Below, in pieces: positions 1-32,793 of a stretch of 32,793 bases of DNA. Within the stretch, counting starts at the first letter, position 1. Each line of letters begins with the position of its first letter. The notes under the pieces were generated by a model, which ran no database searches, was not told the origin of the DNA, and saw only the letters and a program-made list of their open reading frames with translations. Both the position numbers and the translations under genes were made by a program. The DNA is from Promethearchaeota archaeon (lineage in GTDB: Archaea; Asgardarchaeota; Lokiarchaeia; Sigyniarchaeales; Promethearchaeaceae): assembly GCA_004524545.1 (NCBI GenBank), contig SDNX01000019.1, positions 1 through 32,793 of the forward strand, given 5' to 3'.

Positions 1-1062
1 AAGATGGGTATGAAATTTTCCAAATATAAAAAATATCAAAATTGGAATGCTGAACAACTATTGGATTCATTCTTTAAAGAACAGAAGATAAAGGCTTTAT
101 TAACAGGTATACTTGCAGATATCGTCACAAAACCTTGTGAATTTCCAGCTTTGGGAATACCTTATTATAATATTGAGTCCGCTTTTGATAAGAGAATATT
201 GACAGACGATATAGGAATGCTTGGAGAGCCCTCCTATCATTATATACGCGGTGGAGCAAACAAGATTATTTTAGAAATGGAAAAACTCATTGTAGAGCAC
301 GGAGGAACTATAAAAACTGGTGTTAAAGTAGAAAAGATCATAATTGAGGATAATGTTGCTTCAGGAGTAAAGTTATCTGATGGAACTCTAGACCAAGCGG
401 ACATTGTTGTATCAAGTGGGTCAATTCCCGATATTTTTGACGACGTTATTGGGAGAGAAAATTTACCTGACGAATTGAAGCAAAAAATTGATAATTTGCG
501 TTATATGGAATCGTGCTTTTTTGTTCACTTGGGAATAAATTTCAATCCGCTGCGTTCTCAATCAAAAGAACTATGCTACTATTATGGAACCTATGATATT
601 GATGGTTCTATCGAAGAATCTCGTGAAGGAATTTATCATGAGGGAAAAGAAGGATTCCTTATTTATGTTCCCTCTATTCACACACCTGAAATGGCGCCCA
701 AAGGAAAATACGCCGTAACTATTTATACTATTTGCCCCGATCGCTTGAAAGAAGGAACTTGGGAAGAGAAGAAAGACCATTATGCCGATCTTCTCATAAT
801 GGAAGCAGAAAAGAAGATCCCCGGATTATATGAAGGAATTGAGACGAAATTGGTTATGTCTCCTGTAGATTTCCGGAAACAAATAAATGCCAAAAGACAT
901 AGTTTCGGAGGATTAGCTCCAATTATGGGCCAATCGGGTCCAGCTCACAAGACGCCCATCAAGAACTTATGGTACATCGGAGCTTATAGCGAAAGTGGCG
1001 GGGGAGTTGCCGGTACTATGTGGGGAACGAGAAATGTAGCAAAAAAGATATTAGAAGAATGA
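1..1062 (+). CDS. Phytoene desaturase-like FAD oxidoreductase, C-terminal part
   Basis: This is the C-terminal part of a FAD-dependent amine-oxidase-fold enzyme of the phytoene dehydrogenase-like family (COG1233). The frame is open to the first base of the window, so the N-terminal GxGxxG FAD-binding motif lies outside and the ATG at base 4 is probably internal. Visible hallmarks are the substrate-domain segment with 'GGANKIILEMEKLI', a second nucleotide-binding half ('ADIVVSSGS'), and the terminal FAD-contact motif 'NLWYIGAYSESGGGVAGTMWG'-like segment (shown here only as an outline), followed by a short helix. Family members desaturate or isomerise polyprenoids or reduce isoprenoid double bonds; the substrate cannot be read from this part. 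The gene ends 4 bases from the convergent NFACT gene. Confidence is high for the family and low for the substrate. Confidence 0.8.
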   Translation, partial: KMGMKFSKYKKYQNWNAEQLLDSFFKEQKIKALLTGILADIVTKPCEFPALGIPYYNIESAFDKRILTDDIGMLGEPSYHYIRGGANKIILEMEKLIVEHGGTIKTGVKVEKIIIEDNVASGVKLSDGTLDQADIVVSSGSIPDIFDDVIGRENLPDELKQKIDNLRYMESCFFVHLGINFNPLRSQSKELCYYYGTYDIDGSIEESREGIYHEGKEGFLIYVPSIHTPEMAPKGKYAVTIYTICPDRLKEGTWEEKKDHYADLLIMEAEKKIPGLYEGIETKLVMSPVDFRKQINAKRHSFGGLAPIMGQSGPAHKTPIKNLWYIGAYSESGGGVAGTMWGTRNVAKKILEE

Positions 1063-1066
1063 TTCC

Positions 1067-3142
1067 TTAATTTTTTGCAATACTGGAATTCCCAGGGGGA
1101 ATAAAATGGATAATATGGTTTTCATCAATTAATTTCACCCATTTTTTCACTTCTGCTTTTGCATTATTGATGAAGTGTGCTTTTATTTTCTCGGCAAGTT
1201 TTCCGCTAGCCAATCCATTTTTCTGAGGTTTAATTCTCACAAATATCTCTGTCTGGGATTTTATAGCACTTTGAGGTCCCGCAATTATTCGTGGAAAGTA
1301 TATGTTTTTATCCCCATCGACATCCTCATCCAATTGCCCCACAACTTCCAGAATCAATCCGATTGTGAGCTCTAGAAAGGGTGCGGGTAAAAAGTTCTTT
1401 TCTCCTTTAATGAAAAATGAGCCCTTAGCTAGATATTCACCAGGATTCGGGGATTTCGTCACTTGATCTGGGTTTACGTAGTATATTTTTGTACTCCCCC
1501 ACCCTTCTCTCCAAGCGTTCGAATAACTAGCAGCAAATGTTGCAGTTTCCTTGATTGTCAGCTCAGGAATCTTTGTATTTTCGGGATTTTTTAAAACTGT
1601 TGAGGGAGCACCTCTCAACTCAGTGTGGAAATATAGATCATTTTTTTCCAAGTGTTTCTTAACGATTGTTTCATTCGAAGACGCGTCTTTTCCACCAACC
1701 ACAATGTACCCATCTGAACTCTTAAACCACCGGAATTTTTCAAACCATTGTTTTTTGGGTTGTTTCACTAAACTTATTTGACGTTGCATAGTTTGCTCTT
1801 TTTCGATTTGTTTCTCTTCTAATATCTTCTGAGTTTTCTCTAAAGCTGATTTTGCTCCTTCTATACGTCGTTTATCTTTTTTTGCGAGTTTATAATAATA
1901 AGTTGCATTATCTGTCGCATTAATTCTGAAATCCAACCGAATGATTGTACCTTCAATTTTCACTTCAATTTTTGCTTCTTTTGGAAATGCCTTATGAAAG
2001 ATGAGAGCTTCCTCGATCTGCATTTCTTTTCCCTTTTTCAGACGTTCCAATATTGTTTTCCATTCAAATCCGCGTTTACGAGCATCTTTGATATTACTAA
2101 GCAAAGCATCAATTGCAGAAAGATGAGTAAAGATCAAATCTCCGAGTAATAAATGGTTCTCTCGATTATCCTTGGATGACGTGACTTGCTCCTCCTGTGA
2201 TTCATAAATTCTCTCAAACTTTCGCAAAGCTTTACTTGCTTTATCGGTTTCACTGGATAACAAAAATTTGGAATCTAATTTCGCAAAGTATTCATCCACA
2301 GTTTCATTGAAACTGGAATATTGTATTTTCTTCAGATGAGAATGGATTTCTAGATCAAATGGTTCAAAAAAAACGAATTCATCGTTATCATCTGTATATA
2401 TTAGGCCGGGGAAGGAATCTTGATTCAAGATTTTAATCAGTTTTTGAATTTCTGTATAAAGTGATTTAATTTCACTTTTTTTAAGTGAGTTTGCGTCTTT
2501 AGTCTTATCAATTTGAGCGCGTTTGCACATTTCCTCTGCAATATACCCTACTAGTCCACTATTTTTTGAAATTGTTCGAATGGTATCAATTTCGGATTGT
2601 TCTAAAATTTCAACTAAGTCTTCATATGTCATATTCATGAAATTTTTTTCTCGTTGAGGAGGTGGAATGTAATCGGCTTTGGCTAATATTCTACGATCTT
2701 TGAGAAGTTTATAATGTTTCGCCATAAAAATGCGATTATCTCCATCGATCAATAAGAAATTACCCCCCAGAAACATTTCTACGATAAATTTCCATGACTC
2801 TCCTTCCTTACTGGCGAGCTCAAAAATTAAAATTCTGTCGAGATGATATTGATATACTCTTTGTATTCTCCTCCCTTTCAAGTATTTACGTAATGCAGAA
2901 CAATACTGGGATGGCATGGGAGGAGTAGGATAATTATAAGAAGTTATATTCATCCTTTTAGAGGCGTCCAAGATGAGATCCTTTTTCCCTTCTTTGGTTC
3001 GACATCTTATCTTAAGGAGATTGTCAGATATTTCATACACATTATCAATAAACCCATCTTGGAGTAGCATATTTAGTTCTTTAGCAATAACAAATACATC
3101 TAGATTAGAGACATTATTCTTGCTAGATTGTTTCTTCGGCAT
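1067..3142 (-). CDS. rqcH: NFACT-family ribosome quality control factor (RqcH/Rqc2 homologue)
   Basis: A 691-aa NFACT protein. The N-terminal NFACT-N domain (about residues 10-200) carries the Asp-Arg pair in 'YHLDRILIFEL' (about D102/R103), equivalent to the DR needed for C-terminal tailing of stalled chains in yeast Rqc2 and bacterial RqcH. Next is a helical and coiled-coil middle (about 290-470) with the long K/E-rich helix 'EKTQKILEEKQIEKEQTMQRQ'-type pattern. The NFACT-R domain follows (about 480-610) with 'WFEKFRWFKSSDGYIVVGGKD' style opening and 'LYFHTELRGAPSTVLKNP'. Known role: binds the large ribosomal subunit with obstructed peptidyl-tRNA and recruits tRNA to extend the nascent chain. 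Length and domain order are normal for archaea. It is transcribed divergently from the EMC6-like gene, with only about 50-60 bases between them. Confidence 0.9.
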   Translation of the reverse strand: MPKKQSSKNNVSNLDVFVIAKELNMLLQDGFIDNVYEISDNLLKIRCRTKEGKKDLILDASKRMNITSYNYPTPPMPSQYCSALRKYLKGRRIQRVYQYHLDRILIFELASKEGESWKFIVEMFLGGNFLLIDGDNRIFMAKHYKLLKDRRILAKADYIPPPQREKNFMNMTYEDLVEILEQSEIDTIRTISKNSGLVGYIAEEMCKRAQIDKTKDANSLKKSEIKSLYTEIQKLIKILNQDSFPGLIYTDDNDEFVFFEPFDLEIHSHLKKIQYSSFNETVDEYFAKLDSKFLLSSETDKASKALRKFERIYESQEEQVTSSKDNRENHLLLGDLIFTHLSAIDALLSNIKDARKRGFEWKTILERLKKGKEMQIEEALIFHKAFPKEAKIEVKIEGTIIRLDFRINATDNATYYYKLAKKDKRRIEGAKSALEKTQKILEEKQIEKEQTMQRQISLVKQPKKQWFEKFRWFKSSDGYIVVGGKDASSNETIVKKHLEKNDLYFHTELRGAPSTVLKNPENTKIPELTIKETATFAASYSNAWREGWGSTKIYYVNPDQVTKSPNPGEYLAKGSFFIKGEKNFLPAPFLELTIGLILEVVGQLDEDVDGDKNIYFPRIIAGPQSAIKSQTEIFVRIKPQKNGLASGKLAEKIKAHFINNAKAEVKKWVKLIDENHIIHFIPPGNSSIAKN

Positions 3143-3202
3143 TATTTATTAGTTGTAATGTGTTAGACTATACTAATTTTATCTTTTCAAACAGTGGATT
3201 AC

Positions 3203-3601
3203 ATGGCGCGTAGAATCAGAAACAAGAGTAAACTCGCAGGAAAATACCTTGTAAAGCGGAAAAAGACAAAAGTTGAATTAGAAAAAGACGCTATTGTCCG
3301 ACAGAAAGAACTGTTCTACTGGGCTAAAGCGATTACTGGAGCAGTTGCTGGTTTCCTAGGTGTTTATGCATTTGAACTAGTCGGATGGTGGATGTTCATC
3401 TACATGATCTTAATGTGGTTTGGATTTCCGTGGATCCTAAGTTTTGGATTTTTCCGGTTTCGATACGATAAAGAGAACTGGTCGTGGAAGGAAATTCTAA
3501 AAGAAGGCGCGGGAATATTCTTTCTGACATTTATGTTGGTATCAACTGTCTTCCATACCATCAAATACTTCCCTATCTTTGATCATTTTATTGGACTATA
3601 G
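3203..3601 (+). CDS. EMC6/Rab5IF-like three-TM membrane protein (candidate)
   Basis: A small membrane protein of 132 aa from the ATG at 3203, or 135 aa from the GTG at 3194; both are in frame and I prefer the ATG, which begins 'MARRIRNKSK'. A strongly basic cytosolic N-terminus of about 35 residues precedes three predicted transmembrane helices at about 41-60, 63-85 and 108-128 of the long form. The first helix region 'AKAITGAVAGFLGVYAF' resembles the EMC6 signature (human EMC6 has 'SALSGATAGILGL'), and the spacing to a last helix ending close to the C-terminus also fits EMC6/Rab5IF. EMC6-type proteins are part of membrane-protein insertion machines. The likeness is by eye only; an unrelated small membrane protein is possible. 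The last 14 bases overlap the convergent methyltransferase gene. Confidence 0.5.
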   Translation: MARRIRNKSKLAGKYLVKRKKTKVELEKDAIVRQKELFYWAKAITGAVAGFLGVYAFELVGWWMFIYMILMWFGFPWILSFGFFRFRYDKENWSWKEILKEGAGIFFLTFMLVSTVFHTIKYFPIFDHFIGL

Positions 3602-5654
3602 ATTTAGGAATATTGTATAATTCGAAAACTAACTCGTTAAGTTTTTTTATTTGAGATTGTATAAGAAGATTTACTCCTTTTTTTCCAGTTTGTGTATTTA
3701 TTTTTGTGTTCAACTGAGATTCGTATAATAATTGCTTCAGTTTAATTTGTTCCTCTTTATTTTCTGTAGATTTAACAATTTGGAACTCTTTCTCCAAATT
3801 TGCCACAATACGAGTTATTCTATCTATTATTTCATCAAATTCCTTTTGAGCGATTAAAGGTTCAAATTTTCCTGTTGTGGAATCAATTCTTCCTGGTAAA
3901 GGAATGTCTTTCACCATTATGCTGTTGATTGATAAAAAGTGGGAATTTACCATGTAGGATTGGAATTTTTTTGTGATATAGTAGTTTACCAAATCGGAAT
4001 TAATGATTGCACAAATCACTTCCAAATTTAAAAACTTAGATCCCCAGATTAACCCATATCCTCCCATGAATGAATACCCCACACGGTCAATTGCTGCAGT
4101 TAGATTACGAGAGTTTGCCTTTAAAATGAGTTTTGGGGCAGATTGGAAATTTGAAATCAAAGATGGAGAAAATACGCTATTTTTTAATTTATATTGTGGA
4201 AAGAGATACTCTTGGCCGTCTAAACCAACGGGAAGTTCCCAAAAAATGCAATACGGAGCAACATTTTTGGACATTATGAACTTTAAAGCGTTATTATGTT
4301 CTTTTTTGTCCTCAAAGACGTTTTTTATAACTTGATGATAATACTTCGATCGAGGGGTACCGCTAAATAAGAGTAGATCTGTATCTCGAAATCGACTGAA
4401 GTCATGAAAATGCGCTTCTAATTCATCTACTACTGGATTTAATATAAAATTAAACCGATATCCTTCATTAGAGAGGAATTTATTATAATTTTGATTTGTA
4501 AAGACTTTCCATTCAATTGTATTTGGAATTGAGTCAGAAGGATCATTTGGAAAATCTAACAATCTATGAATCCAGTTTTGATCTAGATAAGAGAATTGAG
4601 AGGTTCTAATGAAAATAAGGGTATCATTAGGATTATCTCTACTTAGCCGATTCAAATGTTCTAGCAAGTCAGGAACTTTAGTTTCAAAAGCAAAGGCAAT
4701 TTTTCGTAAAATGGTGATGAGTGGATATGTAAATACCTCAAATAGATCACTACATCGAGATATATCAATAAACTCCAGAGGAACACAATGTATAAGCATT
4801 AATAATCTTAACTTCCCTCCATATTTTCGTAATAAATATTTCTCAGGAGTTATGAATCCAAGTAATCCGCCTTTTGGTAGTAATTTTATGCATTTTTCGA
4901 AAAAACAAACGTAAATATCAAAATCATATTTCGCGCTAAGGAAATGACTCCGAAGATAGCTATTATAAGTAGATTCCAGCTTGTGAACGCGAACATAAGG
5001 TGGATTCCCAATAACTATTTGTGGAGTGAAAGGGATCTCTGCCTTTAAGAAGTCTTGATGTATGAAATTTTGACTAATTATCTTTGAACAAATTATAAAA
5101 TCAGTCGTACAATTTCGAATAAGAAAAATTAATCCGATTATGCTTCGAAACAATGTACGTCCTTGTGTATTTGTCTGATCATCAATCTCACAACCGAACA
5201 TTGATGAGAGGATGGTCTGCAAACTAGTAAGAGAGGTTTTTTCTTTTAATTCGATTTTAATTAGTAAAAATAACATATCCACAAGAAAGTAACCAAGTCC
5301 TGCACTAGGATCTAAAATAATGGGGACCTTTCCTTCAGAAAAATCGATTTTTCCTTGTTGATATAGTACACGTTGGTTAATGAAACGACATATTGATTTT
5401 GGAGTAAAATACCTACCAAATTTCCGATTACCCTCTTGATTGGAAGGGTGAGTGTTCGATAGGAAATCTGTTAAAGAGGTCACAATACGATGAAATTCCA
5501 ATGGTTCCATAATTTGATTTCTTAGAAATCTCTCTCGATTTTTCAGGTAGAAATCAAGAATACCTCTATAGAAGTGAATGAAATCTATGGAATTCTCATA
5601 AAATGAAATAAGATCATGCAGTGTGGAATTAGAATTTAATGTGATGATAGACAT
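3588..5654 (-). CDS. N6-adenine DNA methyltransferase, TaqI/Eco57I type
   Basis: A 688-aa gamma-class DNA adenine methyltransferase. The order is an N-terminal helical part (about 1-75), motif X 'GRYFTPKSIC', motif I for S-adenosylmethionine 'DPSAGLGYFL' (about residue 113), and catalytic motif IV 'NPPYVRV' (about 216). A C-terminal target-recognition region follows (about 380-690), ending in the 'SINSIMVKDIPLP' pattern typical of TaqI-like specificity domains. No PD-(D/E)XK endonuclease block is visible at the N-terminus, so this is probably a methyltransferase alone rather than a complete type IIG enzyme. It overlaps its upstream partner gene by 26 bases, implying co-transcription and coupled translation. 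Function may be restriction-modification, anti-restriction or epigenetic; no recognisable restriction gene is adjacent. Confidence 0.85.
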   Translation of the reverse strand: MSIITLNSNSTLHDLISFYENSIDFIHFYRGILDFYLKNRERFLRNQIMEPLEFHRIVTSLTDFLSNTHPSNQEGNRKFGRYFTPKSICRFINQRVLYQQGKIDFSEGKVPIILDPSAGLGYFLVDMLFLLIKIELKEKTSLTSLQTILSSMFGCEIDDQTNTQGRTLFRSIIGLIFLIRNCTTDFIICSKIISQNFIHQDFLKAEIPFTPQIVIGNPPYVRVHKLESTYNSYLRSHFLSAKYDFDIYVCFFEKCIKLLPKGGLLGFITPEKYLLRKYGGKLRLLMLIHCVPLEFIDISRCSDLFEVFTYPLITILRKIAFAFETKVPDLLEHLNRLSRDNPNDTLIFIRTSQFSYLDQNWIHRLLDFPNDPSDSIPNTIEWKVFTNQNYNKFLSNEGYRFNFILNPVVDELEAHFHDFSRFRDTDLLLFSGTPRSKYYHQVIKNVFEDKKEHNNALKFIMSKNVAPYCIFWELPVGLDGQEYLFPQYKLKNSVFSPSLISNFQSAPKLILKANSRNLTAAIDRVGYSFMGGYGLIWGSKFLNLEVICAIINSDLVNYYITKKFQSYMVNSHFLSINSIMVKDIPLPGRIDSTTGKFEPLIAQKEFDEIIDRITRIVANLEKEFQIVKSTENKEEQIKLKQLLYESQLNTKINTQTGKKGVNLLIQSQIKKLNELVFELYNIPKSIVQ

Positions 5655-6162
5655 TATCGTAAATATCCCTCACAGAATAGTTACTCATCCCTGAAAACAA
5701 TTCGATTTCATTAGACCAATAAGATTCAAGTAACCATTGATCAAATTCGGTTTCAAATTCAAGATAATACCATTCCATAAATGCTTTTTTCACTGTTTTT
5801 ATATCGATATACTCTTTTTCACCATTATTTTTGAGATCCAAAAGGATTCTTTTTAGTGCGGGGAGGAAACTTTTTCTATCAATTTTAACCCGCTCACCAT
5901 ATGTACCTTCAGACAAAGGAGTGGGACCATCGAGCTGAGGATTTTCTTTTTCAAATGGGATTCTATCGATAAAATCCTTGTTGCTCTGCACTGTTTTTGT
6001 AAGGAATTTAATGGATTTATTGATATCTTTAAGAGATTTAGACATTATTTTATAATTGGCTTGTAATTTATCGGTAATTTTGGATAAGTTCTGTATTTCT
6101 CTTTGAATCTTATCGATATCACTGTTAGAAGAATCAGAATCTTGTTTTTTTTGTGCACCCAT
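5629..6162 (-). CDS. Coiled-coil protein co-transcribed with DNA methyltransferase
   Basis: A 177-aa protein I do not recognise. Residues 1-15 are polar and Ser-rich. Residues about 15-65 form a heptad-like coiled coil ('IDKIQREIQNLSKITDKLQ'), and then comes a proline-rich linker. A compact C-terminal half (about 95-177) has the helix-rich, Trp/Tyr-rich look of a small winged-helix or helical domain ('ALKRILLDLKNN', 'AFMEWYYLEFETEFDQWLL'). No nuclease, ATPase or metal motif is visible. Its end overlaps the methyltransferase start by 26 bases in another frame, so the two very likely work together, for example as an oligomerising or DNA-recognition partner. The function is inferred from position only. 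Confidence 0.7.
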   Translation of the reverse strand: MGAQKKQDSDSSNSDIDKIQREIQNLSKITDKLQANYKIMSKSLKDINKSIKFLTKTVQSNKDFIDRIPFEKENPQLDGPTPLSEGTYGERVKIDRKSFLPALKRILLDLKNNGEKEYIDIKTVKKAFMEWYYLEFETEFDQWLLESYWSNEIELFSGMSNYSVRDIYDNVYHHIKF

Positions 6163-6226
6163 GGATGTAATGACTATAACAACCCCACGCTATATACTTT
6201 CATGGAGATATTGTTGAGAGAAGTAG

Positions 6227-6394
6227 TTAAGATTTAATTTTAAAAATTTTTTCACCATTGTACTCCTTGAGTAAAAAGTCACGAATTGCAATTCGAATGG
6301 TTTCTGATCGATTGGGATAAATTTCCTGTTCAACTAAGTGTTCAATCCCATCAAGATATACTTGAGGAATATTTAATGTTACCAGCTTCACCAT
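6227..6394 (-). CDS. Ribbon-helix-helix (CopG/NikR-N type) regulator 1
   Basis: The track ORF begins at 6451, but its first 19 residues are an AT-rich hydrophobic run; the family start is the Met giving 'MVKLVTLNIPQVYLDGI', so I place the start at 6394 (55 aa). The pattern is one short beta strand ('VKLVTLNIP') and two helices with the typical turn 'YPNRSETIRIAIRDFL'. Ribbon-helix-helix dimers insert the paired strands in the DNA major groove. No C-terminal nickel or ligand domain is present, so this is a bare DNA-binding protein. It is closely similar to the protein at 30631-30825. It lies downstream of two membrane-protein genes on the same strand, with about 70 bases to the nearest. Confidence 0.8.
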   Translation of the reverse strand: MVKLVTLNIPQVYLDGIEHLVEQEIYPNRSETIRIAIRDFLLKEYNGEKIFKIKS

Positions 6395-6467
6395 ACCTTC
6401 ACTTAGTTGGTAAAAGAAAAAAAGCAATTTTAACCCAAATGTTATTTGCATAATATTGGGAAGTATT

Positions 6468-6905
6468 TTAGTATCGTTCTACCCGAACTTGAACTCCCCA
6501 AAGATATAGTGTGGCAAGAATAACTCCTATCAAAGACACGAAAAAGACGGGTAAACTTAAAATCCCTTGAATTATCGCCATAGCACCTATAATGAATACC
6601 TCTCTTAAAGCTGAGGGTTTTCCTCGTAATTCCATTGCATTAGCGAGACCAATTAAAGTGAAAGTGTAAAATACAACTATGAACAAGGATTTCATTAGGA
6701 TTAGAAGAACATCAGCTGCAGTTCCACTTTCTGGGGTTATATTTATCAAAGATCCATTGAATAGGAGCGAAAGAACGAAACAAATTCCTCCAACAATCAG
6801 AGATCTAATAGAAGAATTGTACATTTCCGTTTTTTGATCCGACATTCGTTGACGGGTATCTTGCTCTTCTTGGACTTGTTTTTTTCCTTTCTTGTATTTT
6901 GGCAT
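6468..6905 (-). CDS. Multi-TM membrane protein, unknown function
   Basis: A 145-aa integral membrane protein. The first 30 residues are polar and basic ('MPKYKKGKKQVQEEQ'). After them come about four hydrophobic segments near residues 35-55, 65-85, 100-115 and 118-140, ending in the charged tail 'VRVERY'. It has a strong Shine-Dalgarno sequence (AGGAGGA, read on the minus strand about 8 bases before the ATG), which supports the start. It follows the CBM9/DOMON-like membrane protein gene by 14 bases and is presumably co-transcribed with it. I recognise no family. Confidence 0.65.
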   Translation of the reverse strand: MPKYKKGKKQVQEEQDTRQRMSDQKTEMYNSSIRSLIVGGICFVLSLLFNGSLINITPESGTAADVLLILMKSLFIVVFYTFTLIGLANAMELRGKPSALREVFIIGAMAIIQGILSLPVFFVSLIGVILATLYLWGVQVRVERY

Positions 6906-6919
6906 TTTTTTCTATCCTC

Positions 6920-7738
6920 CTATATTTTCATCCGGGATTGATACGAAATCACAACGATCACAATAAATCCGATTCCTACCACGGAGAATGCTATATAAGT
7001 CAGAATTAGCATAACCTTCCTTATTTCTGGGGGCTCGACATAAGGTATATCAATGGATGCAAAAGAGAGTAGAACCGTACTTGTTGTTTGAATCGTTGGA
7101 TCTTCACCTTCTGGATGGTTTCCAAATTGTATCGTTATCGCGTAAGTTTCATCAAAATCAAGCGAAGTATCATTATGGTAATCAAAAATATATTGTGCCG
7201 ATGTGCTGGTAGTGAGTCGAAATTCATAATAACTATAGGAATTTGCAGCCGTAGAAACATTTGCAGCTCCTATAAAATTGGATACAGAATCATTGAGATA
7301 CTCTCCACCATCATAGTGTTGATCTTCAGTGAAATAGGATCGCGTATCGGAATGTGAAAAATTCCTGGTTTGGATCAGTTTTGCATCTTTAAAATCTTCA
7401 ACTTCTGAATCGGTTGAGTTAGACAGGAGGAGTTTCACAAATTCATCATCGTTATGGTTAACCACACGAACTTCGACTAATACATACAAAAATGAGCTAT
7501 TAATCATAACATATAGTCGAAGATCGGGGGATTCATTATCAGTAGTATTTGCACCACTCCAGTAACTATCCTTTTTTCCATCAATAGTCGGGTGTTGTCC
7601 AATTGGTGCAGTGAGTTCTTCCACATCCCAAGCGGAACCTAACTTGATACATTGATTAAACACAACGATAGCACATAAGCTTATGAGAATGATAACCGTA
7701 ATAGTAGATTTCTTCCGTAGTCTCGACATTAACGCCAA
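6920..7738 (-). CDS. Membrane-anchored extracytoplasmic protein with CBM9/DOMON-like domain
   Basis: A 272-aa protein with an N-terminal signal-anchor (about 10-30, 'TVIILISLCAIVVFNQC'), a large extracytoplasmic domain and a C-terminal transmembrane helix (about 245-265) with a short basic end. The domain opens with 'IDGKKDSYWSGA', then 'PDLRLYVMINSSFLYVLVEV', the usual beginning of CBM9-like, DOMON or ethylbenzene-dehydrogenase-gamma-like beta sandwiches. Such domains bind sugars or haem; I cannot see a clear haem ligand pair. Asn-x-Ser/Thr sites are frequent ('NTT', 'NSS', 'NST', 'NFS', 'NDS', 'NVS'), fitting surface exposure and N-glycosylation. It is likely in an operon with the multi-TM protein after it, perhaps as its exposed partner. 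Confidence 0.65.
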   Translation of the reverse strand: MALMSRLRKKSTITVIILISLCAIVVFNQCIKLGSAWDVEELTAPIGQHPTIDGKKDSYWSGANTTDNESPDLRLYVMINSSFLYVLVEVRVVNHNDDEFVKLLLSNSTDSEVEDFKDAKLIQTRNFSHSDTRSYFTEDQHYDGGEYLNDSVSNFIGAANVSTAANSYSYYEFRLTTSTSAQYIFDYHNDTSLDFDETYAITIQFGNHPEGEDPTIQTTSTVLLSFASIDIPYVEPPEIRKVMLILTYIAFSVVGIGFIVIVVISYQSRMKI

Positions 7739-7905
7739 TCCAGTATCCTTTGAATAATTAGGAAGGATTTATTGTCCTTGAATTAAAAAGCCTTTGATAC
7801 GATTAGTTATTGATTCAATGCGATCAGCCCTATTGTATAACGATTAATGAAGCATCCAACTGAAAATTTTTATGAAAAGAAAACAATTGCTTCTCAATAC
7901 CATCT

Positions 7906-7924
7906 ATCTAAATTCATTTTAGAT
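7906..7924. promoter_or_regulatory. Perfect 7-bp inverted repeat at first porGD ATG
   Basis: ATCTAAA, a 5-base spacer and TTTAGAT form a perfect inverted repeat whose right arm runs into the first in-frame ATG (7923) before the oxidoreductase genes. It could be an operator or an mRNA hairpin covering the start. No protein can be assigned to it. Confidence 0.35.
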
Positions 7925-7960
7925 GAATAAACTGTCAAAGGATGAATAAAAACTGTCAGA
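7922..7960 (+). repeat. Imperfect tandem duplication at the 5' end of porGD
   Basis: Two adjacent copies read GATGAATAAACTGTCA and GATGAATAAAAACTGTCA; the second has two extra A in the A-run. The ATG of copy 1 (7923) is in frame with the downstream gene but meets TAA at 7947. The ATG of copy 2 (7942) is out of frame and ends at a TAA at 7966. A single copy without the extra A residues would read straight into the conserved subunit as M-N-K-L-S-D-Y-V-I-S. Slippage in vivo or an assembly or sequencing error could produce this. Confidence 0.75.
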
Positions 7961-8885
7961 TTATGTAATTAGCATAAGATTTCACGCACGTGGTGGACAA
8001 GGCGGTGTTACAGCCTCCCAATTGTGCGTTGACTCTTTTGCAGGATTTGGAGTAAACCAACCTCGGTTTGGTGCCGAAAGAATGGGTTCTCCTACCGAAT
8101 CATATGCGCGTTTGGGAAAAAATAAGAATTTGATTAGAACAAATACGCAAGTATACACACCCAATTATGTAGGGGTGCTGGACGATACTTTATTGGAAGA
8201 TATTGATGTTGCTGCTGGTATGACCCCCGGAGGGTGGCTGATTGTCAACACTGATATGTCATTCGATGAAATCAAATCTAAGATTAGCCGAGATGACATC
8301 AATCTTGCGAAATTAGATGCAACTGGTCTTGCACTTGAAGTTTTAGGAAGAAATATTACCAACACGGTCATTTTAGGGGCTCTAGTAAAAGTATCAGGAA
8401 TTTTCACGTTAGACCAATTAAAGGATGCGATTTTTAAAACCTTTAAAGCAAGTATCGCTGAAAAAAATGCAAGGGTAGTAGAACGTGCCTTCGAAAAAAC
8501 AGAGATCCTTGATATGGGTTTTAAATTGGATTATGGTGCAGATACCAAAAAACCTTGGAGTCACACTGGATTAGGCAATCCAGGATATAAGGAACGTGAC
8601 CTCGCAGGCGTATGGTACACTCCCGGTGGTTCCGAAGTAGTAAAAACTGGTTCTTGGGGTGTGTCTGTTGCACAGTGGAATAAAGAACTTTGCATCAATT
8701 GTCAAAAATGTTTTATGGTATGTCCAGATTTAGCCATTATCCGAGAATTAGGAGAAGATGGAGAGTATCACATGGCTGGAGTAGACGAATATCATTGTAA
8801 GGGTTGCATGAACTGTGTGTTAATCTGTCCCAAGAAAGCATTAACTGAAAAAATGAAGAAAGAACCCACAGGAGGTAAAAAATAA
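7953..8885 (+). CDS. porGD: 2-oxoacid:ferredoxin oxidoreductase, gamma-delta fusion subunit
   Basis: A fusion of the gamma subunit (about the first 185 residues) and the delta ferredoxin subunit. The conserved gamma opening 'IRFHARGGQGGVTASQL' lies upstream of the TTG at 8022 given in the ORF track, so that start is too late. The open frame reaches back to 7950, just after an in-frame TAA (7947), and contains no ATG, GTG or TTG before 8022; CTG at 7953 is preceded by AAGGA at about 7938 and is the least bad choice. The delta part has 'TGSWGVSVAQW' and two 4Fe-4S motifs, 'CINCQKCFMVCP' and 'CKGCMNCVLICP', which carry electrons from the thiamin site to ferredoxin. The alpha gene starts at its stop codon. 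The 5' end may be damaged, or started by an unusual codon. Confidence 0.8.
   Translation: MSDYVISIRFHARGGQGGVTASQLCVDSFAGFGVNQPRFGAERMGSPTESYARLGKNKNLIRTNTQVYTPNYVGVLDDTLLEDIDVAAGMTPGGWLIVNTDMSFDEIKSKISRDDINLAKLDATGLALEVLGRNITNTVILGALVKVSGIFTLDQLKDAIFKTFKASIAEKNARVVERAFEKTEILDMGFKLDYGADTKKPWSHTGLGNPGYKERDLAGVWYTPGGSEVVKTGSWGVSVAQWNKELCINCQKCFMVCPDLAIIRELGEDGEYHMAGVDEYHCKGCMNCVLICPKKALTEKMKKEPTGGKK
8871..8876 (+). promoter_or_regulatory. Ribosome binding site of porA
   Basis: GGAGGT eight bases before the ATG at 8885, inside the end of porGD. It fixes the alpha-subunit start and indicates translation within one polycistronic message. Confidence 0.7.
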
Positions 8886-10102
8886 TGTCTGTAGAACCAA
8901 TGAGCCCATTCTTTAGAGAAATAACTGAGAGAAAACAATTAAACATGACGGGAAATTACGCAGTTGCAGGTGCCGTATCACAAACCGATCCTGATGTAAT
9001 TTGTGCTTTCCCAATTACCCCCCAGACACAATCTGTTGAGGGATTAAGCGATGTGGTTAATCATGGATTCCTTAAATCAGCATTTGTCAATGTCGAATCC
9101 GAATTAGCAGCAATATCATATAGTACAGCTGCTTGTGCTGCAGGGGCACGGACTTTTACAGCAACTGCAAGTCAAGGGTATCTGTTAATGTGTGAAGGAT
9201 TACCTATGCCTGTGGGATGGAGATTACCCTTAACGATGTTAATATCCGCTCGTGCATTCAACTCTCCGAATTTGAGCATCTGGAACTCGTGGGAATATAC
9301 ACTCATGGACTTTGGATGGAATGCGATAGTTTCAGAAAACGTACAAGAAACTTATGATGCGGCGATTATGGCATCGAAAATCGCAGAAGATTCATTGTTT
9401 CCAACGATGTTCGTGCATGATGGATTTATCATTTCACATTCAGCACAGAATTTCGAAGCATTAACTCATGCTGAGGTAATGAAATTTACTCCTAAAAAAA
9501 ATCGTCATATATTCAGCCCCGATAATCCTGGAACGTGGGGGAGCATTGTTACTCCAACATTTTTCATGGAAGGAAGAAGGGGGTTAGACAAAGCAAAAGA
9601 GGGCGTTTTAGGAATAATGAGTAAGACCTACAAAGAGTATGGAAAATTATCCGGAAGGCATTATGACCATGTAGAAGGATTCAATCTAGATGCTCCTTCA
9701 AAAACTGCGTTTATTACGATGGGATCAATGTGTGGAAACATCATCAGTTGGATGGAAGATAACAAGGATTATGGATTGATTAAGATCCGAACTTGGAGGC
9801 CCTTCCCTTATGAAGAACTCCAAAAGATGATCGAGAAACATAACATCGAGAAACTCATCGTATTAGAGAAGGATGATTCCCTAAACAATATTTTACCTCC
9901 ATTAGCAACCGCTATTGCTACTGCAACATACCCATTAGGTACGATACTCCGAGCTTTCGTTGTTGGATTGGGTGGAAGAGATGTTACCAAAGATGAATTT
10001 AATGCAGCAGCAAAGAAAATGGAAAAAGTCAAAGATATGAAAGGACGTCTCTATTATTACCTTGGCGTTCGAGAAACAAAAGACAAACTGGAGGAAATCT
10101 AA
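8885..10102 (+). CDS. porA: 2-oxoacid:ferredoxin oxidoreductase, alpha subunit
   Basis: A 405-aa alpha subunit holding the pyrimidine-binding domain for thiamin diphosphate. Visible landmarks are 'GNYAVAGAVSQ', 'AFPITPQTQSVEGLSD' with the conserved Thr, 'VESELAAIS' with the catalytic-type Glu, 'GARTFTATASQG', and domain II/III with 'FITMGSM', 'RPFPYEEL' and 'GLGGRDVT'. Length is normal. One region departs from archaeal PorA. After 'SIWN' the usual aspartate- and RDTGW-containing segment is replaced by 'SWEYTLMDFGW', two residues shorter and without the Arg. Substrate is uncertain: pyruvate, a branched-chain 2-oxoacid or another. The stop codon abuts the beta start, giving a tight gamma-delta, alpha, beta operon. 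Confidence 0.88.
   Translation: MSVEPMSPFFREITERKQLNMTGNYAVAGAVSQTDPDVICAFPITPQTQSVEGLSDVVNHGFLKSAFVNVESELAAISYSTAACAAGARTFTATASQGYLLMCEGLPMPVGWRLPLTMLISARAFNSPNLSIWNSWEYTLMDFGWNAIVSENVQETYDAAIMASKIAEDSLFPTMFVHDGFIISHSAQNFEALTHAEVMKFTPKKNRHIFSPDNPGTWGSIVTPTFFMEGRRGLDKAKEGVLGIMSKTYKEYGKLSGRHYDHVEGFNLDAPSKTAFITMGSMCGNIISWMEDNKDYGLIKIRTWRPFPYEELQKMIEKHNIEKLIVLEKDDSLNNILPPLATAIATATYPLGTILRAFVVGLGGRDVTKDEFNAAAKKMEKVKDMKGRLYYYLGVRETKDKLEEI
10090..10094 (+). promoter_or_regulatory. Ribosome binding site of the permuted porB
   Basis: GGAGG eight bases before the ATG at 10103, within the last codons of porA. It shows that the beta ORF has a proper translation start although its N-terminal half is not what the family normally has there. 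Confidence 0.65.
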
Positions 10103-11194
10103 ATGGCAGTCAAATCAAATATCATTGATGTAAATGATTTATTAAAAAGGCAAGAGCGCCACACTGTCTTATATTTCAACTATGATAATGAGGCATTCAT
10201 GAATACGGGGATCCAAGAAAGTGGTTCTACACCTTTTGCATGTTCCACAACAACAGGACCTGGTGGAGAAGAAATTAAAGGGAAGGTGGGTGTAAAACAA
10301 GACATCTTAAACCCTATGGCATTTCTGGGAACAAAGTCATCCTTCTTTGCTTCGGCAAGTTTAGCCTATCCTTTGGATTTCATGGGAAAAGTTATTGAAG
10401 CGATGAAAACCCCTGGTGGAGGATTTATTCAATCATTCTCTCCTTGTCCACGGGGTTGGAGATCTGATGCTCATGATTCTTTTAAGATCGCAAAATTAGC
10501 AACGGATTCTGGGTATTATCCATTAATAACCATTCGTGTCAAAGATGGAGTCCCAAAATGGAGTTATTCTCGACCACTTAAATTCAATCGAGAAAAATTC
10601 CTAGAATTTATTAAAACCATGGGGAAATACAACCATTTATTCAAACCCAAATTTGAAGAGGATTTGATTAATGAGCTGATTCAACAAACTGAAGCAAGAT
10701 TAGGAAATATGGTTGCTCTTGTAGACAATTTGGGAGCAGAAGCACCTATGGATGTCTATAAAATGAACGTGAAGCAGTTTGCACCTCAGACTCATTTAGC
10801 TCCTGGATATGGGTTGTGTCCTGGATGTGGTGCGGGATCCATTGTACATCTTTTGACTCTTGCTGCAACGCAAGTCGCAAAAAACAATATCTTGTATGTA
10901 AATAACACTTGTTGTTTGGAAGTTGCTACCAGTAAGGATGATCTAACCTCATGGAAATCTTCATGGATGCATCATTTGTTCGAATCAGGAGCTACAGTGG
11001 CAGATGCAGTTGCAACTACCTATAGGATGCTCCGATATAAAGGAATCTGGAAGAAAGAAATACCATATGTAATCCACCTTGCTGGTGATGGATCTACTTA
11101 CGATATCGGATACCAATTCTTAAAATCAGCTATTGTGAGGTCATCCTCATTTACCATACAAAATAGATATTGCTCAGATGATTACTGCGAGTAA
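10103..11194 (+). CDS. porB: 2-oxoacid:ferredoxin oxidoreductase, beta subunit, halves in permuted order
   Basis: A 363-aa thiamin-diphosphate beta subunit with its two halves exchanged. Residues 21-200 are the usual C-terminal half: 'VLYFNYDNEAFMNTGIQ', 'TPFACSTTTGPGG', 'SFSPCPRGWR' (C115) and the 'HLF' tail region. A linker (about 200-230) leads to the usual N-terminal half at 231-346: 'HLAPGYGLCPGCGAG' (C239, C242), 'NTCCLEVAT' (C271) and 'AGDGSTYDIGYQFLKSAIVR'. All four 4Fe-4S cysteines, the GDG motif, the DNE segment and the MNTG Asn are therefore present, but GDG now comes 300 residues after its DNE partner. In the canonical order GDG-helix-strand-DNE is continuous, and the cut falls exactly between helix and strand. 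The last 17 residues match nothing in the family. It may be a real circular permutation, a fusion of two broken copies, or an assembly error. Confidence 0.8.
   Translation: MAVKSNIIDVNDLLKRQERHTVLYFNYDNEAFMNTGIQESGSTPFACSTTTGPGGEEIKGKVGVKQDILNPMAFLGTKSSFFASASLAYPLDFMGKVIEAMKTPGGGFIQSFSPCPRGWRSDAHDSFKIAKLATDSGYYPLITIRVKDGVPKWSYSRPLKFNREKFLEFIKTMGKYNHLFKPKFEEDLINELIQQTEARLGNMVALVDNLGAEAPMDVYKMNVKQFAPQTHLAPGYGLCPGCGAGSIVHLLTLAATQVAKNNILYVNNTCCLEVATSKDDLTSWKSSWMHHLFESGATVADAVATTYRMLRYKGIWKKEIPYVIHLAGDGSTYDIGYQFLKSAIVRSSSFTIQNRYCSDDYCE
11136..11149. repeat. Short inverted repeat at the end of porB similarity
   Basis: TGAGG-TCAT-CCTCA. The left arm covers the last codon recognisable as beta subunit (ending at 11140); from here the ORF has an unrelated 17-residue tail. 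It may mark a recombination junction. Confidence 0.4.
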
Positions 11195-11217
11195 TTTCTT
11201 TTTCTATATATATTTTT
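11195..11217 (+). terminator. T-rich tract after porB, probable archaeal terminator
   Basis: Directly after the porB stop is a pyrimidine/T-rich tract (TTTCTTTTTCTATATATATTTTT). Archaeal RNA polymerase terminates on such U-tracts. It overlaps the last codons of the convergent nuclease-like gene. Confidence 0.35.
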
Positions 11218-12055
11218 GCCAAGCAAAGAAATTGATGTTATGTTCTGATAAAATACGATTAATCTCATTTAAGATATCAGGATTAAACTCCCAGATTCTT
11301 TTATTACTGAAGGATGCACATCTAATGTTTTTCAAATTCAGATTTTTTTGCAATAAATATCCGTAAAACGCTACTTGTGGGACGGAGGGCATAAAATTAT
11401 TTTCAGGTTTATAGTCAAGTATGAATAATACATCATCTACAAAACGAAGTAAATCAATATGACCGGTGACTACCTCAGGAGTAATGGGGGGATTTCCCCA
11501 AATAGGAATTTCCATTGCCATTGCATGGGGATCTTTTTCTAAAATCCGAGTTTGGATGTCATTGTGAGATGGTTTTGGTTTTTGTTGGTTCACATGCTCT
11601 GCGAATAAGTGTTTTGCAATTTTCGTCAAGGGGTGGATACTGAGAGTTTCTTGAATGTGACCTTCCCGTATCAAAGATTTTCCAATTTCTGCCACAATTC
11701 CTCGTTTTAAACGATTCAAACGAAATTGAGATATTCGCTGTACAGACCTGTCATTAAAAAATTCCTTTGGATAATGTCCTTGTGCAATAGTGGATAAGTA
11801 TTTATACAAAACTTGTGTTTTTGTGTTTTGACTCAAAGCACTATATCGATGTCTCACCCATTTAAAGGTGTACCCTATGCCTTGATGAACCATCTCTTTT
11901 TCAATTATTTTTTTTTGGGATTCTCCAAAACAATGAATAACTACATCCCAATCGAATCCGTACTGTGTACAAATTTGCATTCGAGTTAGTCCGTTTTCCT
12001 TTGCGTCTAGAATTGTTTGTTTAATTTCTTGTGGAATGGATTCGAACGGATTCAT
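11204..12055 (-). CDS. PD-(D/E)XK nuclease-like protein with N-terminal helix-turn-helix
   Basis: A 283-aa protein. The N-terminal part has a helix-turn-helix-like segment ('GLTRMQICTQYGFDWDVVI') and a basic helical region. The C-terminal part (about 180-270) carries the PD-(D/E)XK signature: 'EIPIWG', 'TGHIDLLRFVDDVLFILDYKPE' region with the Asp and the D-x-K pair, and 'QVAFYGYLL', matching the Q-x3-Y motif of RecB/Cas4-type nucleases. No cysteines arranged as a Cas4 iron-sulphur cluster are visible, and there is no CRISPR array or helicase nearby, so a stand-alone DNA repair or processing nuclease is likely. It is convergent with porB. Confidence 0.72.
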   Translation of the reverse strand: MNPFESIPQEIKQTILDAKENGLTRMQICTQYGFDWDVVIHCFGESQKKIIEKEMVHQGIGYTFKWVRHRYSALSQNTKTQVLYKYLSTIAQGHYPKEFFNDRSVQRISQFRLNRLKRGIVAEIGKSLIREGHIQETLSIHPLTKIAKHLFAEHVNQQKPKPSHNDIQTRILEKDPHAMAMEIPIWGNPPITPEVVTGHIDLLRFVDDVLFILDYKPENNFMPSVPQVAFYGYLLQKNLNLKNIRCASFSNKRIWEFNPDILNEINRILSEHNINFFAWQKYI

Positions 12056-12180
12056 TGGTATTCTCAGTCATATTAGTTTCGGGGAGTATAAAATATATTA
12101 TTGTCACGGTATTATTATAGGACAGCGTTTACGAAAATAAAATGAATTAAAAGAATTTTTGATTTTGTCGGTAGTGGGTC

Positions 12181-12582
12181 TTAAAAACGGGGAAACTGAG
12201 AAGCGATACGTTGAGAAGCGACTCGAAAAATTTTCACAGTTTTCATCATATTTTGTATATTTTGAGCAGCACCAACCAGTACGAATCTTCCAGCGTTAGA
12301 AACAACGATATATCCATTTCCAGCGCGAACGATAACTTCTGATAAATTTTCGTTAAAGACTGTTTTTGTAACCATGTTGGATGTCGATGTCAAGGCGGAA
12401 GCGATTCCACATAATGCATCTGAATCAATCGATCGATTTATCGCTGCATAGGCTATTTGATAGCCTGAGTCTGTAACTAAAGCGATAGCTTCTATATCTG
12501 AATTTGATGTGACGTACGCGATTTCGGGTTCTAAACGGTTAATATCTTCTGGCCCGATTCCAATATCTCCGCCGAATTGCAT
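12181..12582 (-). CDS. Roadblock/LC7 domain protein
   Basis: A 133-aa single-domain roadblock/LC7 protein. The pattern is a first helix ('PEDINRLEPEIAYVTSNSD'), then beta strands 'IEAIALVTDSGYQIAYAA', a helix 'SDALCGIASALTSTSNMV', then 'VIVRAGNGYIVVSNAGRFVLVGAA' and a final helix. Roadblock proteins dimerise and bind or regulate small Ras-like GTPases (MglB in bacteria; LAMTOR and dynein light chain in eukaryotes) and are abundant in Asgard archaea. It lies 159 bases downstream of a same-strand operon encoding an NPRL2-like longin protein, so it may have its own promoter as well as readthrough from that operon. Confidence 0.85.
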   Translation of the reverse strand: MQFGGDIGIGPEDINRLEPEIAYVTSNSDIEAIALVTDSGYQIAYAAINRSIDSDALCGIASALTSTSNMVTKTVFNENLSEVIVRAGNGYIVVSNAGRFVLVGAAQNIQNMMKTVKIFRVASQRIASQFPRF

Positions 12583-12741
12583 TATTTTGTTTCCTTGTTT
12601 TTTTATCTATTACTATAATATGTGTTAAGTTACGTGCTAAAAAAATTATGCTATCTATTATACATACCTCGGTGTGGATCGCTTTCATCACGGAGTTAAG
12701 GGCATAACTCTCAGATCGTCTTGATATCGTCATTGGTACAC

Positions 12742-13011
12742 TTACTCATTTTCGATACAAACTAAAAAACTATTTCCCCTTTCAGTTATGTAATATTCTT
12801 CTTGGGTTTGAAAAATCAGATCAAGGCTCGAAAGAACAGGCAAACGTCCAGTTATGCATTCTGGAGGAACTCCTGATAATAAGCGTATAGAAACTTTGGA
12901 GTTTGCCCCCCGAGAAATTGCGATTAATATTTGAATTCCCATTTCTCCTAAAATATACTTATACTTTACGAAGTCATCATCAGTATCAGGAACACGAGAA
13001 TGCTTTGACAT
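12742..13011 (-). CDS. Small winged-helix protein
   Basis: An 89-aa protein that is essentially one winged-helix domain: helix 1 'ILGEMGIQILIAISRGA', recognition helix 'PPECITGRLPVLSSLDLI', and a wing ending in 'YYITERGNSFLVC', the layout of archaeal transcription-factor-like wHTH modules. An AGGAG sequence overlapping the upstream gene's stop codon supports the start. It is third in an operon with a longin/wHTH protein and an ACT-like protein. It may bind DNA, or act as a protein-protein module as winged helices do in NPRL, ESCRT-II and similar complexes. Confidence 0.7.
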   Translation of the reverse strand: MSKHSRVPDTDDDFVKYKYILGEMGIQILIAISRGANSKVSIRLLSGVPPECITGRLPVLSSLDLIFQTQEEYYITERGNSFLVCIENE

Positions 13012-13020
13012 ATAAAACTC

Positions 13021-13464
13021 CTATTCAATATATTGTACTTGAACTTCCGTGATGCTTTCAACAGAAGCAAAACGTTCTTTGATTAGATCTACGGAAACTT
13101 TCAACTTATTTTTCTCTATATACGATTCATAGATGCAAAAACGCTGCTCTATACACACTCCAGACATGAATAAGTCGTCCGGTAATTTCAATTCCTTGGT
13201 GATCTCTCGAATTTGTTCAATTGTGTTGACGGAGAAATCGGTTAATTTAAGTAGTATTTTAATTACTTCACTGCCTTCTAAAGGAAATATATCAATTTTT
13301 AATGCACGTGGTTTTGGAGAAAATACAATAAGAACATGTGTTAAAGATGGGGATGAAGTCCAAGATTCTTTGAAAAAAGAATCGAACATTTTTTTTGGTA
13401 ATGATATGTTCCCCAACGTGTTTTTCTCAACAACTTTCCCCCAGCTTAATTCCTTTTCCGCCAT
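13021..13464 (-). CDS. Conserved-looking small protein, possible ACT-like fold
   Basis: A 147-aa protein with no family I can name. After a short N-terminal region ('GNISLPKKMFDSFF') comes an alternating strand/helix pattern: strand 'THVLIVFS', strand 'ALKIDIFPL', 'EVIKILLKLTDF', helix 'NTIEQIREITKELKL', strand 'MSGVCIEQRFCIYESYIE', helix 'SVDLIKERFASVE', strand 'ITEVQVQYIE'. This looks like an ACT or ferredoxin-like arrangement that could bind a small ligand such as an amino acid. It starts 1 base after the stop of the longin/wHTH gene and ends 9 bases before the winged-helix gene, so all three are co-transcribed. Confidence 0.55.
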   Translation of the reverse strand: MAEKELSWGKVVEKNTLGNISLPKKMFDSFFKESWTSSPSLTHVLIVFSPKPRALKIDIFPLEGSEVIKILLKLTDFSVNTIEQIREITKELKLPDDLFMSGVCIEQRFCIYESYIEKNKLKVSVDLIKERFASVESITEVQVQYIE

Positions 13465-13465
13465 T

Positions 13466-14746
13466 TTATTCTTCCTTATTTGTACTGCTTTTTTCTTTTG
13501 ATATTTTTTTCAACTTATTAAATACTTCTTCACCAAGATTTTCCAATCCTGAATTTTCTTTAGGTTCGGGCAATTTTGTTTTAATTAAAGTTCGGGTGAC
13601 TTTGTTATTCGTATCGTTTGATACGATATTAGAAATATCAGGTTTTTTCGATTTGAATTTCATTAAATATTCTGGAAAGGAGGTTGTGAATTGGATATCA
13701 TCAATTAGAAGCACTTTCAATTCTCCCTTATAGTTGAATTCGTCGATTATTTTCTGGGTGGTTAGGACATTTAGGATATCCATTAAATTTTTGATAGGTT
13801 CGCTGTCAAGTTTATTGATAATTCGGTCTTTTGTAATTGGACCCGCTCGTAATTGCAATAATACATCATAGATGCCGGGTTTTGCAACGAGTTTAACTAA
13901 TTCTTTTGAATCTTCTGGAGACTCCTTGTAATTATTGAAAAAGTTCCCGACACGTTCCGTAAATTCATCCATAAGTTCCATTAATTCTGGTTTCTCTTGG
14001 ATTAACGTAATTATGCATTCAGGCGGAGTTCTTTGGACTTTTACTATCTTTACAAGTAGAACATAAGTTACGTGTTCAATCTCATTCTGAACTATAAACT
14101 TCTGGTTTTCCAGTTCATATAGGACTTCCTCTAATACCAATTCTGGAAAATGTTGAGTATACCACTTAGCGATTATTTCCTTTTCCACAGGACCACGTGA
14201 TAGGAATCGAATAATCTCATCTACTGATTTTCGACTGAGAAGCTCCGCAGTGATTTCTTCTTCAGTTTTCTCTCGTGAAAATGATACTATATTCCAGTAG
14301 AGATCCCGCAGTAATCCTTTCAATATACTATCATTTTTTACAATATCAGCTTCATCATTTTGTTCTACGGGGAATTCCCCGGATGGAGGACCGTCTAAAT
14401 AAAACGATTTATAGACATTGGGTGTTGATTTTAATGTGTTTGCAAAATCGATGCATTTTACTAGTATTTCATGCTGAATTTGTGTCGTTATTGGATTAGT
14501 GAAACACACTGACATAAGCAGCATCTCTTTATGACCTCGTGCCCATCTAGATGCTACTTCAAAGAAATAATTGAACAGATAGAGGTTTTCAAGTGAATGA
14601 CTGAAGAATCCCTCTTCAAATTTCATGTCCATGAGGTCCGGTATTTTTGTTAATTCATCTGGTGGTAAATTTGATTCGGGGTATTCATAATAGATTGTTG
14701 GGCCAATTTTCCTATGGAACCAGCTTAAAGTAATTGTAATTGTCAT
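13466..14746 (-). CDS. NPRL2-like protein: longin domain plus winged helices
   Basis: A 426-aa protein. The N-terminal about 125 residues resemble a longin domain of the NPRL2/DENN class: 'WFHRKIGPTIYYEYPE' at the start (eukaryotic NPRL2 has a matching F-x4-GP-x-I-x-Y-x-x-P-E pattern) and later 'EMLLMSVCFTNP' followed by a long helix. Two winged-helix-like regions follow (about 165-240 and 300-375; 'VDEIIRFLSRGPVEKEIIA', 'IYDVLLQLRAGPITKDRI'), then a charged, disordered tail. In eukaryotes NPRL2/NPRL3 belong to GATOR1, the GAP complex for Rag GTPases. First gene of an operon with an ACT-like and a winged-helix protein, with a roadblock gene just beyond. Homology is judged by eye. Confidence 0.6.
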   Translation of the reverse strand: MTITITLSWFHRKIGPTIYYEYPESNLPPDELTKIPDLMDMKFEEGFFSHSLENLYLFNYFFEVASRWARGHKEMLLMSVCFTNPITTQIQHEILVKCIDFANTLKSTPNVYKSFYLDGPPSGEFPVEQNDEADIVKNDSILKGLLRDLYWNIVSFSREKTEEEITAELLSRKSVDEIIRFLSRGPVEKEIIAKWYTQHFPELVLEEVLYELENQKFIVQNEIEHVTYVLLVKIVKVQRTPPECIITLIQEKPELMELMDEFTERVGNFFNNYKESPEDSKELVKLVAKPGIYDVLLQLRAGPITKDRIINKLDSEPIKNLMDILNVLTTQKIIDEFNYKGELKVLLIDDIQFTTSFPEYLMKFKSKKPDISNIVSNDTNNKVTRTLIKTKLPEPKENSGLENLGEEVFNKLKKISKEKSSTNKEE

Positions 14747-14903
14747 TGTATTTCTACGTGTACTGTTGATTTGATCGGGTGTTCGTTTATTCTATCTAGT
14801 AAAGATAAGTCGAATATTTAACTAATTATTATTTGGAGAGAAAGCCTATACTAAATAACTTAGGATTTCTATTGATTCCTATCTTTGGAGAGTTTTTTAT
14901 AAT

Positions 14904-15632
14904 ATGATTCACCTAATTGGATTTGATTTGGATGATACCTTGTTTAATGCAAGTGAGTTAGCTACTCAAGCCCGAATCGGAGGGTTAAAAAAAATCCAAG
15001 AATGCGGACTAAATTTCTCATTACAAGAGGGAATCAATGGATTATTTGATATAGTAAAGGAATTTGGTAGTAATTATACACACCATTATGATACATTATT
15101 GGAAAGAATGAAAAAAGACCCTGTGAAATATGAAATTACCATACCTGATTTTAAAATTCCAAAATATGTTGCTGCAGGAATCATGGGATATCATGAAGTA
15201 AAGGTAAAAAATATTAAACCATTTGAAGATGTGCTGGGTTGCCTAGTTACCCTTAAAAAAATTGGATATCCAATGATTTTGATCAGTGATGGACGACCAA
15301 TTAAGCAATATGAAAAATTACATCGACTGAAGATAGAGCAATTTTTTACTGATATATTCATTTCCGAAGAAATAGGTTTACAAAAACCAAATCCCGAGTA
15401 TTTTAAATATTGCTTAAATGAAATGGATGTTCTACCAAGTGAATTTATGTATGTAGGAGACCGTATGGATCACGATATTAAACCCGCAAAGGATATAGGA
15501 ATAAATACTGTGCTAATTCATCGAAAGGGAAAATATGATCCAATTATAAGTGGAAAATCGTATCCTTACCAAGCGGATTACGAAATTTCCTCTCTCGAGG
15601 ATTTATTACCTATTGTGAAATCTATCTCTTAG
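14904..15632 (+). CDS. HAD-superfamily hydrolase, subfamily IA
   Basis: A 242-aa haloacid-dehalogenase-type phosphatase. Motif I 'GFDLDDTLF' holds the nucleophile Asp and the acid/base Asp, motif II is 'LISDG', motif III Lys is in 'GLQKPNP', and motif IV is 'YVGDRMDHDIKPAKDIG'. A helical cap lies between motif I and II (about 15-95). The length and the motif II/III spacing fit the archaeal subfamily IA group related to phosphoglycolate or pyrimidine-nucleotide phosphatases. The substrate is unknown. It is divergent from the NPRL2-like operon across 157 bases. Confidence 0.85.
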   Translation: MIHLIGFDLDDTLFNASELATQARIGGLKKIQECGLNFSLQEGINGLFDIVKEFGSNYTHHYDTLLERMKKDPVKYEITIPDFKIPKYVAAGIMGYHEVKVKNIKPFEDVLGCLVTLKKIGYPMILISDGRPIKQYEKLHRLKIEQFFTDIFISEEIGLQKPNPEYFKYCLNEMDVLPSEFMYVGDRMDHDIKPAKDIGINTVLIHRKGKYDPIISGKSYPYQADYEISSLEDLLPIVKSIS

Positions 15633-15703
15633 ATTCCTAGATTTTATAGAAGAAGTTTTCTAATTTTACAATATATTTAGATAAAATTCGAGTAGTGAAA
15701 ATT

Positions 15704-15997
15704 ATGGGAAAACCAAAATCATCAGGCGGTAAAATGCGTGCAAAGCACATTTTAGTTCCAAAACATGGACAACTTCTCAAGATAATGGAAAAATTAAATG
15801 CTGGACAAAAGTTTGAAGATCTAGCTCGAGAGTTTTCCGAATGTCCCTCAAAAAATAAGGGGGGAGATTTGGGATTTTTTGAACGGGGAAAAATGGTGCC
15901 AGAGTTTGAACGAGCAGTTCTTTCTTTAAAAATAGGAGATATTTCCGAACCAGTAAAGACTCAATTTGGATGGCATTTAATAAAAAGGACTGGGTAG
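15704..15997 (+). CDS. Parvulin-type peptidyl-prolyl isomerase
   Basis: A compact PpiC/parvulin domain of 97 aa from the ATG at 15704; a GTG at 15695 would add three residues. Diagnostic segments are 'AKHILV', 'FEDLAREFSECPSKNKGGDLGFF', 'MVPEFERAVLSLKIGDIS' and 'FGWHLIKR'. It catalyses cis-trans isomerisation of X-Pro bonds in folding proteins. With no signal peptide it is probably cytosolic, like other short archaeal parvulins. It is followed after 9 bases by a nitrilase-family gene. Confidence 0.9.
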   Translation: MGKPKSSGGKMRAKHILVPKHGQLLKIMEKLNAGQKFEDLAREFSECPSKNKGGDLGFFERGKMVPEFERAVLSLKIGDISEPVKTQFGWHLIKRTG

Positions 15998-16006
15998 GTA
16001 TTATTT

Positions 16007-16831
16007 TTGCCAAAATCCATTAAAATTTCTTTAATTCAATGTGATATCCAACCGCTTCAAGATGAAATGGATACAAATATTGCTAATTTAGTGGGAGAGG
16101 CGTTAAAAGAAAATCCAGATCTATTATTGCTTCCGGAAAGGTGGAGAAATGTACCCCCTAAAGAACAATTTTTAAACGCGATTGAAAAGGAACGTGGACA
16201 TTCATATCACCTTCTACAAAATTTAGCTAAAAATAATGATGTACACATAATAACGGGGGGAATTTGGGAAGAACGTGAGAATAGCAAATATTATATCACC
16301 AGTTACGTTTTTGATAATAAAGGAAATGAACTTGGTAGACAAGATAAACTCCACTTATATAGTTATGAACCGAAAATATTTACTCCGGGAGAATATCTTC
16401 AAATTTTTTCACATGAACCAACACACACCAAGTTTGCAGTGTTGATTTGTTTCGATATCGCATTTTTTGAGACCCCACGGTTAGCAATTGAGCATGGTGC
16501 AGAGCTTCTACTTAGTCCGACTTTAATACGAGCGGATGGAATGTACAATTGGAAAATTTATTTGCAAGCACGAGCCTTAGAAAATCGGGTTCCGGTTGTA
16601 GCATGTAATCCAGTGGGATCGATTTTTGGAAACACCTACACAGGTAAATCAAAAATAATATCGTTTAAGCGGGGTCATACTTCTCCTTCAGTATTAAAAA
16701 TTAAAGAAGGTTTAGAATCCAGAAGAGATATAATTACTGAGAGAATAAATCTTTCGTTTCCCAATTTAATTCGCAAAAGACGATTAAGTGAGAAACGAGA
16801 ACAATCATCTATCAAAGTGGTAAAAAGTTAA
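16007..16831 (+). CDS. Carbon-nitrogen hydrolase (nitrilase superfamily)
   Basis: A 274-aa nitrilase-superfamily amidohydrolase with the Glu-Lys-Cys triad visible: Glu in 'LLLLPERW', Lys in 'GRQDKLHLYS' and Cys in 'VLICFDIAF'. The segment 'RALENRVPVVACNPVG' near the C-terminus is also typical. It begins with TTG at 16007, directly after the parvulin gene with a GGTAGGT stretch as a possible ribosome binding site, so the two are probably one transcript. The family cleaves C-N bonds of small amides such as omega-amides or carbamoyl compounds; the exact substrate cannot be read. Confidence 0.85.
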   Translation: MPKSIKISLIQCDIQPLQDEMDTNIANLVGEALKENPDLLLLPERWRNVPPKEQFLNAIEKERGHSYHLLQNLAKNNDVHIITGGIWEERENSKYYITSYVFDNKGNELGRQDKLHLYSYEPKIFTPGEYLQIFSHEPTHTKFAVLICFDIAFFETPRLAIEHGAELLLSPTLIRADGMYNWKIYLQARALENRVPVVACNPVGSIFGNTYTGKSKIISFKRGHTSPSVLKIKEGLESRRDIITERINLSFPNLIRKRRLSEKREQSSIKVVKS

Positions 16832-16894
16832 TCGAGTCCTCATAATAAAAAATAAAAATTACATCGTGTTTATACGTCTAGGAACTGATCGGAT

Positions 16895-17344
16895 ATGACA
16901 GAATTAACATTACGTATTGAGAAAATCAAAAGTGGAACTGTAATTGATCACATTGAACCAGGAAAAGCAATTCGAGTACTAAATATTTTGGGTTTAGAAG
17001 GACAGGATGGTAGGTTGATTACTGTAGCTATTAATGTGCAATCCAAGAAGTTAGGTGGAAAAAAAGACATCATTAAGGTCGAAAATGTATTTCTCGATAA
17101 TGAACAATTGAATCAAATTTCTTTGCTATCACCAAAATGTTCTATTTCTTACATAGAGAATTTTGAAGTCTCTAAGAAATTCATATTGAATCTACCTGAA
17201 ACTTTTATTGGGCTGTTTCCTTGCTTGAACGAGAATTGCATATCCAATGTTGCGGCAGAACCGATGAAGTCCGAGTTTCAAGTGATTTCAGAAAAACCCG
17301 TAAAATTAAGATGTGTATATTGCAGTCGAATAAATCGATTCTAA
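16895..17344 (+). CDS. pyrI: Aspartate carbamoyltransferase regulatory subunit
   Basis: A 149-aa PyrI. The N-terminal allosteric nucleotide-binding domain begins 'LRIEKIKSGTVIDHIEPGKA', typical for the family. The C-terminal domain has the zinc site as 'CLNENC' and 'CVYC', which contacts the catalytic PyrB chains. In the holoenzyme it transmits feedback control by nucleotides to the first committed step of pyrimidine synthesis. No pyrB is found in this window, whereas many archaea have pyrBI side by side. The 3' end overlaps the convergent longin-like gene by 4 bases. Confidence 0.92.
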   Translation: MTELTLRIEKIKSGTVIDHIEPGKAIRVLNILGLEGQDGRLITVAINVQSKKLGGKKDIIKVENVFLDNEQLNQISLLSPKCSISYIENFEVSKKFILNLPETFIGLFPCLNENCISNVAAEPMKSEFQVISEKPVKLRCVYCSRINRF

Positions 17345-17859
17345 ATTTTATAAATTTCTAATGCGTTTGTAATTGGACGATTTGCAAATATTTTCTTAAT
17401 GAACCCAATTTTATGTCTCCCATTTTGGATAATTGCATCAAAATCTTCCTCAATGTCCATAAACAATGATTTATAGTTGAGACTGTTTTCTTGACGAATT
17501 CTCAATTGAAGAAGTAGCGTTCCTACTTTTCGTTCAATTAAGCCAAGTTGAGCTTTGCAAGCGTTTTCTAACCGTTTATTAAATAGAGAAATACGATCAT
17601 TTTCTCCATCATTGGGATTTTCTGGTTGAAATCGTGCTATTATTAGAGCAATGTAAATATCTTGAACGGTCTTGATTAACAAAATGTTATTTTTTGCCTT
17701 GATACTATCCAAGGCTCCAAATTTAGAATCCAGATATCCAAATAAGACTGTTAAAAACCCAGTAGTCAACTCATCGTCATCACACAATGTCGATTTTTCG
17801 TAATCTTTCGAAAATAAACATATTCCCGATCTCTCAAAGATCAAAAGTTTTTGAATCAA
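17341..17859 (-). CDS. Longin-like small protein
   Basis: A 172-aa protein whose first about 110 residues have the longin/roadblock-type profile strand 'IQKLLIFERSGICLFSKDY', helix 'ELTTGFLTVLFGYLDSKFGA', strands 'NILLIKTVQDIYIALIIARF', then a long helix 'ISLFNKRLENACKAQLGLIE'. Eukaryotic longin proteins act in vesicle traffic and GTPase regulation; stand-alone longin proteins are known to be numerous in Asgard archaea. There is no transmembrane segment. It is monocistronic between convergent pyrI and the divergent Cys-rich gene. The family call is from the pattern only. Confidence 0.6.
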   Translation of the reverse strand: MIQKLLIFERSGICLFSKDYEKSTLCDDDELTTGFLTVLFGYLDSKFGALDSIKAKNNILLIKTVQDIYIALIIARFQPENPNDGENDRISLFNKRLENACKAQLGLIERKVGTLLLQLRIRQENSLNYKSLFMDIEEDFDAIIQNGRHKIGFIKKIFANRPITNALEIYKI

Positions 17860-17957
17860 TATCCTCTACTTCTTTTTCTCGAGAATTATTTAAAGACCGT
17901 AATTATACCTCAAGATACATACGAAGGTAGAGATTTTATTATTCATAATACCAGATT

Positions 17958-18407
17958 TTGTTGGTGGATGAAGTGTCATTAATATATAGAATTGCCGGAT
18001 TAAATGAATTCGAGATAACTTTTGAAGAATATTGTGTACCGTGTAAATTTCAGAGACGTTGTCGATATGGTAAATCTGCTCCTTTGACGCTTGCAATCGA
18101 TTGTAAAGATCTTTTACAAGCTTATGAGAAAGAACGTTACGAACAAATGAAAATCGCCCAAAAAGAAGCAGATATTGAGGATACTTATGAGCAGATTGAA
18201 TCGCGCATTAAAGTAAACACCCGTCAAATATTCTCAAATATATGGAAAAAGAAAATTAAAGAACATAGTGAAGAAATCTTATGTATAAATTCTCGAAAGC
18301 TGGATTCCATGCTAACTTCCCAACGGGGAGGAGAATGGTGGGCAGAATTCGCTAAGGTAATGAAAAAAATATATCAAGATTGTAAAAAACAAACCTCATT
18401 ATCATAA
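17958..18407 (+). CDS. Cys-cluster protein of unknown function
   Basis: A protein of up to 149 aa that I do not recognise. The start is unclear: TTG 17958, TTG 17961, GTG 17964 and GTG 17973 are all in frame, and the last would give 'MSLIYRIAGLNEFEI', which fits the beginning of the likely folded part. Near the N-terminus is the cluster 'EEYCVPCKFQRRC' plus a further Cys ('AIDCKDLL'), four cysteines suitable for zinc or an iron-sulphur cluster. The rest is mainly helical and charged, ending in Lys/Gln-rich sequence with 'GGEWWAEFAKVMKKI'. Its neighbour on the other side is tRNA-Arg. Confidence 0.55.
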   Translation: MLVDEVSLIYRIAGLNEFEITFEEYCVPCKFQRRCRYGKSAPLTLAIDCKDLLQAYEKERYEQMKIAQKEADIEDTYEQIESRIKVNTRQIFSNIWKKKIKEHSEEILCINSRKLDSMLTSQRGGEWWAEFAKVMKKIYQDCKKQTSLS

Positions 18408-18421
18408 ATGAAATATCTGAA

Positions 18422-18496
18422 CGGATCCGGCAGGATTCGAACCTGCGATCACCGGATTAGAAGTCCGGTGCCTTATCCTGGCTGGGCAACGGATCC
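18422..18496 (-). tRNA. tRNA-Arg (anticodon TCT)
   Basis: Read on the minus strand: acceptor GGATCCG paired with CGGATCC, D arm GCC...GGC around AGCCAGGATAA, anticodon stem CCGGA/TCCGG with loop CTTCTAA (anticodon TCT), T arm GCAGG-TTCGAAT-CCTGC, discriminator G. There is no intron and no encoded CCA, as is usual in archaea. Confidence 0.95.
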
Positions 18497-18503
18497 AGAT
18501 TTT

Positions 18504-18517
18504 CTCTAAATTTAGAG
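18504..18517. promoter_or_regulatory. Perfect 14-bp palindrome upstream of tRNA-Arg
   Basis: CTCTAAATTTAGAG is a perfect palindrome 8 bases upstream of the tRNA-Arg 5' end. It may be part of the promoter or leader hairpin, or a chance AT-rich palindrome. Confidence 0.3.
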
Positions 18518-18652
18518 TACCTCATTTAATACTCGATTGTTTTAATTTTTTACTAAATTCGAGGATTAAGTTCAGATTTACGAAACATAGATTAGTTTTT
18601 AGGAATAGTTGAACACTTTTCTATATTACAAAACCAGAGTAATGGTGTACAA

Positions 18653-19744
18653 ATGCCAAAATCCCCAGATCCACAGTTAATTATGGAACGAAATCGATTA
18701 CTTGAAGAAGTTGAACGTTTGAATGAAAAACAACGTGAAAATGATGCAGAAATTCGATCTCGAGGAGAAAAACTAAGTGAATTGGCTTCAGAACTTGATA
18801 GTTTGAAGAAAACCTATGACACAACCAAAACTGAATTAGACTCAGCAAAAGCAACCGTTAATAGATTAGAGATACAGCTAGAAACGACAAGCAAAGAAAA
18901 GGATACACTCACAGATAGTTTGAATAACCTCACAAGTTCATATAAGACTATTTCCTCTACAACAGAAAATTATAATGATGCGAGAGAGAAGATTGCTGAA
19001 TTAGATGCTCAAATTTCTAAGTTAGAAGAAAAAAACCGCGAATTGAATGAGAAAATATTTGCTCTAACCCAAGAAAAAGATGGATTATTAAAAGAAAAAC
19101 TCGAATTTATGGAATCCGTAATGAATGAAAAAATGGAATTGCGAAGTTCTGTCACTAAAATGGAGCATCAACTTCAAATTCAAAAAGAGAAAATTAAAGA
19201 ATTACGCCAAAAAGTCAGAGATAGCGGAGAAGGATTACTCGGAAGCACTATGCAAATTGAACGATTGAAAAAAGAAATTGATACAAAAGCAGCACAAATA
19301 GAAGATATGCGTTCCGATGGAGGAGTAATTAGTGATGAAAGTGGTATACTTAATGATATGGCTTCGTTAGTAGAATTTACTCAAAATGGGATCAAAAACG
19401 TGTCGCGCTCACTACGATTAGTGTGCCCCAATGTTGAATTTTTAGTCGATAATGGAATAGTAGATGCCATTAAGCAAAATTCCAAGAGCCTAATTTTCAA
19501 TTTGGCAGTTCCTATAGGTACTAAATTAAATCAAGGATTAATTGATGATTTAAAGCAATCGGGAGTACGTATCACTAATACTCCAGAAAAAAATATTTTT
19601 GCTATGAATCTTGATAATGCAAAAATTGCTTTGGGAATGGTTTCCGGAATAAAAGCTCGAGTTTTATTTACAGATATTCCTGAACTCGTCAGTCTTTTAA
19701 CAGAAGCATTAATGACACCCTTTGTAAAGGGTGCAAAAGTCTAA
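18653..19744 (+). CDS. Long coiled-coil protein with C-terminal TrmB/PLD-like domain
   Basis: A 363-aa protein in two parts. Residues about 8-225 are an almost unbroken coiled coil rich in Glu, Lys and Leu ('LLEEVERLNEKQREND', 'KLEEKNRELNEKI', 'KEKIKELRQKVRDS'). Residues about 235-363 form an alpha/beta domain ('SLRLVCPNVEFLVDNG', 'SLIFNLAVP', 'DLKQSGVRITNTPEKNIFAMNLDNAKIALGMV') resembling the phospholipase-D-like sensor domain of TrmB-family regulators. The catalytic HxK motif is absent, so this part is probably a sensor or dimerisation unit. No DNA-binding winged helix is present, unlike TrmB itself. It overlaps the end of the convergent trm5 by 4 bases. Role unknown: scaffold, or regulator acting through protein contacts. 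Confidence 0.65.
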   Translation: MPKSPDPQLIMERNRLLEEVERLNEKQRENDAEIRSRGEKLSELASELDSLKKTYDTTKTELDSAKATVNRLEIQLETTSKEKDTLTDSLNNLTSSYKTISSTTENYNDAREKIAELDAQISKLEEKNRELNEKIFALTQEKDGLLKEKLEFMESVMNEKMELRSSVTKMEHQLQIQKEKIKELRQKVRDSGEGLLGSTMQIERLKKEIDTKAAQIEDMRSDGGVISDESGILNDMASLVEFTQNGIKNVSRSLRLVCPNVEFLVDNGIVDAIKQNSKSLIFNLAVPIGTKLNQGLIDDLKQSGVRITNTPEKNIFAMNLDNAKIALGMVSGIKARVLFTDIPELVSLLTEALMTPFVKGAKV

Positions 19745-20931
19745 TTTTTCTTTCTAATTTTGACATCAATACAGATATTATTCTGATTGGGTGAGTACGA
19801 AAACACTATTCTTTTTTGAACGATTTCCTTGACACATATATTATTATCTTGCAAATTACTTATAAGAATCAGTTCAGTGTCTTCTAATGGATTAGAACTC
19901 TTTAGAAAGGTATAAAGTATTAAGTAAGTATTATCATTTCTCACGTAAGGAACAATATCGGGGATGAATTCGAAAACACGTTCAGGAAGATTCATGATGA
20001 TGTAATCTGTCTTATTTAGGCAAAATTTACCCTCATTTGAATTGTAAAAGTCTCGAAAATCGCCCAAGAATGGATAAATTGATCCAATTAAGCGTTTACT
20101 ATTCAATACTACATTTTTCTTAAAATAATCGAAGGCATCAGGGTTTTTTTCTACACCAAAAATTTTTACATCATGGTTATGCGCTATCTGAACAGAAAAA
20201 GGTCCACATCCTGCAAAACAATCTAAAATTAGTGAATTTTTTTTAATTTCTAACGAACTTACACGATTACGTTCAAAACTAAGTCGAGAAGAAAAAAACA
20301 TTTTCGTGGGATCCACATGAAACATGCAATTGTTCTCCTTATGGAGGGTAGATGTTTGATTAGATCCAGCTATCATTTCATATTTTCGCACCCTGTATTC
20401 TCCTGAAATATTCCCCCCTTTTCTGAGCACAGTTGTGATATTTTTGTGAAGTTTGATGATAGTTTCCCCAACCAGAGAGAGGATATTTTGCACTTCTGAC
20501 ATTGAACCGACAATCTCAGAGATTTCCCCCCAACGGTCTAATTCTAAAATTGCAAGATTTCCTATTGTATCAAAAGCTTGAGGAATATACTCTAATATAT
20601 CCGGAGAGAGAATTTCTCGTAAATTTTCGTGTAAATTCGTTGTTGTTCGGGTTAAAAGCCACTCATTCTTCCATGGCAATGAAATTATATCAATTTCCTC
20701 AGCGATTTCTTTTTTCAACAAATGAAGAGATTTTTCTTTTAATTCCAGATTAGTAATTAAAATTGGAACATGTCTCGTTTCTTCTTCATCGATTTTCATA
20801 ATCTTAACTTCAGGATCTCGTATAATTCCTGCTGATTGAGCAAATTCCGTTCTTAAAAAATCCAATAGAGATTCTACTACATAGACTGGTGAAATAATGA
20901 AATATTGGAATTCTTTTCGCGCTTCACTCAA
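19741..20931 (-). CDS. trm5: tRNA (guanine37-N1)-methyltransferase Trm5
   Basis: A 396-aa Trm5-type enzyme that makes m1G37 in tRNAs, guarding reading-frame fidelity. The C-terminal Rossmann-fold domain has the SAM motif 'LDCFAGCGPFSVQIA', 'IFGVEKNPDAFDYFKKNVVLN', and the catalytic 'NLPE' motif. Before it lies the D2 RNA-binding region with 'FHVDPTKMFFSSRLSFER', and the first about 110 residues make the D1 domain that recognises the tRNA elbow in archaeal and eukaryotic Trm5. Length is typical. It starts 1 base after the stop of the DUF371 gene, forming an operon. Confidence 0.92.
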   Translation of the reverse strand: MSEARKEFQYFIISPVYVVESLLDFLRTEFAQSAGIIRDPEVKIMKIDEEETRHVPILITNLELKEKSLHLLKKEIAEEIDIISLPWKNEWLLTRTTTNLHENLREILSPDILEYIPQAFDTIGNLAILELDRWGEISEIVGSMSEVQNILSLVGETIIKLHKNITTVLRKGGNISGEYRVRKYEMIAGSNQTSTLHKENNCMFHVDPTKMFFSSRLSFERNRVSSLEIKKNSLILDCFAGCGPFSVQIAHNHDVKIFGVEKNPDAFDYFKKNVVLNSKRLIGSIYPFLGDFRDFYNSNEGKFCLNKTDYIIMNLPERVFEFIPDIVPYVRNDNTYLILYTFLKSSNPLEDTELILISNLQDNNICVKEIVQKRIVFSYSPNQNNICIDVKIRKKN

Positions 20932-20932
20932 C

Positions 20933-21367
20933 TTAATTCTCTTCTATCAAATAAATTTGGATTAATGCTTTAACGGATGAATCTTGAAGTAACGATACGA
21001 TGTTTCTATTAATATCAATTGCTGCTTTTGTACAAGCAATCATGATTGTGCGATCACAAATATAGGTACTTTTACGGAAAACCATGTCATGAGGATGAGT
21101 TAAGAGAAGATTGGGATGTCCATATCCAATAAATTCATCTGTATGCACATTGGATGTTAGACGTACTAAAAATTTATGATCCCCCCGTAAAAATTGCTTG
21201 GTTTCCTCATTAAGGTTTAAACAACTCTTCGATGATCTCATTCCTAGGACACATGTACCCCGAAGTGTCAATTGAGAATCATTTGTAAATTCTAAGGTGG
21301 ATTTATGAGTGGATTTTAAATTTTCATGTCCTTCTACGATAAATTCTTCTAATAACACAGTTTTCAT
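20933..21367 (-). CDS. DUF371 family protein
   Basis: A 144-aa archaeal DUF371 protein. The family signature is visible: 'GHENLKSTHKSTLEFT' at the start, 'LRGTCVLGM' and, towards the end, 'GYGHPNLLLTHPHDMVFRKS', 'DRTIMIACTKAA'. The function of the family is not established. Position immediately before trm5, with 1 base between them, suggests a role linked to tRNA modification or translation, which is inference. Confidence 0.85.
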   Translation of the reverse strand: MKTVLLEEFIVEGHENLKSTHKSTLEFTNDSQLTLRGTCVLGMRSSKSCLNLNEETKQFLRGDHKFLVRLTSNVHTDEFIGYGHPNLLLTHPHDMVFRKSTYICDRTIMIACTKAAIDINRNIVSLLQDSSVKALIQIYLIEEN

Positions 21368-21550
21368 ACTCTAGCCAGTTTGAATAGGTAATATGTAGAT
21401 TATTATCCATCTGGTAATTAGGGTTTTTATGACGTCATCTCGGAACATGTACGTCGATAAAATTTTAATAAGATGATACTTAATGTAATGCATATCTTTG
21501 TATTAAATAACTCAAAGATTGGATTATTTGCTATAAAAACACTCACTTTT

Positions 21551-21626
21551 GGGCGTGTAGCATAGCCTGGATTAATGCGCTCGGCTGATAACCGGGAGAC
21601 CGGGGGTCCGAATCCCCCCATGCCCA
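21551..21626 (+). tRNA. tRNA-Ile (anticodon GAT)
   Basis: Acceptor GGGCGTG/CATGCCC, D stem GCAT/ATGC, anticodon stem CTCGG/CCGGG with loop CTGATAA (anticodon GAT), T arm GGGGG-TCCGAAT-CCCCC, discriminator A. No intron and no encoded CCA. An AT-rich TATAAAAA element lies about 15 bases upstream. Confidence 0.95.
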
Positions 21627-21711
21627 TCATTTTTAAATTTATAGTTAGATTTTTAATTTTCATTTTGAGAAACTATTTGTGTAGTTAAATACAATTTTTC
21701 AGCTGAGTATC

Positions 21712-22437
21712 ATGAAAACGAGTGAACGAGAACTTATCTGGTCATTAAAAGAACGATTATGCGAAGTTGCAATCCGTACAATGGAACTTGGTTTTAATAT
21801 CGGTAGTGCAGGAAATGTGAGTGTTAGGATCCCTGAAAAAGAAGAAGTACTTATTACTCCCTCCCAAGTGGATTATGATCAAATTACTCCTTATCAGATT
21901 GTCCATATTGATTTTGAAACCAAGCAGTTAGATGGAGATTGGACACCCTCATCTGAGAAAATGATGCATACTGCAGTATATAAAGCACGTCCAGATGTAC
22001 AAGCTATAATTCATATGCATAGCCGATATGCATCAGTACTGAGCTCGACTGGTAATGGGATTCGTCCACTCTTGGAAGAAATGATCATGTCTTTAGGGGG
22101 AGAAATACAACTCGCGAAATTTTCAAAGGTTGGTTCCAAGGAATTAGGAGATAATGCAGTGGAAGCGTTGGGAACAAGAAAAGCAGTCTTATTAACCAAT
22201 CATGGAGCGCTAGTTTGCGGGAAAAGTCTAGAAGAAGTCTTACGACTAGCTCAAGTGGTGGAAGAGCACGCAGAATTATATTATCTTGCATTATCCTTGG
22301 GAAAATCAAAAATATCAGAAATTCCTGAAGAAGCTCAAAAATACCATAAAATGATTTATGATGCATTTAATCGGGTGAAGAGAGAGAAGAAACCAAAAAA
22401 ATCCGATAAGAATCAAGTGAAATCAGAACGAATGTAA
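21712..22437 (+). CDS. Class II aldolase/adducin-family protein (fuculose-phosphate aldolase type)
   Basis: A 241-aa class II aldolase. Visible motifs are 'NIGSAGNVSVRIP' for phosphate binding, 'TPSSEKMMHTAVYKARPDV' with the catalytic acidic residue, the zinc ligands in 'IIHMHSRYAS', and the third His in 'LLTNHGALVCG'. Enzymes of this group cleave L-fuculose-1-phosphate or similar sugar phosphates to dihydroxyacetone phosphate and an aldehyde, or act as epimerases or decarboxylases. Archaeal versions often act broadly. A Lys-rich tail ('KREKKPKKSDK') extends beyond the fold. The 3' end overlaps the convergent kinase-like gene by 25 bases. Confidence 0.88.
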   Translation: MKTSERELIWSLKERLCEVAIRTMELGFNIGSAGNVSVRIPEKEEVLITPSQVDYDQITPYQIVHIDFETKQLDGDWTPSSEKMMHTAVYKARPDVQAIIHMHSRYASVLSSTGNGIRPLLEEMIMSLGGEIQLAKFSKVGSKELGDNAVEALGTRKAVLLTNHGALVCGKSLEEVLRLAQVVEEHAELYYLALSLGKSKISEIPEEAQKYHKMIYDAFNRVKREKKPKKSDKNQVKSERM

Positions 22438-23279
22438 GAAAACACATAATCCAGATTTTCTTTTATTTTTTGGGTGTTATATCCCTGCCCTCTATCGAGA
22501 TTAATTCTTCTTTGAACCACTGCAGCAGCTTCTGTTCGTACATACTCTAGAAATGATGGAATTATTTGTGTGATGGGTATGTCTTGAAATTCAGGGGACA
22601 AAAGGATTCTTCGGATCAAATAAACTCCAATTTTTGCCTTTTCTGTTAATTTTAACCCCTCAATTACTCCTGGATAAGCCCCTAAAATAGAAAAATATAA
22701 GGTTGCAAATACTTTAAGGAGACTTTTTTCATCCGATACCCCCAATTCCTCAAAATCTACTCCATAAATTGTATCTTGATGTAAAATAAAATTTCGGATA
22801 TGACAATCCAAGGGAACTAACTTATAGACATTTGAGAATCTAATAACCCATTGCAATAAATCAGTTATTACTTGTTGTAATAAAGGTTGATTCCACGGAT
22901 CTTCCATTTGTGTGGTAAACATATCCATTGTATTTTCCCCTTGGATGTATTGAGTAATAATATAGTCGTCACCTTTATGGATAAGCTCTGGAATTGCATA
23001 TTTTATCTCAGGAAGGTTATCCGATTTAGAAAAAATATTTTTTTGTCCAAAAGAATAAATTTTTTTTTCGTTTTGTAATGAATCTGCCGAGGAGAACAGT
23101 TTTAGCACAATAGGTCTTTTTGCATTCGGGGATATCGAAAGAACGAGATTTTTCTTACTTTTTTCTATCTTGCATATTTCGGGACAGATTGATTGGGAAT
23201 CGAAAACATTTGTTTCTTCAAGAATTTCGCGGATTCTATGGTTTTGAATGTCAGTGAGATCGGGCAGATTGCATTCCAT
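22413..23279 (-). CDS. APH-like protein kinase-fold protein
   Basis: A 288-aa protein with a kinase-like order of motifs. There is a Lys in a strand 'PIVLKLFSS' (about 80), a hinge 'DYIITQYIQGEN' (about 110-120), a catalytic-loop-like 'PLDCHIRNFILH' (about 165) with Asp and Asn as in aminoglycoside/choline kinases, and 'IYGVDFEELG' for the metal-binding DFG/DFE equivalent. The usual H-G-D opening is replaced by P-L-D and no glycine-rich loop is obvious, so activity is uncertain. Helices at the C-terminus ('IIPSFLEYVRTEAAAVVQRR') follow. It may phosphorylate a small molecule or a protein. Convergent with the aldolase gene. Confidence 0.65.
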   Translation of the reverse strand: MECNLPDLTDIQNHRIREILEETNVFDSQSICPEICKIEKSKKNLVLSISPNAKRPIVLKLFSSADSLQNEKKIYSFGQKNIFSKSDNLPEIKYAIPELIHKGDDYIITQYIQGENTMDMFTTQMEDPWNQPLLQQVITDLLQWVIRFSNVYKLVPLDCHIRNFILHQDTIYGVDFEELGVSDEKSLLKVFATLYFSILGAYPGVIEGLKLTEKAKIGVYLIRRILLSPEFQDIPITQIIPSFLEYVRTEAAAVVQRRINLDRGQGYNTQKIKENLDYVFSYIRSDFT

Positions 23280-23393
23280 ACTAGTTCTTAGATTCTAAAT
23301 CTGTTAAATATATCACATAGCCAATGGTATGTGTATCATCCCCATGATACGTCTCCTCATTAATTAAATAGATGATATTTTTTTTGAGAACAA

Positions 23394-23609
23394 ATGGAAG
23401 CCTATAATCTAGTAAAAATTATTCAAGAGTATCAAGTAGAAAAACAGAAAATTAACCAAATCAACCAGATGCAAGAATTAGTTGACATCATGCTACGACG
23501 CGCGATTACTCGCAAAGATGAGGGGCAACTCCGTGAGATGTCAAAGCGGATTTCATCTTTCTATCTCAAGGAGCTTTTCCCCCAGAAAATAGATGATTTT
23601 GCTTACTGA
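23394..23609 (+). CDS. Small helical protein upstream of glmS
   Basis: A 71-aa protein, mostly helical and charged ('LVKIIQEYQVEKQKINQINQMQELVDIML', here described only in outline; ending 'FPQKIDDFAY'). I do not recognise a family. The ORF has an ATG, codon use like its neighbours, and lies 44 bases before glmS on the same strand, so it is probably a real gene co-transcribed with glmS. Confidence 0.5.
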   Translation: MEAYNLVKIIQEYQVEKQKINQINQMQELVDIMLRRAITRKDEGQLREMSKRISSFYLKELFPQKIDDFAY

Positions 23610-23653
23610 TCCTATGCTTTTTTTCCTAGAATATCTTATAGAAGACGATATTC

Positions 23654-25504
23654 ATGTGTGGAATTTTTGGAATAATCTCTAATAAGTCGAATTTAGAAGT
23701 CGGGAAACTAATTCGGGAAGGGTTAGAGAGACTAGAGTATCGTGGATATGATTCTGCTGGAATTGCTGTAGTCAATAATGGAGCTATTGAATTACGGAAA
23801 AAATCTGGTCGTATCGCAGATATTAATAAAAATGGGTGGCTTGATTCAATCCCAGGCCAATTTGGTGTTGGACATACCCGATGGGCAACCCATGGTAAAC
23901 CGGTTCAACACAATGCTCATCCACATCTCGATTGCACAGGGAAAATTGGAATTGTGCATAACGGAATTGTAGAAAATTATCAAGATCTGAGAAAAGAACT
24001 ACTTCTTCGCGGTCATGATTTTAAATCTGATACAGATACGGAAGTATTCACGCACCTGATTGAGGAATTTATTGCCAAAGGCTTTGATCTCAAGGATTCG
24101 GTGATCCAAACAGTAAAGAAGTGTCGTGGAGCCTATGGAGTTGTTGTAATCCATGCAGATACCCCTGACTATATGATCGTAGCGCGCAAGGAATCCCCAT
24201 TGGTTTTAGGAATTATCCCCGGAGAATCTACGTATTGTGCAAGTGACATTCCCGCCTTTCTTCCCTTAACTCGAGAGGCAATTATTCTAGATGATGACGA
24301 GGTAGCAATATTAAAGCCTGGAGAAGTGGAAATTTATGGAGTACACGAAGGAAAGAAAAAAAATATATCTCCATTCGAAGTGAGTTATTCCATTGATGCG
24401 GCACAAAAAAGTTTAGATGGAGTCCAATTCCCGTGGTATATGATTAAAGAATTGCATGAAGTCCCCCAAAAAATCAAAGAACAGGTACAAATCCCGCAAA
24501 CTGATCTGGATGGATTTTGCAAGGCAATTATGGATGCTGATCATGTATTTATCACTGCTGCTGGGAGTTCTTACTATGCGGCACTCGCAGGAAAATTTCA
24601 GATAACACGTTGTGGGGGACCTTATATAGACGCAGTTTTATGCTCTGAATTTGTAGATCTTGTTCCAAAATTATCGAAAAATTCTTTGGTCATTGCGATT
24701 TCCCAATCGGGAGAAACAGCAGACACAATAGAAGCAGTGCGCTATGCTCGGGATAAATGGAATGCGAAGATATGTTCAATTGTAAATGTGGTGGGATCCT
24801 CACTCACTAGGTATTCTGATCATGTTCTCATTACCACTGCGGGGCCAGAAATCGCAGTTGCTTCTCAAAAAGCATTTTGTACTCAAGTAACAGCATTGAG
24901 TTTAATAGGATTGCGAATTGCAGAACTTCATAACACCATTTCAAAAAATGAGGTGACTATGTATAAAGAAGCATTAGCAGCCACTTCCAAAATTACCCAA
25001 CAGATACTCGTTGAACAAGGAAAGATCAAAGAAATCGCAGGTAAATTAATGGATTTCGAAAATGTATATTTCTTGGCTCGAGGAATTTCTTCTGCTGCGG
25101 CCTTAGAAGGTGCATTGAAGTTAAAAGAAGTAGCATATATTCACACCGAAGCATATGCAGCTGGTGAAAGTAAGCATGGGCCAATTGCGCTTATCGAAGA
25201 CGGATTCCCTGTTATCTTCGTTTCACCTCCAGATGAAACCTATGATAGAATGATAGGTAACGTAATGGAAATGAAGAGTAGAGGTGCGGTTGTATATTCA
25301 ATCGTTTCAGCAACCGACGAAAAAATCACTTCAATCTCGGATTACACTATTCGGATTCCCTTTTTGGATTCAAAATATGCAATTGATACCTGTGTGGTTC
25401 CTTGTGCATTCGTTTTACAATTAATGGCATATTTCATTTCCATAAAAAAAGGATTAGATCCCGATAAACCCCGCAATCTCGCCAAATCTGTTACAGTTAA
25501 ATAA
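23654..25504 (+). CDS. glmS: Glutamine--fructose-6-phosphate aminotransferase (isomerising)
   Basis: A complete 616-aa GlmS. Met is followed by the glutaminase nucleophile Cys2 in 'MCGIFGII', with 'YRGYDSAGI', 'GVGHTRWATHGKP' and 'HNGIVENY' completing the class II amidotransferase domain (about 1-225). Two SIS isomerase domains follow ('AISQSGETADTIEAVRYA', 'AGESKHGPIALI'), and the C-terminus 'DKPRNLAKSVTVK' carries the conserved active-site Lys region. It makes glucosamine-6-phosphate from fructose-6-phosphate and glutamine, the entry to UDP-N-acetylhexosamines used for protein glycosylation and surface sugars. Confidence 0.96.
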   Translation: MCGIFGIISNKSNLEVGKLIREGLERLEYRGYDSAGIAVVNNGAIELRKKSGRIADINKNGWLDSIPGQFGVGHTRWATHGKPVQHNAHPHLDCTGKIGIVHNGIVENYQDLRKELLLRGHDFKSDTDTEVFTHLIEEFIAKGFDLKDSVIQTVKKCRGAYGVVVIHADTPDYMIVARKESPLVLGIIPGESTYCASDIPAFLPLTREAIILDDDEVAILKPGEVEIYGVHEGKKKNISPFEVSYSIDAAQKSLDGVQFPWYMIKELHEVPQKIKEQVQIPQTDLDGFCKAIMDADHVFITAAGSSYYAALAGKFQITRCGGPYIDAVLCSEFVDLVPKLSKNSLVIAISQSGETADTIEAVRYARDKWNAKICSIVNVVGSSLTRYSDHVLITTAGPEIAVASQKAFCTQVTALSLIGLRIAELHNTISKNEVTMYKEALAATSKITQQILVEQGKIKEIAGKLMDFENVYFLARGISSAAALEGALKLKEVAYIHTEAYAAGESKHGPIALIEDGFPVIFVSPPDETYDRMIGNVMEMKSRGAVVYSIVSATDEKITSISDYTIRIPFLDSKYAIDTCVVPCAFVLQLMAYFISIKKGLDPDKPRNLAKSVTVK

Positions 25505-25574
25505 TTATAGAATGTTATAGGCACATATTTTTATCCACACATTCTTTTTTGTTGTTATCCATAAATAAAAACGG

Positions 25575-26918
25575 ATGAACCCAATGGGAAAGAAACGATC
25601 GATAGAAGAGATCAAGAAAAAGATCTCTGATGGTTCTGCTGTGATAATGACGGCACAAGAATTGTGTCAAGTCGCAAAAACGGGGAAAAAAATCTCTTTT
25701 GAAGATGTGGATGTAGTAACAACTGCAACAAAAGGATTAATGAGTGGAACATCTGCGATCTTGGCCTTTCGCATTGGAAATCCGAAAGAGTTTGTCAAAG
25801 TAAAAAGTCTTTCCATGAATGACATTCCGTGTTATGTCGGACCATGTCCTAATGAAACATTGGGATTAGTAGATTTGATTATTTATGCGACGGATACCAG
25901 CACGTCAAATCCAGATTATGGAGCAGGCCATTTATTACGAGATTTAGTGGCACATAAACCAGTGAATGTAAAAGCGAAGACAATCGAAGGAATCGAAATA
26001 AAAAAAAATCTCACAATCAATGATATATATTTCGCAAAAATGCTCGGAATTCGTCATGGATTTAAAAATTACAACGCATTTATTAATCCGAGTGAAGAAC
26101 CAATAAAATCTATTTTTACAGTGATGGATATGGCTCCAAATTTGAGTGAAATTTCATTTTGTGGAGTTGGAGCAATCAACCCTTTAGAAAATGATCCTAA
26201 TTTTGACGTGCTCGGAATAGGAAGCCCTGTTCTTGTCAATGGTGCTCTGGGATATATAATTGGTTCGGGAACGCGATCCTCTCAAGAACGCCCTAATCTA
26301 ATGACAATTGCTTCACTTTTTGATATGAAACCTGAATATATGGGAGGTTTTAAAACTGCAAGAGGACCCGAGGTGATTTGCACGATCGCTGCTGCAATCC
26401 CCATTCTTAATGAAGAAGTTTTCAATAATCTGAAAATGGAGGATAAAAATGTCGCTCTTAACTTGGTGGATATTGTAGGCCGAAAAGTGATTACTACAGT
26501 TGATTACGGTCAAGTTTGGGGTAAAAAATCAATTGATTTAGTTATTCGTACCAAGGATAATTTCCAAAAACTTCACTGTGAGAATTGTGAAATGAATTCA
26601 GAATGCCCCGCTGAAAAACTTTGCCCAACAGAAGCATTTTCCACAAAAACGGGAATTAATCGATTATTATGCTTTAATTGTGGCACTTGTGTTTGGACAT
26701 GTCCCAAAGAAGTTGCTGAGGGACGGTTAGGGGAAATTGAATGGAATGGAAAGATAACTCCTGTACGATTAAGACAATCGGATAGGAATGGTGCAATTCG
26801 ACTTATGAATGAGTTGAAGGTTCAAATCATTCGCGGATATTTTCCTGTTACTCTACCTACTTCTAAACCCGAGATTTTTACCGAGAAACTCGAAGACGAA
26901 CGAGAAGAGGGTAATTAA
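25575..26918 (+). CDS. DUF39/COG1900 homocysteine-biosynthesis protein with ferredoxin domain
   Basis: A 447-aa member of the DUF39 (COG1900) family, which includes the MA1821-type proteins of Methanosarcina needed, with a ferredoxin partner, for homocysteine formation from aspartate semialdehyde and sulphide. The DUF39 domain fills about 1-330, with 'VTTATKGLMSGTSAILAFRIG', 'CYVGPCPNETLG' and 'GIGSPVLVNGALGYIIGSGT'-type segments (in outline). Residues about 335-390 carry cysteines in 'CENCEMNSECP', 'LCPTEAF' and 'CFNCGTCVWTCP', like an iron-sulphur ferredoxin module fused in one chain. The ATG at 25584 is an alternative start. A sulphur-transfer role in methionine metabolism is inferred from the family. 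Confidence 0.82.
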   Translation: MNPMGKKRSIEEIKKKISDGSAVIMTAQELCQVAKTGKKISFEDVDVVTTATKGLMSGTSAILAFRIGNPKEFVKVKSLSMNDIPCYVGPCPNETLGLVDLIIYATDTSTSNPDYGAGHLLRDLVAHKPVNVKAKTIEGIEIKKNLTINDIYFAKMLGIRHGFKNYNAFINPSEEPIKSIFTVMDMAPNLSEISFCGVGAINPLENDPNFDVLGIGSPVLVNGALGYIIGSGTRSSQERPNLMTIASLFDMKPEYMGGFKTARGPEVICTIAAAIPILNEEVFNNLKMEDKNVALNLVDIVGRKVITTVDYGQVWGKKSIDLVIRTKDNFQKLHCENCEMNSECPAEKLCPTEAFSTKTGINRLLCFNCGTCVWTCPKEVAEGRLGEIEWNGKITPVRLRQSDRNGAIRLMNELKVQIIRGYFPVTLPTSKPEIFTEKLEDEREEGN

Positions 26919-26993
26919 TCAAATTTCTTCTTTTTGTAGGGTTTTTATTCTATCGCATTTGATAATCAGTTAACACTGCTTTGAGAGTTAACT

Positions 26994-28433
26994 ATGCGAA
27001 ACACAAAATGGTTATCAAAATCAGAAATCAAAGAAATGTTGGATTATACTCTTTCTGATGAGGAAATTGATGAAGCAAAAACACATCTACTCACTCCTGT
27101 GTTCGAACGTGTTTTTGCAGATTCCGTAGGCACAGGAACGCCGTATTTTAAAGTAAGAGGAGACGAGCGGAACATTATGGATTGTACTTCCCAAGCTTGG
27201 GTCTTAGCTTTGGGTCATGGTGCAATTGATCCGATTTATGCAGCATTCTATCAAGCTGAAAAGTTTTCTCATCACCAATATGGATTTTTAGATGAAACAC
27301 GTGCAAAACTTGCTAGTAAGATCGCATCTATTGCACCAGGCAAATTGCTTGGCGGAAAAGTTGCCTTCAACAACATGGGAGGGAGCGCAACCAACGAAGC
27401 AGCAATTCGATTAGCGTATGTTTCCCAAAAAAGGAACCAGAAACAACAAATTGTAGTTTTCTCCAGAGCATATCATGGAAGCTCGTTAGCAATGACAGGT
27501 GCTACCCAATATATTCGTATTGCCACCAGATATCGTTCCTTTGGATTGGATAGGTGGGAACGTGCATTTTTCCCTTACTGCTACAGATGTCCGTGGAATT
27601 ATAATAATGGATTGGGGGGGAAGAAAGATAAAAAATGCAAATTAGAATGCTTGAATCTTTTCCAAAATTATGTGGAGGAGACTTCTAATCAAGAAGTTGC
27701 AGCAGTTTTATTAGAACCGATGCAGGGTGCTGGAGGCCAGATTCCTGCTCCAGTTGAATGGTTACAAGGTCTGAAAGAGATATGCAGTAAAAATAAAATC
27801 CAAATAATTTTCGATGAATTCCAAACGGGATTTGGGAGAACCGGTCATATGTTTGCTACAGATTATTACAACGATATTGGGAAAAGTGATGTCGCTCCTG
27901 ATATGATGACACTTGCCAAAGCAGCAGGTGGAGGTCTTCCATTAGGAATCTTGCTTGCATCCCCCGATTACAAACAATTTTCCGAAGCTGAAGAACATAG
28001 TACATTTTCATCCACCCCCGTTCCCATGGCTGCATGTCTTGTAGTACTAGAGATAATGGAGAAACATAAAATCCCAGAAAACGCACGAAAGATGGGTAAT
28101 TTAATTACAAAACGTGTGTTAGAACTCAAAGAAACTTATCCTGTAATCGGGGATGTGCGTGGACCGGGTCTATTCATCGGAGTCGAATTAATTAAAGATC
28201 CAAAAACACGTGAACCATATACAGAACTTGCAGAAGCTATGAAAAAAGACTGTTGGAACCATGGTATATATTTCCAAGGAATGATGCCTATCATCAAACC
28301 TTCAGGCGAAATGGTTCGGAATGTTATTAAAATCAAACCTCCATTGATTATTAATGAAGAGGAAGCAGACATCATCTGTGAACGATTCGAAGCAACTTTA
28401 AAATCGTGTCTGAATGATTTAAATAAAAACTAA
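26994..28433 (+). CDS. Class III PLP-dependent aminotransferase
   Basis: A 479-aa fold-type I aminotransferase of class III (4-aminobutyrate/ornithine group). Landmarks are 'NNMGGSATNEAAIRLA' for phosphate binding, 'YHGSSLAMTGAT', 'IIFDEFQTGFGRTG' with the Asp that binds the pyridine nitrogen, and the Schiff-base Lys in 'MMTLAKAAGGGLPLG'. An insertion 'YCYRCPWN...KKCKLEC' has four cysteines, seen also in some archaeal and bacterial relatives, and possibly binds a metal. It is followed after 13 bases by the VOC gene. Substrate not determined: an omega-amino acid such as beta-alanine or GABA, or another amine. Confidence 0.9.
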   Translation: MRNTKWLSKSEIKEMLDYTLSDEEIDEAKTHLLTPVFERVFADSVGTGTPYFKVRGDERNIMDCTSQAWVLALGHGAIDPIYAAFYQAEKFSHHQYGFLDETRAKLASKIASIAPGKLLGGKVAFNNMGGSATNEAAIRLAYVSQKRNQKQQIVVFSRAYHGSSLAMTGATQYIRIATRYRSFGLDRWERAFFPYCYRCPWNYNNGLGGKKDKKCKLECLNLFQNYVEETSNQEVAAVLLEPMQGAGGQIPAPVEWLQGLKEICSKNKIQIIFDEFQTGFGRTGHMFATDYYNDIGKSDVAPDMMTLAKAAGGGLPLGILLASPDYKQFSEAEEHSTFSSTPVPMAACLVVLEIMEKHKIPENARKMGNLITKRVLELKETYPVIGDVRGPGLFIGVELIKDPKTREPYTELAEAMKKDCWNHGIYFQGMMPIIKPSGEMVRNVIKIKPPLIINEEEADIICERFEATLKSCLNDLNKN

Positions 28434-28446
28434 CCAAGGTGTCAGT

Positions 28447-28911
28447 ATGATCGAAAAAATCAGTCAAATTGGAATTGTAGTTCCCGATATGGATAAGGCG
28501 ATCAAATTCTATAAGGATGTGATGGGATTAGATTTCAATGTTCTCCCACGAGAACCCGAAACATGTATGCTCCACGGAGAAGAAACGCATTTTCAATTGA
28601 AAACCGGATTTACGTTTCTAAATGGATTACAATTAGAATTGATTCAAGTAATGAATGGTACTTCGGCTCATTCTGAATTTCTTGAGAAAAACCCTCAGGG
28701 TGGAATGCACCACGTAGCGGTTTATGTTGAAGATTTAGAAGAGGAAGTCCAGAAATATACCGACGCTGGTGTAGAATTGATTGCTAAAGGTGAATACATG
28801 AGAAGTAAGTGGGCGTATTTAAATTCAACCGAACAGGTCGGATTACTTCTAGAATTAATCGAATTACCAAAGAGAAAAAAGAAGGAAAAGAAACCGAAAA
28901 AAGAGGAATAA
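28447..28911 (+). CDS. VOC-family protein, methylmalonyl-CoA epimerase-like
   Basis: A 154-aa vicinal oxygen chelate protein with two beta-alpha-beta-beta-beta modules: 'ISQIGIVVPDMDKAIKFYKDVMGLDF' (outline) and 'GGMHHVAVYVEDLEEEVQKY', ending 'LLLELIEL'. The 'HHVAVYVEDL' segment and total size are like methylmalonyl-CoA epimerase; the C-terminus adds a Lys/Glu-rich tail. The first metal His normally at the start of the fold is not obvious (Gln or Ile there), so the exact reaction is uncertain. Co-transcribed with the aminotransferase, hence perhaps in amino-acid or short-acyl-CoA breakdown. Confidence 0.75.
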   Translation: MIEKISQIGIVVPDMDKAIKFYKDVMGLDFNVLPREPETCMLHGEETHFQLKTGFTFLNGLQLELIQVMNGTSAHSEFLEKNPQGGMHHVAVYVEDLEEEVQKYTDAGVELIAKGEYMRSKWAYLNSTEQVGLLLELIELPKRKKKEKKPKKEE

Positions 28912-28912
28912 A

Positions 28913-30406
28913 TTAATTTTTTACTGTTTGTTTTGCAGCTATTTGTTCTTTCACTTTTTTCAGACGTTCTCCATGGAGTGGGAAGAAACTCAACAATAGA
29001 ATCACGATTAGGATTCCGGCAATTGTGAATCCAATCATTAGCCATCGGATACCTACTTGGAGTGCTGCACCTTGTATATCGCTGGGATTAATAATATAGG
29101 TAGCCCATCCTTGACCAGCAAAAACTAATGCAATAGCACCTATGCTAAAAATGGTGGAATATCGATTTATTAAAGCATTTATGCCGTAGTATGCTCCTTC
29201 TCTCCGAACGCCGTTATTAATCTCGTCTTCATCAATTATATTCCCCATAATAACATCCACGAAGAACATCGCACCAGATAACCCGATTCCATTTACACCC
29301 ATAAATATTACTGCCCATGTGTTATGAGACAAACCAAGCCATGCACCACCCTCCCTCAAGAATGTAAAGGGAATTAATGCGACAATCCATATTGCTTCAG
29401 ATACAATGAACGCATTTCTCATCCCAATTTTATTCCCTAATAAACGCATTAGTGGAAAAAATGCAGTTGCACTGAGGAATGCGGTTAAAAGCATAATAGT
29501 TAACATGAAATCGCCTTCCTGGAATCCCAGAACGAATTGTCCATACAGTGGAATCGCTGTGGTTAACGTTTTAAACACAAACCAATTAAATAGATTGGCC
29601 AGAATGAATATAATGAAGGCTTTATTCTTGAACGTCATTTTAAGTGAATGGAAAACACCAGGATCAGATTCTTTTTGAGTAAGCTCAACAGGGTCTTCTT
29701 TCATACCGAATTTAAAAAACATAAATCCTCCAATTAACACAAGAATTGCAACAACTCCTCCGGTGATCCAGTATCTCGGCATAAGTTCAGCCCTAGCACG
29801 ATCAAGAAATATTTGTGGTAAGTTCTCTAAAATGACTGTAGGAGCCACTTCACTCCCTATGAACAAAGTTGGCATTACAAAACCTATTAGAACCCCAATT
29901 ATGGTCATAATATTCTTCCACATATTCGCGCGACTTCTTTCTTTCTCTGTTTTGAACATTTCTGGAAACAATGCAAGTTGATTCGTAGAAAAGATGGTAT
30001 AGAAAAGATCATATAACATTATGATTACGATAAAATACGTAGTTTTGACCCAATCTGGTTGAGTATGGAGTCCTGGAAAAAAGAACAGGAAAAAATTGAC
30101 CAGAGCAAAAGGGATAGTAATTATCAATATCCAAACTCTTCTTCTACCAAATTTTGATTTGGTCCTGTCCGAGATTGGTCCCATTATCGGATCGTTTATG
30201 CTGTCCCAAACAGCGAAGATGAAAAATCCAAGAGCCAAGGATTCGATTTTTATGCCTATTACTGAGTAGAAATAAATGAAAATCAAGAATTGGAACATTT
30301 GATGGCTCATTTGGTCGGTCATGGCGCCTAAACCGAACGCTAGAGTTGTTCCAAGCGGTTGACGATGCTCATCCCTATTTTTCCTTTTTTTTTTTTCTTC
30401 AGTCAT
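28913..30406 (-). CDS. GPH-type (glycoside-pentoside-hexuronide) cation symporter, MFS fold
   Basis: A 497-aa membrane transporter with about 12 hydrophobic helices. The signature 'FAVWDSINDPIMGPISDRTKSKFGRRRVW' region (outline) after the second helix is the GPH/MelB hallmark, and its Asp and Arg residues are typical of cation-sugar symporters. The equivalent second-half feature 'FFVDVIMGNIIDEDEINNGVRREG' is also present. It probably imports a sugar or glycoside with H+ or Na+. The N-terminus is polar and basic and starts at the ATG after a divergent intergenic region. No sugar-degrading gene is next to it, except the more distant class II aldolase. Confidence 0.88.
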   Translation of the reverse strand: MTEEKKKRKNRDEHRQPLGTTLAFGLGAMTDQMSHQMFQFLIFIYFYSVIGIKIESLALGFFIFAVWDSINDPIMGPISDRTKSKFGRRRVWILIITIPFALVNFFLFFFPGLHTQPDWVKTTYFIVIIMLYDLFYTIFSTNQLALFPEMFKTEKERSRANMWKNIMTIIGVLIGFVMPTLFIGSEVAPTVILENLPQIFLDRARAELMPRYWITGGVVAILVLIGGFMFFKFGMKEDPVELTQKESDPGVFHSLKMTFKNKAFIIFILANLFNWFVFKTLTTAIPLYGQFVLGFQEGDFMLTIMLLTAFLSATAFFPLMRLLGNKIGMRNAFIVSEAIWIVALIPFTFLREGGAWLGLSHNTWAVIFMGVNGIGLSGAMFFVDVIMGNIIDEDEINNGVRREGAYYGINALINRYSTIFSIGAIALVFAGQGWATYIINPSDIQGAALQVGIRWLMIGFTIAGILIVILLLSFFPLHGERLKKVKEQIAAKQTVKN

Positions 30407-30602
30407 AATTGTTCACTGATTTCATTGATGTTACGAAATCCATTAAAAAGATTTTGCTAATTTACAATTTTATTATTCTTCTGGTAGGATAAAGAATGAT
30501 GCATCTTAAGACAACCCAGTGCCGACAAAATATATATTCCCAAATGATACTGGAAATTAATATCGCAATGACACATGTGCATTACATAGAAAATACATTT
30601 CA

Positions 30603-30613
30603 AAATATATAAA
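30603..30613 (+). promoter_or_regulatory. TATA box of the second ribbon-helix-helix gene
   Basis: AAATATATAAA centred about 23 bases before the ATG at 30631, the usual archaeal BoxA distance for a transcript that starts at or near the ATG (leaderless). It supports 30631 rather than 30619 (GTG) as the start. Confidence 0.5.
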
Positions 30614-30630
30614 TTCGAGTGAAAAAAATC

Positions 30631-30825
30631 ATGAAACTCATAACTGTACACATTCCGGAGGCGTACTTAGACGCTATCAACCAACTAATCGCGGCTGATG
30701 CTTACCCCAATCGTAGCGAGGCAATCCGCGTAGCAATTCGAGACTTACTCAAAAACGAGCTTGGAGGATTTATTAAATATTCTCAGGAAAGATCAGCGAA
30801 AATTCCGAACTTGATGGAAGAGTAA
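30631..30825 (+). CDS. Ribbon-helix-helix (CopG/NikR-N type) regulator 2
   Basis: A 64-aa DNA-binding protein. The start is set at the ATG giving 'MKLITVHIPEAYLDAI', four codons inside the track ORF, which begins at a GTG. The fold is a strand, helix 'EAYLDAINQLIAAD', the turn 'YPNRSEAIRVAIRDLL', and a short polar tail. It is clearly paralogous to the protein at 6227-6394: the two share the strand pattern, 'YLD' and 'YPNRSE-IR-AIRD'. It lies in the gap between the divergent symporter gene and the convergent glutamate dehydrogenase gene and may control itself or either neighbour. Confidence 0.85.
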   Translation: MKLITVHIPEAYLDAINQLIAADAYPNRSEAIRVAIRDLLKNELGGFIKYSQERSAKIPNLMEE

Positions 30826-30905
30826 TTATCTAAGTTTCACATCAAATTTTTCAAATTAAAAATAAAATAGAGTAAAAAAATATTATTTTTAAGTATTATT
30901 TCTGT

Positions 30906-32255
30906 TTACCAGTGACCTTGTGCGATCATAGCTTTTGCTACTTTCATAAATCCGGCGATATTAGCGCCCATAACATAATTTTCAGGCTGATTGAACTTCT
31001 TACTGTAGTCATAAGCCGTTTTGTGTATGTTTATCATTATTTCATGCAATCGAGAATCTACTTCTTCACGACTCCAATGCATAAAGGTAGCGTTTTGAGC
31101 CATTTCTAAGCCAGAAGTTGCAACTCCACCAGCATTGGCTGCTTTACCGGGAGCAAATGCAATTTTCTTCTCTAAAAAGAGATCTGTGGCTTCTAATGTC
31201 GTCGGCATATTTGCACCTTCACATACTGCAATTACCCCATTGTCAATCAATGCTTGTGCGTCTTTCTTATCAATTTCATTTTCGGTAGCGCTTGGAAAAG
31301 CGATATCACATTTTACTCCCCATGGGCGTTTACCTGGTATATATTCTACGTTAAACTCATCTGCATATTCCTTAATCCTTCCCCGTCTCACCTGTTTAAG
31401 CTCCAAGAAGAAATCAAATTTCTTGCCGGTAATTCCATCAGGATCGTATATAGATCCACTTGAGTCAGAGAGTGTTACTGGTTTACCTCCAAGTTGATTT
31501 ATCTTTTCAACCGTATATTGAGCTACGTTCCCTGATCCTGACACACAACATATCTTGCCTTTCAAATCAGTATTTCTGACTTTGAGCATTTGTTCAGCAA
31601 AATAGACTGATCCATATCCCGTGGCTTCAGGTCTAATACGACTTCCACCCCATTCTAAAGATTTACCAGTTAGAACCCCCTCAAAACTCTGAGTTATTCT
31701 CTTGAATTGTCCAAATAAGTATCCTATTTCGCGTCCACCTACTCCAATATCGCCAGCAGGTACATCCACTTTAGCTCCAATATGACGATATAATTCAGTC
31801 ATAAAAGATTGGCAGAAAGCCATTACCTCATTATCGGATTTCCCTTTTGGATCAAAATCGGATCCTCCTTTCCCACCGCCCATTGGCAGGCCTGTAAGAG
31901 AATTCTTGAAGATTTGTTCAAATCCGAGAAATTTAATAATTCCTATGTATACACTGGGGTGAAATCTTAACCCCCCTTTGTAAGGACCGATTGCGCTATT
32001 GAATTGAACCCGGAATCCTCGATTTACTTGGATTTTTCCAGCGTCATCAACCCATGGGACGCGAAAAATTACTTGTCGCTCTGGTTCTACTAAACGTTCT
32101 AAAACACTATTTTCTTGAAAGATCTTCGATTTTTCGATAACAGGACGAAGATTTTCAAGTACTTCTTTTACTGCTTGATGGAATTCAGGTTGCGAACGAT
32201 TTTTGTTTACAGTACCTTCATACACTTGAGTTATATAATCTGACATTTTTTTCAT
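30906..32255 (-). CDS. gdhA: NADP-type glutamate dehydrogenase
   Basis: A 449-aa class I hexameric glutamate dehydrogenase, closer in sequence pattern to the bacterial GdhA (E. coli) type than to the short archaeal enzymes. Substrate-site segments 'GPYKGGLRFHP' and 'GLPMGGGKGGSDFDPKG' include the catalytic Lys residues, and 'VDVPAGDIGVGGREIG' holds the catalytic Asp. The nucleotide fold has 'VSGSGNVAQYTVEKI' followed by 'SDSSGSI', typical of NADP preference. It interconverts 2-oxoglutarate plus ammonia and glutamate. Met1 or Met4 ('MSDYITQVY') may be the start. Bacterial-like enzymes in archaea often reflect transfer; this is an inference from pattern only. Confidence 0.95.
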   Translation of the reverse strand: MKKMSDYITQVYEGTVNKNRSQPEFHQAVKEVLENLRPVIEKSKIFQENSVLERLVEPERQVIFRVPWVDDAGKIQVNRGFRVQFNSAIGPYKGGLRFHPSVYIGIIKFLGFEQIFKNSLTGLPMGGGKGGSDFDPKGKSDNEVMAFCQSFMTELYRHIGAKVDVPAGDIGVGGREIGYLFGQFKRITQSFEGVLTGKSLEWGGSRIRPEATGYGSVYFAEQMLKVRNTDLKGKICCVSGSGNVAQYTVEKINQLGGKPVTLSDSSGSIYDPDGITGKKFDFFLELKQVRRGRIKEYADEFNVEYIPGKRPWGVKCDIAFPSATENEIDKKDAQALIDNGVIAVCEGANMPTTLEATDLFLEKKIAFAPGKAANAGGVATSGLEMAQNATFMHWSREEVDSRLHEIMINIHKTAYDYSKKFNQPENYVMGANIAGFMKVAKAMIAQGHW

Positions 32256-32378
32256 GAAATCCTATAATATTTGGTGAATTTTTGTTAGAGCTATAGGAAT
32301 TTAAATGTTTGATCCATGTTCTATTTGTAGTTAAGAAAATCTTCCTCTGCCCCACGCAATTCCCACAACTATTGGATT

Positions 32379-32793
32379 CTATCGCCAATAACAAAAACCC
32401 TCTTGTGAGAAACTATTCATATGGATTTTGATTTTTCTTTTGGAGGATCCCATGTTCTTATTGTCGATGACTTTGATTGCATGCTCCCAATTCTTTGCTT
32501 CCGGTAAAATTTGGCCAAGAATATTGGGAACTGAATCGAAGAATTCATAATTAATGAGATTATGATCCTCATCCATTCTTTGGATAGCAAAATAGAGCAC
32601 ATTTAATTCCACGATGTTGTTAAAGAAATGAGTTCCGAGAGAGATGTCAGGCACCAAACCTTCATGCATTTCGGCAATTTCACCAATTACGGAAACTCCG
32701 TTTATCTCAGCATAATTGACGGGAATTCCTAAACTGGGAGAGGAAGTTCCCCATCTTCCAGGACCTAGTAACATTATTTTCTGGCTACTATCT
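32379..32793 (-). CDS. PEP/pyruvate-binding-domain protein, C-terminal end
   Basis: This is the 3' end of a larger gene whose frame stays open to the window edge, so the Met at 32774 is internal. The segment 'IMLLGPGRWGTSSPSLGIPV' followed by 'FAEIN'-type sequence (here 'YAEIN') and 'GTHFFNN' is typical of the end of proteins with an ATP-grasp-like PEP/pyruvate-binding domain (pyruvate phosphate dikinase N-terminal type). These are often multi-domain kinase- or receiver-linked proteins rather than true PPDK. The function of the complete protein cannot be stated. Confidence 0.7.
   Translation of the reverse strand, partial: DSSQKIMLLGPGRWGTSSPSLGIPVNYAEINGVSVIGEIAEMHEGLVPDISLGTHFFNNIVELNVLYFAIQRMDEDHNLINYEFFDSVPNILGQILPEAKNWEHAIKVIDNKNMGSSKRKIKIHMNSFSQEGFCYWR

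Follow-up and report, generated by a model that had tools for sequence, protein, structure and literature searches.

An NPRL2-like longin and winged-helix protein with an invariant arginine in Lokiarchaea, linked to a Rag-type GTPase gene in relatives

Gene organization of the locus

The window, that is, the whole stretch of 32,793 nucleotides analysed here, is contig C60 of a Lokiarchaeal MAG (2.55 Mb, 76% complete). The genes and domains of interest are listed below.

13466–14746, minus strand: NPRL2-like protein (NPR), 426 aa, with a longin domain, a helix and two winged helices (AlphaFold, Foldseek, orthologs across the order)
14417–14746, minus strand: longin domain of NPR, residues 1–110 (secondary structure of the model)
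14537–14539, minus strand: codon of Arg70, which lies in the loop joining strands 4 and 5 (motif SRWARG) and is proposed as an arginine finger (invariance in orthologs)
14027–14263, minus strand: winged helix 1 of NPR, residues 162–240 (model; ArsR-type matches)
13679–13918, minus strand: winged helix 2 of NPR, residues 277–356 (model; ArsR-type matches)
13021–13464, minus strand: ACT-like protein, 147 aa (model and Foldseek; adjoins NPR in families f1, f2 and f4)
12742–13011, minus strand: small winged-helix (WH) protein, 89 aa (HTH_45; neighbour of NPR in relatives)
12181–12582, minus strand: roadblock/LC7 protein, 133 aa, weakly associated (PF03259)
14904–15632, plus strand: HAD hydrolase (TIGR02253), divergent neighbour (181.9 bits, cut-off 169.75)
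15695–15997, plus strand: parvulin-type peptidyl-prolyl isomerase, divergent neighbour in family f1 only (Rotamase match)
16007–16831, plus strand: carbon-nitrogen hydrolase of the nitrilase superfamily, divergent neighbour (CN_hydrolase match)

The NPR, ACT-like, WH and roadblock genes all lie on the minus strand with gaps of 1, 9 and 159 bases, as the sequence-only reading had described. The roadblock gene product matched Roadblock/LC7 (PF03259, 27.3 bits, cut-off 23). The 89-aa WH protein fell below the HTH_45 cut-off in the window (E 2e-4), and its same-genus ortholog passed it (27.6 vs 25.5 bits). Neither NPR nor the ACT-like protein received a name from Pfam or NCBIfam. Almost every genome of the order encoded a full-length relative of NPR, so that it is not a chance ORF. 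Two further proteins of the window gave weak matches: a 172-aa protein beside PyrI (17341–17859) to Sybindin, a TRAPP-type longin (E 0.068), and a 283-aa protein (11204–12055), also conserved close to NPR in some of family f3, to a PD-(D/E)XK nuclease below threshold.

Predicted folds and structural matches

The N-terminus of NPR reads MTITITLSWFHRKIGPTIYYEYPE. An AlphaFold model of the protein (pLDDT 83.2, pTM 0.71) was built from a 34-sequence alignment of proteins taken from the fetched genomes. It showed a longin topology followed by a long helix and the winged helices at residues 162–240 and 277–356; the longin domain, which had been proposed from the letters and is present in the model, consisted of strands 3–11, 15–22, 46–52, 55–65 and 73–82 and a helix at 88–107. 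In a Foldseek search of the PDB, ranks 1 to 6 went to GATOR1/SEAC chains, with E 4e-5 to 4e-4 and prob 1.00. As Foldseek itself gives no chain names, these were assigned to NPRL2/Npr2 by means of the entry lists and of their lengths, which fit that protein. FLCN, NPRL3 and Lst4 came next, and the Loki roadblock–longin structure 8yqg ranked just 19th. Alignments with several NPRL2 chains covered 337–422 columns, beyond the longin domain, at an rmsd of 15–22 Å, so they do not represent one rigid superposition. The whole-chain TM-scores were low (0.25–0.33) because the domain arrangement differs. Model and ranking agree on an NPRL2-like architecture of longin domain and winged helices.

NPRL2/Npr2, the catalytic subunit of GATOR1/SEACIT, is the best structural match of NPR and shares its N-terminal longin domain, a winged-helix C-terminal lobe and an arginine ahead of the last longin strand; the sequence similarity is marginal. 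With hhalign, NPR matched NPRL2 at E 0.0035, 3.8 standard deviations over shuffled sequences, yet the best shuffle nearly equalled it in score, and the score against FLCN lay within the shuffle null. Pfam NPR2 (PF06218) matched neither the protein nor the genome, where the control of the genome search likewise gave no match, and the Folliculin Pfam model matched weakly in two of 34 members (E 0.07). A profile search of PDB sequences with NPR returned solely ArsR-type winged helices. The human query sequences were checked against PDB entries, with a full match for FLCN and all but residue 301 for NPRL2; this residue was corrected in the hhalign and shuffle comparison only. We regard the resemblance as marginal and do not claim homology from sequence alone. 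The earlier suggestion that the gene set could be "ancestral" found no backing: the NPRL2 similarity is marginal in sequence, with no tree that unites the families.

The ACT-like fold proposed for the 147-aa protein was borne out by its predicted model, an alpha/beta structure with an ACT-like half (pLDDT 85.6), in which residues 67–146 follow the beta-alpha-beta-beta-alpha-beta order of an ACT domain. Foldseek matched it to ACT, NikR and other ferredoxin-like domains, with E-values for ACT and NikR of 1.5e-3 to 1e-2 and none below 1e-3. These NikR matches, together with the resemblance of both NPR winged helices to the ArsR/SmtB type, would fit a transcription regulator in which the winged helices and the separate WH protein bind DNA, with the longin and ACT domains as sensors. 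Such a regulator is improbable, however: the net charge of the recognition helices averages -1.1 and -0.1, which is neutral to acidic (charge being a crude test), and the order of longin domain and then winged helices is that of NPRL2.

An invariant arginine at the finger position

Arg70, in the motif SxWARG, was found in all 78 orthologs of the deep alignment and in 80 of 80 named loci. All six arginine codons are used for it among the 78 orthologs, indicating that its invariance is maintained at the protein level. It is one of 23 fully invariant columns of that alignment. No other arginine in the longin domain is invariant; in winged helix 2, R300 is. In the model Arg70 is located between strands 4 and 5. 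Arg70, FLCN Arg164 and NPRL2 Arg78 occur in the same order and spacing, a match made by topology and not by superposed coordinates. Human NPRL2 R78 lies in YSRN, immediately ahead of the LLFNLGF strand. FLCN R164, a known arginine finger, lies within SLARGFQRWYS; its SLARGF resembles SxWARG, and the FLCN N-terminus IVALCHFCELHGP resembles VALSYFHRKIGP of NPR. The longin GAPs FLCN and SMCR8 differ from NPR in carrying a DENN module in place of the two winged helices. Catalytic arginines are described at Arg78 of NPRL2 and Arg84 of yeast Npr2 (PMC9646525), and the catalytic arginine of NPRL2/Npr2 appears in the title of Shen 2019, as cited in PMC8213707; in the ARF1 complex, Arg147 of SMCR8 is directed at the nucleotide (PMC8213707).

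The arginine is also retained in other longin proteins of the examined genomes (L003, L059, L071–L073 and L076). In contrast, a second Asgard longin and winged-helix family (L060–L065) has kept the fold without the finger loop and provides an internal contrast for reading Arg70 as a finger. Finger-less longin and winged-helix paralogs (L004 and L007) are encoded in the window's own genome. Separately, in one protein (L072:4775–5935, G124) the arginine-finger longin domain is followed by receiver-like and zinc-ribbon-like sequence, as judged by eye.

Arg70 could instead be kept for folding or binding in a longin platform whose role towards a bound small GTPase is that of scaffold, effector or GEF and not that of GAP. 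Longin and roadblock proteins are mostly platforms or GEFs (PMC10933270), and G15, P16, F48, N59, E63 and S66 of the longin domain are no less invariant than Arg70. We nevertheless consider this unlikely, since Arg70 occupies a loop, in the place where NPRL2 and FLCN have their fingers, and paralogs of the same fold have lost this loop.

Conservation of neighbouring genes

The conserved gene order expected from the window alone was found in part: NPR–WH and NPR–ACT pairs are kept in relatives, and the four genes are not a single fixed operon. NPR, ACT-like and WH genes are contiguous in G000, G086 and G085, and NPR and ACT-like genes additionally in G092, G161, G162 and G158. The most frequent pair is NPR with the winged-helix gene, contiguous in most of family f3; across 74 named loci, the 89-aa WH gene lies within 6 kb of NPR in 56, mostly directly downstream. 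The divergent HAD and nitrilase genes were close to universal, present in 63 and 57 of these loci, and the L15e-region genes next to the locus are conserved too. The ACT-like protein family is widespread and in f3 is encoded several genes away from NPR.

The roadblock gene, which the sequence-only reading had included in the set, proved adjacent only in G000 and G086, both of the window's genus, and the window's genome encodes 13 roadblock domains. It was dropped as a part of the module, its neighbourhood being unconserved. The roadblock proteins of G000 and G086 are 98% identical whereas their four-fold sites are merely 40% identical, which indicates very strong purifying selection on the protein.

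The 159-base gap between the WH and roadblock genes is well conserved between the window and its closest relative, G086, despite saturated synonymous sites. The G086 copy (L037:7399–7557; window 12669–12733, minus strand) reads ATGATGA, 12 nt, CTGA, 15 nt, ATGATGA, 12 nt, CTGA. In this layout it matches an archaeal C/D box sRNA and is a candidate for one. Rfam gave no match for this candidate. No rRNA genes were found in the window's MAG.

A Rag-type GTPase gene beside NPR in relatives

Neighbourhood clustering located a GTPase of 316–328 aa past the divergent HAD and nitrilase genes in relatives. The gene order is RAG-NIT-HAD-NPR, with the GTPase gene next after the nitrilase gene. Its best Pfam match was Gtr1_RagA (86–94 bits, cut-off 22), with Arf second; it is about the size of RagA and carries a catalytic-type WDLGGQ. 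The best PDB matches were two chains named GTP-binding protein (8yl2 and 8zla), followed by Gtr1.

Of 29 genomes that have a close ortholog of this GTPase, 26, from four families, carry it divergently less than 3 kb from NPR, as counted by hand from coordinates. These 29 genomes comprise those with an ortholog at E < 1e-75 or, for G085, a masked stretch, after removal of G121 and G155 (no NPR ortholog). In two of the remaining three, GTPase and NPR lie on separate contigs, and in G157 they are 424 kb apart. The GTPase is present as well in the sister genus genome G092 (L161). Next to NPR it is missing from the window's genus, from Harpocratesius and from most g13 genomes. It therefore cannot be an obligate partner, and it was not visible from the window alone. 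The suspected association with a Rag-type GTPase thus holds in relatives and fails beside NPR in the genus in which it was first suspected.

Genomes of the order hold 29–74 Rag-like candidates each, mostly 40–60, of which the best 12 per genome were scored; with so many, a chance neighbour in a single genome is not rare. The same GTPase ortholog at the same position in four families is informative. The linkage may partly be retained synteny. The whole cluster might even be synteny of no functional meaning, with its proteins in separate pathways: the neighbouring HAD, nitrilase and L15e-region genes are conserved as well, the roadblock gene moves freely, and the Rag-type gene has been lost in several lineages. 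We consider this rather unlikely, because family f4 has kept the GTPase beside NPR though other neighbours were lost or moved. With the intervening genes rearranged, the GTPase gene is the direct divergent neighbour of NPR in three of four f4 genomes, at 159–311 bp (G161, G162 and G158).

For MK-D1, one study reports that GTPase genes do not as a rule share an operon with those of roadblock, longin or TRAPPC3 proteins (PMC10933270); our GTPase is of the same kind as the Asgard Rag-like GTPases described there with roadblock and longin proteins, but here the divergent NPR–GTPase pair is conserved across families. In other Asgard families (L242, L243, L258 and L259; G052, G044 and G055), pairs of Rag-type GTPases adjoin longin-like proteins that have a GP motif and no WARG loop.

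Discussion

We propose that NPR probably serves Rag-like GTPases as a longin GAP subunit with an arginine finger. Its longin domain, probably dimerized with that of another longin protein, would dock onto the GTPase, and Arg70 would reach into the active site as the finger. The winged-helix pair probably forms a lobe for docking proteins, comparable to the C-lobe of Npr2/Npr3. The co-transcribed ACT-like and WH proteins are plausible ligand-sensing or regulatory partners, and there may be a nutrient input. Compared with NPRL2/Npr2, the host of NPR has no lysosome and the NPR gene is linked to ACT-like and WH genes.

NPRL2, the catalytic part of human GATOR1, which senses amino acids, forms an obligate dimer with NPRL3, a finger-less longin partner. 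Two tandem longin proteins (L059:2260–3945 in G081 and L073:5246–6256 in G082) join a finger-less longin to an arginine-finger longin, and these fusions point to a pair of finger and finger-less longins. The L059 fusion continues into winged-helix-like sequence, and the finger-less half of both has relatives among the longins whose genes adjoin Rag genes in further Asgard families (hhalign 81%). A forerunner of GATOR1 in Lokiarchaea, in which an NPRL2-like finger longin and a finger-less NPRL3-like paralog would form a GAP on a Rag-type GTPase with the ACT-like protein feeding in a metabolite signal, is a tentative idea that we hold with more doubt than belief.

An "NPRL2-like longin domain" is already known as an Asgard category of eukaryotic signature proteins (asCOG), listed for Ca. 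L. ossiferum (PMC9834061), and probably includes the NPR family. That paper was found to give the category only, and no arginine conservation, full architecture or Rag linkage was found in it. Literature on Asgard together with NPRL2, GATOR, Rag, folliculin or longin, searched in a collection outside which most subscription journals lie, was found to describe neither the arginine nor the complete architecture nor the link to Rag; within this literature, the invariance of Arg70, the architecture and the linkage are new. We consider the finding real and the mechanism a well-motivated inference, and the core idea of the sequence-only reading was strengthened by the relatives.

In eukaryotic cells, Rag GTPases and their GAPs signal amino-acid availability, and this switch in nutrient signalling may have existed before eukaryotes did. 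If an archaeal protein of NPRL2-like architecture, with the same catalytic arginine, does regulate a Rag-type GTPase, the core of the switch would be older than lysosomes and TORC1. What its input and output were at first could then be tested with Lokiarchaeal proteins, which E. coli can produce.
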